Shown here: positions 1 through 64,000 of the stretch, in pieces
Layout of the letters: each line of letters begins with the position of its first letter
Numbering within the stretch: position 1 is the first letter of the stretch
Source: Alphaproteobacteria bacterium
GTDB taxonomy: Bacteria; Pseudomonadota; Alphaproteobacteria; Micropepsales; Micropepsaceae
Length of the DNA: 64,000 bases
NCBI GenBank assembly: GCA_025361185.1
Contig: JANYAR010000135.1
Coordinates: 1 to 64,000 of the forward strand
Direction of reading: 5' to 3'
The notes under the pieces: generated by a model
Database searches by the model: none
The model's input: the letters and a program-made list of their open reading frames with translations, nothing else
Told to the model about the DNA's origin: nothing
Program-made: the position numbers and the translations under genes

Positions 1-488
1 TCACGATACGCCCACAGCTTGGCTGCTTTTTGTTCGTCACCGCCGGCGCCCGCAGCCAGATAGGTCGCCAAGGTCCATGGCGCGCTGGCAAAACCCAGCA
101 ATGCCGTGCCGTCTGGCAACCCGGCCCGTGTCAACCGCAACGCTTCGTAGACCGGCTCGAAATAAGCCGCCCACCGGACGCGATCCTCAATGAACCCACT
201 AGCCGATGTCACCGGGCTCAGGCTGGGGCCTTCGCCCTCGGTAAAGATAACCTTCTGGCCCAGGGCTTCGGGAACCGTCAGAATATCGGAAAACAGGATT
301 GCCGCGTCAAAGCCAAACCGGCGGATGGGCTGCAGGGTAATTTCGGCCGCATATTTGGGCGTGAGCGCCATCGCCCAGAACGAACCGGCTTCTGCCCGCA
401 GCTTGCGATATTCCGGCAGATAGCGCCCAGCCTGACGCATCAACCAGACCGGCGGCGTCTTTTGCGCAGCGCCGCTTAGGACATTCAT
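1..488 (-). CDS. hemE: Uroporphyrinogen decarboxylase (partial, C-terminus beyond left edge)
   Basis: Reverse-strand translation MNVLSGAAQKTPPVWLMRQAGRYLPEYRKLRAEAGSFWAM...; PVWLMRQAGRYLPEYR is the HemE signature. Confidence 0.93.
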   Translation of the reverse strand, partial: MNVLSGAAQKTPPVWLMRQAGRYLPEYRKLRAEAGSFWAMALTPKYAAEITLQPIRRFGFDAAILFSDILTVPEALGQKVIFTEGEGPSLSPVTSASGFIEDRVRWAAYFEPVYEALRLTRAGLPDGTALLGFASAPWTLATYLAAGAGGDEQKAAKLWAYR

Positions 489-786
489 CAACTTCGAAGC
501 ACTACTCAAACAAGACTCCTAAGGAATCTAAGATGATGAAGATGATGTTAGGCCTGTGGGTTGTGGGCCAAACTGTGCAAGCCGTTTTGGCTTAAGCGAA
601 GGCGCGTACAGACTCAAGCACTTGGATGAAATACGGCTTTCGGGACGGCTGGCCATGCTATGTTGGCGCTTAGGGCTAAGCGTCCCCAAACCATACGGGT
701 TTGCACTTTCTTCCATTTTTCGGCATGGAGCCTGTGTCCTGTTCCCGTCTTAATCCCAGCCCTGTTGCTCAATCCGGATAACTTCT

Positions 787-1608
787 GTGGACCAAAAATT
801 TCACATCCACCTCGTTTCGGATTCCACCGGCGAAACCCTGCATGCCATGGCCAATGCCGCGCTGGCCCAGTTCGACGATGTGGACGTCATGGTCCACCCC
901 TACGCTTTGGTGCGGGCAGAAGCACAGTTGAGCCGAGCCCTGGATCACATCGCCATCATGCCGGGCATGGTATTTTTCACACTGGCCAACCAGGGTCTTC
1001 GCGACAGGCTTATGGCGCGCTGCCGGGATATCGAAGTGCGCTGTATCGACGTCTTGGAGGGGCCGGTCACCGCCTTGCGTCAATTCCTGGGCCAGGCGGA
1101 AACCCACAAGGTTGGCCGCCAGCATGAGGTGGACGCTCGCTATCTCGACCGGATCGAGGCCCTGAATTTCAGCATCGCCCATGATGATGGCCAGTCGCTG
1201 GACTCCATCGACGGTGCCGAAGTGATCCTGACCGGCGCCAGCCGGACATCGAAGACGCCGACCTGCGTCTATCTGGCCATTCGCGGTATTCGTGCCGCCA
1301 ATGTGCCCCTGGTGCCCGGCATGCCGGCGCCGCCGCAGCTTCTGGCTGCCCGGCGGCCGTTGATCGTGGGGCTGTGGGTGTCGCCGGACCGGCTGGTCCA
1401 GGTCAGGCGCAACCGGCTGACCAGCATGGGCGAAAACCGTCACAGCGACTATGTCGAGCCGGACGCGGTCCGGGCCGAAATTGCCGCCACCCGCCAACTG
1501 TTCGAAAACCAGGACTGGCCGACAATCGATGTGTCGCGCCGGTCCATCGAAGAAACGGCGGCGGCGGTCATGAACCTCTTGGCCGAGCGCAAGGAAGCCA
1601 ACGCGTGA
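787..1608 (+). CDS. ppsR: Pyruvate, phosphate dikinase regulatory protein (DUF299 / PPSR kinase-phosphatase)
   Basis: FHIHLVSDSTGETLHAMANA and LTGASRTSKTPTCVYLAIRGIRAANVPLVPG motifs; GTG start. Confidence 0.92.
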   Translation: MDQKFHIHLVSDSTGETLHAMANAALAQFDDVDVMVHPYALVRAEAQLSRALDHIAIMPGMVFFTLANQGLRDRLMARCRDIEVRCIDVLEGPVTALRQFLGQAETHKVGRQHEVDARYLDRIEALNFSIAHDDGQSLDSIDGAEVILTGASRTSKTPTCVYLAIRGIRAANVPLVPGMPAPPQLLAARRPLIVGLWVSPDRLVQVRRNRLTSMGENRHSDYVEPDAVRAEIAATRQLFENQDWPTIDVSRRSIEETAAAVMNLLAERKEANA

Positions 1609-2198
1609 CGCTGGTTCTGGCGTCCGGCAGCAAAAGCCGCAAGGCGCTTCTGACGGCAGCCGGCCTGTCCTTTATCGCCGATCCTGCAGACCTTGATGAA
1701 GCCGGGCTGATGGCGGACCTGCAGGCGCGCGGCAGCGATGCCGCCAGCATCGCCACTGAGCTGGCGGGCCAAAAGGCCCTGACCGTATCGCGCCGCCATT
1801 CGGGGCGCATCGTTCTGGGCGGCGACAGTGTCATAGCCTTCGGCGCCGGGCTGCTCAGCAAATGCGCCAGCCTGGACGAAGCGCGCATCCTGCTGCAGCG
1901 TCTGTCCGGACAGACCCACCTGCTGGTTTCGGCCGCGGCGCTGGCGCGCGACGGGGCTTTGCTGTGGACGCATGCCAGCCCCTGCCAAATGACGATGCGC
2001 AAATTGAGCCCGCAATTCCTGGAGGATTATCTTGCCCAGGAAGGCGAAGCTATTTTGTCCTGCGTCGGCTGTTATCATTTCGAGGGGCGCGGGGCGCAAT
2101 TGTTCGCTAAGGTGGATGGCGACTATTTTTCGGTGCTGGGACTGCCGCTGCTGGCGGTTCTGGCTCAGTTGCGCAAGGAAGGTTTTCTGGCGTCATGA
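1605..2198 (+). CDS. maf: Maf-family nucleotide pyrophosphatase
   Basis: LVLASGSKSRKALLTAAGL N-terminus; GTGA overlap with upstream gene. Confidence 0.88.
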   Translation: MTLVLASGSKSRKALLTAAGLSFIADPADLDEAGLMADLQARGSDAASIATELAGQKALTVSRRHSGRIVLGGDSVIAFGAGLLSKCASLDEARILLQRLSGQTHLLVSAAALARDGALLWTHASPCQMTMRKLSPQFLEDYLAQEGEAILSCVGCYHFEGRGAQLFAKVDGDYFSVLGLPLLAVLAQLRKEGFLAS

Positions 2199-3052
2199 CG
2201 CTGACGGGAAAAGCCAGGGTCGCCGGTATCATCGGTTGGCCGGTGACGCATTCGCTATCGCCGGTGCTGCATGGCCACTGGCTGAAGGAATATGGCATCG
2301 ACGGCGCCATGGTGCCGCTAGCCGCGCGGCAGGAGGATTTCGCCGCGGTGATCGATGGCGTGCGCCGTGCGGGGTTTGTGGGCGTGAACGTCACGGTGCC
2401 GCACAAGGAAGCCGCCTTTGCGCTGGCGCATCGCCTGGATGACGCAGCCAGAAGCGCGGGCGCAGCCAATCTGCTTATTTTCCATGACGACGGCACCATC
2501 GAGGGTCGCAATACGGATTCAATTGGCTTGGCAGAGTCGTTACGAGAAAACATCGGAGCACTCGATGGAAAAACTGTTGTTCTATTGGGGGCGGGCGGCG
2601 CGGCACGTGGCGCAATATTCGCTTTGGACTCTCTTGGCGCAGACACAATTCGCATCGTCAATCGCAGTCCGGATCGAGCAAGAGATCTCGCTACGAGTTT
2701 GGCCAAAGACGTTAAAAAGGCAAAGCTTGTCGCGCTGGATAATTGGGCCAGCGCCGCTGAAGGCGCGGCGCTAATCGCCAACACCACAAGCGCAGGCATG
2801 TCAGGGCAGGGGCCCCTCAACCTTGACCTAAGTGTTATTGCTGCCGGTTCTACCGTTCTAGACATTGTCTATAGTCCCCTGGAAACAAAGCTTCTGAAAG
2901 ACGCCGCCGCGCGGGGCCTTCAAACCATCGACGGCTTGGGCATGCTGATGCATCAGGCGGCGCCATCGTTCGAAGCATTTTTTGGTGTCCGGCCGCAGGT
3001 CACGCCCGCCTTGCGCGCGGCGCTCGAAAAGGTCCTGCGTGAACGCCAATAA
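2195..3052 (+). CDS. aroE: Shikimate dehydrogenase
   Basis: GIIGWPVTHSLSPVLHGHWL, NVTVPHKEAAF and VVLLGAGGAARGAIFAL motifs. Confidence 0.95.
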   Translation: MTLTGKARVAGIIGWPVTHSLSPVLHGHWLKEYGIDGAMVPLAARQEDFAAVIDGVRRAGFVGVNVTVPHKEAAFALAHRLDDAARSAGAANLLIFHDDGTIEGRNTDSIGLAESLRENIGALDGKTVVLLGAGGAARGAIFALDSLGADTIRIVNRSPDRARDLATSLAKDVKKAKLVALDNWASAAEGAALIANTTSAGMSGQGPLNLDLSVIAAGSTVLDIVYSPLETKLLKDAAARGLQTIDGLGMLMHQAAPSFEAFFGVRPQVTPALRAALEKVLRERQ

Positions 3053-3632
3053 GCCCTTTGTGATCGGCCTGACCGGTTCGATCGGCATGGGCAAAAGCGA
3101 GACCGCCAAACTCTTTGCCGCTGAAGGCGTACCGGTGTTCGACGCCGATGCCGCCATCCACGACCTCTATGCCGGCGAAGCGGCAGCGATGATCGAAGCC
3201 GCCTTTCCCGGCACGACCCGCAATGGCGTGGTCGACCGCGCCGCCTTGGCACGGCAGGTGACGGGCGATGCGGGCACCCTGGCGCGGCTGGAAAGCCTGA
3301 TCCATCCGTTGGTCGCCGATTTGAGGACCAAATTTCTCGCCCGGCATGATGTCCCCATTATGGTGCTGGACATTCCTCTGTTGCTGGAGACCGGGACCAA
3401 GGTGGATGCCGTGGTGGTGGCCACCGCGTCCGAACATGTCCAGCGCGAGCGGGTTCTGGGCCGCCCCGGTATGACGCAGGCCAAATTCGCCAGTCTTTTG
3501 GCGCGCCAGATGAGCGATGCGCAAAAGCGTGCACAGGCGCATTACCTGGTGATGACCGACAAGGGCTTGGATCATGCCCGCGAACAGGTGAAAATGATCC
3601 TGGCCGACATCAGGAATAAATTGCGTGCGTGA
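3039..3632 (+). CDS. coaE: Dephospho-CoA kinase
   Basis: GLTGSIGMGKSETAKLFAAEGVPVFDADAAIHDLY P-loop; GTG start at 3039. Confidence 0.94.
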   Translation: MNANKPFVIGLTGSIGMGKSETAKLFAAEGVPVFDADAAIHDLYAGEAAAMIEAAFPGTTRNGVVDRAALARQVTGDAGTLARLESLIHPLVADLRTKFLARHDVPIMVLDIPLLLETGTKVDAVVVATASEHVQRERVLGRPGMTQAKFASLLARQMSDAQKRAQAHYLVMTDKGLDHAREQVKMILADIRNKLRA

Positions 3633-4311
3633 GATCGTCTTCGACACCGAAACGACGGGGTTCGAGCCGGGCGACGGCCATCGTATCGTGGAAATCGGCT
3701 GTGTTGAGCTGATGGACCATTTCCCAACCGGCCGTACGCTGCAGTTTTACCTCAATCCCGAGCGCGACATTCCCATCGAATCCCAGCGCGTGCACGGCCT
3801 GTCAGCCGAATTCCTGGCCGACAAGGCGCTGTTTGCCAATGTGGCGGACGAGTTTTTGGAATTTCTGGGTGACGCCCAGTTGGTGATCCACAATGCCAGC
3901 TTCGATATCAAGTTCATCAATGCCGAGCTCGCCCGGGTGGGGCGCGCGCCGATTCCGCTGGCCCGCGCCGTGGACACGATCGAGATCGCCAAGCGCAAGA
4001 TCCCCGGCGCGCGCTACTCGCTGGATGAATTGTGCAAGCGGTTTGGCGTCGACCTGTCGGCCCGCACCAAGCATGGCGCCTTGCTGGACGCCCAACTGAC
4101 GGCGGAAATCTATCTGGAACTGATCGGTGGGCGGCAGAAGGGCTTGATGCTGGCGCCGGCGGAAATCGCCGCCGCGGAAACGGTCGAAACCATTCGATCC
4201 GCACGCCAACGGTCGCAGAAGCTTGCGCCAAGGATCACGGCGGCGGAGCTGGAAGCCCACACCGCCTTTGTTGCCGCCGAACTGGGAGACAAGACCCTTT
4301 GGAACGCTTAG
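3625..4311 (+). CDS. dnaQ: DNA polymerase III epsilon subunit
   Basis: REIVFDTETTGFEPGDGHRIVEIGCVE exonuclease motif I; GTG start overlapping coaE. Confidence 0.95.
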   Translation: MREIVFDTETTGFEPGDGHRIVEIGCVELMDHFPTGRTLQFYLNPERDIPIESQRVHGLSAEFLADKALFANVADEFLEFLGDAQLVIHNASFDIKFINAELARVGRAPIPLARAVDTIEIAKRKIPGARYSLDELCKRFGVDLSARTKHGALLDAQLTAEIYLELIGGRQKGLMLAPAEIAAAETVETIRSARQRSQKLAPRITAAELEAHTAFVAAELGDKTLWNA

Positions 4312-4321
4312 CGCGGGTCTT
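4291..4321 (+). terminator. Rho-independent terminator overlapping the 3' end of dnaQ
   Basis: Inverted repeat AAGACCC (4291-4297) / GGGTCTT (4315-4321) followed by a T-run ending at 4326. Confidence 0.65.
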
Positions 4322-4376
4322 TTTTTAGGCGGTCACGCGAACGCCGCGTGGCGACAAGACCCCGTGGAACGGCTGA

Positions 4377-4859
4377 TCAGGCGTTACCTTGCGGCTGCTG
4401 ACCGGCGGCCTGCGCTATGCGCGCCTGATACAGCGACATGAAATCGATCGGCTCGATCATCAAAGGCGGCATCCCGCCATCGCGCACCACGTCGGAAACG
4501 ATCCGGCGCAGAAAGGGGAACAGCATGTGCGGCGCCTGGATCAAGAGGATCATCTGCTGGGTGCCGGTGTCGGGCACATTGGTGAGGCGGAATACGCCGG
4601 CATAGGCAACCTCAAGCAGGAACAGCGGCTTGCCGTCGCTTTTGGCGTCGACGCGGATTTTCAGTTCGACTTCGAACAGGTCCTTTTCGGCCATGCGGGC
4701 GGCATTGAGGTCCACCGCCAGCTCGATCTGCGGCCGGTCGGTAAGGCTTGTGGCAACGCCAGGATTTTCGAAGGACAAATCCTTGACGTATTGGGCCACC
4801 ACCTGGAGGTTGGGCACGCCCGGCTGGCCCTGGCTGGTGGGGGTTCCTTCGCTGCTCAT
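4377..4859 (-). CDS. secB: Protein-export chaperone SecB
   Basis: PNLQVVAQYVKDLSFENPGV...; DVVRDGGMPPLMIEPIDFMSLY SecB C-terminal signature. Confidence 0.95.
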   Translation of the reverse strand: MSSEGTPTSQGQPGVPNLQVVAQYVKDLSFENPGVATSLTDRPQIELAVDLNAARMAEKDLFEVELKIRVDAKSDGKPLFLLEVAYAGVFRLTNVPDTGTQQMILLIQAPHMLFPFLRRIVSDVVRDGGMPPLMIEPIDFMSLYQARIAQAAGQQPQGNA

Positions 4860-5049
4860 AATCGGTCTTTCACTAAGAATGCGGCCATCAGATTCGGGGC
4901 CCTGAATTTTGGGATTGGGCGCTACCATGGATCACGCCGCCCTGACAAGCGAAGGGCGGCCCCGGGCCTTGGTAAAAGGCGCTTTTCAGCGCAAGGCCAC
5001 AGGGTTAGGGTCAAGCGCGGGCGGGGGCGGCCATGTGCAAGGTTTTACA

Positions 5050-5616
5050 ATGCCGGATTCGCAGACACTGGGTCTTCTGATCGCCGCCATGGTGGCGGGG
5101 ATCGTCTGTTTTCGTCTTTACAGCGTATTGGGACGGCGCACCGGCCACGAGCCGCCGCCGCCGCACGCGCTGCCCCAGTCGCAGCCCGCCGTCCTGCCGC
5201 AGCCGGTACAGCAATCTGTGCCGGCTTCCAACGGACTGTTGGATATCCAATCGGCCGATCGCGGGTTCAACGCGCCCAAATTTCTGGCAGGCGCCCGTGA
5301 AGCCTATGGGCGTATCGTGACCGCATTCGCCAAGGGCGACCGCGAGGACCTGCACCCCCTATTGTCGCCGGACGTCTTTGCTGCCTTTGACGCGGGCATC
5401 GCGGCGCGGACCGGGCCGGGGACCGCCTTCGTGAAACTGCACGACGCGCGTATCAAGGCTTCGGTGCTGCATGGGCGCCAGGCCGAAATCACGGTCGCGT
5501 TCACGGCGGAATTCGCAAACGGCAACCTCATCGATGTATGGACCTTCGAGCGCAATCTGGATTCCGCCGATCCGAACTGGATACTGGTGGCGACTTCGGG
5601 TGACGGGCCCGAGTAA
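5050..5616 (+). CDS. Tim44/TimA-like domain protein
   Basis: N-terminal TM helix, then FLAGAREAYGRIVTAFAKGDREDLHPLLSPDVFAAF and DVWTFERNLDSADPNWILVAT. Confidence 0.85.
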   Translation: MPDSQTLGLLIAAMVAGIVCFRLYSVLGRRTGHEPPPPHALPQSQPAVLPQPVQQSVPASNGLLDIQSADRGFNAPKFLAGAREAYGRIVTAFAKGDREDLHPLLSPDVFAAFDAGIAARTGPGTAFVKLHDARIKASVLHGRQAEITVAFTAEFANGNLIDVWTFERNLDSADPNWILVATSGDGPE

Positions 5617-5626
5617 GAGATCTGCG

Positions 5627-6781
5627 ATGAAGGCGCGGCTTTTTCTGGTGCTTTTGTGCGCGGCGGCCATGGGCTGCACCGCGCCGCCGCCGCAACCGGT
5701 AGGCCTGCGCCTTGCGCGCGTCAGTTTTGCTTCCCTGCCGGAATGGAACCCAGCCGATGCGGCGCTGACCTCGTTTCAGCGCAGTTGTGCGCTGTTGATG
5801 GAAAAATCCGATGCTACGCCCTTGAGCGGCGCCGGCTATGCCGGGACTGTGGCGGACTGGCGCGGCGCCTGCGCACCCCCTTCCGGAAACAGAAGCGATG
5901 CGCGGAATTTCTTTGAGCAGAATTTCACGCCCTTTGCTGTGGAGGGCGAAGCGCTGTTTACCGGCTATTATGAGCCGGAAATCCGCGGCAGCCGCACCCG
6001 GCACGACGCTTACCAGACACCGGTCTATGGCCTGCCGTCCGATCTGGTGCGCGCCGATCTCGGCCTGTTCAATCCCAGGCTGAGAGGCGAGCATATTTCC
6101 GGCCGGGTCGAGGGCCACGCCTTACAGCCCTATGCAACCCGCGCCCAGATCAATGCAGGCGGTATCGCCCTAGCGCAGGTGCTGTTCTACACCAACGATC
6201 CGACCGCCTTTTTCTTCCTCCAGATTCAGGGCTCCGGCCGGGTGATGTTTGACGATGGTAGTACCGCGCGCATCGCCTATGCCGGCGAGAATGGCCAACC
6301 CTATACCGCCATCGGCCGCACCCTGATCGCAGAGAGCGCGCTGGCGCGTGAAGAGGTCTCACTGCAATCCATCCGCGCCTGGCTGATCGCCCATCCCGAA
6401 CGCGCGGCTGTGGTGATGGAGACCAATCGCAGCTATATCTTCTTTGCCCAAACGCCGCTGGGTGACACGGCGCTGGGCAGCACGGGCTCGCTGGGCGCAA
6501 GTCTCACGCCGCTGGCCAGCTTGGCGGTGGACAGCCGCATTCATGCGTTGGGCGCGCCGTTTTATGTCGCGGCGGCCGGGCCCGATCCGGTTCATGCCGT
6601 CATGGTGGCCCAGGATATCGGCGGTGCCATTCGCGGATCGGCGCGGGGCGATATCTTTTTCGGCTTTGGCGCGGATGCCGAACGCCGTGCCGGCGCGATG
6701 AAGGCGAGCGGGGCGCTTTATGTCCTGCTGCCCAATGCGCTGGCGGCGAAACTGGGCGAGAGACGCGTCTTTCCGCCATGA
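5627..6781 (+). CDS. mltA: Membrane-bound lytic murein transglycosylase A
   Basis: Lipoprotein signal; FTGYYEPEIRGSRTR and FFLQIQGSGRV motifs; 3D domain C-terminus. Confidence 0.92.
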   Translation: MKARLFLVLLCAAAMGCTAPPPQPVGLRLARVSFASLPEWNPADAALTSFQRSCALLMEKSDATPLSGAGYAGTVADWRGACAPPSGNRSDARNFFEQNFTPFAVEGEALFTGYYEPEIRGSRTRHDAYQTPVYGLPSDLVRADLGLFNPRLRGEHISGRVEGHALQPYATRAQINAGGIALAQVLFYTNDPTAFFFLQIQGSGRVMFDDGSTARIAYAGENGQPYTAIGRTLIAESALAREEVSLQSIRAWLIAHPERAAVVMETNRSYIFFAQTPLGDTALGSTGSLGASLTPLASLAVDSRIHALGAPFYVAAAGPDPVHAVMVAQDIGGAIRGSARGDIFFGFGADAERRAGAMKASGALYVLLPNALAAKLGERRVFPP

Positions 6782-7257
6782 CACGCAGAACCACCAGCGA
6801 GGAAGAGCGCAAACTGTTCGAGCAAACCTTCAAGGAAGGGCGCCCTGTCAAGGCGGGGATGTCCAAGGCCCCCGCGAAGAAGAAAACCGGCGCCTCCCGT
6901 CCCAGCGGCGTCAATGGGGCCACCCAGGACCGCCTCAAACGCGGCCTGATCGAACCCGATGCGCGTATCGACCTGCATGGCATGACGCAACTGGCCGCCC
7001 ATCGCACTTTGTTTGCCTGGATGACGACGGCGCATCAGCGCGGGCTGCGCCTGGCGCTGGTGGTCACCGGCAAGGGCAATCCCCGGAATGACGAAAACGC
7101 GCCCTGGATGATGTCGCCGCATGGCGTGCTCAAACAGATGGTGCCGCGCTGGCTGAATGAGCCGGAACTGGCGGCCCTGATTGCCGCAGTGCATCCCGCC
7201 CACACCAAACACGGCGGCGATGGCGCGCTTTATGTCTATTTGCGAAAGCCGCGATGA
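6778..7257 (+). CDS. Smr/MutS2 C-terminal domain endonuclease-like protein
   Basis: RIDLHGMTQLAAHRTLFAWM...LALVVTGKGNPRNDE Smr motif. Confidence 0.9.
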   Translation: MTRRTTSEEERKLFEQTFKEGRPVKAGMSKAPAKKKTGASRPSGVNGATQDRLKRGLIEPDARIDLHGMTQLAAHRTLFAWMTTAHQRGLRLALVVTGKGNPRNDENAPWMMSPHGVLKQMVPRWLNEPELAALIAAVHPAHTKHGGDGALYVYLRKPR

Positions 7258-7667
7258 AACAGGCTTTCCACACCCTGAGGGTGCCAACCAAAGGACCGGG
7301 GCTCTATGAATTCACCGGCGCGGTGCAGGAATTCGCCCAAGGCGCGGGGATCGAAAACGGTTTGCTGACCTGTTTTGTTCGCCACACCTCGGCGTCATTG
7401 CTGATTCAAGAGAATGCCGATCCGGATGTGCAAAGCGATCTGCAGGATTTCTTTGCCCGCCTGGCGACCAACGGCATGAACTTTCGCCATACCGCCGAAG
7501 GGCCCGACGACATGCCTTCGCATATCCGCGCGGCGCTGACGCAAACATCCATCGGAATTCCGCTGCACAAGGGGCGGCTGGCGCTGGGCGCCTGGCAGGG
7601 GATTTATCTGTTCGAGCATCGCGACGCGCCGCACCGGCGCGAAGTGATGTTGCATTTAATTGGGTGA
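7254..7667 (+). CDS. YjbQ family (UPF0047) protein
   Basis: GLLTCFVRHTSASLLIQENADPDVQSDL...GTWQ-type C-terminus (LGAWQGIYLFEHRDAPHRR). Confidence 0.92.
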   Translation: MKQAFHTLRVPTKGPGLYEFTGAVQEFAQGAGIENGLLTCFVRHTSASLLIQENADPDVQSDLQDFFARLATNGMNFRHTAEGPDDMPSHIRAALTQTSIGIPLHKGRLALGAWQGIYLFEHRDAPHRREVMLHLIG

Positions 7668-7765
7668 GAAGCGGTTCGCGAAGCGAACGGTCCGTAGCGA
7701 CAGCGTATGGACGGCCGGCGGACCATTGCGAGCGACGAACGCCCGTAGCGCAAGCGAAGGGCCGG
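7662..7765 (+). repeat. Intergenic repeat family A, copy A1 (most diverged)
   Basis: GGGTGAGAAGCGGTTCGC...GGACCATTGCGAGCGACGAACGCCCGTAGCGCAAGCGAAGGGCCGG; shares both ends with 27315-27401 (inverted) and 40895-40983. Confidence 0.75.
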
Positions 7766-7769
7766 GGAG

Positions 7770-8786
7770 CTAGATCAGCCCCGCCTTCTCAGCGAGTTCC
7801 TTGAGCGAAGTCTCCGGACGCGCGCCGTAATGCGAAATCACTTCCGCTGCTGCCAGGGCGCCCAATCGCCCGCAATCGGCCAGCCCTTTGCCGCGCGTCA
7901 TGCCATAGAGGAATCCGGCGGCGAACTGGTCGCCCGCGCCGGTGGTGTCGACCACGCGCGTAACCGGCGCGGCCGCGATCTCGTGCACCATGCCTTCCTC
8001 GACAATCACGCAGCCCTTGGCCGAGCGCGTCAGCGCGGCGATGCCGCCCCATTTCTTCGCGCCCGCGATCACGCCGTCAAAATCCTCGACCCGGAACAGC
8101 GCCTTGGCCTCTTCCTCATTGGCGAACAGGATGCTCACATCCTTGTCCAGCAGATGCAGGAATTCGTCGCGGAACCTGCCGACGCAGAACGGATCCGAAA
8201 GGGTGAGGGCAATGCGCCCGCCCGCGCCCTTCACCGCCGCGATGGCCTTGCGCGAGGCCTGCTTGGCGCTCTCCTCGTCCCACAGATAGCCTTCGATATA
8301 GAGGATGCGCGCCGAGGCGACCTCCTCTTCATCCACATCGTCGGCAACCATCTCGCGGCAGGCGCCCAGGAAGGTGTTCATGCTGCGCTGGCCGTCCGGC
8401 GTCACCGCGATCATCGAGGAGGCGGTGGAGGCGCCGGCCTTGCTGCTGCCATTGTGAAACGTGACGCCTGTCGCCGCCATGGAATCGCCGAACACCTTGC
8501 CCAAGCGGTCGTCGGAGACCTTGCCCAGGAACAGGCCATTGCCACCCAGCGACGCCAGCCCCGCCATGGTATTGGCGGCGGAGCCGCCGGCCACTTCATG
8601 CAGGCTGCTCATGGTCTGCTGATTGTCGGCCAAGGCCTTGAGCAGTTCCTTGGCGCGGTACTCGTCGATCAGGGTCATCGAGCCCTTGGCGATACGGTGT
8701 GTCAGCAGAAAGCGGTCGTCCACCGAGGCGATGATGTCCACAATGGCGTTGCCCAGACTGGCGACATCATATTGCTGATGTGTCAT
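7770..8786 (-). CDS. PfkB-family carbohydrate/adenosine kinase
   Basis: GGSAANTMAGLASLGG...DTTGAGDQFAAGFLYG PfkB signatures. Confidence 0.92.
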   Translation of the reverse strand: MTHQQYDVASLGNAIVDIIASVDDRFLLTHRIAKGSMTLIDEYRAKELLKALADNQQTMSSLHEVAGGSAANTMAGLASLGGNGLFLGKVSDDRLGKVFGDSMAATGVTFHNGSSKAGASTASSMIAVTPDGQRSMNTFLGACREMVADDVDEEEVASARILYIEGYLWDEESAKQASRKAIAAVKGAGGRIALTLSDPFCVGRFRDEFLHLLDKDVSILFANEEEAKALFRVEDFDGVIAGAKKWGGIAALTRSAKGCVIVEEGMVHEIAAAPVTRVVDTTGAGDQFAAGFLYGMTRGKGLADCGRLGALAAAEVISHYGARPETSLKELAEKAGLI

Positions 8787-8897
8787 GCGACCTCCGCGAG
8801 ATTGCCCGAAAAACTAGCGTCCCGCTTACACGCAGCCAGCACCTCGGCGCAAGCATTTCACTTGTCGACCAAGGCTTGCTGGTGCAGAACGCGCAGG

Positions 8898-9275
8898 ATG
8901 ACTCGGCCCCCTCGCGTCCTTTGTTTGATCATGTCCCTGCTGGCAGTGGGCTGTGCCGCCCAGCCGGCCCCGCCGCCGGCCCCACCGCCGCCGCCTTCCG
9001 CCATTCCGCCCGCACCTCCGCGCGGCGAGCCCGGCCTTTACCTCAACATGGCGGCACCGGGCTTGCAGGCGGCGTTCGGGCGGCCCGCCTTTGTGCGCAA
9101 GGACGGCGCCACCGAAATGTGGCGCTATGACGGCGCGGCCTGCCGCGCCTTTTTCTTCCTTTACGGTATGCCGTTGGCCGTGCGCCACGTTGAAACCCTG
9201 CCGCACGGCGCGCAGAACGCCGCAGATCCTGCCTGCCTTACCGCTTTACGCGTTTTGCCCGCCAAGACGTCTTGA
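8898..9275 (+). CDS. Small putative lipoprotein, Pro-rich N-terminus, function unknown
   Basis: MTRPPRVLCLIMSLLAVGCAAQPAPPPAPP lipobox LAVGC; 3' end overlaps convergent nth. Confidence 0.65.
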   Translation: MTRPPRVLCLIMSLLAVGCAAQPAPPPAPPPPPSAIPPAPPRGEPGLYLNMAAPGLQAAFGRPAFVRKDGATEMWRYDGAACRAFFFLYGMPLAVRHVETLPHGAQNAADPACLTALRVLPAKTS

Positions 9276-9942
9276 GCCTCGGCTTCTCGACCGCAAGCTC
9301 CTTCGTCTTGTCTTTGAAACGGCAAAGGTCGCGCACCACGCAGGTGGGACACAGGGGCTTGCGCGCAACGCAGGTGTAACGGCCGTGCAGGATCAGCCAG
9401 TGATGGGCGTGGCTCTTGTAATGATCCGGCACCGCCTTTTCCAAGCCCAGCTCCACTTCCAGCACATTCTTGCCGGGCGCCAGACCGGTGCGGTTGGACA
9501 CGCGGAAAATATGCGTGTCCACCGCAATGGTCGGCTCGCCGAAGGCTACATTCAGCACCACATTGGCGGTTTTGCGCCCGACACCCGGCAAGGCTTCCAG
9601 CGCTGCGCGGTCCTTGGGCACCTGGCCGCCATGCTGCGCGAGCAGAATTTTGGAAAGCGCAACGACGTTTTTGGCCTTGCCGCGATAAAGGCCGATGGTT
9701 TTGATGGCGTCGGCGAGTTTTTCCTCGCCCAGCGCCACCATCTGCTCCGGCCTTGTCACCGCCTTGAACAGCGGCGCCGTCGCCTTGTTGACGCTTTTGT
9801 CCGTGGCCTGGGCCGACAGCGCCACCGCCACCAGCAAGGTATAAGGATTGACGTACTGAAGTTCGGTCTTGGGCTCGGGGTCAAGTTTCTTCAGCCGGGC
9901 GAAGAAGTCTTCGACTTCGGTCTTGGAAAAGGACTTGGCCAT
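9238..9942 (-). CDS. nth: Endonuclease III
   Basis: LPGVGRKTANVVLNVAFGEPTIAVDTHIFRVSNRTGL HhH-GPD; C-terminal 4Cys cluster. Confidence 0.95.
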   Translation of the reverse strand: MAKSFSKTEVEDFFARLKKLDPEPKTELQYVNPYTLLVAVALSAQATDKSVNKATAPLFKAVTRPEQMVALGEEKLADAIKTIGLYRGKAKNVVALSKILLAQHGGQVPKDRAALEALPGVGRKTANVVLNVAFGEPTIAVDTHIFRVSNRTGLAPGKNVLEVELGLEKAVPDHYKSHAHHWLILHGRYTCVARKPLCPTCVVRDLCRFKDKTKELAVEKPRLKTSWRAKRVKR

Positions 9943-10748
9943 CAAAGGCCGAGGACGTCGGTCATCGCGTAAAGACCCGGCTTCTTGCCGTGACCCCAGC
10001 GCGCCGCCGTCAATGCCCCATGCGCGAAGATGGAACGGTCTTCCGCCGAATGCGACAGGGTGATGCGCTCGCCGGTACCGGCGAAGATCACCGAATGTTC
10101 GCCCACCACGCTGCCGCCGCGCAAAGTGGCAAAGCCGATACTGTCATCGGCGCGCGGGCCTAGATTATGGCCATCGCGGGACTTGACCCAGTGCTTCTCC
10201 AGCGAAATGCCCCGGCCCTTGGCCGCAGCTTCGCCCAGCAGCAAGGCGGTGCCCGATGGCGCGTCCACCTTGTTGCGGTGATGCATTTCCAGGACTTCGA
10301 TATCGTAGTCGGCCAAGGCCTTAGCGGCGCGCTCGGCCAGCGCCGCCAGCAGATTGACGCCCATGCTCATATTGCCGGACTTCACGATCACGGCATGACG
10401 TGCCGCCGCCTTGATCCGCGCCTCACTCTTTTCGTCAAAGCCGGTGGTACCGATGACATGGACGATACGCGCCTGTGCCGCCAGATCGGCCAGCATGGTC
10501 GACACCAGCGGGGTGGTGAAATCCACCACCGCCTGGGCATGGGCCAGCAAGGGAAGCGGATCGGCGGTCAGCTTGATGCCGTTGGGCTGCATGCCGGCGA
10601 GCGTGCCGGAGTCCAGGCCAAGATTGGGATGGCCTTCCATTTCCAGCGCGCCGCACAAGGTGATGCCCGAGCCCTGTGCGATCTCGCGGATCAAGGTTCG
10701 GCCCATGCGGCCGGATGCGCCGGTGACGACGATCTTCAACTCAGACAT
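9942..10748 (-). CDS. dapB: 4-hydroxy-tetrahydrodipicolinate reductase
   Basis: [42 protein letters not shown]. Confidence 0.95.
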
Positions 10749-10761
10749 CACTTGCCCCTCT

Positions 10762-11325
10762 TCAGGCCTTAGTATCCACGCTGACGGGTGCGGCAGACAC
10801 GTCTTTTTTTGCAACCGTGACCATGGCCGGACGCAATAGCCGCTCGCCGATCATGAAGCCAGACTGCACCACATCCACGATGGCGCCCGCGGGCTTGCCA
10901 TTGCCCGGCACTTCGGCGATGGCCTGGTGCAGGTTGGGATCAAACTTGCCGTCGCTGGTGTTCACAGCCTTCACGCCATAACGCTCCAGCGTCTGAAGCA
11001 GTTGGCGGTCGGTGGCTTCCACCCCATCCAATACTGCTTGGACCTGGGGATCGGCGGCGTCGCGGACGGCGGGTGGCACAGCCGCCAGCGCGCGGGCGAA
11101 ATTGTCGGCGATACCCACCATGTCGCGGGCGAATTTGGTCACCGCATACAGGCCGGCCTCGCCCTTCTCCTTGTCGGCGCGGCGGCGGATATTTTCCACT
11201 TCGGCAAGCGCGCGCAGGCGCTGGTCCTTCAGCAATTCAACCTCGGCCTTCAGCGCCTCCAGCACGGCGAATTCGGCGGCATGCGGATTTTCCGCATCGG
11301 GGATCTGGGTCTGGTCTTCGTTCAT
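10762..11325 (-). CDS. grpE: Nucleotide exchange factor GrpE
   Basis: [17 protein letters not shown]...; [14 protein letters not shown]...[23 protein letters not shown]. Confidence 0.95.
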
Positions 11326-11361
11326 GACATCACACTCTTTCTCGGGGCGCGTCCTTAAACC

Positions 11362-12411
11362 TTAAGCGAGCAGCCGTCCAATGACTTTGGCGGTATGGTC
11401 CACCAGGGGCACAATGCGGCCGTAATTCAGCCTGGTGGGCCCCAACACCCCGATCACCCCCACGATCTTGCCCTGGGCATTGGCATAGGGCGCGGCCACG
11501 ATCGAGGAACCCGACAGCGAAAACAGCCGGTTTTCCGAGCCGATGAAGATGCGCACCCCTTCGCCTTCGCGGGCCAGTTCCAGCAGCCGGATCAGATCGG
11601 CCTTGCGCTCGATATCGTCGAACAGCACACGAATGCGATCCAGGTCGACCTGGCTGTCCAGCAGATGCGAGGCGCCGCGCACGATCAGCACTTTTTCGGG
11701 GCCCGCCAGGGTCGCCAGACCTTCGGCCACCAATTTGGCGGTCAGCACGTCCAGCTCCATCTTGTTGCCGTCCAGCTCGGCCAGAATTTCGGCCCGGGCC
11801 GTATCGATGGTGCGGCCGCGCAGCCGGGCGCCCAGATAGTTGCTGGCCTCCGACAGGGCCGAAACCGGAAGGCCAGGCGGCGTGTCGATCACGCGGTTTT
11901 CCACTTGGCCGTCTTCGCTCACCATGATGACCAGCGCCTTGCCGGGCGCGATAGCGACGAATTCGACATCCTTCAGGGCACTGTCCTGTTTGGCCGTCAG
12001 CATCAGTCCGGCGCAGCGCGACAGGCCGGCAAGGCTCTGGGTGGCCTGTGTCAGCACGTCCTCGATGCGCTGGCCGCTGCCCGACATGCGCGCCTCAATC
12101 GCAAGGCGTTCGTCCGGCGCCAGCTCACCGATTTCCAGCAAGCCGTCGACGAAAAGCCGCAGGCCTTTTTCGGTCGGAATCCGCCCGGCGCTGGTGTGGG
12201 GGGCGTAAAGCAGGCCCATGGATTCCAGGTCGGCCATCACATTGCGGATGGAGGCAGGCGACAGGGTCAGCGGCAGGCGCTGGGACAGGGTACGCGAGCC
12301 CACCGGCTCGCCCGAAGCCAGAAAAGCCTCCACCAAATGGCGGAAAACCTCGCGCGGGCGGTCGGTAAAGCCTTGCGGCACGACCAGGGGGGAACGGGGC
12401 TCAAAGGTCAA
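11362..12411 (-). CDS. hrcA: Heat-inducible transcription repressor HrcA (start approximate)
   Basis: FLASGEPVGSRTLSQRLPLTLSPASIRNVMADLESMGLLYAPHTSAGRIPTEKGLRLFVD. Confidence 0.93.
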   Translation of the reverse strand: MTFEPRSPLVVPQGFTDRPREVFRHLVEAFLASGEPVGSRTLSQRLPLTLSPASIRNVMADLESMGLLYAPHTSAGRIPTEKGLRLFVDGLLEIGELAPDERLAIEARMSGSGQRIEDVLTQATQSLAGLSRCAGLMLTAKQDSALKDVEFVAIAPGKALVIMVSEDGQVENRVIDTPPGLPVSALSEASNYLGARLRGRTIDTARAEILAELDGNKMELDVLTAKLVAEGLATLAGPEKVLIVRGASHLLDSQVDLDRIRVLFDDIERKADLIRLLELAREGEGVRIFIGSENRLFSLSGSSIVAAPYANAQGKIVGVIGVLGPTRLNYGRIVPLVDHTAKVIGRLLA

Positions 12412-12509
12412 GCTATTGAAAATCCTTATGTTTTTGTGACGCGGTTGCGCCTTGCAGGCGGCTGACGCTAGGTAACGCCCCACGTTAGCAGACCGATATA
12501 TGAGGCTCC

Positions 12510-13226
12510 ATGCGCCCTTCAACTCGCGCCCACGACCAGATGCGCTCCGTTTCCCTCACTCCCGGCTTTTCCCGCCATGCCGAGGGGTCGTGCCTGGTCA
12601 AGTTCGGCGACACCCATGTGCTGGTCACCGCCAGTCTGGAGGAGAAAGCGCCGCCCTTCCTCAAAGGTTCCGGCAAGGGCTGGGTGACGGCGGAATACGG
12701 CATGCTGCCCCGCTCCACCCATGACCGGATGCGGCGCGAGGCCGCCGCCGGCAAACAGTCCGGACGCACCCAGGAGATCCAGCGCCTGGTGGGCCGGTCC
12801 TTGCGCGCGGTGTGCGATCTCTCCGCCCTGGGCGAGCGGCAGATCACCATCGACTGCGATGTGCTGCAGGCCGATGGCGGCACCCGCACCGCCGCCGTCA
12901 CTGGCGGGTTCGTGGCGTTGGCGCAATGTGTCGCCTTCATGAAAAAGACCGGCCTGGTGACGGTGCCGGTGATCAAAGATCACGTCGCGGCAGTGTCTTG
13001 CGGGATCGTCAAGGGCGAAGCTGTACTGGACCTGGATTACGACGAAGACTCCACGGCCGAGACCGATGCCAATTTCGTACTGACCGGCGCGGGTGGATTG
13101 GTCGAGATCCAGGGCACGGCCGAAGGCGCGCCCTTTAGCGAAGAACAACTGGTGGCGCTGCTGACCTTGGCGCGCAAGGGCATCGGCGAGCTGGTGGATT
13201 TGCAGAAGCAGGTGCTTGTTCGATGA
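12510..13226 (+). CDS. rph: Ribonuclease PH
   Basis: [59 protein letters not shown]. Confidence 0.95.
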
Positions 13227-13863
13227 GGACTTGTTTGAAGGAAGCTGGGGCGTGAGGTTGCCGCGCGGCAGCCAGCTGGTGGTTGCTTCCCACAATGCGG
13301 GCAAGGTGCGGGAGATCAAGGCGCTCTTGGGTCCGCATGGCATTGAACCGATCAGTGCGGGCAGCCTGGGATTGCCGGAGCCGGAAGAAACCGGGCTGAC
13401 CTTCGCCGCCAATGCGCAAATCAAGGCGCAGGCTTCGGCCAAGGCCAGCGGCCATGCCGCGTTGGCCGATGATTCCGGATTGTGCGTGGACGCGCTGGAC
13501 GGCGCGCCGGGAGTCTATTCGGCGCGCTGGGCGGGACCGACCAAGGATTTTCGCGTCGGCATGAACCGCATCCACGACGAGCTACGCCATAAAGGACTTT
13601 CCACCAGCGCCGCGAAATTCGTCTGCGCCCTGTGCATCGCATTGCCGTCGGGCGAAGCCCAGACCTTTGAAGGCGAAGCGCATGGCCGCCTGACCTTCCC
13701 GCCGCGCGGCGACCACGGCTTTGGTTTTGATCCGATCTTCGTCGCCAACGGCATGGAGCAGACTTTTGCGGAGATCGACCCCGCGCAAAAACATGCCATG
13801 AGCCATCGCGCCAAAGCATTCGAGAAGCTGCTGCACTCGGGCATTTTCACGGAAAGCCTTTAA
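13216..13863 (+). CDS. rdgB: XTP/dITP diphosphatase RdgB/HAM1 (true start possibly GTG at 13252)
   Basis: [54 protein letters not shown]. Confidence 0.93.
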
Positions 13864-13864
13864 T

Positions 13865-13931
13865 GATGGTCGCGCAACCTAACGCTGACGGTCGCACAGC
13901 TTTGCTGCGCGACCTGCCGGGCTGACGCTCC
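13865..13931 (-). repeat. Intergenic repeat family B, copy B1
   Basis: Reverse strand GGAGCGTCAGCCCGGCAGGTCGCGCAGCAAAGCTGTGCGACC...TTGCGCGACCAT; internal hairpin GGTCGCgCAGC/GCTGtGCGACC; abuts hemW ATG. Confidence 0.55.
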
Positions 13932-15068
13932 ATGCCCTTCGGCGTCTACATCCACTGGCCTTTCTGCGCCGCCAAGTGCCCCTATTGCGATTTCAATTCC
14001 CATGTCCGGGCCGCCATCGATGAAGACGGCTGGGTGGACGGCATCGTTTCGGAACTGGAATGGGTCGCGGCAAATCAGAGTGACCGCCCGGCGGTCGAAA
14101 CCATCTTCTTCGGCGGCGGCACGCCGTCATTGATGACGGGAAAATCCGTCGGCTGCATCCTGCAAAAGATCGCCGCGCTGTGGCCGATGGCCAATGATCC
14201 GGAAATCACCCTCGAAGCCAATCCCGCCAGCGCCGATGCGGCGCGCTTCGCCGACTATCGCGCTGCGGGCGTCAATCGCGTTTCGCTAGGCATTCAGGCG
14301 CTGAACGATGCCGACCTCAAAAAGCTCGGCCGGCTGCATGACAGCGCGGAAGCCAGGGCGGCACTGAACATGGCGATGAGCATTTTCGACCGGGTTTCAT
14401 TGGATTTGATCTATGCCCGCCCTGATCAAACGGACGCGCAATGGCGCGAGGAATTGAAACAGGCGCTGGCGTTCGGCACCGATCATCTGTCGCTGTATCA
14501 ACTGACCATCGAGCCGGAAACGCCCTACGCCCTGCTGCACAAAAACGGCCAGTTGCGGATTCCCGATGAAGATCTCGCGGCCGGACTTTATGAAACCACC
14601 CAGGAATTGACGCGGGCCGCCGGCCTGCCGGCCTATGAAATCTCCAATCATGCACGCTCCGGTCAGGAGAGCCGGCACAATCTGATCTATTGGCGCTATG
14701 GCGACTATGCGGGCGCCGGTCCGGGCGCGCATGGGCGTCTCAATCTGAACGGTCGGCGCACCGCCACGGCCGCGATCAAGCTGCCGGAGCGTTGGCGTGA
14801 GGCGGTGGCGAAGGGCGGCCACGGCTTTGCCGAGGTGACGCCTGTCGGCGATGATGAAGGCAGCCGCGAACATCTGCTGATGAATCTGCGCCTGGCGGAG
14901 GGCATCGACCTGGACGCTTATGAAACGCGCTGGGGCGCGGGGCTTGATCCCGGCAAGATCGCCGCCTTGGCCAAGCAAGGTTTTGTTACGCGCGAAGACG
15001 GGCGGCTGACGGCGACGCCAAGCGGCCGCCTGCTGCTCAACCGCGTGATTGAAGAACTGCTGCTTTAG
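13932..15068 (+). CDS. hemW: Radical SAM coproporphyrinogen III oxidase-like / heme chaperone HemW
   Basis: GVYIHWPFCAAKCPYCDFNSHVR CxxxCxxC; ETIFFGGGTPSLM. Confidence 0.92.
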   Translation: MPFGVYIHWPFCAAKCPYCDFNSHVRAAIDEDGWVDGIVSELEWVAANQSDRPAVETIFFGGGTPSLMTGKSVGCILQKIAALWPMANDPEITLEANPASADAARFADYRAAGVNRVSLGIQALNDADLKKLGRLHDSAEARAALNMAMSIFDRVSLDLIYARPDQTDAQWREELKQALAFGTDHLSLYQLTIEPETPYALLHKNGQLRIPDEDLAAGLYETTQELTRAAGLPAYEISNHARSGQESRHNLIYWRYGDYAGAGPGAHGRLNLNGRRTATAAIKLPERWREAVAKGGHGFAEVTPVGDDEGSREHLLMNLRLAEGIDLDAYETRWGAGLDPGKIAALAKQGFVTREDGRLTATPSGRLLLNRVIEELLL

Positions 15069-16324
15069 GAGCTCTTCCCCAGGAACGTCGTCGGTGCGGG
15101 GCTGACCACCACGGGGCCGTTCGCGGTGACTTCCAGCACCGCCAGGCCGCGCTCGGAGGTGCCGTCGGCCTTGAAGCGGAAGATGCCATTGACGCCGGAA
15201 AAACCGTTGGGGTCGACCAGGGCGGCGCGGGTAAAGCGGTGATAGGGCTTGCCTTGCGCCAGCAATGCCACCAGCGACACCGCATCATAGGCAAGGCTCG
15301 CCAGTTGCGCGGGCGCCGCGCCGAAGGCGGCGCGGTACTTGCCGACAAATTCCGCATCGGCATTGGGGGCGGGCGCGGCATACCAGCTGCCCTGAAGACT
15401 GGCTTCCCGCATCAGCGCCGCGTCCTCGTCCCAAAGTCCGGTGCCCAAAAGCTTGACCTTGTCCCGGGTCGCGCCGTCCAGCGACAGGGTCGGCGCGATG
15501 GCTCGCAGGATGACCCCGCCTTGCGCGATCAACACCGCGTCAGCGCCACTTTTGGCCACCGCCTCGGCGGGGCCGGCGACCGCTCCGGCATTGGGGGCAT
15601 AGCGCTCCACATCCACGATCTTGGCGCGCGCGGCGGTTACAGCGTCGGTGAAGGCATCTTTCGTGACATCGCCATAGGCGGTCTGCGGCGCCAGAACCGC
15701 GAACTGGCGATGGCCATTGGCAGCGGCATAGCCGACCACGCGGCTCACTTCGTTCTGGGGCAGGAAGCTCAGCAGATAGGCGCCGTTGCCCGCCACGGTC
15801 TTCTCGGTGGAGAAGGCCAAAACCGGCACCGCGCGGTCGCGCGCGATGGGCGCCACTGCCGACACCGATGGGCCAAACAGCGGCCCCACGATTACTTCGG
15901 CGCCTTGGGCCAGAAGCTGCTGTGCGGCGCTTGCCGCACCGGCGCCGCCATTGCCCTCATCGGCCGTCATCAAAAGGATATTGGCGTTGCCGGCATCGAA
16001 CATCGCCAGCTGCGCCGCTTTTATCATCGAGGCGGCCAGGGCCCGGGTCGGCGCCGAGCTGCTGGTGAAGGGCAGGATTATCCCCACCCGAACCGGGGTC
16101 GCGTTGGCCGCCATGTCGGGCAGCCGCAGATAGCTGGGCAGGTCATTGTCCAGCGGATTGGCGGCCAGGGGCTCTTGGGGCGTGGGCGCCCTGCTGGTGA
16201 CGGGCGCGGGGGCCTGCGGCTTTGCGGTACAAGCGGCTATCGCAACAACGGCGGCAATGGCACAAAAGCGGATGCAGGAACGGTACGAAACAGATAACGA
16301 AGCTGACATCGACGAGGGCATCGG
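15065..16324 (-). CDS. Penicillin-binding protein activator / LppC-like periplasmic-binding lipoprotein
   Basis: Lipobox AAVVAIAACTAKP; VRVGIILPFTSSSAPTRALAASMIKAAQLAMFD; ABC-type substrate-binding fold. Confidence 0.8.
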   Translation of the reverse strand, partial: PMPSSMSASLSVSYRSCIRFCAIAAVVAIAACTAKPQAPAPVTSRAPTPQEPLAANPLDNDLPSYLRLPDMAANATPVRVGIILPFTSSSAPTRALAASMIKAAQLAMFDAGNANILLMTADEGNGGAGAASAAQQLLAQGAEVIVGPLFGPSVSAVAPIARDRAVPVLAFSTEKTVAGNGAYLLSFLPQNEVSRVVGYAAANGHRQFAVLAPQTAYGDVTKDAFTDAVTAARAKIVDVERYAPNAGAVAGPAEAVAKSGADAVLIAQGGVILRAIAPTLSLDGATRDKVKLLGTGLWDEDAALMREASLQGSWYAAPAPNADAEFVGKYRAAFGAAPAQLASLAYDAVSLVALLAQGKPYHRFTRAALVDPNGFSGVNGIFRFKADGTSERGLAVLEVTANGPVVVSPAPTTFLGKSS

Positions 16325-16353
16325 AAAATCCTTTGACACGCGAATTTAGGCCA

Positions 16354-17241
16354 TTGGCGGGTGACGGTAAATCGCCCAAATCTGTAGCGCAAAATCGCGG
16401 CGATTTAGCGGCGGGGCTTTATATCCTTGCCACACCGATCGGCAATGCCCGCGATGTCTCGCTGCGGGCCCTGGAGACTTTGAAGGCCTGCGACGTGATC
16501 GCGGCCGAAGATACCCGCGTGACCTCCAAGCTTTTGGCTATTCACGGCATCTCCAGGCCGCTGATTGCCTATAACGACCACAACGCACCGCAGATGCGGC
16601 CCAAGATTCTGGCGCGGATTGAACAAGGCCAGGCCGTGGTTCTGGTGTCGGATGCGGGCACGCCTCTGGTATCGGACCCCGGTTACAAGCTGGTGCGCGA
16701 GGCAATCGCGGCCGGCGCCCCTATCGTCGCCGTGCCGGGCGCCTCGGCGGTGCTGACGGGCCTTGCCTTGAGCGGACTGCCATCCGACCGATTCCTGTTC
16801 GCGGGTTTTCTGCCGTCCAGGGCCGGCGAACGCCAAAGCGTGCTGGAGGAACTCAAGGGCCTTCGCGCCACCCTTATCTTCTTTGAGTCCGCGCAGCGTT
16901 TGGGCGAATCCCTGGCCGCGCTGGCGGATGTTCTGGGTGACCGGCAGGCGGTTGTGGCGCGCGAACTCACCAAGATGCACGAGGAAGTGCGGCGCGGAGC
17001 TTTGCGCGAACTGGCGGCGTATTATGAAAAGACGGGCGCGCCCAAGGGCGAGGTCACCCTGCTGGTGGCGCCCGCACAAGCCGCCGTACCCGACGACACA
17101 AGGATCGACGCCGCGCTCAAGGCCGCCCTGGCCTTCATGCCGGTAAAGGCGGCGGCCGAACTGATCGCCGGCCTCACCGGCGGTTCGCGCAAGCAGATCT
17201 ACGCCCGCGCGTTGGAGTTGAAAGATGCCGCCCAGCCCTAA
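16354..17241 (+). CDS. rsmI: 16S rRNA 2'-O-methyltransferase RsmI (start uncertain)
   Basis: GLYILATPIGNARDVSLRALETL...AAEDTRVTSKLL; VSDAGTPLVSDPGYKLV. Confidence 0.92.
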   Translation: MAGDGKSPKSVAQNRGDLAAGLYILATPIGNARDVSLRALETLKACDVIAAEDTRVTSKLLAIHGISRPLIAYNDHNAPQMRPKILARIEQGQAVVLVSDAGTPLVSDPGYKLVREAIAAGAPIVAVPGASAVLTGLALSGLPSDRFLFAGFLPSRAGERQSVLEELKGLRATLIFFESAQRLGESLAALADVLGDRQAVVARELTKMHEEVRRGALRELAAYYEKTGAPKGEVTLLVAPAQAAVPDDTRIDAALKAALAFMPVKAAAELIAGLTGGSRKQIYARALELKDAAQP

Positions 17242-17607
17242 AAGAAACCGCCAGGCCGCGCAGCGGCGCGGCCAGCACGGCGAGAGGCTGGCGGCGTTGT
17301 GGCTGCGGCTGAAAGGCTATCGCATCCTGGCGCGGCGGCTCAAAACCCGGGCCGGGGAAATCGATCTGGTAGCCGCCGCCCCCTTCGGCCCGGTCTGTTT
17401 TATCGAGGTGAAGGCGCGCGGCGCCGCACGGTTGGCCGCGGAATCGGTGGGCCCGGCCCAACAGACTCGCATTGCCCGCGCCGCCTTCTTATATCTTGCC
17501 GGCCGCCCGGGCCTGGCCTGGCCCGGCGCGGCAGCCGTTTTGATATTGTCGCCATCGCCCCGCACTCTCTTCCCGTTCACTATCGGGATGTGTGGCGGCC
17601 GGCCTGA
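17225..17607 (+). pseudogene. yraN: YraN family (UPF0102) endonuclease-like protein, apparently frameshifted near its 3' end
   Basis: HGERLAALWLRLKGYRILARRLKTRAGEIDLVA...CFIEVKARG in one frame; expected C-terminus SRFDIVAIAPHSLPVHYRDVWRPA* in the next frame from about 17535. Confidence 0.75.
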
Positions 17608-17642
17608 GTGTTGCCGGTTTTGCATAAAAAGATGAGGCCTTC

Positions 17643-18584
17643 ATGCCGCTGACCGTCGCGATCCAGATGGACCCGATCGAGAAGATCGATATCGGCGGCA
17701 ATTCCGATTTTGCCCTGGCGCTGGAAGCGCAACGCCGCGGCCATGGCCTGCTCTATTACGGGCCGCGCGATTTAAGCTTCCGCGACGGCAAGGTAACGGC
17801 CCATGTCCGGCCGCTCAATGTGCGCGCCGTGAAAGGCGACCACTTCGCGTTTGGCGAAGCTTTTGTCTATGACCTGTCATCGGCCGATGTGGTGCTGATG
17901 CGCCAGGACCCGCCTTTCGACATGGCCTATATCACCGCCACCCATATTCTGGAGCGTATTCATCCCAAGACCTTGGTGGTCAACGATCCGGGGCAGGTGC
18001 GCAACGCGCCGGAAAAACTGTTCGTCACCGAATTCGCCGAGTTCATTCCCCCGACCTTGATCACCTCGGACCTGCGCGAGATTCGCGCCTTCCGCGACGC
18101 GCACAAGGACATCATCATCAAGCCGCTCTACGGCAATGGCGGGGCCGGCGTGTTCCGGCTGAAGCCGGATGACGAGAATTTCGGCGCGCTGATGGAGATG
18201 TTCACCCAATTCTTCCGCGAGCCGGTGATCGTGCAGCGCTATATTCCCGAGGTACGCCAGGGCGACAAGCGCATCATTCTGGTGGACGGCGATTTCGCCG
18301 GCGCCATCAACCGGGTGCCGGCCAGCGGCGAGGCGCGCTCCAACATGCATGTGGGCGGCCGCCCCGAAGCCACCGAACTAACGGCGCGGGAGCGGGCGAT
18401 ATGCGCGGCGATCGGACCAGAGTTGAAAAAACGCGGGCTGATCTTCACTGGCATAGACGTGATCGGTGACTATATGACCGAGATCAACGTCACCTCACCC
18501 ACCGGCATTCAGGAGGTCAAGCGTTTCGGCGGCGCCGATATCGCTTGCCTGGTGTGGGATGCCATAGAAAGAAGGCGCAAATGA
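17643..18584 (+). CDS. gshB: Glutathione synthetase
   Basis: [59 protein letters not shown]. Confidence 0.95.
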
Positions 18585-19279
18585 TCACCGTCCGCAAATC
18601 GGAAGACCGCGGCAAGACGCATATTGACTGGCTGGATTCCCGCCACAGTTTTTCCTTTGGCGAGTATTATGACCCGGCCCATGAAAATTTCGGGCCCTTG
18701 CGCGTCATCAACGAGGACTGGATCAGGGGCGGCGCGGGTTTTCCGCCCCACCCCCACCGCGACATGGAGATCGTCACCTACATCCTGGGCGGGGCCATCG
18801 CCCACAAGGATTCCACCGGCGGGGGCGGCACCATCCGTCCCGGCGAAATCCAGCGCATGAGCGCGGGCGCGGGCATCGTCCATGCCGAGTTCAATGCCAG
18901 CGCTACCGAAACCTGCCACTTGCTGCAGATCTGGATCATGCCGTCCCAGCGCGGCATCGCGCCCGGCTACGAACAGAAGACGATCGATCCGCAAGCCGTG
19001 CACAATCGCTTCGCCCGTATCGCCGCGTCCGATCCGGGCGAGAATGAAGTGCGGCTGGTGCAGGATGCGGAAATCTGGTCCGCCAAACTGGAGGCCGGTA
19101 TCGAGGCCATTCACAACTTGGCCCAGGGCCGCAAAGCCTGGCTGCAGGTGGCCAAAGGCGAAGTTACCGTGGACGGACAGATCTTGAAGGCTGGCGACGC
19201 GGCTGCCATCACCGACCTGCCCGAGATCGCGGTGCGATCAAACGAGCCCAGTGAAGTGCTGTTGTTTGATCTGGTCTAA
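18581..19279 (+). CDS. Pirin family protein (YhhW/quercetinase-like)
   Basis: [55 protein letters not shown]. Confidence 0.93.
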
Positions 19280-19720
19280 TTATTTCTTAGCGGCGATCAC
19301 GCTGATTTCCACTTTCGCGCCGCGCAGCAGCTTGGCGACCTGGACAAAGGCGCGCGCCGGATAGGGCGGATGGAAATATGAGGCGTACATCTTGTTCACC
19401 GCCGGAAAGTCATCGACGTCGGTGACATAGACGGTGGCCGACACCACATCGTCCAATGTCAGATTGGCGGCCTTCAGTTCCAGCGCGATATTGTCGATCA
19501 CGCGCTTGGTCTGGGCGGTTACGTCCTGCTGGCTGTAGTCGATCTTGCCGTCCGGATCGAAGGGCAGGGAGCCGGACACAAAAACCAGCTTGCCGCTTTG
19601 GATCGCCTGCGAGTAAGGCCCGATCGCCTTGGGCGCGGCGGGCGATTCAATCAGGATCTTGTCAGCAAGAGCAGGCGTGCAGGCAAACGCCAAGGCCAGC
19701 GCCAGAATCGGTTTGCGCAT
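19280..19720 (-). CDS. RidA family deaminase with N-terminal signal peptide
   Basis: AIGPYSQAIQSGKLVFVSGSLPFDPDG; signal MRKPILALALAFACTPALA. Confidence 0.9.
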   Translation of the reverse strand: MRKPILALALAFACTPALADKILIESPAAPKAIGPYSQAIQSGKLVFVSGSLPFDPDGKIDYSQQDVTAQTKRVIDNIALELKAANLTLDDVVSATVYVTDVDDFPAVNKMYASYFHPPYPARAFVQVAKLLRGAKVEISVIAAKK

Positions 19721-19744
19721 GTTTCGTTCTCCATCAAGCACAGG

Positions 19745-19865
19745 TCAGCCTCCCCCTTCGCGCGCAGCGCGGCAAGGGGGAGGTGGTTTCAGCGATCGAA
19801 GGCGAAGCGGAGCGAGCCGAGAGGTGAGGTCGGCGACCAAGCCGACCGAACGAAACCGGAGGGGG
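19745..19865. repeat. Intergenic repeat family C (single copy in window)
   Basis: Perfect 10-bp inverted repeat CCTCCCCCTT (19749-19758)/AAGGGGGAGG (19774-19783), then GAAGGCGAAGCGGAGCGAGCCGAGAGGTGAGGTCGGCG...GGAGGGGGTT. Confidence 0.55.
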
Positions 19866-19872
19866 TTGGAAA

Positions 19873-20715
19873 TTATTTCACCAGCCCGAAGCGGCTTTTG
19901 TAGCGGGCGTCGAGCCCCGACATCGGGAAATAGATGAACACGTCGGTGGTGCCGAACTGGCGATCCACGACCGCGCCGTCGCCGATGCAGCAACCGGCGC
20001 GCACATAGCCCTTGAGCAGCGGCGGCAGGCTGCGCAGGCCATCGCGCACGTCAATCTGGTCCGCAGGCATGCGGTTCATGTCCACGAACAGCTCGGGGCG
20101 CGCCCTGACGGCGAGATGGCTGGGCATGGAATGGAAATGATGCAGATAGGACAGCGGCAGCGCCATCTCGCTCACATCGGTGCCCGGCAGCGAGGCGCAA
20201 CCGAACATCATGTCGATATCGAAGCGCGCGACATAGGCCAGCAGGCCTTTCCACAACAGCTGCATGGTGCCGGGACGCGCGCGATAACTTTTCAGCACGC
20301 AGCTGCGGCCCAGCTCCAGATATTTGGTGTCCGCCGCCAGCCCGTTCAGCATCGCGCTCAAATCATATTCGCCGGCGGTGTAGAAGCCGCCGGCCCTCAT
20401 CGCGTCATGTTCGCGCGTCAGCCGATAGGTGCCCACCACCAACGGCTGACCGTCTTGGTCATGGGCGTCGCGGTCCACCACCAAAAGGTGGTCGCAGACA
20501 TCGTCATATTTGTCGAAGTCGCGGCGCAACTCGCGCATCTTGGGCGAGGCAATCGCGCTCATCTCTTCATAGAAGACGGCGTAGCGCAGGCGCTGCGCCT
20601 GTTCGATTTCGTGCTCGGTCTCGGCAAGGCGCACTTCCAGCGCCCCGGAGACGGCCAATACAGGCCATTGTTCCAGGCGTCCCTCGAAAGGTCCGGCTTC
20701 GTAGATATTGACCAC
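19873..20715 (-). CDS. olsB: OlsB-like L-ornithine N(alpha)-acyltransferase (GNAT, hemolysin-like)
   Basis: LRYAVFYEEMSA...LELGRSCVLKSYRARPGTMQLLWKGLLAYV...MFGCASLPGTD; PLLKGYVRAGCCIGDGAVVDRQFGTTDVFIYFPM. Confidence 0.85.
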   Translation of the reverse strand: MVNIYEAGPFEGRLEQWPVLAVSGALEVRLAETEHEIEQAQRLRYAVFYEEMSAIASPKMRELRRDFDKYDDVCDHLLVVDRDAHDQDGQPLVVGTYRLTREHDAMRAGGFYTAGEYDLSAMLNGLAADTKYLELGRSCVLKSYRARPGTMQLLWKGLLAYVARFDIDMMFGCASLPGTDVSEMALPLSYLHHFHSMPSHLAVRARPELFVDMNRMPADQIDVRDGLRSLPPLLKGYVRAGCCIGDGAVVDRQFGTTDVFIYFPMSGLDARYKSRFGLVK

Positions 20716-20858
20716 GATCGCTTCCTGTTTGGTGCGGCTAAGTCCCCACGACTCACCGCGCCCGGCTCCTGTGCTTGGGTAACCCCCAATTGCGACAGTT
20801 TGACAATTTTACCCCAGAGCGGGGGATACTTCCAAGGCCTTGGTGAATTTTTGTTCCA

Positions 20859-22187
20859 TTACACCGGGTTAACTGTCTGCGGGGCCGGCCTGCGGGCCAG
20901 CCAGGCGAACAAAAACAGTGCAGGCAGGCCCAACACGCCACAACCGATGAAAAATGCGGCATAGGCATTCATCAGGCCGATCTTGGCCGCCAGCGCCTCC
21001 ACCGTGGCGCCGGAAAAACCTTTGAGGAATTTTCCCGCCAGCGCATAGACCGAGGACAGAAGCGCATATTGCGTGGCGGTATAGCCAAGGCTGGTCAGGC
21101 TGGACATGTAGGCGACCAGGGTGATGCCGCCGACCGCGATGCCGAACTGATCGCCCATCATGATGGCGGCGAAGGTGGTCGGGTCATGCGCGAAGGGCAC
21201 AATGGCATACAGCATCGTGCCGAAGTTCAGACAGGCCCCCCCGATCAACAGCGCCGGCGTCAATCCCAGCCGCAAGGGCAGATAGCCGCCCACTGCCACG
21301 CCTAGGAAAATGCCGACAAGCCCGAAGCTGCCGCGCATCGCGCCCACCATGTCCTTGGTCAGGCCCACATCGACATACATCGGATTGTACATCGGGCCAC
21401 TGACGAAATAGCCCAGCTGAAAAAGGCTGATCGCCACAAGGATTGGCAGTGCCCGCACGCCGTGAGCGTGAAAGAATTGGATAAATGGTCCGGCGATGGC
21501 GTCGAACAGTCCGCGCCTGGATCGCAGCGACCGGCTCCCCTCCTGCGCAACCATCTGCGCGTCCGTGCGCGCAGGTTCGTGGGCCATCAGCGTTGCGGTC
21601 AACGCCAGCGCCATGACGCAAGCATACAGAATGTAGGATTCGTTCCAACCTATGCGCTGGGCGATGGGCAGGATAACGGCCTCGCTGACGAGCAACGCGG
21701 CACGATAGCCAAATGTATAGCCCGAGGTCAGAAGCCCTAGCTCGTCGGGACTTCTCGCGCTTTCGATGCGCCAGGCATCAATCGCAATATCCTGGGTGGA
21801 AGAGGCGAAGGCGACCACAAGAGCGCAGAGCCCCAGCTGCATCAAACCGTGCTTCGTACCGGTCAGCGCCATGGCGACAAGCCCCAGCGCGATCACGATC
21901 TGCATCAATGCAATCCAGCCGCGCCGCAGTCCCAACCATCCCAGCCCTGGCGCATTCAGCCTGTCTAGAAACGGCGCCCAGAGGAATTTCAACGTATAGG
22001 CAAAGCCAACCCAGGAGAGGAAGCCGATGGCGGTAAGCGCGATGCCTTCATCGCGCAACCAATAGCCAAAGGTGTTGGCGACCAAAAGGAAGGGCAGCCC
22101 CGATGAAAAGCCTAGCCCCAGCATCACCAGAACCCGCGAATTCAGATAATCACGGAAGGTATAGCGCTTGCGCGCCGAAGCAGTCAT
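20859..22187 (-). CDS. AmpG-family muropeptide MFS transporter
   Basis: MLGLGFSSGLPFLLVANTFGYWLRDEGIALTAIGFLSWVGFAYTLKFLWAPFLDRL; SSTQDIAIDAWRIE. Confidence 0.88.
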   Translation of the reverse strand: MTASARKRYTFRDYLNSRVLVMLGLGFSSGLPFLLVANTFGYWLRDEGIALTAIGFLSWVGFAYTLKFLWAPFLDRLNAPGLGWLGLRRGWIALMQIVIALGLVAMALTGTKHGLMQLGLCALVVAFASSTQDIAIDAWRIESARSPDELGLLTSGYTFGYRAALLVSEAVILPIAQRIGWNESYILYACVMALALTATLMAHEPARTDAQMVAQEGSRSLRSRRGLFDAIAGPFIQFFHAHGVRALPILVAISLFQLGYFVSGPMYNPMYVDVGLTKDMVGAMRGSFGLVGIFLGVAVGGYLPLRLGLTPALLIGGACLNFGTMLYAIVPFAHDPTTFAAIMMGDQFGIAVGGITLVAYMSSLTSLGYTATQYALLSSVYALAGKFLKGFSGATVEALAAKIGLMNAYAAFFIGCGVLGLPALFLFAWLARRPAPQTVNPV

Positions 22188-24421
22188 GCCGCGACGATAT
22201 GCGAAGGCTCCGCGCTAGGGAACAACATCAGCAGCATTTCTTCCAGCTCGCCGGGGTCCACCGGCTTGGCCAGGAACCCGTCCATGCCCGCGTCCCGGCA
22301 GGCATGCCGGCCCGCTTCCAAAACATCGGCGGTCAGCGCGACGATGGGCGTGCGCGGCAGGCCGCCACGCGCTTCGCCCGCGCGAATGGCGCGCGCCGCC
22401 TCGATGCCGTCCATGCCGGGCATGTGTATGTCGGTGAGCAACAGGTCATAACGGCCATCCAGCATCGCTTGCACCGCGTCATTGCCGGTGGTGACTTCGG
22501 TAACTTTATGGCCACGCCGGCGCAGCAATTCGCGGATCAGCATCATGTTGATGGGATTGTCCTCGGCCAAAAGGATGTGCAGGCTGGCCGTACCGCGCGG
22601 GTCATGTCCGCTGGCGCCATGGGGCGGGTCCATGGCGGCAACTTCGGGCGCCGCCGGCGCAAGGCCGTCGCGGCACTGGATCAGCTGTGTCGCCAGCGAG
22701 GATTGGCGGACCGGCTTGACCAGATAACTGGCAAAGCCCATGGCGCGCATCTGAGGCAGGCTGCCGCGCGCATTGGGTGTCAGCATCACCAGGGTTGGAA
22801 CGCCCGGTTCGGGGCGGATCGTCAGGTCGGGGATATTGCCAGTGCCGGCGTCGGCCAGAATCGCATCGGCGTCGTCGCGGCGGTCCACCGCAATACCGCC
22901 GCAGGCCGTAATCTGCATATGCAGGCCTTCGCGAAGTGCGGCGTTCCCGGTCACAACGGCGACACGCATGCCTTGGAGAGGGGGATATTCCGGGGCTGCG
23001 GCAAATGCGTCCAAGGGCAGGGTGAACCAGAAGCAGGAACCCTGGTCGTCACCGGCGCCCGGTTGCCTGGCGTCCACGCCGATTTCGCCTCCCATCGCGT
23101 TCACCAGCCGCTTGGTGATAGCCAGTCCCAGGCCGGTGCCTCCGAACTTGCGTGCATGGCTGGAATCGGCCTGAACGAATTCCTGAAAAATCTCCTGGCG
23201 CTTGTCAGGAGCCACACCCACGCCGGTATCGCGCACTTCGACACGCAGCATGCCGTCCTCCGCCCAAGCCTCGACACAGACGCCGCCTCTTTCGGTGAAT
23301 TTGACGGCATTGCCCATCAGATTGGTGATGATCTGGCGCAAGCGCGGTTCATCGGCGCGGATGGTCTGCGGCACCTGAGGCGATATGACGGTCGCAACCT
23401 CCACGCCCTTGGCATAAGCGCGCTCGCACAAAAGCTCGGTCACGCCGCACAGCATGGCGCGCAGATCGACCTCATCTTCATCCAGGTGCAGCATTCCGGC
23501 TTCGATCTTGGAAAAATCCAGAATGTCGCCGATCAGGCTGAGCAGCGCCTCGCCGGATTGGGCGATGGCCTGCGCATAGCTGCGCTGTTCGGGGCGAAGA
23601 TCGGTTTCCAGCAGAAGGCGCCCCATACCCAAGACGCCATTCATCGGCGTGCGGATCTCATGACTCATGGTGGCCAGGAAGCCGGACTTGGCGCGGCTGG
23701 CGGCTTCGGCTCGGTCGCGCGCCTCGGTCAGCGCCCCTTCCAAGGTTTTGTGGTCGGTGATGTCGCGCCCCACGCTTTGCACTTCCACCAGCCGGCCAAG
23801 GGAATCGCGAACCGCGAAATCCTCCCAGGCGATCCAACGATAGCCATGCGCGGTTTTCACATGCTGGTCATAACGGGTGCGGTTTTGGCCCGACCCCTGG
23901 AAACTGTCGAATGTCGGCGCGCGGCTCTGCGGGTGCGGCTCGGGCGCGAATGGGTGGCCGATGGCTTTCGCCGCCTCGAGCCCGAACAACTTGAAGAATG
24001 CATCATTGCCATAGGTCAGCGCGCTGGCGCCGTCACGGCGGAAGATGGCGTCACCCTGTGCGCCTACCAATCCCTTGTAACGCGCTTCGCTCTGGTTCAG
24101 CCGCGCATTGATGGCGGCGGCATTCTTGAGCGAAGCCTCCAGGCGCGCGGCGACAGTCTTGAGTTCGGTGGCCTTGCGCGACAGAGCTTCTCCGCGGCCC
24201 CGCGCGCTGTGAAGCGCCTCCAGCAAAAAGGCCAGCGCCACAGCCAGCAGGGCGCCAAAGCTGGCCGGCGAGATCAGAGTCAGCCGGCCCAGCAGCACGA
24301 TATTGACAAGCGCAGCCAACAGCGTTGCGCCGGCCACGCCGCCCAGGACGATGCGAAGGATCCGCAGCACCGAAAAATACAAGCCTTTTGCTGGGTTTAT
24401 CCGGGCCGCAGTGTGCCGCAT
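22184..24421 (-). CDS. Membrane hybrid histidine kinase (PAS-HisKA-HATPase_c-REC)
   Basis: Two N-terminal TM segments; FLATMSHEIRTPMNGVLGMGRLLLETDL; GTGLGLAITKRLV; LLLTDIHMPGMDGIEAARAIR. Confidence 0.93.
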   Translation of the reverse strand: MRHTAARINPAKGLYFSVLRILRIVLGGVAGATLLAALVNIVLLGRLTLISPASFGALLAVALAFLLEALHSARGRGEALSRKATELKTVAARLEASLKNAAAINARLNQSEARYKGLVGAQGDAIFRRDGASALTYGNDAFFKLFGLEAAKAIGHPFAPEPHPQSRAPTFDSFQGSGQNRTRYDQHVKTAHGYRWIAWEDFAVRDSLGRLVEVQSVGRDITDHKTLEGALTEARDRAEAASRAKSGFLATMSHEIRTPMNGVLGMGRLLLETDLRPEQRSYAQAIAQSGEALLSLIGDILDFSKIEAGMLHLDEDEVDLRAMLCGVTELLCERAYAKGVEVATVISPQVPQTIRADEPRLRQIITNLMGNAVKFTERGGVCVEAWAEDGMLRVEVRDTGVGVAPDKRQEIFQEFVQADSSHARKFGGTGLGLAITKRLVNAMGGEIGVDARQPGAGDDQGSCFWFTLPLDAFAAAPEYPPLQGMRVAVVTGNAALREGLHMQITACGGIAVDRRDDADAILADAGTGNIPDLTIRPEPGVPTLVMLTPNARGSLPQMRAMGFASYLVKPVRQSSLATQLIQCRDGLAPAAPEVAAMDPPHGASGHDPRGTASLHILLAEDNPINMMLIRELLRRRGHKVTEVTTGNDAVQAMLDGRYDLLLTDIHMPGMDGIEAARAIRAGEARGGLPRTPIVALTADVLEAGRHACRDAGMDGFLAKPVDPGELEEMLLMLFPSAEPSHIVAA

Positions 24422-24539
24422 CGGACCTTCAGAAACGCTTAAAGTCCGGGCGCCCGATTAACCCCGGCGCCGGGCCCTCGTCTCTGCCGGCCATCAAGAA
24501 ACATGTTTCAGATCAATGGGTTATGCCGAACTCCGGCCA

Positions 24540-24568
24540 CTGTCACAAAAGCTTTGCAAGACTGTGAT
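24540..24568 (+). promoter_or_regulatory. Pho-box-like PhoB binding site upstream of pstC
   Basis: CTGTCAC-AAAA-GCTTTGC-AAGA-CTGTGAT: three heptamers at 11-bp spacing. Confidence 0.65.
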
Positions 24569-24624
24569 GATCGTGGCGTTGGCGGGGTGTGAATTGCCCC
24601 GAACCACGACTGCCCGGGTGCCTT

Positions 24625-25608
24625 TTGACCGATATCAGCTTGAGCGAACCTGCCGCCTTTACCGCCCGAGTCGAAACAGCCCGCCGTGCCGGCGCCGGTG
24701 ACACGCGCTTTCGCATCATGGCGCTGGCGGCGGCGCTTCTGGTTCTGGCGATCTTCGCGGGCGTTATCGTCTCTCTTCTGGTCGGCTCGATGCCCGCCTT
24801 CAAGGCCTTTGGCTTCGGCTTCATCACCGATGAAGCCTGGCGCCCGACCCGCGAACGCTTTGGCGCTTTGGCCTCGATCTACGGCACGGTGGTGACCAGT
24901 TTGATCGCCATGATCATCGCGGTGCCGGTGGGCATCGGCGTTGCCATCTTCCTCACCGATCTTTGCCCCCGCCCTCTGCGCCGCCCCATCGGCACGGCCA
25001 TCGAACTTCTGGCAGGCATTCCCTCCATCATCTACGGCATCTGGGGCTTCTTTGTGTTTGCACCTTGGTTCCAGGGCCATGTGCAGCAGCCGGTGATCGA
25101 TGCGTTTGCCAATATTCCTGTTCTGAATGTCCTGTTCGGCGGCAATGCGTTCGGCATTGGCATCTTCACCGCCGGCTTGATCCTCTCCATCATGATCCTG
25201 CCGTTCATCTCGGCGGTGACCCGCGACGTGCTGGAAACGGTGCCCAGCGTCCTGAAGGAAGCATCCTACGGGTTGGGCGCCACCAGCTGGGAAGTGATGT
25301 GGAAAGTCTGTCTGCCTTACTGCCAGACCGGCGTGGTGGGCGGCTGCATGCTGGCGCTGGGCCGTGCCCTGGGCGAGACCATGGCCGTCACCTTCGTGAT
25401 CGGCAATGCGCACAAGATTGACCCTTCGTTGCTGGCTCCCGGTACCTCGATCTCCGCGAGCATCGCCAATGAATTCACCGAAGCGACCGGGGATCTTTAC
25501 CGCTCCTCGCTGATCGAACTGGGCCTGCTGCTCTTTGTCATCACTTTCATAGTCCTGGCGGCTGCGCAGCTGATGCTGCAGCGGATGGAACGGGGAAAGG
25601 GGAAGTAG
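24625..25608 (+). CDS. pstC: Phosphate ABC transporter permease PstC (TTG start inferred)
   Basis: GVGVAIFLTDL-type region; IEPAAGIPS-like IELLAGIPSIIYGIWG; LPYCQTGVVGGCMLALGRALGETMAVTFVIGN. Confidence 0.92.
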   Translation: MTDISLSEPAAFTARVETARRAGAGDTRFRIMALAAALLVLAIFAGVIVSLLVGSMPAFKAFGFGFITDEAWRPTRERFGALASIYGTVVTSLIAMIIAVPVGIGVAIFLTDLCPRPLRRPIGTAIELLAGIPSIIYGIWGFFVFAPWFQGHVQQPVIDAFANIPVLNVLFGGNAFGIGIFTAGLILSIMILPFISAVTRDVLETVPSVLKEASYGLGATSWEVMWKVCLPYCQTGVVGGCMLALGRALGETMAVTFVIGNAHKIDPSLLAPGTSISASIANEFTEATGDLYRSSLIELGLLLFVITFIVLAAAQLMLQRMERGKGK

Positions 25609-26481
25609 ATGGCCGTAGCCACATCAAGAAGTGGGCGCACACTCTATTTCCGCCGCCGTCTCGCCAATATGATCTTTATCGGCTTGTCCATGGGCGCAGC
25701 TTTGTTCGGCCTGGTCTGGCTGACGTTCATTCTGGGCGAACTGCTGAAGGAGGGTATTTCGGCCCTCTCGCCCACGCTGTTCACGGAAATGACGCCGCCG
25801 CCGGGCAGCAAGGGCGGGCTTGCCAACGCCATTGGCGGTAGCATCCTCATGAGCACGATTGCAGTTGCCGCCGGCACGCCCATCGGGGTGTTTGCGGGCA
25901 CCTATCTGGCGGAATATGACCGTCACGGCAAAATCGCCTTCGTGGTGCGCTTCGTCAACGACATCCTTCTGTCGGCGCCATCCATCATCATCGGCTTGTT
26001 CATCTATGAAATCCTGGTTGTGCCTATGGGGCAGTTTTCCGGCTGGGCGGGCGCCGCTGCCTTGACGGTGATCGTGATTCCGGTGGTGGTGCGCACCACC
26101 GAAAATATGCTGCTTCTGGTGCCCAATGGACTGCGCGAAGCCGCTGCCGCGCTGGGCGCGCCGCAAAATTATGTCATCAAGGCGGTGACCTGGAAGGCGG
26201 CGCGCGCCGGCATCATCACCGGTATCCTGCTGGCTGTGGCCCGTATTTCCGGCGAAACCGCGCCGCTGTTGTTCACTGCACTCGGCAATAGCGGTTGGAG
26301 TTGGAGCGCGAAGGCCATGAACGAACCCATGGCCAGCCTGCCCGGCGTAATTTTCTCTTTTGCCAACTCAGCCTATGACGATCAGCGCGCCCTGGCCTGG
26401 GCCGGCGCGCTCTTGATCACCGCCACGGTGCTGGCGCTTTCCATCATTGCCCGCCTTCTTGAAAACCAGAAACGGACCTGA
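25609..26481 (+). CDS. pstA: Phosphate ABC transporter permease PstA
   Basis: [55 protein letters not shown]. Confidence 0.94.
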
Positions 26482-26484
26482 TCC

Positions 26485-27285
26485 ATGAATACCGCGATCC
26501 ACATGGCACCGGAGCATCACGCCGCGTTCGCGGAAAAATCCAAGGTCAATATCAAGGATCTGAATTTCTATTACGGCACGTCCAAGGCGCTCAAAAACAT
26601 CACGCTGCCGTTGATGGACCGCAAGGTGACTGCCTTTATCGGCCCGTCCGGCTGCGGCAAGTCCACCTTGCTGCGCGCCATCAACCGCATTTTCGAGCTC
26701 TATCCCAATCAGCGCGCCGAAGGTGAAATCCTGATGGACGGCGAGAACCTGCTGAAGACCAAGGACCTCAATCTGCTGCGCGCCCGCATTGGGATGGTCT
26801 TCCAGAAACCGACACCGTTCCCGATGTCCATCTATGACAATGTCGCGTTCGGCATCAAACTGTATGAGCGCATCCCGCGTTCGGAGATGGATGGCCGCGT
26901 CGAGCATGCGCTGACCCGCGCGGCGATCTGGGGCGAGGTGAAAGACAAGCTGGGCGCGTCCGGCCTGTCGCTCTCGGGCGGCCAGCAGCAGCGCCTGTGT
27001 ATCGCCCGCAGTGTGGCGACGCGGCCCGAGGTGATCTTGATGGACGAGCCCTGCTCGGCGCTGGACCCGATTTCCACCGCCAAGATCGAGGAGCTGATCG
27101 AAGAGCTGGCGGCCGAATACACTATCGTGATCGTCACCCACAATATGCAGCAGGCCAGCCGCGCCAGCGATTATACCGCCTTCATGTATCTGGGTGAGCT
27201 TGTCGAATATGGCGCGACGGAAAAGATTTTCACCGCGCCGGATAACAAGCGCACCGAGCAATATATTACGGGTCGGTTTGGTTAG
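26485..27285 (+). CDS. pstB: Phosphate ABC transporter ATP-binding protein PstB
   Basis: [59 protein letters not shown]. Confidence 0.97.
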
Positions 27286-27314
27286 GCGCTATGAGGTAAG
27301 TGGCGGTGGCAACA

Positions 27315-27401
27315 CCCGGCCGCTCGCCTAAGCTCGCGGCGTTCGTCGCTTGCAATGGTCCACTGGACCATTGCATTCGCTCCGCGAACCGCTCCTCACC
27401 C
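27315..27401 (-). repeat. Intergenic repeat family A, copy A2
   Basis: Reverse strand GGGTGAGGAGCGGTTCGCGGAGCGAATGCAATGGTCCAGTGGACCATTGCAAGCGACGAACGCCGCGAGCTTAGGCGAGCGGCCGG; near-identical to 40895-40983. Confidence 0.9.
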
Positions 27402-28943
27402 AATATAATCCGCCGCGACCGTCTCATCGCGGCGCGGCGCCGTGGATGTCGCATTGAGGATCAGGCTGAGGGTGAAGCCCACCGCGATATTCAGCACCAG
27501 CGCGCTCAAGGCGGCATAGCAGGGGATGGTCAGCCCAAAAATATGCAGCGGGTAAATCGAGCTTTTAAGGCCCAGCTGCACCACCATCACTGTACCGGCA
27601 CCGATGCCCGCAGCCCACCCCGCCAGCAGGGCCCAGGGATTGAAGAAGCGGGTGTAAAGCGCGATCAGCACCGCAGGCAGTGTCTGGCAGATCCAGATGC
27701 CGCCCAGAAGCTGCAACTGGATGGCGTAGGAGGTCTGGAACAACAACACGAAAAACAACGCCCCCAGCTTCAGCGCCAGCGACGCCAATTTGGCGGCGCG
27801 CGCTTCTTGCGCGGGGGTGCAACCGGGCGCGATGAACTCCTTGTAGATATTGCGGGTGAACAGGTTGCCGCTGGCGATCGCCATGATCGAGGCCGGCACC
27901 AGCGCGCCAATGGCGATGGCGGCAAAGGCGACGCCCGCGAACCACGGCGGGAACATGTGCAGGAACAGCGCGGGGATCGCGAAGTTGTTGCCGAAGCTGG
28001 CAAACCCGGACGCATATTCGGGCATGCCTTTGACCCCGGCGGCAACCGCCGTGTAGCCAAGCAGCGCCAGCAGCGCCAGCGCCAGCGAATAGATGGGCAG
28101 CAGGATCGCGTTGCGCCGTATCGCCATGCTGCTGGCCGAGGACAGCAATCCCGTCAGCGAATGGGGATAGAGAAACAGCGCCAGCAGCGAGCCCACAGCC
28201 AGGCTGGCATAGGCAAAGCCCTGGCCCAGATTGTCGCCGGTCCCCGGCGTCAGAAGCAACATTTTGGGATCGATGCTGGAAAACACCTTTTCATAACCCC
28301 CCAGTTGCGACGGGATCACGACGATCGCCGTCAGCACCGTGACATAGATCAGGACATCCTTGACCACGGCGGTCAGTGCGGTCCCGCGCAATCCGCTGAC
28401 ATAGGTGTAGGCCGCCAACACCAGGAAGGCGACGATCAGCGGCAGGTTTGGAATGCCGCCCAGGGTGGTGGGAATGCCCAGCGCCGCGATCACCACCTGC
28501 ATTCCTGCGAGCTGCAACGCGACATAGGGAATGGTGGCGACGATGCCGGTAAGCGCCACGGCGAGCGCCAGCGGCCTGTTGCCGAAACGGCCGCGCACGA
28601 AGTCGGCGGCGGTGACATAGCCGTGCTTGCGGGCCACGGCCCACAGGCGCGGGAAACAGAGAAACAGTACTGGATACATCAGGATGGTGTAGGGTACCGC
28701 GAAGAACCCCGTGGCGCCCGCGCCGAACATCAGCGCCGGAACGGCGATAAAGGTGTAGGCGGTATAGAGATCGCCGCCCAGCAGGAACCAGGTGATCAAG
28801 GTGCCGAAGCTGCGCCCGCCCAGGCCCCATTCATGCAGGCTGTGCAGATCGGCCTTGCGCCAGCGGGTCGCGACAAAACCCAGGCACGCCACCAGCGCGA
28901 ACAGGCAAAGAAAGACGGCGAGCGAAACCGGATTGGCGCTCAT
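27396..28943 (-). CDS. Sodium:solute symporter family protein
   Basis: Multi-TM SSS protein; VTAADFVRGRFGNRPLALAVALTGIVATIPYVALQLAGM. Confidence 0.9.
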   Translation of the reverse strand: MSANPVSLAVFLCLFALVACLGFVATRWRKADLHSLHEWGLGGRSFGTLITWFLLGGDLYTAYTFIAVPALMFGAGATGFFAVPYTILMYPVLFLCFPRLWAVARKHGYVTAADFVRGRFGNRPLALAVALTGIVATIPYVALQLAGMQVVIAALGIPTTLGGIPNLPLIVAFLVLAAYTYVSGLRGTALTAVVKDVLIYVTVLTAIVVIPSQLGGYEKVFSSIDPKMLLLTPGTGDNLGQGFAYASLAVGSLLALFLYPHSLTGLLSSASSMAIRRNAILLPIYSLALALLALLGYTAVAAGVKGMPEYASGFASFGNNFAIPALFLHMFPPWFAGVAFAAIAIGALVPASIMAIASGNLFTRNIYKEFIAPGCTPAQEARAAKLASLALKLGALFFVLLFQTSYAIQLQLLGGIWICQTLPAVLIALYTRFFNPWALLAGWAAGIGAGTVMVVQLGLKSSIYPLHIFGLTIPCYAALSALVLNIAVGFTLSLILNATSTAPRRDETVAADYIG

Positions 28944-29179
28944 TTGCGGCGTTCTTCATGGAGATAGACCGGTACGATGCACAAGGCGCCCAGCACCGTC
29001 CAAAGCATCTGGTACCAGTAAAAAAAAGGAATGCCGAGCAGCGCAGGCTCTATGCGGTTGTATAGCGGCACCCACAACAGGCACGCGAAGGGCACAGCCA
29101 GGAAAAGATAGACCGGATGGAATTTTTTCAAAACAACGCCCCCTTGTTGCAATCGCCCTGGTGGACGCTCCCACAGCAT
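28940..29179 (-). CDS. DUF3311 small membrane protein, partner of SSS symporter
   Basis: FLAVPFACLLWVPLYNRIEPALLGIPFFYWYQMLW; ATGA overlap with symporter. Confidence 0.85.
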   Translation of the reverse strand: MLWERPPGRLQQGGVVLKKFHPVYLFLAVPFACLLWVPLYNRIEPALLGIPFFYWYQMLWTVLGALCIVPVYLHEERRK

Positions 29180-29224
29180 GACGCCGCACGGCCATGGCCG
29201 TGCGGCGTTGCTGGACCGATCTGA

Positions 29225-29770
29225 CTACTTCTTGGTGTCCGGCACGAAGTCCTGGCCCTCGGCGTCTTTTGTCGAATCCTTGGGCACATAGCGGGCAGAC
29301 GTCATCGGTCCTTCGCCCACCAGCAGCAATACGCAGGGGCCGGTCTCGGCCTTGGCGCCGTCCCAGTGGATCGTGTTCTTGATGTCGGTGACATAGGTGC
29401 CGGCCGGAATCGGATACATCTTGGCCGGGTCATAGTGGGTGCTGGAACTCACCCACCAGGTGCCGGATACGACATAGATGTAGCGGTCGGTGGAATGAAA
29501 GTGTGGCCGGGAATTGTGCCCGGGCTGCCACTGGATCAGCACGCCGTAGATGCCCGGCTTGCTGGGATCGCCGAACAGCGCCGCGCTGCGCTCACCGCTT
29601 TCGCCTTTCCAAGGAATATCCTTGCCGAAGATCATCGGGATGTGGCCCGGATCGGGCAACATCTGGCTGGTCTTGGGCGGACCCTGGTTCAGCAGCTCCG
29701 CCTGGGTTTCGGCAAACGCCGGCGCAGCCAACAAGGTGCAGGCCGCCGCGAAAGCAAGTGTCAGGCGCAT
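29225..29770 (-). CDS. Secreted cupin-domain protein
   Basis: Signal peptide MRLTLAFAAACTLLAAPAFA; RPHFHSTDRYIYVVSGTWWVSSS cupin motif. Confidence 0.8.
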   Translation of the reverse strand: MRLTLAFAAACTLLAAPAFAETQAELLNQGPPKTSQMLPDPGHIPMIFGKDIPWKGESGERSAALFGDPSKPGIYGVLIQWQPGHNSRPHFHSTDRYIYVVSGTWWVSSSTHYDPAKMYPIPAGTYVTDIKNTIHWDGAKAETGPCVLLLVGEGPMTSARYVPKDSTKDAEGQDFVPDTKK

Positions 29771-29783
29771 GGCCAATCCCCTC

Positions 29784-30323
29784 TTAGCGCGGCGGACCGC
29801 TGTCCTTGCCGTTCTCGTCCACGCCCTGGGTGGTGTTGGGGCCGGTGCCCGCCAGGACCAGCACCGCGGGTTCCTTCTCGCCGGTGCGCGCGCCATCCCA
29901 ATGGATACCCTTCAGCTTGTCGACCGCGACCGTGCCGGCATGGACCGGATAGGTGGTGCGCTCGTCATAGACTTTGCTGGTCGAAGTCCACCACGTGCCG
30001 GACACGACATAGGCGAAGCGTTCATTGTTGTGATAGTGCGGCTTGGAGAAATTGCCCGGATACCAGATGTATTTCACCATGTAAGGGCCGGGCTTGGCGG
30101 GATCGCCATAGAGATAGCACATCTGCATCTTGCCGACGGTGCCGGTGCACTTGATGTCCTTGGGCAGGGTCGCGGTGACGCTGCTCGGATCCGGCGCCGG
30201 CCCGATCGGATCATTAACCGTGGTGCCGACTTTGGGATCGTTCTGCGCCAGCGCGGCAAATCCGGCGGCGCCCAGGCCGGCGCCAACGACTACACCCAGC
30301 GCAATCTTGATCATGGAATGCAT
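29784..30323 (-). CDS. Secreted cupin-domain protein (tandem paralogue of the adjacent gene)
   Basis: KPHYHNNERFAYVVSGTWWTSTSKVYDERTTYPVHAGTVAVDKLKGIHWDGA. Confidence 0.8.
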   Translation of the reverse strand: MHSMIKIALGVVVGAGLGAAGFAALAQNDPKVGTTVNDPIGPAPDPSSVTATLPKDIKCTGTVGKMQMCYLYGDPAKPGPYMVKYIWYPGNFSKPHYHNNERFAYVVSGTWWTSTSKVYDERTTYPVHAGTVAVDKLKGIHWDGARTGEKEPAVLVLAGTGPNTTQGVDENGKDSGPPR

Positions 30324-30438
30324 GTTTTTCTCCCCGTGGAATTATGGACAGGATGATAGGCGCAAGTGTGTGACGCCCGCAACGCATGGCTTTGGGCCGG
30401 GCTTGCCGCCCCGCCTTCGCAATTGCAGCGAAGAACGG

Positions 30439-30660
30439 CTAGGCGCCGCGCTTGCCCGCGAAGACCAAGCCAAGCCCGGCCAGTACCGCGACCGCGCCCG
30501 CGGCGGTGGGAATCCAAATCGTATGGTCTTCCTGGGAATTAATCTGCAGCGGCCCCAGCTTCACCACCGGCTTGGTCTCGGTCCAGCCGACACGGCTGAA
30601 GAACAGGCCGGCAATGCCCAGCACGATTAAAACCACACCCAGCATCGCAATCGGCTTCAT
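30439..30660 (-). CDS. DUF3185-like small two-TM membrane protein
   Basis: MKPIAMLGVVLIVLGIAGLFFSRVGWTETKPVVKLGPLQI...WIPTAAGAVAVLAGLGLVFAGKR. Confidence 0.65.
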   Translation of the reverse strand: MKPIAMLGVVLIVLGIAGLFFSRVGWTETKPVVKLGPLQINSQEDHTIWIPTAAGAVAVLAGLGLVFAGKRGA

Positions 30661-30833
30661 GAATCCCTCCATTACTACAGATGTAACGGCTGGCAGGAAC
30701 CAAGGCTCCCTCGCACCGGATGGGTGCCGCGGCGATGGAACAGAGCCTTGGCGATGCGCCCGCCCCGGCGCCAATCATCAGGACGTTGCAGCCAGCGATA
30801 CAAGGCGGCGCTTCCTGCCGGACAGCGAGACAA

Positions 30834-31421
30834 TCAACTTTCGCGGCTACCGCGATAGAAGATGTGATTGCCGATCTGAGCGGTCTTCTTCAGCGTCGGA
30901 GCCCAGCTCGGCTTCACCCAGTTGGCGTGATAATGGGTGGCGCCGCCGGTGGCATTGCGCAGCGGCGCTTCGCCGGTGAGGATCTGCGCCGCGAGCTGCT
31001 CGGATTTATTCCAGGCGGACGCCTCGCGCGGACGCTGCAGGTCGCCATTGCAGGTGAACGAGAATTGGCAGCCGCGATGGCTGGAGCCCTCATAGACCAC
31101 CGCGCAGATGGAATGACCATAATGGCCCGCATTCATGCGGTGAAACACGACTTCGGCGACCGCCTGCTCACCGATGCGGCCTTCGCCGCGGGCTTCGTAA
31201 TACAGGGCCTCGGACAGGCAGCGATGTTCGGCGACCAACTGAGTCAGTATCATGTCTTGCGCGCTTTGCGGCGCGACAACGGGCGCCGCCGCCGCGGACT
31301 GGGTATTTGGGCGATAGCTCATGGCGGAGCCAAGGGTGGCGCTGACAGTGGCCAAAATAATGGCCAGGGCAGCGAACAGGACGCGGTCGGACCGCGATTG
31401 TGTGTCATTGTGGCGCATCAT
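30834..31421 (-). CDS. Cell wall hydrolase, SleB family
   Basis: CLSEALYYEARGEGRIGEQAVAEVVFHRMNAGHYGHSICAVVYEGSSHRGCQFSFTCNG. Confidence 0.92.
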   Translation of the reverse strand: MMRHNDTQSRSDRVLFAALAIILATVSATLGSAMSYRPNTQSAAAAPVVAPQSAQDMILTQLVAEHRCLSEALYYEARGEGRIGEQAVAEVVFHRMNAGHYGHSICAVVYEGSSHRGCQFSFTCNGDLQRPREASAWNKSEQLAAQILTGEAPLRNATGGATHYHANWVKPSWAPTLKKTAQIGNHIFYRGSRES

Positions 31422-31592
31422 TGTTTCACCTGCGGACAGAAAGGATCTGCCCCGGGATACGCTGCACAGGCCATGCCGCTGGCCGGAATGGCGCAGATCG
31501 GCTATCGCCATGCTTAACGGCGAGATTCGTTGTCACCAATGACACGGCATCGCAATAGATTGCGCCCCGTCTGTCCCACCTGCTTCTTGACG

Positions 31593-33107
31593 TCACGCCA
31601 GATGGGTAATCCGGCGATACGACAGCGCCTCGGCGACATGCGGCTTGGCCACGGTCGCTGCACCGGCCAGGTCAGCGATGGTGCGCGCGACTTTCAAAAC
31701 CCGGTGATAGCCGCGCGCCGACAGCCGCATCCGCTCCGTCGCCTCGGTCAGAAGCTTGCCGCCCGCCGCATCCGGCGTGGCGACCTGATCCAGCAATTCA
31801 CCCTCGGCCTCGGCATTGGTGCGGATGGCATGCGCGGCGAAACGTGTGCGCTGAATCTGGCGTGCCGCCGCCACACGGCCGGCAACCTCGGCGCTGCCTT
31901 CGGCGGGCGGCGGAAGCGTGAGGTCATTGGCCGAAACACTCGCGACTTCCACATGCATGTCGATGCGGTAGAACAAGGGGCCGGAAATGCGCGACTGGTA
32001 GTCGACGGCGCATTTGGGCGCGCGCCCGCACCCCAATGCCGGATCGCCCAGATAACCGCAGCGGCAGGGATTCATCGCCGCCACCAATTGGAAGCGCGCC
32101 GGATAGCGCACATGAGCATTGGCGCGCGCCACCACCGCCTCGCCGGTCTCGATCGGCTGGCGCAGGCTGTCCAGCACGCCGCGCTGAAACTCCGGCAGCT
32201 CGTCCAGGAAAAGCACACCGAGATGTGCCAACGAGACCTCCCCGGGCTTCACTTTCAGTCCGCCGCCTACCAGCGCGGCCATCGAGGCGGAATGATGCGG
32301 ATTGCGAAACGGCCGTGTGCGCGAGATCGTGCCGCCTTCCAAGGCGCCCGCCAGGCTCTGGATCATGGAAATCTCCAGCGCCTCGCGCGCATCCAGCGGA
32401 GGCAGCAGGCCGGGCAGGCGCTGCGCCATCATCGATTTGCCCGCGCCCGGCGGACCGATCATCAGCAAGTTATGTCCGCCGGCAGCCGCGATCTCCAAGG
32501 CGCGCTTGGCGCTTTCCTGGCCTTTGACGTCGCGCAAGTCCGGCGCGGACCTGGCCGCGTCGGCCACCCGCGCCACCGGCGGCGCCAGGACACAGGCGCC
32601 TTTGACATGATTGACCAGCGCGATCAGCGACGGCGTGGCCAGTATCTCCACGGTGCCCGCGAATGCCGCTTCCGAGCCGTTGCCAACGGGACAGATCAGG
32701 CCGCGATTTTGCTCGTTGGCCGCCATGGCCGCGTTCAGCACCCCGGCCACCGGCGTTACCGCCGCATCCAGCGACAATTCTCCCAGCGCCACATAATTGG
32801 CCATCTCGCTGGCCGGCAGCACACCCATCGCTGCCAGAAGCCCCAGCGCGATGGGAAGGTCATAACGCGAGCCTTCCTTGGGAAGATCGGCGGGGGCAAG
32901 ATTGACGGTGATGCGCTTGAAGGGCAGCGCCAGGCCTATCGCCGACAAAGCGGCGCGCACCCGCTCGCGGCTTTCCGCCACCGCTTTGTCGGCCAGTCCT
33001 ACAATATTGAATAGCCCATTGCCGGAATCGCCGATGGCGACCTGCACGTCGACTTCGCGGGCTTCGATGCCTTGAAAGGCAACGGTATAGATGTGCGCGA
33101 CGGTCAT
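31593..33107 (-). CDS. comM: YifB/ComM-family Mg chelatase-like AAA ATPase
   Basis: VAIGDSGNGLFNIVGLADKAVAESRERVRAAL; NLLMIGPPGAGKSMMAQRLPGLLPPL; AAMNPCRCGYLG. Confidence 0.95.
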   Translation of the reverse strand: MTVAHIYTVAFQGIEAREVDVQVAIGDSGNGLFNIVGLADKAVAESRERVRAALSAIGLALPFKRITVNLAPADLPKEGSRYDLPIALGLLAAMGVLPASEMANYVALGELSLDAAVTPVAGVLNAAMAANEQNRGLICPVGNGSEAAFAGTVEILATPSLIALVNHVKGACVLAPPVARVADAARSAPDLRDVKGQESAKRALEIAAAGGHNLLMIGPPGAGKSMMAQRLPGLLPPLDAREALEISMIQSLAGALEGGTISRTRPFRNPHHSASMAALVGGGLKVKPGEVSLAHLGVLFLDELPEFQRGVLDSLRQPIETGEAVVARANAHVRYPARFQLVAAMNPCRCGYLGDPALGCGRAPKCAVDYQSRISGPLFYRIDMHVEVASVSANDLTLPPPAEGSAEVAGRVAAARQIQRTRFAAHAIRTNAEAEGELLDQVATPDAAGGKLLTEATERMRLSARGYHRVLKVARTIADLAGAATVAKPHVAEALSYRRITHLA

Positions 33108-33133
33108 CGAAATCCCGCTGGAAGTCGGGCAGC

Positions 33134-33289
33134 CTAGCGGCGGGCAAACGGATCGCGCAAGCCGCCCATGTGAGCGATCTCGGGCGCGACGCCGACGGCG
33201 CCGCCCAAGCCGAAGGCCGGCATGTCGCCACGCAAGGGGTCTGGCGGGATTTTTCCGCTGGGGTTTCCAGTGTAAGGTGCGTAAAGCAC
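33134..33289 (-). CDS. Candidate unannotated 51-aa small protein or gene remnant upstream of comM
   Basis: GTG-initiated frame VLYAPYTGNPSGKIPPDPLRGDMPAFGLGGAVGVAPEIAHMGGLRDPFARR*; strong G/C third-position bias over the last ~29 codons; below the supplied ORF-track length. Confidence 0.35.
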   Translation of the reverse strand: MLYAPYTGNPSGKIPPDPLRGDMPAFGLGGAVGVAPEIAHMGGLRDPFARR

Positions 33290-33349
33290 AGTGCCAAACG
33301 GCACGACAGTACAAATTGTCAGCCGCCTTTAATCTCGGAGGCACCAGCA

Positions 33350-34285
33350 ATGGGAATGAAACGTTTCACCGTCCTGCTGGCGGTCCTGGCGCCGGGGCTA
33401 ATCCTTGCCGCCACCGTTTCGGCGCAACAACAGACGGCGCCCCCGCCGCAGACCGCAGCGGTCGAGAACGTGATCGTTACCGCTGCGAAACTGCGGCCCG
33501 AAAAGGCGCTCGACAATTTCATCATCGCCCATGCCGCGCCCTCGCCGCTGCTGGGCAAGATCGCCCGATGGAAGACGGGCATTTGCCCCATCACTATCGG
33601 CCTGACGCCCAAACTCAATCTGTATGTCACGCAGCGCATCATCCGGGTGGCGATGATGGCCGGGGCCCCGCTGGATTCAAACGAGCCTTGCCGGCCCAAT
33701 GTCTCGGTTCTGGCGACGTCGCGGCCGCAGGAGGTGCTGGACTTGCTGCGCACCAAGCATGGAGCCTTGCTGGGCTATCATTATCTGTCGCAAGCCAAGG
33801 ATATCGCCACCATGCGCTTTCCGATCCAGGCCTGCTATAGCACCGCGACCGAGGACTTCTGGGGCTTCATACAGGCCGACGAGCCGGGCCTGCATTTCGG
33901 CAAGATCGTACCCAAGGTCGAGGGCATGAACAGCATCCTGCATGTGAGCGGCTTTCACGGGAATGATGGCCTGAAAAGCCAGTTCGCCACCGCTATCATT
34001 ATCGTGGACACACGAAAGATCGACGGCCAGGAGATCGGGCCGCTTTCCGACTACATCGCCATGCTCGCGCTGTCCCAGGTGAAATCCTATGAGGCCTGCG
34101 AGAACCTGCCGTCCATCACCAATCTGATGGCGTCCAGCTGCGGGGGCGATGCCAAGCCGAACACGCTCACCGATATCGATGTCGCGTATCTGCGCGGCCT
34201 CTACAAGATGAGCGCGGGCAGCACGTTCATCGGGGAGCGCGGCTCCATCGCCTATGAGATGAAAAAGGATCTAGGCGGCTATTAG
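33350..34285 (+). CDS. Secreted protein of unknown function
   Basis: Signal peptide RFTVLLAVLAPGLILAATVSAQ; no family recognised. Confidence 0.7.
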   Translation: MGMKRFTVLLAVLAPGLILAATVSAQQQTAPPPQTAAVENVIVTAAKLRPEKALDNFIIAHAAPSPLLGKIARWKTGICPITIGLTPKLNLYVTQRIIRVAMMAGAPLDSNEPCRPNVSVLATSRPQEVLDLLRTKHGALLGYHYLSQAKDIATMRFPIQACYSTATEDFWGFIQADEPGLHFGKIVPKVEGMNSILHVSGFHGNDGLKSQFATAIIIVDTRKIDGQEIGPLSDYIAMLALSQVKSYEACENLPSITNLMASSCGGDAKPNTLTDIDVAYLRGLYKMSAGSTFIGERGSIAYEMKKDLGGY

Positions 34286-34288
34286 CGC

Positions 34289-35719
<1,431 letters not shown>

Positions 35720-35769
35720 ATAGTGTAAAAATAGCCAGGCCAACAACCCCCGCCTATAACAGTGCTGCG

Positions 35770-36081
35770 ATGCAAAATGACGCTCCCCTGAAGACAGCTC
35801 AATCCTGCGGTTCCATGACGGAATTGCGGACGGCGATCGACACACTGGATGCCCGCCTGGTGGCGCTGCTGGCGGTACGCCAGGCCTATATCGAGCGGGC
35901 GGCCGCGCTCAAGACCGGCCGCGACCAGGTGCGCGATCCCGAGCGGATTGAAGAGGTGGTGGCCAAGGTGATCGCGGAAGGGCGAAAGGCGGGCTTGAGC
36001 GCCGAAATCGCGGAGCCTGTGTGGCGCACGCTGATCGAAGCCTCAATCAGGCACGAATTCGAAGCGTTTGATAAGAGATAA
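35770..36081 (+). CDS. Chorismate mutase (AroQ type)
   Basis: LRTAIDTLDARLVALLAVRQAYIERAAALKTGRDQVRDPERIEEVVAKV. Confidence 0.9.
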   Translation: MQNDAPLKTAQSCGSMTELRTAIDTLDARLVALLAVRQAYIERAAALKTGRDQVRDPERIEEVVAKVIAEGRKAGLSAEIAEPVWRTLIEASIRHEFEAFDKR

Positions 36082-36140
36082 GCCCTGGCGTTATTATTTA
36101 ATCGACCGGTCTGGCTCACCCGGTTTCCCGCAAGGGCTAG

Positions 36141-36171
36141 GGCGGAGCGTTACAGAGAGCCGCGCTCCGCC
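36141..36171. terminator. Hairpin between convergent genes, likely bidirectional terminator
   Basis: GGCGGAGCG (36141-36149)/CGCTCCGCC (36163-36171), perfect 9-bp stem. Confidence 0.5.
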
Positions 36172-36190
36172 TGACTTTGTAAAGCGTCGC

Positions 36191-36535
36191 TCAGGCCGCT
36201 ATATACTCTTCGATAAAGGCCTGCACAGCTTCGCCTTCGACGCGCAGCGCCTCGATCACCTCGACCGCCCGGTCAGGGCAGGTGGCGGGGTCCACCGGCT
36301 CGGCGGCGGCTGCCGCATCGCCCATGGCAAAGGCGCCCACGCCGCGCGCGGCGCCTTTCAGGGTATGGGTGACTTCGCGCCATTTGCGTCCGTCGCGCTG
36401 CTCCAGGACGCCGAGCAACTGCTCCACCATGTCGCCCAGCTGGCCATTGAACAGGCGCAGGATCTCGGTGTTCAGGGTCTTGTCGCCGCCGGTATAGCGG
36501 GCCAGGTGGGTCAGATCGACGGGTGTACCGGACAT
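36191..36535 (-). CDS. Hpt (histidine phosphotransfer) domain protein
   Basis: EILRLFNGQLGDMVEQLLGVLEQRDGRKWREVTHTLKGAARGVGAFAMGDAAAAAE; HTLKG Hpt motif. Confidence 0.88.
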   Translation of the reverse strand: MSGTPVDLTHLARYTGGDKTLNTEILRLFNGQLGDMVEQLLGVLEQRDGRKWREVTHTLKGAARGVGAFAMGDAAAAAEPVDPATCPDRAVEVIEALRVEGEAVQAFIEEYIAA

Positions 36536-36655
36536 GGCGGGAAATTCCGAAAAGGCCCGGTAATCCTGCCCCCACGGCGGCTAAGGCCGCGTTAATGCGG
36601 TGCAACTAAAATGGCTTGGCAATGCTCGTCAGCCCGGAAAAATAATGCTTAAGTT

Positions 36656-38761
36656 ATGCGGGGACGGGCAAAAACTGACAGGCTGACAGCAATGGCCAGG
36701 ACATTTGGACACAGTGTTTCGCTGGAAAAGCCCCAGACGGCTAATCAGGCGACCAATAGTGCCCCGAACACTTCAAGCGCCCCGGCTGCCCCCATTCCCC
36801 GGCTGCGTCCCAGCCGCTTTGGCGCCGTCGTCCTGGTGGTGGCGGTGGTGTTGGCATTGTTCTGGATCGGTGTCGGCGGCGCCTTCCTTTGGGGCTATCT
36901 GGGGCCCCAGGGCCTGGCCGCCCTCGACCCGGCGCGCAAGGCACTGGCCGCGGCCGGCGTGTTTCTGCCTCCCTTCCTGTTTCTGGCCATGGCCACGGCA
37001 CTCGCCCGCAGCGTTGCCATGAGCGATGCCACCAAGGTGCTGCTGGCCGCCAGCGACCGGCTGTTTGCCGCCGACGATGTGGCCGCCAACAACGCTGCAC
37101 GGCTGGCGCGTGTGGTGCGTCGCGAACTGGACGGTCTCAACACCGGACTGGATGTGGCCTTCCAGCGCATGCGCACTTTGGAAGCGGTGCTGGAAAAACA
37201 GATTTCGACCCTGGACGATGCGGGCGCGCGCGCCCAGGTGCGCAGCGAGACCATCGCCGCCCGTCTTCAAAAGGAAAACACGCGCATCGAAAGCCTGGGC
37301 GATCATCTTACCGAGGCGGCGGGCCGCGCTGGCGAAAGCGTGGCGGGCCGCGCAGCCCAACTCAAGGCGACCATGGAATCGGCGGAAGGCACGCTGAAGA
37401 TGGCGACCCAGTCGCTGGACGTGCAGGCGGCGGGATTTCGCGCCGCGATCACGGCGGCGTCGGAAGCGCCGCTTCAGGCCGCCAAGTCGCTGGAAGCGCA
37501 AGCCGCCAAGATCTCGGAAGTTTCCGATGCCGCCATGGGCCGCGCCGAATTCGTGCTGGCGCGTCACGAAAAGCATCGTGGCCAGATGAACGAGTTGCTG
37601 GCGAAGCTGACAGAAGAAAGCGATAAATTCGAAAGCGTGCTGTCGCAACAGCGCAGCGGCATGCAGCACGCGATCGAAACCCTGGGCGGGGAGACCGGCA
37701 AGTTTGAAGTCGTCGCCACCGATGCGGAACAGCGCCTCGAACAGATCATGACCAGTGCGGTCGGTCACGCCCAGCAATTGACCGACGCCTTTGCGCACGA
37801 AGCCGACCGATTGAAGGAAGCGGGCGAAAGCGCCGGCACCATGCTGGCAAGCCTGTCGGCGGCCCTGACCGATGCCAGCGTCGGCGCCCAGACCCTGATC
37901 GGGGAAAGCGCCGCCCAGGCCAAGCACGACGCCCGCCTGCTGGTGGGCGAGGCGATGGCGGAATGCGAGCGGCTGCTGCGCGCCAGCGGTGAGATGAGCG
38001 CTGAAGCCAGCAAGATCCGCAACCTGCTGGCCGACACCACCCGCGACATGGAAAAGCATTTGATCCGCCTGCCGGGCCTGGCCGAGGAAGAAGCCCGCCG
38101 GGTGCGCCAGATGATGGTGACGGAGACCGAGATCATTCTGGATCTGTCGGCCCGCACGATGTCCACCCTGCATGCGCGTTCCACCGGCAAGCTCACCGCG
38201 CCGGACATGGGCGGGCCGATGAAGCCGCCGGCTGAAGCCGAAGCCGAGGGCCTCAAGGGATTGGCGCGCAAGCTGACGGCGCGCAAGCCCTCCGAGCGCG
38301 GCCGTGGCGAAGCCAAGAACTGGGAGATGAAAACCCTGCTGGCGGCGGCGGAACAGGACAGCGGCATCCGCGTCACCAAATCCGACAGGATGGGATTGGA
38401 TACTGCCGCCACCTTGGGCGCGCTGGAGCTGGCCCTGTCCGACATGGCGATCGATTTGTCGGCGCTGGACAGTGCGCAGCCTGTCGACGAGGACTGGAAG
38501 CGTTATCTGGCGGGCGACCGCGCGGTGTTCGCGCGCCGGCTGGCGGCGGCGATCGACGAACAGGCGGTGGACCGCGTTACCACACTCTATCGCGACGACA
38601 AAAGGTTCCATGACGCCGCCGACACCTATCTGGCGGAGTTCGAGAAACTGCTGACGCGGGCGCGCGAAGGCGATGGTGGCGGGCTTTTGACCTCGACCCT
38701 GCTGTCGGCGGACACCGGCAAGGTGTATCTGGCCATTGCCTATGCGCTAGGACGTTTGTGA
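36656..38761 (+). CDS. Large membrane-anchored coiled-coil protein, function unknown (start possibly 36692)
   Basis: Two TM segments (about aa 55-130 of the ORF), then Ala/Glu-rich helical repeats; no catalytic motif seen. Confidence 0.75.
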   Translation: MRGRAKTDRLTAMARTFGHSVSLEKPQTANQATNSAPNTSSAPAAPIPRLRPSRFGAVVLVVAVVLALFWIGVGGAFLWGYLGPQGLAALDPARKALAAAGVFLPPFLFLAMATALARSVAMSDATKVLLAASDRLFAADDVAANNAARLARVVRRELDGLNTGLDVAFQRMRTLEAVLEKQISTLDDAGARAQVRSETIAARLQKENTRIESLGDHLTEAAGRAGESVAGRAAQLKATMESAEGTLKMATQSLDVQAAGFRAAITAASEAPLQAAKSLEAQAAKISEVSDAAMGRAEFVLARHEKHRGQMNELLAKLTEESDKFESVLSQQRSGMQHAIETLGGETGKFEVVATDAEQRLEQIMTSAVGHAQQLTDAFAHEADRLKEAGESAGTMLASLSAALTDASVGAQTLIGESAAQAKHDARLLVGEAMAECERLLRASGEMSAEASKIRNLLADTTRDMEKHLIRLPGLAEEEARRVRQMMVTETEIILDLSARTMSTLHARSTGKLTAPDMGGPMKPPAEAEAEGLKGLARKLTARKPSERGRGEAKNWEMKTLLAAAEQDSGIRVTKSDRMGLDTAATLGALELALSDMAIDLSALDSAQPVDEDWKRYLAGDRAVFARRLAAAIDEQAVDRVTTLYRDDKRFHDAADTYLAEFEKLLTRAREGDGGGLLTSTLLSADTGKVYLAIAYALGRL

Positions 38762-40045
38762 TCGTCTGAGTCGCGCCGCATAAAATCCGTCCATGCCGCC
38801 CTTGTCGCTGAAGTGACAGGGCAGGGTGCGCAGATCGCCATCTTGTGTGATCCATTCGGTGTGGCCGAAAACGTCCTCAGTCGTGACGGGCATGCGCGTG
38901 AAATCGGGATGCGCCGACAGGAACGCCGCGATCTGCTCCTCGCCTTCCTCGCGTTCCAAGGAGCAGACGGCGAAAACCAGAACACCGCCGGGCTCGACCA
39001 TGGCCGCACCGGCTTCCAGAATTTCATAGGCCGCAGCGGCGGAAACCGTGACATCGGCGGCGCCCTTGATCCAGGGCAGGTCGGGATGGCGGCGGATGGT
39101 GCCCGTGGCGGTGCAGGGCGCATCCACCAGCACAAAGGGTGCGCGGGTTTGATAATCGCGCGCATCGCTCTGCACGATTTCGGCGGCGAGTTGGGTGCGG
39201 TCCAGATTTTCGCGGATACGCGCCGCCCGCGCCGCGTCGATTTCCACTGCGATGACGTTCGCGCCGCGCGCCGCCAGCTGCATGGTCTTGCCGCCCGGCG
39301 CGGCGCAAAGGTCGATCACCGTCTTGCCCGCGACATCGCCCAGCAGCAGGGCGGGCAGACTGGCGGCGGCGTCCTGCACCCACCAATCACCTTGGGCAAA
39401 ACCAGAAAGCTCTTCGATGCGGCCAGGATCGCTCAGCCGCCGCACAGTACCGAACAAGGCCTCGCTGGGCGGAAACGCCGCGTCCGGGGATTTCAGGATA
39501 ATGTCGACCGGGGCTGCATGCTGATGGGCGCGCGCGATCAGTCGCGCCGTGCCCGCGTCATACTGCGCCGTCCAGCGCGTCCACAGCCAATCGGGCGTGG
39601 ACAGGCGCTCGCGGTCCAACCCCGACAGAACCGCTTCGCCTTCCTTGGCAACCTTGCGCAATACCGCGTTGATCAGCGGCTTGAAGTGCATCGCCTTGGT
39701 ATCTTTCGCCGCCAGTGCGTTGGCGGCATCCACCGCGGCATGGGGCGCGACCTTCAGGATCAGCAGCTCGCAGGCCCCCAGCAGCAATATCTCGCTGGCC
39801 GCGCCCGCCTTGTGCGGCGCCAGGGGCTTGGCGACGAATTTGCGCAGCACCGCGTCCAGCGCGCCCATATGGCGCAAGGCCTCGCTGACCAGGGCGCGGG
39901 CGAAACCGGCGTCGCGTGTTTCAAGCCCCGCAAGCTGGTCCAGCCCTGCATCCAGCGGCCGGCGCTTTTGCAGAACGCCGGAAAGAATGGCGAGCGCCGC
40001 GCGCCGCGCCGCCAGTCCCTTAGCGACAAGTCCCGTGTCAGTCAT
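38747..40045 (-). CDS. rsmB: 16S rRNA (cytosine-C5)-methyltransferase RsmB/NOL1 family
   Basis: VIDLCAAPGGKTMQLAARGANVIAVEID; VDAPCTATGTIRRHPDLPW. Confidence 0.93.
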   Translation of the reverse strand: MTDTGLVAKGLAARRAALAILSGVLQKRRPLDAGLDQLAGLETRDAGFARALVSEALRHMGALDAVLRKFVAKPLAPHKAGAASEILLLGACELLILKVAPHAAVDAANALAAKDTKAMHFKPLINAVLRKVAKEGEAVLSGLDRERLSTPDWLWTRWTAQYDAGTARLIARAHQHAAPVDIILKSPDAAFPPSEALFGTVRRLSDPGRIEELSGFAQGDWWVQDAAASLPALLLGDVAGKTVIDLCAAPGGKTMQLAARGANVIAVEIDAARAARIRENLDRTQLAAEIVQSDARDYQTRAPFVLVDAPCTATGTIRRHPDLPWIKGAADVTVSAAAAYEILEAGAAMVEPGGVLVFAVCSLEREEGEEQIAAFLSAHPDFTRMPVTTEDVFGHTEWITQDGDLRTLPCHFSDKGGMDGFYAARLRRSQTS

Positions 40046-40147
40046 CGCGTCTGTTTAGAGCAAGGCCGCCGCCAGCCAAAGGCCCCTTGCGGGCGGGCGC
40101 CTGGGGGCATTATCTGCGGCTTCCACATGCCAGCGCGGGGGCAGGCC

Positions 40148-40900
40148 ATGACGGCGTTTGATCTGACGGGAAAGGTCGCTCTGGTGACGGGCGGCAATGG
40201 CGGCATCGGGCTGGGCATGGCCAAGGGGCTCGTCGATGCCGGGGCACTGGTGATGGTCGCGGGCCGCGATGCTGAAAAGAATCGGCGCGCGGTCGAAGGC
40301 CTGGGTGCCGGCGCCGATGCGATTGTGGTGGACATGGCGCAGGACAATGGCGGAAGGGACGCGGTGGCCGCGGCGGTCAAGAAATTCGGCCGCCTGGACA
40401 TCGTGGTGAACAATGCCGGCATCAACATTCGCAAGTCACCACAGGACTATTCTCTTGAGGAATGGCACAGCGTGCTGAATATCAACTTGACCAGCATGTT
40501 CGTCTGCTGCCAGGCTGCCTATCCGCACTTGCGCGCGCGCGGCGGCAAGATCATCAACATCGGCTCCATGATGTCCATTTTCGGCGCGTCCTTTGCCGCG
40601 CCCTATGGCGCCAGCAAGGGCGCGGTGGTGCAGCTGACCAAGTCGCTGGCCGCCGCCTGGGCCGCCGACAATATCCAGGTCAATGCCGTGCTGCCCGGCT
40701 GGATTGACACCGAGCTGACCAAGGGCGCGCGCGAACAGGTCCAGGGACTGCATGAAAAGGTGCTGGCGCGCACCCCAGCCGGGCGCTGGGGTCTGCCCGA
40801 TGACATGGCCGGGATCGCCGTGTTCCTGGCCAGCCACGCGTCGGACTTCATCACCGGCACGGCTATCCCGGTCGATGGCGGTTACGCGGCACAGGGGTGA
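40148..40900 (+). CDS. SDR family oxidoreductase
   Basis: GKVALVTGGNGGIGLGMAKGLVDAGALVMVAGRD; NNAGIN; YGASKGAVVQLTKSLA. Confidence 0.94.
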   Translation: MTAFDLTGKVALVTGGNGGIGLGMAKGLVDAGALVMVAGRDAEKNRRAVEGLGAGADAIVVDMAQDNGGRDAVAAAVKKFGRLDIVVNNAGINIRKSPQDYSLEEWHSVLNINLTSMFVCCQAAYPHLRARGGKIINIGSMMSIFGASFAAPYGASKGAVVQLTKSLAAAWAADNIQVNAVLPGWIDTELTKGAREQVQGLHEKVLARTPAGRWGLPDDMAGIAVFLASHASDFITGTAIPVDGGYAAQG

Positions 40901-40983
40901 GGAGCGGTTCGCCGTAGGCGAACGAAATGGTCCAGTGGACCATTTCGAGCGACGAACGCCGCGAGCTTAGGCGAGCGGCCGGA
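40895..40983 (+). repeat. Intergenic repeat family A, copy A3 (second partial right-end unit at about 41019-41048)
   Basis: GGGTGAGGAGCGGTTCGCCGTAGGCGAACGAAATGGTCCAGTGGACCATTTCGAGCGACGAACGCCGCGAGCTTAGGCGAGCGGCCGG. Confidence 0.9.
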
Positions 40984-41049
40984 GAGCTGTCGAAACCCCG
41001 CTCCGAACCCAGCGCCGGGACGCCGCGAGCTAAGGCGAACGGCCGGCTC

Positions 41050-41922
41050 TCAGCCCCAGGGACCACGATTTACAGGCGTGGTGTCAGAACCCGCCATCGC
41101 CTTGAGCCGGGCGATGCGTTCTTCGGTGGAAGGATGAGTGGCGAACAGGCCCGAGATGCCGCCATGCAGCGGATTGATGATGAACATATGTGCCGTGGCA
41201 GGGTTGGCGTCGGCGGGATAATTCTCGATGCGCTGCGCGGCGTGTTCGATCTGGCCCAGCGCGCTCGCCAGCCACAGCGGCCGCCCGGTGATTTCCGCGC
41301 CCGCGCGGTCGGCTTCGAATTCGCGCGAGCGCGAGATCGCCGCCTGCACCAGCACGGCCGCGATGGGCGCAAGCATGGTCACCAGCAGCACGCCCACGAA
41401 CCCCAAGGGACGATCGCGGTCGCGGCTGCCGCCCATGAAGAAGGCCATATTGGCCAGCATGGAAATCGCGCCCGCGATCACCGCGGTGATGGTCATGGTC
41501 AGGGTGTCGCGATGTTTCACATGCCCCAGCTCATGCGCCAGAACGCCCGCCAGTTCTTCCTGGTTCACTTGCGCGAGCAGGCCGGAAGTGACGCAGACCG
41601 CGGCATGCTCGGGATTGCGTCCGGTGGCAAAGGCGTTGGGCTGCGGATTCTCGGTGATGAAAACCTTGGGCATGGGAAGCTGCGCCTGGGCCGCCAGCTT
41701 GGTCACCAGCTGATAGAGATCGGGTGCGCTCTGCGCGTCGACTTGGCGCGCGCCATACATGGACAACAGCACCTTGTCGGAATTCCAATAGGCAAACAGG
41801 TTGGTGGCCAGCGCAAAGGCAAAGGCGATCAAAACGCCAGTGCCGCCACCCAGGACCGCACCAACGGCCAGGAACAGGCCGGTCATTGCCGCCATCAGGA
41901 TCCCGGTTCGCAGCGTATTCAT
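41050..41922 (-). CDS. htpX: Protease HtpX
   Basis: [33 protein letters not shown] HExx[19 protein letters not shown]. Confidence 0.96.
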
Positions 41923-41959
41923 CGTTTCTCTCCTCGGTCCCTGAATGTAAGATCGCTCA

Positions 41960-42160
41960 ATGGCCAATCAAGCAACGCCGTCTCCGGAAGAAGTCGCCGC
42001 CCGCATCGCCCAGGCGGCCGAACGCGCCAAGGCCGAAGCCGAAGAGCGCCGTGCAAAGGAAGCTAAGAAGCAATTGCCGCCGGAATTGGGCGGACCCAAG
42101 GGCCCGGAACCCACGCGCTATGGCGACTGGGAGCGCAAGGGTATTGTCTCAGATTTTTAA
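41960..42160 (+). CDS. DUF1674 / SdhAF4-like protein
   Basis: C-terminal [24 protein letters not shown]. Confidence 0.92.
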
Positions 42161-42213
42161 GGAGCGACCAGCAACGCGAGCAAGGCGAGCGCCTGCCGGC
42201 GCAACCATTTAAA
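42161..42213 (+). repeat. Intergenic repeat family B, copy B2
   Basis: GGAGCGACCAGCAACGCG...GCCTGCCGGCGCAACCATTTAAA between convergent genes. Confidence 0.65.
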
Positions 42214-42700
42214 AAGCCTCCGCCGTCATTTCCTCGAGAGTTCGGCGCACATCCACCGGCCAGGCCTCGACATGGGCGGCGAACTCCTCGCGCTGGCCCG
42301 CATACAGCGCCCGGATGGCTTCTTCATAGCCAGGTGCATTGCCGACCAGGACGGTGGCGAAGCGATAAGCGGCATCGCGCAGGGCACGCTGGCGGGCTTT
42401 GGGACTACGGCTCGCTTCCTCCACCAGCTTGCGCAGCGCGACCGAGGCGCCGCCCGGCTGTGTGGCCAGCCAGTCCCAGTGCCGGGGCAGCAAGGTGACT
42501 TCTCTTGGCGTCACCCCCAGCTTGGGCCGGCCAGGGCGCGGGCCGTCATCGCGGGGCGGGAAGCGGGGGTCAATGTCGACCACTCGGCCAGTTTCCTGCT
42601 CAAAAATCAGGGAATCCGGGGTCTGGCTGGAGACGGCATAGACCTGGGGCAGGGACCCGGAGGCTATTTGGTCAAAGCTGGAGAAGGCGAAATGGCTCAT
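42209..42700 (-). CDS. DUF2239 family protein
   Basis: RPKLGVTPREVTLLPRHWDWLATQPGGASVALRKLVEEASR; RFATVLVGNAPGYEEAIRALYAG. Confidence 0.85.
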   Translation of the reverse strand: MSHFAFSSFDQIASGSLPQVYAVSSQTPDSLIFEQETGRVVDIDPRFPPRDDGPRPGRPKLGVTPREVTLLPRHWDWLATQPGGASVALRKLVEEASRSPKARQRALRDAAYRFATVLVGNAPGYEEAIRALYAGQREEFAAHVEAWPVDVRRTLEEMTAEAF

Positions 42701-42706
42701 ATTCTC

Positions 42707-42750
42707 TATTTACCCGGATGAAAATGATCAGTCAATATCATCCGGGTAAA
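42707..42750 (-). promoter_or_regulatory. Sigma70-like promoter (TTGACT-17-TAAATA) overlapped by a 13-bp inverted repeat
   Basis: -35 TTGACT at 42735-42730, -10 TAAATA at 42712-42707; arms TTTACCCGGATGA (42709-42721)/TCATCCGGGTAAA (42738-42750). Confidence 0.6.
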
Positions 42751-42823
42751 AGTAAATCTCTGCTTTCCCTTGATGCGGCAACGCCCAAGGTTCATCTAAG
42801 AGAGCCAATTGAAAAGCAGCGCC

Positions 42824-43381
42824 ATGTTCATCCAGACCGAATCCACCCCCAATCCCGCCACGCTGAAATTCCTGCCCGGACGCGAGGTGATGGGCGATGG
42901 CGCGGTCGCTGATTTCCCCAGTGCCGAGCAGGCCCACCGTTCGCCGCTCGCCAAAGCGCTTTTCACCATCCCCGAGGTCAGCCGCGTTTTCTTCGGTTCG
43001 GACTTCATTTCGGTCACCAAGCGCGATGGCGATTGGAAGCATCTCAAGCCCGCCATCCTTGGCGCGGTGATGGAGCATTTCACCCAAGGCTTGCCGCTGC
43101 TGGAAGGCGGCGCTGACGAAGCCGAAGAGACGTTCAGCGACGAAGACAGCGAAGTGGTGGCGCAGATAAAGGAACTGATCGAAACCCGCGTGCGTCCCGC
43201 GGTGGCGCAGGATGGAGGCGACATCATTTTCAAAGCTTTTGATGGTTCCAGCGGCGTCGTTTCCCTGCAGCTGCAAGGTTCCTGCGCGGGATGCCCATCT
43301 TCCACCATGACGCTGAAAAACGGCATCGAGAATATGCTGCGCCACTATGTGCCCGAAGTCACCGCGGTCGAATCGGTCTGA
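42824..43381 (+). CDS. NifU family Fe-S scaffold/carrier (Nfu)
   Basis: MFIQTESTPNPATLKFLPGREV; DGGDIIFKAFDGSSGVVSLQLQGSCAGCPSSTMTLKNGIENMLRHYVPEV. Confidence 0.95.
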   Translation: MFIQTESTPNPATLKFLPGREVMGDGAVADFPSAEQAHRSPLAKALFTIPEVSRVFFGSDFISVTKRDGDWKHLKPAILGAVMEHFTQGLPLLEGGADEAEETFSDEDSEVVAQIKELIETRVRPAVAQDGGDIIFKAFDGSSGVVSLQLQGSCAGCPSSTMTLKNGIENMLRHYVPEVTAVESV

Positions 43382-44016
43382 TGCCAGTTCCACATTCAGA
43401 AGAAGCCTATCTCGCTGAACCCGATCACGCGATCGCCGACGCGGCGCTGGACACGATTTTCCGCGGCGCGCGCACGCTGCGCCAATGGCAGGACAAGCCG
43501 GCCTCACCCGCACTGCTGATGGCGATTTACGACCTGATGCGCTGGGGGCCGACTGAATCCAACATCACCCCCGCGCGCTTTCATTTCATCGTATCGAAGG
43601 GCGCCAAGACGCGCCTGGAACCTTTGCTGGACGAAGGCAATCGCAAACAGACCATGGCGGCGCCCGCCACCGCCATCATCGGCTATGACCTGGATTTTGC
43701 CCGGACCCTGCCCAAACTTGCGCCGCGCGCGGCAACCCGTCTTTCGGAAATTCTGGCGGCGGACCCAAACAAGGCGCGTTTCATGGCGATGCGCAGCGCA
43801 GGTCTGCAGGGCGGCTATTTCATTGTCGCCGCCCGCGCTTTGGGTCTGGATTGCGGACCTATGTCCGGCTTTGACCGGGGTGGTGTAGACAGGGAATTCT
43901 TCGCCGGCACCGCGATCAAATCCTATTTTCTTTGCAATCTCGGCTATGGCGATCCGGCAGGCTTGCGGCCGCGCAGCGACCGCCTTGGTTTCGACGAAGC
44001 CTGCAAGATTCTCTAA
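43381..44016 (+). CDS. Malonic semialdehyde reductase-like nitroreductase (RutE type)
   Basis: ALDTIFRGARTLRQWQDKPASPALLMAIYDLMRWGPTESNITPARFHFI; LGLDCGPMSGFD. Confidence 0.88.
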   Translation: MPVPHSEEAYLAEPDHAIADAALDTIFRGARTLRQWQDKPASPALLMAIYDLMRWGPTESNITPARFHFIVSKGAKTRLEPLLDEGNRKQTMAAPATAIIGYDLDFARTLPKLAPRAATRLSEILAADPNKARFMAMRSAGLQGGYFIVAARALGLDCGPMSGFDRGGVDREFFAGTAIKSYFLCNLGYGDPAGLRPRSDRLGFDEACKIL

Positions 44017-44675
44017 TGACGCTGCTGGCTGTCGATACTGCGCTCGGCGCCTGTTCGGTTGTGTTGCTGGATGGCGATGACATTCGCGCCCATATTCTTG
44101 AAGCGATGGACCGCGGCCACGCCGAACGGCTTGCGCCGATGGTTGACGAAGCAATGGCGTCGGCGGGCGCGAAATTTTCCTCTCTCCGGCGCCTGGCGGT
44201 TACCGTCGGTCCCGGCACCTTCACCGGCCAGCGGGTGGGACTGGCCTTTATGCGCGGATTGCGTCTGGCGCTTAAACAACCGCTTGTCGGCGTGACCACG
44301 CTTGAAGTCATGGCCGCCGCTGCCAGTGACGAGACGGGGATGGCAAAGGTTGCGGCCATCCATGATGCGCGCCGCGAAGAAGCCTATCTGCTGTTGAAGG
44401 ACGGCGCCGACGTGGTTTTACAACCAACAGTCATGCCCTTTGCTGATGCGCTGGCGCGCATCCGCTCTTTCGGGCCTTGCGCCCTGGCGGGGACCGGCGC
44501 GGCGATCGCATTCGATAGTCTGAGCGCGGACCATGTCCTTTCTTCCGTGCGCCAGCCCGATGCGCTTTGGGTGGCGCGGTTGGCGCAAAACCTGCCTGCG
44601 CCGCAACAGGCGCCCGGTCCGCTCTATCTGCGCGCGCCCGACGCCAAATTGCCCGGTGGTAAAGCCCTTGTCTGA
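44016..44675 (+). CDS. tsaB: tRNA threonylcarbamoyladenosine biosynthesis protein TsaB
   Basis: LLAVDTALGACSVVLLDGD...VTVGPGTFTGQRVGLAFMRGLRLAL. Confidence 0.93.
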   Translation: MTLLAVDTALGACSVVLLDGDDIRAHILEAMDRGHAERLAPMVDEAMASAGAKFSSLRRLAVTVGPGTFTGQRVGLAFMRGLRLALKQPLVGVTTLEVMAAAASDETGMAKVAAIHDARREEAYLLLKDGADVVLQPTVMPFADALARIRSFGPCALAGTGAAIAFDSLSADHVLSSVRQPDALWVARLAQNLPAPQQAPGPLYLRAPDAKLPGGKALV

Positions 44676-45114
44676 CATTGCGCCATTCGACCCCATCGCG
44701 GGTACACATACTTTGGCGGTCTTGCATGCCGCCTGTTTTCCCGACCCCTGGGACGCCGCTGCGATCAGCGCGTTGCTTGTCGCGCCGGACGCCTTTGCCT
44801 ACGCCCATGAGGACGGTTTTGTGCTGGCGCGGGCGGCCGGCGGCGAAGCGGAAATCCTCACCCTGGCGGTGGTCCCGCCGGCGCGGGGCCAAGGATTGGG
44901 GGCCGCCTTGCTGCGGGCCGCCATCGTCCGGGCGCAGGAACTGGGCGCCCAGACCATGTTCCTGGAAGTGGGCGCCGACAATCCGCATGCCCTGGCGCTC
45001 TATGCTGGATTGGGATTTGCCAAGGTTGGAACGCGCAAAGCCTATTATTCCGCGACTTCCGGCAATGGGGACGCGCTGGTTCTCAGGCTTTCGCTGCCCG
45101 TCAAATTCGCCTAA
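44656..45114 (+). CDS. rimI: Ribosomal protein S18 alanine N-acetyltransferase-like GNAT
   Basis: AACFPDPWDAAAISALL; ILTLAVVPPARGQGLGAALLRA; NPHALALYAGLGFAKVGTRKAYY; GTG start inferred. Confidence 0.9.
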   Translation: MVKPLSDIAPFDPIAGTHTLAVLHAACFPDPWDAAAISALLVAPDAFAYAHEDGFVLARAAGGEAEILTLAVVPPARGQGLGAALLRAAIVRAQELGAQTMFLEVGADNPHALALYAGLGFAKVGTRKAYYSATSGNGDALVLRLSLPVKFA

Positions 45115-45183
45115 CCTGCTGGCGATCCCGCATAGCCAGGAGCATCGGCGAATGCCGGAGCGCGCAAAATCAAGGAGCTTTAT

Positions 45184-45603
45184 GTGACGCGGATCGAGAA
45201 AGCCTGCGTCGACAAGGGCCTTCGGATGACTGACCAGCGTCGCGTCATCGCCCGGGTTTTGTCGGACGCCGCCGATCACCCCGATGCCGAAGAACTGTAT
45301 CGCCGCGCCTCTTCCATCGACCCGCACATTTCCATCGCCACCGTCTATCGCACCGTCAAGCTGTTCGAGGATGCCGGCATATTGGAACGGCATGACTTCC
45401 GCGACGGCCGCTCGCGCTATGAGGAAGTGCCGGAGTCCCATCACGATCACCTGATCGATGTGGCGACCGGAAGCGTGATCGAATTCCGCAACGAGGATAT
45501 CGAGAAGCTGCAGCGCCGGGTGGCGGAAGAACTGGGCTTCGAGCTGATCGACCACCGTCTGGAATTGTATGGCGTGCCCAAAGGGCGCAAGCCCCAATCA
45601 TGA
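45184..45603 (+). CDS. fur: Fur family transcriptional regulator
   Basis: LRMTDQRRVIARVL...HISIATVYRTVKLFEDAGILERHDF...HHDHLIDV. Confidence 0.93.
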   Translation: MTRIEKACVDKGLRMTDQRRVIARVLSDAADHPDAEELYRRASSIDPHISIATVYRTVKLFEDAGILERHDFRDGRSRYEEVPESHHDHLIDVATGSVIEFRNEDIEKLQRRVAEELGFELIDHRLELYGVPKGRKPQS

Positions 45604-45656
45604 CTTGGCGCAAGCCCCAGTCATGACACCGCAAAAATCCTGAAGTCAGGCACCTG

Positions 45657-46481
45657 ATGTCCCGGCTGCGCGCCGTTCTTATCCTTGCGGCTTTTCTGGC
45701 CATCACTGCGCTCGGCATGCCGGTGCAATGGCTGCTGCTGGGGCTGGGCAGCGGTGCCGCGCGTACCTTCCCCAATCGCTATCATCGCGTCGTTGCCTGG
45801 CTGTTCGGCATTCACATCCATGTGATCGGCAAGCCGGTCACGGGTGAAGGCGTGTTGATGGTGGCCAATCACACCAGTTGGGCCGATATCATCATTTTCT
45901 CGGCGGTGACGCCGCTGTCCTTTGTCGCCAAGGCCGAGGTCGCGCGCTGGCCCTTATTCGGCACCCTGGCGCGGCTGCAGCGCACCGTCTTTATCGAGCG
46001 GACGCGCCGCAGCACCACCGGCGAGGCCCGCGACGAGATCCGCGAGCGGTTGTTGGACGGCGACACCCTGATTTTGTTTCCCGAAGGCACCAGTCACACC
46101 GGCAATACGGTGCTGCCTTTCAAGAGCGCGCTTTTGGGCGCGGCGGAAGCAATACTCAAGGGCGGCCAACATGTGAAAGTGCAGCCGATTTCGGTGGCCT
46201 TCACCGGCCTGCACGGCCTGCCGATGGGGCGGGAAAATCGCCCGCTTTTTGCCTGGTATGGCGACATGGAGATGGTGCCGCATCTGTGGGAGGCGCTGCT
46301 GGCGGGCCCGCTGGATGTGGTGGTCCAGTTCCATGAACCGCTCAGCCTGGACCGCTTGGACCGCAAGACCCTGGCCCGCCGGGCGCAAGATGTGGTGCAG
46401 CAAGGCCAGGCGCAAGCCCTGATGGGCCGCCACATGGCCTTGAATTCCGATGCCCCCGCCCCGATAAACCTGCCCCAATGA
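45657..46481 (+). CDS. plsC: 1-acyl-glycerol-3-phosphate acyltransferase
   Basis: [10 protein letters not shown] HxxxxD motif; [10 protein letters not shown]. Confidence 0.92.
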
Positions 46482-47803
46482 AGAAGCTCTTCGTCAAAAC
46501 CTATGGCTGCCAGATGAACGCCTATGATTCCGCCAAGATGGCGGATCTGCTGGCGCCGCTGGGCTATGCCCGGACCGACACGCCCGAAGGCGCCGATATG
46601 GTGATCCTCAACACCTGCCACATCCGCGAAAGGGCGGCGGAAAAAGTCTATTCCGAACTGGGGCGGCTCAAGGCGTTGAAGGCCGAAAAAGCACGCGATG
46701 GCGGGCGTATGCTGCTGGCGGTGGCCGGCTGCGTCGCCCAGGCCGAAGGCGAAGAGATTGTGGCGCGCGCGCCGGTGGTGGACATGGTGGTGGGGCCGCA
46801 ATCCTATCACCGCCTGCCCGAGATGATCGCGCGCACCGCGCGCGCCGGCGGTCACGCGCTGGAAACCGATTTCCCGGCGCTGGAAAAATTCGATTCCCTG
46901 ATGCCGCCGCAAGCCAGCGGCGTCAGCGCCTTTCTCACCGTGCAGGAAGGCTGCGACAAATTCTGTACCTTCTGCGTGGTGCCCTATACGCGTGGCACCG
47001 AACAGTCCCGTCCGCCGCAGGATATCCTGCGCGAGGCGCGGCAATTGGCGGATAAAGGCGCGCGCGAGATCGTGCTACTCGGCCAGAATGTCAACGCTTA
47101 CAATGCCCAGGGTTGGTCATTGGCCAAACTGTGCGACGCCATCGCCGATATCGAATCCATCGAGCGCATCCGCTACACCACCAGTCATCCCAGGGACATG
47201 AGCGAGGATCTCATCGCCGCTCATGGCGCTAATCCCAAGCTGATGCCCTATCTGCATCTGCCGGTGCAGTCGGGCTCCGATGCCGTGCTGGAGGCTATGA
47301 ACCGCCAACATCGATGCGACGATTACCGCCGCACGATCGAACGTATCCGTGAGGTGCGGCCCGACATCGCCTTGACCTCGGATTTCATTGTCGGCTTTCC
47401 CGGCGAAAGCGATGCCGACTTTGAAGCGACACTGCAATTGGTGCGCGACATCGGCTATGCCACGGCCTTCTCTTTCAAATATTCCAAGCGGCCCGGCACG
47501 CCCGCCTCCACCATGCGCAAGCAGATACCCGAAGACGTAAAGGCCGCACGCCTGGATGTGTTGCAGAAGCTGCTTGCGACACAGCAATATGCTTTCGACG
47601 ATTCCAAGATCGGCCAGGTCTTGCCGGTTCTGTTCGAGAAGGTGGCGCGCGACCCGGGTCAGATCATGGGCCGCACGCCCTTTTCGCAGCCGGTGCATGT
47701 CCAGGCCGATGCCGCCCTGATCGGCCGGGTGGCGGAGGTGAAAATCGCACGGCGCACCGCCAACAGCCTGCATGGGACACTACTTCAGGAACAAAGCGCG
47801 TGA
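46478..47803 (+). CDS. miaB: tRNA-2-methylthio-N6-dimethylallyladenosine synthase
   Basis: [45 protein letters not shown] radical SAM CxxxCxxC. Confidence 0.97.
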
Positions 47804-48777
47804 GCGCCAAGAAGACCGCAGCTGCGACGTTGGAGTTTCCCGACAACAAGCTGCTGCGCGCCCTGAGCGGGCCCCATGCCAAGCATTTTGCCCGTATCGA
47901 ACAGAAGCTGAATGTCGGCATCGACATGCGCGGCAATCTGGTGTCGGTCCAGGGCAAGGACCGCGAACGCGCCGGCGCAATTTTGCGGGCGCTGTATTTG
48001 CGGCTGGTGGCCGGCGAAAGCGTGACTCAAGCGGAAGTCGATGCCGAGATCCGCTTCACCGATGAGGCGCGCAGCCATGCGCCGGGCGCGATCAAGACTG
48101 CGTCATCGCGCGCGGTCCGGCCGCGGTCTCCGACCCAGGCCGCCTATCTGGAGATGATGCGCCAATGCCCGCTGGTGTTCGGGATCGGTCCTGCGGGCAC
48201 CGGCAAGACCTATCTGGCGGCCGCCTTCGCCGCCCACATGCTGCATGAGAAGCGGGTGGAGCGGCTGATCCTGTCGCGGCCCGCACTGGAAGCGGGTGAG
48301 CGGCTGGGTTTCCTGCCGGGCGATTTGAAGGAGAAGATCGATCCTTACCTGCGCCCGCTGTATGACGCGCTATTCGATGTCCTGGGAGAAGCCGCCGGAC
48401 GGCTGATGGAACAGGGTGTGATCGAGGTGGCGCCGCTGGCCTTCATGCGCGGGCGTACCTTGAACCGGGCCTTTGTCATTCTGGACGAGGCGCAGAACAC
48501 CACGCGTGCGCAAATCCAGATGGCCCTGACCCGGCTGGGGGAAGAAAGCCACATGGTGGTCACCGGCGATCCGTCGCAAAGCGATTTGCCTGGCGGCAAG
48601 GCAGCGGGCCTGAACGAGGCGATTGCCATCCTGGAAGGGGTGGAGGGCGTGGGTATCACCCGCTTTGCCGAGAAAGACGTGGTGCGCCATCCCCTCGTCG
48701 CGCGCATCGTCGCCGCCTATAACCGCGCAGATAAATCAGCAGACAATTCAGCAGACAATTCATCTGGCAAATCATGA
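47800..48777 (+). CDS. PhoH family ATPase
   Basis: [58 protein letters not shown]. Confidence 0.95.
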
Positions 48778-49223
48778 GCACGATCACCCTGCTGATCGAG
48801 GACCCGCTCTGGCGTTCGCATCGCGGCCTTCAGGCGCGGCTGAAACTGGCCGCGGACACGGCCCGGCGGGCGGCGAAATTGAAAGGTGGAATTTCCATCC
48901 TGCTGGCGGACGACAGGATGTTGCGCAGCCTCAATCGCGATTTTCGTGGATTGAACAAGGCCACCAATGTGCTTTCTTTCCCCTCCGAGGCTGCGGCCTA
49001 TCACGGCGACATTGCCATCGCCTATGGCGTGACCAGGCGCGAAGCCAAGGCCGCGGGCAAGAGTTTCGCCGACCATGCGGCCCATCTGGTGGTGCACGGC
49101 GTGCTGCATCTGGCCGGCCATGATCACGAACGCCCGAAGGACGCCAAGGTGATGGAGGCGCTGGAGGTGAAAATCCTGGCGCGGTTTGGCATCGCCGATC
49201 CCTATGCCATAATGCCGCAATGA
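48774..49223 (+). CDS. ybeY: Endoribonuclease YbeY
   Basis: LRSLNRDFRGLNKATNVLSFP; HLVVHGVLHLAGHDHE. Confidence 0.96.
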   Translation: MSTITLLIEDPLWRSHRGLQARLKLAADTARRAAKLKGGISILLADDRMLRSLNRDFRGLNKATNVLSFPSEAAAYHGDIAIAYGVTRREAKAAGKSFADHAAHLVVHGVLHLAGHDHERPKDAKVMEALEVKILARFGIADPYAIMPQ

Positions 49224-50101
49224 GCGATCACCCGCTGAAGCGCTTGCTCCGGAAGGTTACAGGCCGCGATGCCGAAGCCACCGCTATCCGCGAGAGCCTG
49301 GAAGAGGTGATCGAGGAAAGCGAGCGGGAATCCCCGGCCCTGTCGGCGCAGGAGCGGGTGATGCTGGGCAACCTGCTCAAATTCGGCGAACTGACATTGC
49401 GCGACATCATGGTCCCGCGCGCCGAAATCGTGGCCGTCGATGAAGACATCGGCCTGGCCGATCTTCTCAAGCAGTTCCGCGAGGCACAGCATTCCCGGCT
49501 GCCTGTATACAGGGAGACGCTGGACGACCCCACCGGCCTGATCCATGTGAAGGATGTGCTGGGTTTGTTGGAGGCCGAGCCGGGCGGCGCCTATTGCCTT
49601 TCGCCCCATGCGCGCATCGCCGGCCTGCGTCGTCCCATCCTGTTCGCGCCGCCGTCGATGCGCGCCCTGGACCTGTTGCTCAAGATGCAGGCCACCCATA
49701 CTCATCTGGCGCTGGTGATCGACGAATATGGCGGCACTGACGGCCTAGTTTCCATCGAGGACATCATCGAGGAAATCGTGGGCGATATCGCCGACGAGCA
49801 TGACGAGGATGCGGCCACCCTCAAGGCCGACGGCAATGGTTATATCGCCGATGCCCGCATGGACCTGGACGATTTCCGGACCCAGACCGGGCATGACCTG
49901 CTGATTGAAGCTGGTGAAGAAGATATCGGGCGCGACGTCGACAGTCTGGGCGGGCTTGTGGTCTCGCTGCTGGGGCGGGTGCCGCTGCGAGGGGAAATCG
50001 TGGCCCATCCCGATGGCACTGAGTTCCAGGTGCTGGAAGCTGACCCGCGCCGTGTCCGCAAGTTGCGCGTCACTTTGCCCAAATCCCGCGCAACAGAGTG
50101 A
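49220..50101 (+). CDS. CBS-domain hemolysin/CorC-like protein
   Basis: TLRDIMVPRAEIVAVDEDIGLADLLKQFREAQHSRLPVYRETLDDPTGLIHVKDVL; DEYGGTDGLVSIEDIIEEIVGDI. Confidence 0.95.
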   Translation: MSDHPLKRLLRKVTGRDAEATAIRESLEEVIEESERESPALSAQERVMLGNLLKFGELTLRDIMVPRAEIVAVDEDIGLADLLKQFREAQHSRLPVYRETLDDPTGLIHVKDVLGLLEAEPGGAYCLSPHARIAGLRRPILFAPPSMRALDLLLKMQATHTHLALVIDEYGGTDGLVSIEDIIEEIVGDIADEHDEDAATLKADGNGYIADARMDLDDFRTQTGHDLLIEAGEEDIGRDVDSLGGLVVSLLGRVPLRGEIVAHPDGTEFQVLEADPRRVRKLRVTLPKSRATE

Positions 50102-51648
50102 ATGTGCTGACGCAAACCGGGGGCTGGGTTCGTGAGCTGGCCGGCTGGCGCGGATTGTTGTTCGCATTTGCAACCGGCGCGGTTTCAGCCACAGGCTTTG
50201 CGCCGCTGGAGTTCTTTCCGTCTCTGTTGCTGGGCTATGCCGCCTTGGTCCTGTTGCTGGATGGCGCGCACACCACGCCGCGGCCGGTGCGCCGCGCGGC
50301 CTGGCTGGGCTGGTCCTTCTATTTCGGCCAATTCCTGGTCGGCTGGCATTGGGTCGCCTATGCCTTCCTGATCTATCCAGGCACCAATCTGTGGCAACTG
50401 CCCTTCGCCCTCCTGTTGCCCGCCGGTGTGGCTCTGTTCGGCGCCCTGGCCTGTGGCCTGGCTGTCTTGTTCTGGCAGGATGGCCCGGGCCGCATCTTCG
50501 TTTTTGCTTTCATGGCGGCGCTGTCGGAATGGCTGCGGGGGCATCTTTTCACCGGCTTTCCCTGGAACCTGTCGGGCTATGGCTGGGGTGCGTCGCTGGC
50601 GCTGATGCAATCGGTCAGTCTGATGGGGGCCTATGGCCTGTCTTTCCTCACCATCCTGCTGGGCGCTTCCTTGGCGGAGTTGGCGGCCGCGCGCTGGCGC
50701 GCGCCCGCGGCACTGTTCGCGCTGTTCGCTCTGTTGTGGGGTTATGGCGTGTATCGCCTGTCCGCCACACCCATGCGTGATGTTCCGGGTGTAAGTCTGC
50801 GGCTGGTGCAACCGAATATTCCGCAGGCAGAAAAATATGTTCGGACCTTGATGCTGCAAAACTGGCAACGGCTGCTGGACCTTTCGATCCAGCCGCCTGT
50901 GAAGGATCAAAAAGTACCGACCCATATCATCTGGCCCGAAGCGGCGACCGGATTTCCCGTCGCCCGCTCGGCTGGAGCATTGGATCAGATCGCGCTGCTC
51001 TCGGCACGCGGACAGAGTTTGATCACCGGCTCTGACCGGGTGCTGCGCGATGCCGAGGGCATCACGGCCTACAACAGCCTTTACCTATTCAGGCCAAGTG
51101 GCGCCCCGCCGCTGATCTACGACAAATTCCATCTGGTGCCGTTCGGCGAGTATCTGCCCTTCGCCCGCGTGCTTAACCATATCGGCATCAGCCAGCTGAC
51201 GGTCGGCTCCGGTTTTGAGCCGGGCGACCATCCGCATGTGCTGGATGCCGGCATTGCGCCGCCTATGACGCCTCTGATCTGCTATGAAGTGATCTTTCCA
51301 CATGAAGTTGTCGATCCAGCGGAATCCAGGCCCGGCTGGCTGGTTAATATCACCGACGATTCCTGGTTTGGCCCCTGGGCTGGGCCGCGGCAGCATTTTC
51401 TGATCGCGCGATTTCGCGCCATCGAGGAAGGTCTACCGATCGCGCGCGCCGCCAATAGCGGCATCAGCGCAGTGATAGATCCGTTGGGGCGGGTGCGGGC
51501 CCGGCTGGATTTGAATAGGATGGGCGTCGTCGATGCAGGACTGCCTGTTGCGCTTGCGCCACCATTCTACGCACGGCTGGGCGATCTGATCTTTCTGGTC
51601 ATCATGGTTACCGGCGGATTTATCGGTTGCATGCTGGGCCGCAAATAA
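50098..51648 (+). CDS. lnt: Apolipoprotein N-acyltransferase
   Basis: FTGFPWNLSGYGWG; IIWPEAATGFP; YDKFHLVPFGEYLPF; LVNITDDSWFGPWAGPRQHFLIARFRAIEEGLPIARAANSG. Confidence 0.96.
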   Translation: MNVLTQTGGWVRELAGWRGLLFAFATGAVSATGFAPLEFFPSLLLGYAALVLLLDGAHTTPRPVRRAAWLGWSFYFGQFLVGWHWVAYAFLIYPGTNLWQLPFALLLPAGVALFGALACGLAVLFWQDGPGRIFVFAFMAALSEWLRGHLFTGFPWNLSGYGWGASLALMQSVSLMGAYGLSFLTILLGASLAELAAARWRAPAALFALFALLWGYGVYRLSATPMRDVPGVSLRLVQPNIPQAEKYVRTLMLQNWQRLLDLSIQPPVKDQKVPTHIIWPEAATGFPVARSAGALDQIALLSARGQSLITGSDRVLRDAEGITAYNSLYLFRPSGAPPLIYDKFHLVPFGEYLPFARVLNHIGISQLTVGSGFEPGDHPHVLDAGIAPPMTPLICYEVIFPHEVVDPAESRPGWLVNITDDSWFGPWAGPRQHFLIARFRAIEEGLPIARAANSGISAVIDPLGRVRARLDLNRMGVVDAGLPVALAPPFYARLGDLIFLVIMVTGGFIGCMLGRK

Positions 51649-51735
51649 CCCCTAGGTTATTGCGGCAAAATTAGCTGTTTGCGTTGTACGACAGATGGGG
51701 CAAGTTCCCGCCCGACCAAGTTGCTCGAGAAACGC

Positions 51736-52143
51736 GTGCGAAAGAAACAAGCCAACCCCATCGATATACAAGTCGGCAATCGCGTGCGCATTCGCCGGAT
51801 GCTCATTGGCATGAGCCAGGAGCGGCTTGGCGATCTTTTGGGGCTGACATTTCAGCAAGTTCAAAAATACGAAAAAGGGATCAACCGCATTGGCGCAGGC
51901 CGGTTGTATGAAGTGTCGCGCATTCTCAATGTGCCGGTGAATTTCTTTTATGAAGGCGTGAGCGAAGTCACCGGCCAGCCGGGCGCCGGCGAACCGGAAG
52001 GCGCACCGGTGATGGATTTCGTTTCCAGCGGCGAAGGCCTGCAATTGTCGCTGGCGTTCATGAAGATCAAGGACGCCAAGGTGCGCAAGCGCGTGCTGGA
52101 TCTCGTCAAAAGCCTGGCCGAAGAAGAAGCCGAGAAATCCTAG
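51736..52143 (+). CDS. XRE family helix-turn-helix regulator
   Basis: VGNRVRIRRMLIGMSQERLGDLLGLTFQQVQKYEKGINRIGAGRLYEVSRILNVPVNFFYEG. Confidence 0.93.
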   Translation: MRKKQANPIDIQVGNRVRIRRMLIGMSQERLGDLLGLTFQQVQKYEKGINRIGAGRLYEVSRILNVPVNFFYEGVSEVTGQPGAGEPEGAPVMDFVSSGEGLQLSLAFMKIKDAKVRKRVLDLVKSLAEEEAEKS

Positions 52144-52171
52144 GCGCTGGCCTTTCGCGCCGGGGTCGGTG

Positions 52172-52492
52172 TCAGCCCTTGGGACGCGAGGCTTTTTCTT
52201 CCAGGCCTGACTGGCCTTCGCGCGCTTTCAGAACTGCATAGACGTCGTCCGGCGTGATGCCGCTGGCCGCCCACAACACCAGCAGGTGATACAGGACGTC
52301 GGCGGATTCCTTCGCCAGTTCGCCTTTATCCTTCTGGATGGCGGCGATCACCGCTTCGGTGGCTTCCTCGCCGAATTTCTTGGCGCACGTCTCCACCCCC
52401 GCCGCCAGAAGCTTGGCGGTGTAGGACTGGGTGGGATCGCTGCCTTTGCGGGCGGCGATGGTGGCGAAGAGCTCATCAAGTGCAGAAGACAT
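52172..52492 (-). CDS. hisE: Phosphoribosyl-ATP pyrophosphatase
   Basis: SYTAKLLAAGVETCAKKFGEEATEAVIAAIQKDKGELAKESADVLYHLLVLW. Confidence 0.94.
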   Translation of the reverse strand: MSSALDELFATIAARKGSDPTQSYTAKLLAAGVETCAKKFGEEATEAVIAAIQKDKGELAKESADVLYHLLVLWAASGITPDDVYAVLKAREGQSGLEEKASRPKG

Positions 52493-52519
52493 GCTTGACC
52501 TCATAGCATAGCCTGAAAC

Positions 52520-53365
52520 CTAAAGACCAATCCTTGCCCGAATATCAGCGGGCGTTGCACCGGCCTCGCGTAGGCTCTGCAGGGTGATCGCGCCGTCGCG
52601 CTTGGAGAATTTCTTTCCCGTCTCATCCAGCACCAAGGGATGGTGGGCGTAGGCCGGCTCCGGCAGCTTGAGCAGGGCTTGCAGCAGCCGTTGGATATGG
52701 GTGGCCGTCAGCAAGTCTTCGCCGCGCGTCACCAGGCTGACCTGTTGGTGCGCGTCGTCCACCACCACCGCCAGATGATAGGAGGTCGGCAGATCCTTGC
52801 GCGCGATCACAATGTCGCCAAAGCGGAATGGATCCACGGCATGGACATGACCCGCCTCGCGGAAGGTTAGCGGTCCCGTCAGCGCGACCGCATTGGCCAC
52901 ATCCAGGCGCAAGGCATAGCTGGCGCCTGCCGCGATGCGCGCCATGCCTTCGTCCCGCGACAGCGCGCGGCAGGTGCCGGGATAGATCGGCCCCGGCGGC
53001 GCAGCCTCCAAATCGTCGGGGACGGGCCCGTGCTGGGCCTCGCCCGCGCGCGCGATTTCGGCGGCGATTTCGGCGCGGGTGCAAAAACAGGGATAGACCA
53101 GGCCGCGCGCCTTCAGATTCACCAGCGCCTCGGCATAGGCGCCCATGCGGGTGGATTGCCGCAGCGACGGTTCGTCCCAGGAAAGACCCATCCATTTCAG
53201 GTCGTAGAAAATCTCCTGAATGAATTTGTCGCGTGAGCGGCCCTTGTCGATATCCTCGATCCGCAGCAGGAAGTCGTCACCGCTTTCATGAGCGATGATG
53301 GCGGCATAGGCATGGCCCAGATGCAGCAATCCGGTTGGACTGGGTGCGAACCTTGTGACAATCAT
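52520..53365 (-). CDS. gluQ: Glutamyl-Q tRNA(Asp) synthetase
   Basis: VTRFAPSPTGLLHLGHAYAAI; FLLRIEDIDKGRSR; KFSKRDGA KMSKS-like motif. Confidence 0.92.
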   Translation of the reverse strand: MIVTRFAPSPTGLLHLGHAYAAIIAHESGDDFLLRIEDIDKGRSRDKFIQEIFYDLKWMGLSWDEPSLRQSTRMGAYAEALVNLKARGLVYPCFCTRAEIAAEIARAGEAQHGPVPDDLEAAPPGPIYPGTCRALSRDEGMARIAAGASYALRLDVANAVALTGPLTFREAGHVHAVDPFRFGDIVIARKDLPTSYHLAVVVDDAHQQVSLVTRGEDLLTATHIQRLLQALLKLPEPAYAHHPLVLDETGKKFSKRDGAITLQSLREAGATPADIRARIGL

Positions 53366-53393
53366 GATGAGGTTTTAGCGCATAGATGCACAT

Positions 53394-54080
53394 ATGGCAC
53401 TTTCTGGTCCCACACTTACTGGCCCAACTTTGGCGCCGGCAAACGGCAACGCCACCCATCTGGTGGTCCTGGTGCATGGTTATGGCGCCGACGGCCAGGA
53501 CCTGATCGGCCTGGCGCCCCACTGGCAAAGCCTGTTGCCGACGGCGGCCTTTGCCGCACCCAATGCGCCCATGCGCGTTCCCGGCGGGCCCGGCTATCAA
53601 TGGTTTCCCATCTCCCGTATCGACCCGCACGAGATGCAAAAAGGCGTCGAGGCGGCGGGCCCAGTGCTGGACGCCTATCTGGACGGCGAACTGGCGCGGC
53701 TTGGCCTGCCGCCCGAGCGGCTGGCCCTGGTGGGATTTTCGCAGGGCACCATGCTGTCTCTGCATCTGGGGCTGCGCCGCAAGGCCGCCGCGATTGTGGG
53801 ATTTTCCGGTCTACTGCCCGGAGCGCCGCCGGCTGGCGAGATGCCGCCGGTTTTGCTCACCCACGGCGACAGCGATACCGTCATTCCACCCCAGGCCATG
53901 TTCCTGGCCGCTGCCCAACTGGGACTGGCGGGAGCCCGTGTACAGTGGCATCTGGCCCCCGGCATGGGCCATGGCATCGACCCTGAAGGCATGGCGCTGG
54001 CGGGGCAATTTCTCAATCTCGCCTTGCGCGGCCTGTTGAAAAGCGAAGGCCCCGCCCACTGTGTCCTCAAAGCGTCATAG
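53394..54080 (+). CDS. Phospholipase/carboxylesterase family alpha/beta hydrolase
   Basis: LVVLVHGYGADGQDLIGLAPHW; LALVGFSQGTMLSLHLGL; THGDSDTVIPPQ; GMGHGID. Confidence 0.92.
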   Translation: MALSGPTLTGPTLAPANGNATHLVVLVHGYGADGQDLIGLAPHWQSLLPTAAFAAPNAPMRVPGGPGYQWFPISRIDPHEMQKGVEAAGPVLDAYLDGELARLGLPPERLALVGFSQGTMLSLHLGLRRKAAAIVGFSGLLPGAPPAGEMPPVLLTHGDSDTVIPPQAMFLAAAQLGLAGARVQWHLAPGMGHGIDPEGMALAGQFLNLALRGLLKSEGPAHCVLKAS

Positions 54081-54196
54081 CGAATCGGCTAGGGTCTTGA
54101 GCGGTTGCGGGGTCAGGCCCTAGACTTTAGTAAATTCTTGGGGCCACGCCCTGGAACTTGGCAACAAAGGGGAATTGCTTTCACAGGATTTCTTCC

Positions 54197-54766
54197 GTGC
54201 TAGCCGCCGCCGTCATTCCCAGGCCAGTGCCGCATTGTCCGGCGCTGGTGCTGAACGCTGATCACCGCCCACTCAGCTATTATCCGCTCTCGCTCTGGTC
54301 ATGGCAGGACACCATCAAGGCGGTGTTCCTGGAACGGGTGAATATCCTGGAAGAATATGACCGGGTGGTGCACTCGGCCCGCTTCGAAATGCGGCTGCCT
54401 TCGGTGGTCTCGCTCAAGACCTATATCCGGCCGGCGCGCCGCCCCGCCTTCACCCGGTTCAATGTTTTTCTGCGCGATCAGTTCGAATGCCAATATTGCG
54501 GCGACCCCAAGGATCTGACCTTCGATCACGTGATCCCGCGCAGCAAGGGCGGCCGCACCACCTGGGAGAATGTCGTCACCGCTTGCAGCCCCTGCAATCT
54601 CAACAAGGGCGGGCGCATGCCCAGCCAGGCCAAGATGCATCCGCGCATCAGGCCGCATCAGCCTTCGGTGAACGAGCTGCGCGAACATGGGCGCAAATTT
54701 CCGCCGAACTATCTGCATGATTCCTGGGCGGACTATCTGTATTGGGATAGTGAACTAGAGCCGTAG
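54197..54766 (+). CDS. HNH endonuclease
   Basis: NVFLRDQFECQYCGDPKDLTFDHVIPRSKGGRTTWENVVTACSPCNLNKGGRMP. Confidence 0.93.
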   Translation: MLAAAVIPRPVPHCPALVLNADHRPLSYYPLSLWSWQDTIKAVFLERVNILEEYDRVVHSARFEMRLPSVVSLKTYIRPARRPAFTRFNVFLRDQFECQYCGDPKDLTFDHVIPRSKGGRTTWENVVTACSPCNLNKGGRMPSQAKMHPRIRPHQPSVNELREHGRKFPPNYLHDSWADYLYWDSELEP

Positions 54767-54773
54767 GGGCGCC

Positions 54774-55328
54774 CTAGATTTTTTCCGACAGCTTAATCGC
54801 CAAACGGCAGCCTGCCTTGATCGTCTCGCTCAGCAGCTTGTAGCCCGGCGCCTGTTCGGCCCCTTGCGCGAGCGCCGTGTCGCGATGGGCGGCTTCATCG
54901 GCGCGAAATTCCGTAACCGCGGATGTAAGCGCCGGATCCTTGTCTCCCAGGGCCGCGATCTGCGCGGCGTAATGCTCGTCGATCACTTCTTCCACCGCGG
55001 CGGTGCAGGCAAAGGCGGCCTTCTCGCCCAGCGCGGCGGTGGCGGCGCCCAAGGCAAACCCGGCAATACGCCACACCGGTTCCAAGGCGGTGGGGCGAAC
55101 CCGGCGTTCGTTCACCAGTGTGTCGAAGGCTTTCAGGTGGCGCTGCTCCTGCTCGGCCATGTGGGCGATGGTCTCGACGCTGGCCGCCGCGCCTTTGCGC
55201 CGTTTCAGGACCGCGAGCTGGCCTTCGTAAATACGGACCGCGCCATATTCACCGGCATGGTCCACCCGGATCATGGATTCGATATCGGCAGTCGAGCCGG
55301 GAGCTGCGGGTTTTGGTTTACGCGCCAT
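54774..55328 (-). CDS. Demethoxyubiquinone hydroxylase family (COQ7)
   Basis: MIRVDHAGEYGAVRIYEGQLAVL...HMAEQEQRHLKAFDTLV; di-iron carboxylate motifs. Confidence 0.94.
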   Translation of the reverse strand: MARKPKPAAPGSTADIESMIRVDHAGEYGAVRIYEGQLAVLKRRKGAAASVETIAHMAEQEQRHLKAFDTLVNERRVRPTALEPVWRIAGFALGAATAALGEKAAFACTAAVEEVIDEHYAAQIAALGDKDPALTSAVTEFRADEAAHRDTALAQGAEQAPGYKLLSETIKAGCRLAIKLSEKI

Positions 55329-55779
55329 GCTTGCGCCTCAACAGGAATGCGCCGGTGCCGGCGATCAGGAAGGAGAAGACGGCATTGTAAGCTGCCAAGG
55401 AAAGCCCGAACAGGCTCCAGGTCACGGCGTTGCAGCTGACTTGTGGCGGCGGTGCGCCCGAACCCATCACATAGGCATGGTCCACAGTGCAGGCATCAGG
55501 TCCCGGCAATAACCCCCACTGCATGCCCGTTTGATAGGCACCGATCAGGCCCGACAGCGCGACCAGCACACTGGCGGCAATCGCAAGGCTGCGCGCATCT
55601 TTCTTCCATATGGCGACACCGATAAGACCGATTACGGCTGCCGCAATATGCGGCCAGCGTTGCCAATGACACATTTCGCACGGCGCGATATGGCCCAGAT
55701 ACTGAAAGCCAAGCGCGCCGAGAATCAGCGCCAGCGCGCCGGCGCCTGTCATCCTTGCAATTTGTTCATCACGAATCAT
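55318..55779 (-). CDS. Disulfide bond formation protein B family
   Basis: GFQYLGHIAPCEMCHWQRWPHIAA CxxC. Confidence 0.92.
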   Translation of the reverse strand: MIRDEQIARMTGAGALALILGALGFQYLGHIAPCEMCHWQRWPHIAAAVIGLIGVAIWKKDARSLAIAASVLVALSGLIGAYQTGMQWGLLPGPDACTVDHAYVMGSGAPPPQVSCNAVTWSLFGLSLAAYNAVFSFLIAGTGAFLLRRKHGA

Positions 55780-55858
55780 GTCAGGAAAAAATCTTTCGGC
55801 TGTGATGCAATCCGCGCTACAAATATCGCCGATCCGCGCAGCTTAGGCAAACCCGCCC

Positions 55859-56611
55859 GTGTTCTTTACGAAAAACATGTTCTTTACAAAAAAGCCACCT
55901 TCTCCCGCCCGCCACGAGTTGCTCAAGATCGATGGCCGCGTGCTGGAAGTGCGCGTGCGCCTCAATCCCCGTGCCCGGCGCATGATCGTCAAGGTCAATC
56001 CCGCAACGGGCGAGGTCAGCGTCACGGTGCCGTCGCGCCGCGGACTTTCGGCGGCGCTGGATTTCGCGCGCGGCGAAAAAGACTGGATCGCGCGCCAGCT
56101 GGAAAAAGCCCCGGGACCGGTGGCATTGGTGCCGGGTGCGTCCATACCATTTTGCGGCATCCGCCACGAAATCCGCGCCGCGGCACGCGGGCTTTCGCCG
56201 GTCTGGGTGCAAGATGGCGTAATCTGGGTGAGGGGACGCGAAGTCCATGCGCCGCGCCGGGTGCTGGATTTTCTCAAATGCGAGGCGCGCAAGACGTTCG
56301 AAATCCGGGCGCTGGATTACGCCGCCCGGCTGGGCGTCAAACCGTCCCGCATTGCGGTGCGCGACACGGCCAGCCGCTGGGGCTCCTGCTCATCAGGCCG
56401 CACATTGTCCTTTTCCTGGCGGCTGATCCTGGCGCCCGATTTTGTGCTGGATTATGTGGTGGCGCATGAAGTGGCGCATCTTCGCGAAATGAATCACAGC
56501 GCGCGGTTCTGGGCGCACGTGAAAAACCTGGTCGCCGATATCGATGCGCCGCAGGGCTGGCTCAAGGCGCATGGCCGCGAAATACAGCGCTATGCGGCTG
56601 GCAAGAATTGA
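55859..56611 (+). CDS. YgjP-like metallopeptidase (DUF45, M48-like)
   Basis: RDTASRWGSCSSGRTLSFSWRLILAPDFVLDYVVAHEVAHLREMNHSARFW HExxH. Confidence 0.93.
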   Translation: MFFTKNMFFTKKPPSPARHELLKIDGRVLEVRVRLNPRARRMIVKVNPATGEVSVTVPSRRGLSAALDFARGEKDWIARQLEKAPGPVALVPGASIPFCGIRHEIRAAARGLSPVWVQDGVIWVRGREVHAPRRVLDFLKCEARKTFEIRALDYAARLGVKPSRIAVRDTASRWGSCSSGRTLSFSWRLILAPDFVLDYVVAHEVAHLREMNHSARFWAHVKNLVADIDAPQGWLKAHGREIQRYAAGKN

Positions 56612-56616
56612 GCCTG

Positions 56617-56684
56617 GGAGCGACCGGCAACCCGGAGCGGTTGCCGTGCAACCGCGTAGGGCCTGTCCGGCGCGACCATTAAAT
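56617..56684 (+). repeat. Intergenic repeat family B, copy B3
   Basis: GGAGCGACCGGCAACCCGGAGCGGTTGCCGTGCAACCGCG...GCCTGTCCGGCGCGACCATTAAA; internal hairpin CGGTTGC/GCAACCG. Confidence 0.7.
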
Positions 56685-58675
56685 TACGTCCCGCCAAACA
56701 AGCCGTTGAGCAGCTTCTGTAACGCGTCCGGCTTGGATTTTTCGTCCGCCGGCGCGGCGGGCGTCTGATCCGCGTCCGGTTGTTCGGTGGATGCCATCAG
56801 GGTGGCGCCGGCCAACGGCCGCACCGGCAGGCCTTGTTCGGCGTCGGTCATGAAGACGTGAAAGATATGGGCCGGCAATGTGCCGCCCGTGGCCTTGAGC
56901 ATCGGCGCATTGTTGTCGTTGCCGATCCACACTCCGCAGACCAGGTCGGCGGTGAAACCGACAAACCAGGCGTCGTGAAAATCCTGGGTGGTTCCGGTTT
57001 TTCCAGCGGTGGGCCGCTCTTCCAGCCGTGCCGCCTTGCCGGTGCCGGTCGCGGTGACTTGCTGCAACAGCCGGGTCATCTGCATATTGTCATTGGCGCT
57101 CATCACACCGCGGGTGCTGGCGGGCTTGCGTTCGTACAGGATTTTCCCCGATCGTGTCTTGACGCGCAGCACGCCGAACGGTCTTGCGCTATTGCCGCCG
57201 TTGGCGAAGGGCGCATAGGCACCCGTCAGTTCCAGCGGTGTTACACCCGATGTGCCCAGCGCCAGCGATGAGACTTCGGCAAGCGGGGAGGCGATGCCCA
57301 GCCGCCGCGCGGTGCGCGCCACTTCCTTCGGCCCCATTTCGGCGGTCAGCTGCGCCGCCACCGAATTGGACGATTCCGCAAACGCCTGGATCAGGGGGAT
57401 TGCGCCCTTGAAATGGCCCTCAAAATCCTCCGGTTTCCAGCCGTGAATATCCACCGGCCCGTCGTTTACCGTCTCTTCCAGGGTGTGACCATGTTCCAGC
57501 GCGGTCAGATAGACGAAGGGTTTAAAGGCGCTGCCGGGCTGGCGGACCGCATCGGTGGCGCGGTTGAAGCCCGAGCCGCCATAATTTCTCCCGCCCACCA
57601 TGGCGCGGATTGCGCCGTCCGGCGTCATCGCCACCAGCGCCGCCTGGCTGGCGTGGAATCCTTCGCCCTCATCGCCAAGACCCTGTGTGACGGCGCGCTC
57701 CGCCAAAGCCTGGGTCTCGAGATCGAAACTGGTATCGACAATGACGGGTTCGGCCGATGGTCCGACAATTTCTTCCAGATGCGCCATGATCCAGTCGGTG
57801 AACCAGCCCGACCCGGGCGTGCCGTTGGCGCGCACGATTCGCGGCCGCGTCGCTTGTGCCAGGCTGCGGGTGTTTTCGTCGATGAAGCCGGCGCTCTGCA
57901 TGGCCTTGAGTACGATTTGCGCGCGTGCCAGGCCCGCGTCGGAATCCGACAGGGGGTTGTAGCGGGCCGGCGCCTTGACGCTGCCGGCGATGATCGCCGC
58001 CTCGGTCAGGCCCAGCTCGCTGGCATGCTTGCCGAAAAATTTTTCCGCCGCCGCTTCGATGCCATACACGCCGGCGCCGAAGTAAATGCGGTTAAGGTAC
58101 AAGGTGAGAATCTGGTTTTTGGAATAGCGCGACTCCAGGTACAGGGCCAGCATGGCTTCCTGCACCTTGCGGTCGAAGGTTCGGCTGGGGCCGAGGAACA
58201 AGTTCTTGGCCAGCTGCTGCGTCAGGGTCGAGCCGCCCTGAACCACATGGCCCGCCTTCATGTTCTGGAACGCCGCGCGCGCCAGCCCGATAGGATCGAT
58301 GCCGAGATGGGAGCGGAAGCGCCGGTCCTCAATGGCGATGAAGGCGCCCGAGACATAATCGGGCAAATCTTCCGCCCGCACCATCAGGCCCTGGGTCAGG
58401 CCACGCCGCGCGATCTGACGCCCGCGATCATCCAGGATGGTGACGTCCTGCGATGGTCCACTGACCATCAGGTTGCGCACATCGGGCAGGCTGGCCAGGA
58501 AATGCGAAAAGAACAGGCCGGCGAAGATCAGACCCCAGCCGCCCAGCATCACCAGGACATAGGGCCAGGTGGCGCGAGGTTTGCGCCGGGGCGCCGGCGC
58601 CGGGGTTGGCGCGCCGCCGCCCGCGCGGTTGCGCGGTCTTTGGCCGGATTTGGCGGGCTTTTTTCCCATTCCCAC
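56684..58675 (-). CDS. Class A penicillin-binding protein (PBP1A-type glycosyltransferase/transpeptidase)
   Basis: [89 protein letters not shown]. Confidence 0.96.
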
Positions 58676-58742
58676 TGTTCTAGGACGGGGTGGTTAACGG
58701 GTATTAAACAAACCCTAAATCTCGGAACTTTGCGGTCAATAA

Positions 58743-58776
58743 GGAGCGACCGGCACGCCCTGCGCGACGATTAAAT
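58743..58776 (+). repeat. Intergenic repeat family B, copy B4 (short)
   Basis: GGAGCGACCGGCACGCCCTGCGCGACGATTAAA. Confidence 0.55.
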
Positions 58777-58783
58777 CTTACAA

Positions 58784-59413
58784 TCAAGCGCTCAGCCGGT
58801 AGCCGCCGCCCTCGGTCAGCAGAATCTGCGCATTGGCGGGATCCAGCTCGATCTTCTTGCGCAGGCGGTAGATGTGCGTTTCCAGCGTATGGGTGGCGAC
58901 CGCCGGGCTGTAGCCCCAGACCTCGTGCAGCAGGATCTCGCGGGGAACGGTTCCGGGGCTGCCATGCAGGAACTTGAGGATATTGGTTTCCTTCTCGGTC
59001 AGCCGCACCTTGCGGCCGTCGGCCTGCAACAGCTTGGCGGAAGGATGAAATGTGTAAGGGCCGATACGGACCGCCGCCTCATCGCCCACAGAATGATGCG
59101 CATTGAGCGCATGCAGCCGCGCCAGCAGGGCGGAGAAGCGAAAGGGACGCAAAAGCGTCTCGTGCGACGGTGTTCCGTCGCCGTCGGCCAGCAGCAGGAT
59201 GGGACAGCTCATACCCTGGTCGCGCAGGGCCGCCGCGATCTGTTCGCCGTCCGCCAACCCGATGATGGCGAAGCCGAGCTGCTCGCGTGCCGCCCCGTTC
59301 GCTTCCTCGCCATTGCTTGCGGGCACAACGTCATAGCCTTCCTGCTCAAGCTGTTCGGCCAGACTGGCGCGCAGCACCGCGTCACTCTCGGCCAAAAGGA
59401 TTCGGGTCGGCAT
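58784..59413 (-). CDS. OmpR-type response regulator (REC plus winged helix)
   Basis: RILLAESDAVLRASLAEQLEQEGYDVVPA; LTEKETNILKFLHGSPGTVPREILLHEVWGYSPAVATHTLETHIYRLRKKIE; phospho-Asp region looks degenerate. Confidence 0.9.
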   Translation of the reverse strand: MPTRILLAESDAVLRASLAEQLEQEGYDVVPASNGEEANGAAREQLGFAIIGLADGEQIAAALRDQGMSCPILLLADGDGTPSHETLLRPFRFSALLARLHALNAHHSVGDEAAVRIGPYTFHPSAKLLQADGRKVRLTEKETNILKFLHGSPGTVPREILLHEVWGYSPAVATHTLETHIYRLRKKIELDPANAQILLTEGGGYRLSA

Positions 59414-59570
59414 GATTGGCTTTACGGGTTAGGGGCCCGCAAGTTTAGCGCGCCAAAAGGCGAGTGGGCAAATATTGCCGGTCGAACCCGTGTGCCAATG
59501 GACGGAATTCCAGTAATAGGGCGGAAAACTGCCGGGAAATACTGGCGCGGGGATTGCTTCATGCTCTGGG

Positions 59571-60227
59571 ATGAGCGTCTACAGCACCCAATATCACGCC
59601 ATGGTGATGTCGCCGAGCCCGGCGAGTATCGCGGCTGTTGCCGTCTCCGCCAACAGGCTGGCTGGCCCGGGTGAAACCGGCCAGAGTTCATCCGACCAGA
59701 GTTCACCCGACCAGAGTTCATTCGATAAGGGCGAAAGCTTCTTCCATCACCTGCTGGATGTGGTCAATCCGCTGCAGCATCTGCCGGTGATCGGTACCAT
59801 CTATCGCGCCATCACCGGCGAGCATCTGGACCCCGTGGAGAAGATTGCCGGCGACACGCTGTATGGCGGGATGTGGGGCGCGATCAGCTCCGTCGCCGAT
59901 GTGGCGTTTGAAGGCATCACCGGCAAAAGCTTCGAAGATACCGTACTGTCTCTGTTCAAAAGTGACGATAAGATGCGTGTCGCCAGCGCCAGGGTTGTGG
60001 CGCCCTCCATCACCGCCAGCGGCTCGCTGCCGAGTTCCGACCTGCCTGCGTTGCCGTTCCCGGACGTCGTCGCGGCCAATGTTCCCGACGGTCTGGACGT
60101 CGCCGCTCTTACCAGCGCCCTGTCTGCCAAGGGCGTAAACGGCGACACCGCCAGCCGCGCGCTTTACGCCTATCGCCGCTCGCTCGGCTTCTCCATGCCG
60201 CAGCCGGTTCTCGCCAGCGTTCACTAG
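59571..60227 (+). CDS. Protein of unknown function with DQSS(S/P/F) repeat
   Basis: NPLQHLPVIGTIYRAITGEHLDPVEKIAGDTLYGGMWGAISSVADVAFEGITGKSFEDTVLSLF; 3 x 15-bp tandem repeat at 59682-59726. Confidence 0.75.
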   Translation: MSVYSTQYHAMVMSPSPASIAAVAVSANRLAGPGETGQSSSDQSSPDQSSFDKGESFFHHLLDVVNPLQHLPVIGTIYRAITGEHLDPVEKIAGDTLYGGMWGAISSVADVAFEGITGKSFEDTVLSLFKSDDKMRVASARVVAPSITASGSLPSSDLPALPFPDVVAANVPDGLDVAALTSALSAKGVNGDTASRALYAYRRSLGFSMPQPVLASVH

Positions 60228-60242
60228 CGCTATACATTTCCC

Positions 60243-60746
60243 ATGAACTTGATCGTAACTACAGGCCCGGATGGCGCTTGGCTGGACTGGGGCGCGGGCA
60301 AAAGGCGCGCGGCCATCGGGCCCGGCGGCATCGCTGTCAAGACTGGCGAAGGCGACGGGATTACTCCGCGCGGCACGTTTCCCGTCCGCGAAGTCTATTA
60401 TCGCCCCGACCGGGTGAAAAATCTCCAGATCGCGCTGCCGCTGCACAAGATCGCCCGCGACGATGGCTGGTGCGATGCGCCGGACGATCCCAACTACAAC
60501 CGGCTGGTGAAACTGCCCTATCCCGCCAGCGCCGAGACCATGTGGCGCGAGGATCATCTTTATGACGTAGTGGCGGTGATCGGTTTCAACGACGATCCGG
60601 CCAAGCCGGGCAAGGGCAGCGCCATTTTCCTGCATTATGCCAAACCGGATTATGCTCCGACGCAGGGCTGTGTCGGGCTGAAGCGCGAAGACCTGGTCGA
60701 GGCGCTGGAGCAACTTGAGCCGGGCGACCAGATCATCATCGACTAG
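60243..60746 (+). CDS. L,D-transpeptidase (YkuD) family protein
   Basis: GGIAVKTGEGDGITPRGTFPVREVYYRPDRV; SAIFLHYAKPDYAPTQGCVGLKREDLVEAL (H-x-GC motif). Confidence 0.9.
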   Translation: MNLIVTTGPDGAWLDWGAGKRRAAIGPGGIAVKTGEGDGITPRGTFPVREVYYRPDRVKNLQIALPLHKIARDDGWCDAPDDPNYNRLVKLPYPASAETMWREDHLYDVVAVIGFNDDPAKPGKGSAIFLHYAKPDYAPTQGCVGLKREDLVEALEQLEPGDQIIID

Positions 60747-61417
60747 GCTTCGGGCGAAAGCGTGCGTGCGCCGAAGATGGCGGTTCCGACCCGCACATGC
60801 GTCGCGCCGAATTTCACCGCCAGCTCGAAATCCCCGCTCATGCCCATGCTGAGATTTTTCAGACCATGATCGCGCGCCAGCTTGGCGAGAAAGGCGAAAT
60901 GGGGGGCTGCGTCGTCATCGGCAGGGGGAATGCACATCAAGCCTTCCAGCGGCAAATCCAGCTTGCGCGCATGATCGATCAGGCTTGCGGCCTCGCGCGG
61001 CATGACGCCGGCCTTCTGCGGCTCCTCGCCGGTATTGATCTGCAGGAACAGGCGGGGACATCTGCCCGACCTTTCTCGTTCCGCCGCCAGCGCGTCGGCC
61101 AGCCGGACGCGGTCCAGGGTCTGAATGACGTCGAACAAGGCGGCAGCCTCTTTGACCTTGTTGGTCTGCAAGGGGCCGATCAGGTGCAATTCCAGGCCGG
61201 GGAATTGATCCTTGAGGGTGGGATACTTGGCCTGCGCTTCCTGCACCCGGTTCTCGCCGAACAGTCTTTGGCCCGCCGCGATGGCTTCACGGATACCGGC
61301 TTCGGGCACGGTCTTGGACACGGCCACCAACCGTGTGGTGGGCGCGGGTGCGATTGCCGCCTTTCGCGCCGCTTCGATGCGCGCCAGTATGTCTGTGAGA
61401 TTCTGTGAAATCGTCAT
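60743..61417 (-). CDS. YggS family PLP-binding protein (PLPBP)
   Basis: TRLVAVSKTVPEAGIREAIAAGQRLFGENRVQEAQAKYP; LHLIGPLQTNKVKEA; LSMGMSGDFELAVKFGATHVRVGTAIFG. Confidence 0.95.
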   Translation of the reverse strand: MTISQNLTDILARIEAARKAAIAPAPTTRLVAVSKTVPEAGIREAIAAGQRLFGENRVQEAQAKYPTLKDQFPGLELHLIGPLQTNKVKEAAALFDVIQTLDRVRLADALAAERERSGRCPRLFLQINTGEEPQKAGVMPREAASLIDHARKLDLPLEGLMCIPPADDDAAPHFAFLAKLARDHGLKNLSMGMSGDFELAVKFGATHVRVGTAIFGARTLSPEA

Positions 61418-61460
61418 GGCTGTGAACCTAGCAACCCGTCAGCAGTACCTCAATTGCGAT

Positions 61461-61970
61461 ATGCCGTTGGTGCTTATGACCGACGACCGCCGGTGCGACT
61501 GGGGTGGGGCTGCGCGCGCCCTGCCGCGCGGCAGCGTGGCGGTGGTGCGCAGGCGTGACGCCGTGCAGCGCCGGATGCTGGCGGAAGAGTTGCAGGGCCT
61601 GGCGTCCTTATTGATTGCGGACGATCCCGCTTTGGCGGCGGAGATTGGCGCGGCAGGCCTGCATCTGCCGGAACGGCGTATGCGGGAAGCTTGGCATTGG
61701 CGCGCGCGGTTTCCACACTGGATCATCACCTCATCGGCGCATTCTCTGCGGGCGCTGATGGGTGCATCCATGCTGGACGCGGTGTTTCTGTCGCCGGTCT
61801 TTGCCACCGCCAGTCACAAGCAGGCGCGCCCCCTGACGCCGGTACGCGCCGCCTTTATCGCCGCGCATGCGCCGGTGCCGGTCTATGCGCTGGGCGGCGT
61901 CACGTCCCGCAACGCCGCGCTGCTGGCGCCGGCATTCAGCGGTATTGCCGCTATTGGATCATTGATCTGA
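61461..61970 (+). CDS. Thiamine phosphate synthase family protein
   Basis: GLHLPERRMREAWHWRARFPHWIITSSAHSLRAL...AVFLSPVFATASHKQARPLTPVRAAFIAAHAPVPVYALGGVTSRNAALLAPAFSGIAAIGSL. Confidence 0.82.
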   Translation: MPLVLMTDDRRCDWGGAARALPRGSVAVVRRRDAVQRRMLAEELQGLASLLIADDPALAAEIGAAGLHLPERRMREAWHWRARFPHWIITSSAHSLRALMGASMLDAVFLSPVFATASHKQARPLTPVRAAFIAAHAPVPVYALGGVTSRNAALLAPAFSGIAAIGSLI

Positions 61971-63131
61971 CGTCTTAAAGGTTAGATGCAAGTACACGGC
62001 TTCTAGCTTGAGCTGCGGCGCGCCATTGAAGAACAGTCCACTGCCGCGCGAATAGGTCAGGTGCTGCCAGCCGGTGCTGAAACTGATGCTGTCGCTGATC
62101 TTGTAACCCAGCGAAGTTTCCAGGCCGCTCAAACCCAAGCGCGGCAGACCGGCCACCGCATCGGCGACGCCGTTGCCATATTCAATCCCCGCCATCCACT
62201 TCTCATACGTCACGGCCGTGGAGACATGGCCCGCGCGTGTCGTGCCCGCCTGCCAGGATTGGTTGACATCAAAGCCATGGGCATTGCTCTGGCGCCAGGC
62301 GCCGCCCAGCGACACACCAATCTCATCGGTCACGGGATAGTCGGCCTTGAGGCCCGCGCCCAGATCGCTGACCCCTTCCTGTCCCGCCAGCTTGTGCTCG
62401 GCGCGGCCTTCCGCCACCGCCCCATAGGCGATGAGCGACAGCGGCCCCACTTCGGCCTCATAGCGCAGGGCGGCTTCCCAGAAATCCACCTGCCGTCCCG
62501 GCACATGCGGTCCGGCATTCATGAAGGGAATTTGTTTTCCTTCCGACGGCGTGAAGGACAAGGCCAGTTGCACCCCGAACAGCGACGGGCTGGTATAGGC
62601 GATCTTGGCGTAGTTGCTGGATGCGCCGACCTGGGTGCGCAGGGCGAACATGTCGGTCACCGCGCGATGGGTGGTGGGATCGCGCAGCAGGCTGGTGCGC
62701 GGATCATCCAGGCTGATGCCGGGATCGACTTTGGGCCCGCCGACCGCCAGGCCATAGCCCGCGCCGTCGGTGATGCCGATCTCGATTTGGCCCAGGCCGG
62801 TGCGCGCGCTGCCCGCCAGTCGCTCGATTACATCGCCGTCATAGCGCCCGCGCGACAAGGGATCGGCCGCGGTGAAGGTGCCGCCCAATCCCAGCGACAG
62901 ACCACTATCGTAATCGCGCCGCAGTTCCGGCAGCAGCCGCAGGGCGCCGCTGGCCGGGATCCCGTGCTGGCCTCCATGCCGGTCTGGGGAATCGAACAGC
63001 GCCCCGCTGGCCTCGCCCGCCAGCCGGAACTCGGCCTGGCCCACCGGCCAGGAGGGCTGCGCAATGAGCTGGGCCTGTGCCGGGGTCGCCAAGCTCAAGG
63101 CCGCGCCTAAGATAATCTTACCAAGACGCAA
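61959..63131 (-). CDS. Outer-membrane beta-barrel-like protein, function unknown
   Basis: Signal LGKIILGAALSLATPAQAQ; repetitive amphipathic strands (SLGLGGTFTAADPLSRGRYDGD...). Confidence 0.65.
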   Translation of the reverse strand: MRLGKIILGAALSLATPAQAQLIAQPSWPVGQAEFRLAGEASGALFDSPDRHGGQHGIPASGALRLLPELRRDYDSGLSLGLGGTFTAADPLSRGRYDGDVIERLAGSARTGLGQIEIGITDGAGYGLAVGGPKVDPGISLDDPRTSLLRDPTTHRAVTDMFALRTQVGASSNYAKIAYTSPSLFGVQLALSFTPSEGKQIPFMNAGPHVPGRQVDFWEAALRYEAEVGPLSLIAYGAVAEGRAEHKLAGQEGVSDLGAGLKADYPVTDEIGVSLGGAWRQSNAHGFDVNQSWQAGTTRAGHVSTAVTYEKWMAGIEYGNGVADAVAGLPRLGLSGLETSLGYKISDSISFSTGWQHLTYSRGSGLFFNGAPQLKLEAVYLHLTFKTSDQ

Positions 63132-63272
63132 TGTGGTGCCTCTTAAGTCCTTCCAGAATAAGCCAAACCCGCCCCCTGGGCGCAAGCTGTGCGCCGTTGC
63201 GCGCCTTGCCCCCCGCCGCTATAAGCCCTTGTTCGGCGCATGCCCGCCCGTCCCAGAGGAAAAGACGCCCCT

Positions 63273-63722
63273 ATGCGAGTTCTGCCCGCTTTGCTTTGTG
63301 CGCTGGTCTTGGCCGGTTGTGGCTCCTCCAATGACGGGGCCCGCGAGATGGATACCGGCACCAGTTCCATCTCCAGCGGTTCCTCGCGCATGACCCTGGG
63401 GGTGAACTCCTATCTCTGGCATGCCACGCTGGACACGCTGTCCTTCCTGCCGCTGGTTTCGGCCGATCCCTTCGGCGGCGTGATAATTTCGGAATGGTAT
63501 GTCGCTCCCTCCAGCCCGGACGAGCGGCTGAAGGTGACGGTCTACATCATGGACCGCGCCTTGCGCGCCGATGGTTTGAAGGTCGTGGTCTTCCGTCAGG
63601 TGAAGGCCGGCGCTGCCTGGCAGGAAGCCCAGCCCAGTCCCGACACCGCGCACAAGCTGGAAGACTCGATCCTCACCCGCGCCCGCGAACTCAGGCTCGC
63701 CACGCTCGGCCAGACCGGCTGA
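63273..63722 (+). CDS. DUF3576 lipoprotein
   Basis: MRVLPALLCALVLAGCGSSND; VNSYLWHATLDTLSFLPLVSADPFGGVIISEWY. Confidence 0.92.
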   Translation: MRVLPALLCALVLAGCGSSNDGAREMDTGTSSISSGSSRMTLGVNSYLWHATLDTLSFLPLVSADPFGGVIISEWYVAPSSPDERLKVTVYIMDRALRADGLKVVVFRQVKAGAAWQEAQPSPDTAHKLEDSILTRARELRLATLGQTG

Positions 63723-63734
63723 GGATCGGCGCAG

Positions 63735-64000
63735 ATGGCGCGCTACAACGCCAAGGAATCGGAAAAGCACTGGCAGGCGCAGTGGGATGCGCGCGCGCTG
63801 TTCGCCACGCCCGGCCACTCAGATAAGCCCAAATGCTATGTCCTGGAGATGTTCCCCTATCCGTCGGGGCGCATCCATATCGGCCATGTGCGCAACTACA
63901 CCATGGGCGATGTCATCGCCCGCTTCCGCCGCGCCCAAGGCTATAACGTGCTGCATCCCATGGGTTGGGATGCCTTCGGCCTGCCGGCCGAGAATGCGGC
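63735..64000 (+). CDS. leuS: Leucyl-tRNA synthetase (partial, N-terminus)
   Basis: [17 protein letters not shown]...[51 protein letters not shown]. Confidence 0.97.

Follow-up and report, generated by a model that had tools for sequence, protein, structure and literature searches.

A dispersed, structured repeat of about 88 nt at gene 3' ends in Alphaproteobacteria that often includes the stop codon in its covarying basal helix

The window analysed here is a 64,000-nt stretch of the genome of an uncultured alphaproteobacterium (Micropepsaceae; contig JANYAR010000135.1, positions 1 to 64,000) in which a yjbQ gene, a symporter gene and an SDR gene each end within a copy of the same element (Table 1). 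The three copies described in the initial annotation were all recovered as covariance-model hits, and in each of them GGG-TGA is indeed the final codon and stop of the flanking gene and the neighbour is convergent (PfkB at 7770, an ABC ATPase at 27285 and an M48 peptidase at 41050). The right-hand consensus that they were said to share does not hold for the yjbQ copy, which reads CGTAGCGCAAGCGAAGGGCCGG and has an extra hairpin insert. In the sister genome (G041), the element occupies the same SDR stop codon (L317), and the orphan HP3-type unit of the SDR/M48 gap is missing from the corresponding gap.

Table 1. Element copies, helices of the best conserved copy, host genes and related sites in the 64,000-nt window
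Feature	Position	Strand	Basis or remark
Element copy, consensus type, best conserved in the window, 89 nt	40895..40983	+	Covariance model R1, 108.4 bits, E 5e-19 in own genome
P1 5' strand GTGAGGAGC	40897..40905	+	Covariation across 168 copies; TGA at 40898-40900 is the SDR stop
HP1 hairpin GTTCGCC-GTA-GGCGAAC	40907..40923	+	Two-sided changes at 7/7 pairs; 92% of cells paired
HP2 hairpin GAAATGGTCC-AGT-GGACCATTTC, conserved GGTCC/GGACC apex	40924..40946	+	Two-sided changes at 10/10 pairs; 94-96% of cells paired
P1 3' strand GCGACGAAC	40949..40957	+	Pairs with 40897-40905 via two tandem G.A motifs
HP3 hairpin GCCGC-GA-GC-TTAG-GC-GA-GCGGC, then CGG as right boundary	40958..40979	+	Two-sided changes at 8 or 9 of 9 pairs
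Second element copy; overlaps the SSF symporter stop 27396-27398	27315..27401	-	Covariance model, 94.6 bits
Third element copy; additional hairpin inserted ahead of HP2; covers the yjbQ stop (7665-7667)	7662..7766	+	Covariance model, 53.3 bits
yjbQ/UPF0047 gene, one codon shorter through the insertion	7254..7667	+	PF01894
SSF sodium:solute symporter gene, ends in element	27396..28943	-	PF00474
SDR gene, ends in element; start codon approximate	40148..40900	+	PF13561/PF00106
Orphan unit of HP3 type, ACGCCGCGAGCTAAGGCGAACGGCCGG, between the convergent SDR and M48 genes	41020..41046	+	93% match with the right end of the element
Empty site, TAG stop codon; sister G041 has the element there	54764..54766	+	Own/sister comparison

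The element is about 88 nt long and has four predicted helices on the sense strand: P1 (GUGAG...CGAAC, with tandem G.A pairs) is the basal helix that closes HP1 and HP2, and HP3 then follows. This covarying multi-helix fold, with the stop codon within its basal helix, is the main feature of the element and was overlooked in the initial annotation. The base of P1, GTGAG/CGAAC, is kept in 103 of 168 copies, and compensated variants occur among the others. Changes in the bases of the stop codon are matched across the helix (GCGAG/CGAGC, GAGAG/CGAGC, ATTAG/CTAAT, ATTGA/TCAAT and TTGAG/CGAAA), and the inner GA/GA gives way to Watson-Crick pairs in many copies (GC/GC, CC/GG, AC/GT); ATTAG/CTAAT and ATTGA/TCAAT are likewise switches from G.A to Watson-Crick pairing.

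Two-sided changes were found at 34 of 35 pairs in the alignment from the own genome (A3) and at 35 of 35 in that from relatives (A4), compared with about 23 in shuffles, counts that are biased towards structure because both alignments were fitted to the covariance model. None of 500 shuffles matched the observed number, and sliding the pairing partner collapses the signal. In the first MAFFT alignment, which was not fitted to the model, 13 pairs had two-sided changes and the shuffles gave 5.9. Read on the gene-sense strand, the copies hold 130 G.U pairs and 73 A.C mismatches, and this excess, together with the tandem G.A pairs, indicates that this strand carries the structure, whether as RNA or as single-stranded DNA. 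The interior of the fold is modular, with some copies having HP2 only or a single short hairpin between GGTGAG and CGAACGC; a search for the short-hairpin form (GGTGAG...CGAACGC) gave 22 matches and its reversed-pattern control gave one.

The family is far larger than chance would allow and much larger than the three copies of the window. A covariance model trained on 25 copies found 95 in the 3.5-Mb own genome at E <= 0.01 (best E 5e-19), and a blastn search with the 27315-27401 copy, as proposed in the initial annotation, placed it at 46 sites there. The sister genome has 58 copies. Among 24 congeners searched, 13 have the element (1 to 47 copies) and 11 have none, and it is absent from all 16 genomes of other families searched. 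Across 240 genomes from the class, all other matches fall in two genomes, each of another family: two good matches lie 2 kb apart in one (G107:C7:11778-13979; L359) and a single good match in the other (G208:C3:277359-277447), which suggests rare horizontal transfer. The exact core pattern matched only Alphaproteobacteria in public genomes, nearly all of them metagenome-assembled; a plasmid search returned no match, and the core sequence was not found in the literature searched. At one locus of the own genome (L010, C88:14201-14517), three copies of the same orientation are packed into about 320 bp, and two of these directly adjoin each other. The own genome also has minimal relatives made of a single short hairpin, GGTGAG-stem-GNCCAA-stem-CGAACGC (for example C8:20393-20423, C51:108-138, C143:6603-6633 and C83:82955-82985), and these carriers of the GTGAG/CGAAC kernel are either reduced versions of the element or members of another family of smaller repeats.

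Position relative to genes was scored for 150 copies with adequate flanks, using the stretches around the copies and a codon-based gene finder, so that gene calls outside the window are codon-model predictions. The upstream gene runs in the sense direction of the element in 120 of the 150. In a third of the copies (51/150) the upstream stop is exactly the TGA of P1 (GTGAG, offset 0), while every other offset accounts for fewer than 7, and a stop lies within -10 to +35 nt of the element in 88 of 150. The register noticed in three copies therefore extends to the family. The final codon before the element's stop is GGG in 28 of 52 cases and GAG in 13, and annotators should be aware that Gly-stop or Glu-stop C-termini in this clade can derive from the element. 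Among 148 copies with assigned context, 57 lie in convergent and 6 in divergent gaps, and of those between codirectional genes 61 are in sense and 24 in antisense, whereas intergenic length predicts 12.6% for convergent, 57% for tandem and 30% for divergent gaps. Convergent gaps are thus enriched about threefold, and the proposal that every copy lies between convergent genes stands as an enrichment but not as a rule that defines the family. Some copies even lie inside operons whose genes are separated by a few tens of nt, as in dapA-element-smpB-element (genes that we take to be dapA and smpB from their protein sequences). No shared function is evident among the genes that bear the element.

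Empty orthologous and sister sites prove that the element inserts at pre-existing gene ends. None of 16 yjbQ orthologues from relatives has the element; they end in ...G-(E/D/T/V), and the sister gene reads GGC GCT TAG and ends in ...G-A, while in the window the last codon has been replaced by the element's stop. Similarly, the symporter site is empty in all 11 orthologues, and the sister genome ends this gene as DYIG* with GGGTGAGATTTT. The empty sister site carries ...ATCGGGTGAGATTTT and a canonical terminator; in the own genome the element takes this place. The reverse case is the empty site of Table 1, which reads CCG TAG in the window and CCG TGA GCC... in the sister, so that the copy sits exactly on the stop and leaves the protein end unchanged. 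In five further pairs from the own and sister genomes (L134, L034, L128, L132, L039), the insertions fall between about -9 and +6 nt relative to the former stop; those at L128 and L132 are out of frame and lengthen the protein. Comparison of orthologous gene ends, which the initial annotation had recommended, accordingly places the insertions within about 10 nt of existing stops, and the suggestion of a dispersed element that targets or captures stop codons is borne out by the filled and empty sites and by the rarity of GTGAG at control stops (13 of 789 genes, about 1.6%). A GTGAG target present beforehand was rejected on that rarity and because most empty sites are without GTGAG. In most filled sites GG precedes the element, and empty sites read ...GG|..., with no short fixed target duplication in the filled and empty pairs.

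Two loci show longer duplications. In G165 (L358, 1390-1609), a copy directly follows 21 nt of the duplicated 5' end of tRNA-Gly (GGTGCGGGTGTAGTTCAATGG), and an intact tRNA-Gly gene lies downstream, so that a 21-nt direct repeat flanks the insertion. In the sister counterpart of window positions 7200-7300 (L319), the element comes after a copy of yjbQ that is truncated to 14 codons and in frame with the TGA; a second, diverged end of the upstream gene and an intact yjbQ come next, an apparent duplication of about 100 nt around the insertion.

Several stop codons bear the element in more than one species, with a maximum of three or four. At such shared sites (L145/L276, L156/L263 and L169/L335) the flank is conserved and the stems have been replaced: P1, HP1 and HP2 are wholly different between L169 and L335 and between L145 and L276, with the flanks and sometimes HP3 kept. 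Orthologous copies are 70% alike, compared with 65% for random pairs (SD 8). Modules are replaced or evolve very fast as the fold persists.

With regard to a mobilising enzyme, no Y1/RAYT transposase (PF01797) was found in the own genome, which is 100% complete, or in several other copy-bearing congeners, and the presence of PF01797 is uncorrelated with copy number among congeners. A RAYT-mobilised REP was rejected on these grounds. In G008 (L286, C226:14519), a RAYT-like Y1 gene has one element copy about 1.1 kb away and is not flanked by copies; similar genes also occur in element-free congeners.

Three other explanations have to be weighed. The strongest rival is a purely selfish element whose fold serves mobilisation, which we regard as possible but on the unlikely side. 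Its hairpins would be needed only as single-stranded DNA for a transposase, GG sites near gene ends would be preferred, the stop overlap would be a by-product of the left-end GTGAG, and selection would spare insertions of low cost, which alter a few residues at most. This explanation accommodates the patchy distribution within the genus, the recent insertions, the GG that precedes filled and empty sites, the out-of-frame insertions and the tRNA-Gly direct repeat around one copy. Moreover, antisense copies are no less intact than sense copies; the Watson-Crick fraction is 0.81 and 0.79 for copies that are antisense or far from stops, and 0.80 for those on stops, so that a function confined to the sense orientation is not suggested. 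However, it sits poorly with the finding that the own genome and several other copy-bearing congeners have no Y1 transposase, and avoidance of damage predicts that insertions 10-100 nt past stops should be no less common than exact ones, but such insertions are rare. P1 also compensates changes on the stop-codon side, and this compensation and the sharp stop register favour a function.

A domesticated bidirectional transcription terminator, which the initial annotation had offered as one option, could explain the enrichment in convergent gaps and the symporter gap, where the element stands in place of the sister's canonical terminator. Intrinsic termination is nevertheless unsupported, as a U-tract of the terminator type follows only 1 of 88 elements and canonical terminators are equally frequent after element-bearing and control gene ends (12/88 vs 67/454). 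Copies between closely spaced operon genes, and G.A pairs that function on one strand only, further make this reading improbable. Lower still in our estimation, and very improbable, is a conserved gene-specific 3' regulatory RNA; the stop codons shared by as many as three or four species would fit it, but the element is found at dozens of unrelated genes, many sites in relatives are empty, tandem triple copies exist and stems are replaced at shared sites. The existence of filled and empty site pairs contradicts it.

Given that intrinsic termination is unsupported, that the own genome has no Y1/RAYT, and that ribosome stalling has been reported for E. coli REPs no more than 15 nt from a stop (PMC12306157), an mRNA 3'-end element with REP-like behaviour was chosen as the preferred reading. 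We lean, with modest confidence, towards a REP-like mobile element, clade-specific, dispersed and about 88 nt long, which inserts at gene 3' ends, becomes the 3' UTR with the stop codon in its basal helix, and has a role at the mRNA 3' end. A ribosome terminating at UGA would hold P1 open; on its departure P1 could close, taking in the stop codon, with the hairpins building a compact 3'-end structure. Such a structure may slow ribosomes or 3'-to-5' decay, an effect proposed for stop-proximal E. coli REPs. A putative enzyme would join the element after GG, in most cases no more than a few codons from the stop, in a spread that may be ongoing or recent. That the fold acts in mRNA is something we infer, and it could equally serve as single-stranded DNA in mobilisation. 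A bolder and rather doubtful extension is that the element founds a class of its own among mobile regulatory RNAs: the stop codon would be a structural part of a covarying three-way junction, termination would gate the folding of the mRNA 3' end, and spread to stop codons would depend on an enzyme other than any known REP transposase.

Whether the clustering of E. coli REPs beside stops reflects insertion targeting or function is a general question. Placement is far sharper here and the stop lies inside a covarying helix, and since the element moves over the time that separates sister species, with no RAYT present, the question becomes directly testable with engineered stems. Stop-sited copies in a genome without a RAYT also imply a mobilising activity that recognises gene ends.

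Compared with known systems, the element resembles intrinsic (Rho-independent) terminators in placing GC-rich hairpins at gene ends, often convergent, but it has no U-tract, is found inside operons and may be followed by canonical terminators. Its UGAG...CGAA tandem G.A arrangement recalls domain II of the hammerhead ribozyme and other tandem-GA motifs; a hammerhead was rejected since this motif is the only common feature, the CUGA core and cleavage site are absent, and P1 continues as a paired helix. A known RNA family was likewise rejected, as Rfam gave no match in the window at gathering thresholds and 11 sampled loci yielded no credible hit at E <= 1, and an attC-like site was set aside because the consensus is without the RYYYAAC/GTTRRRY boxes that we take such sites to have. 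Caulobacter CIR, enterobacterial RU/ERIC and Neisseria Correia elements are small mobile intergenic repeats, and the comparison with them is by description. Like these repeats and MITEs, the element is small, non-coding, dispersed, clade-specific and inserted in pre-existing loci. Unlike MITEs, its ends (GGGTGAG...GGCCGG) form no terminal inverted repeats and there is no consistent target duplication; a search for Y1 transposases found no parent transposase. The closest likeness is to REP/BIME sequences with RAYT (TnpA-REP), which are also short palindromic extragenic repeats in around a hundred copies, enriched just past stops in convergent or codirectional gaps, with mosaic modules and compensatory changes that preserve structure (PMC2817692, PMC12306157). 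A REP is one hairpin of 20-40 nt with a GT(A/G)G head, whereas the element has four helices, a 5' GGGTGAG, a tandem G.A basal helix with the stop codon inside it, and no RAYT gene in the genome or found flanked by copies. In its high-copy extragenic siting near stops the element acts like REPs, but it departs from them in two defining features, the head with its hairpin unit and the RAYT.
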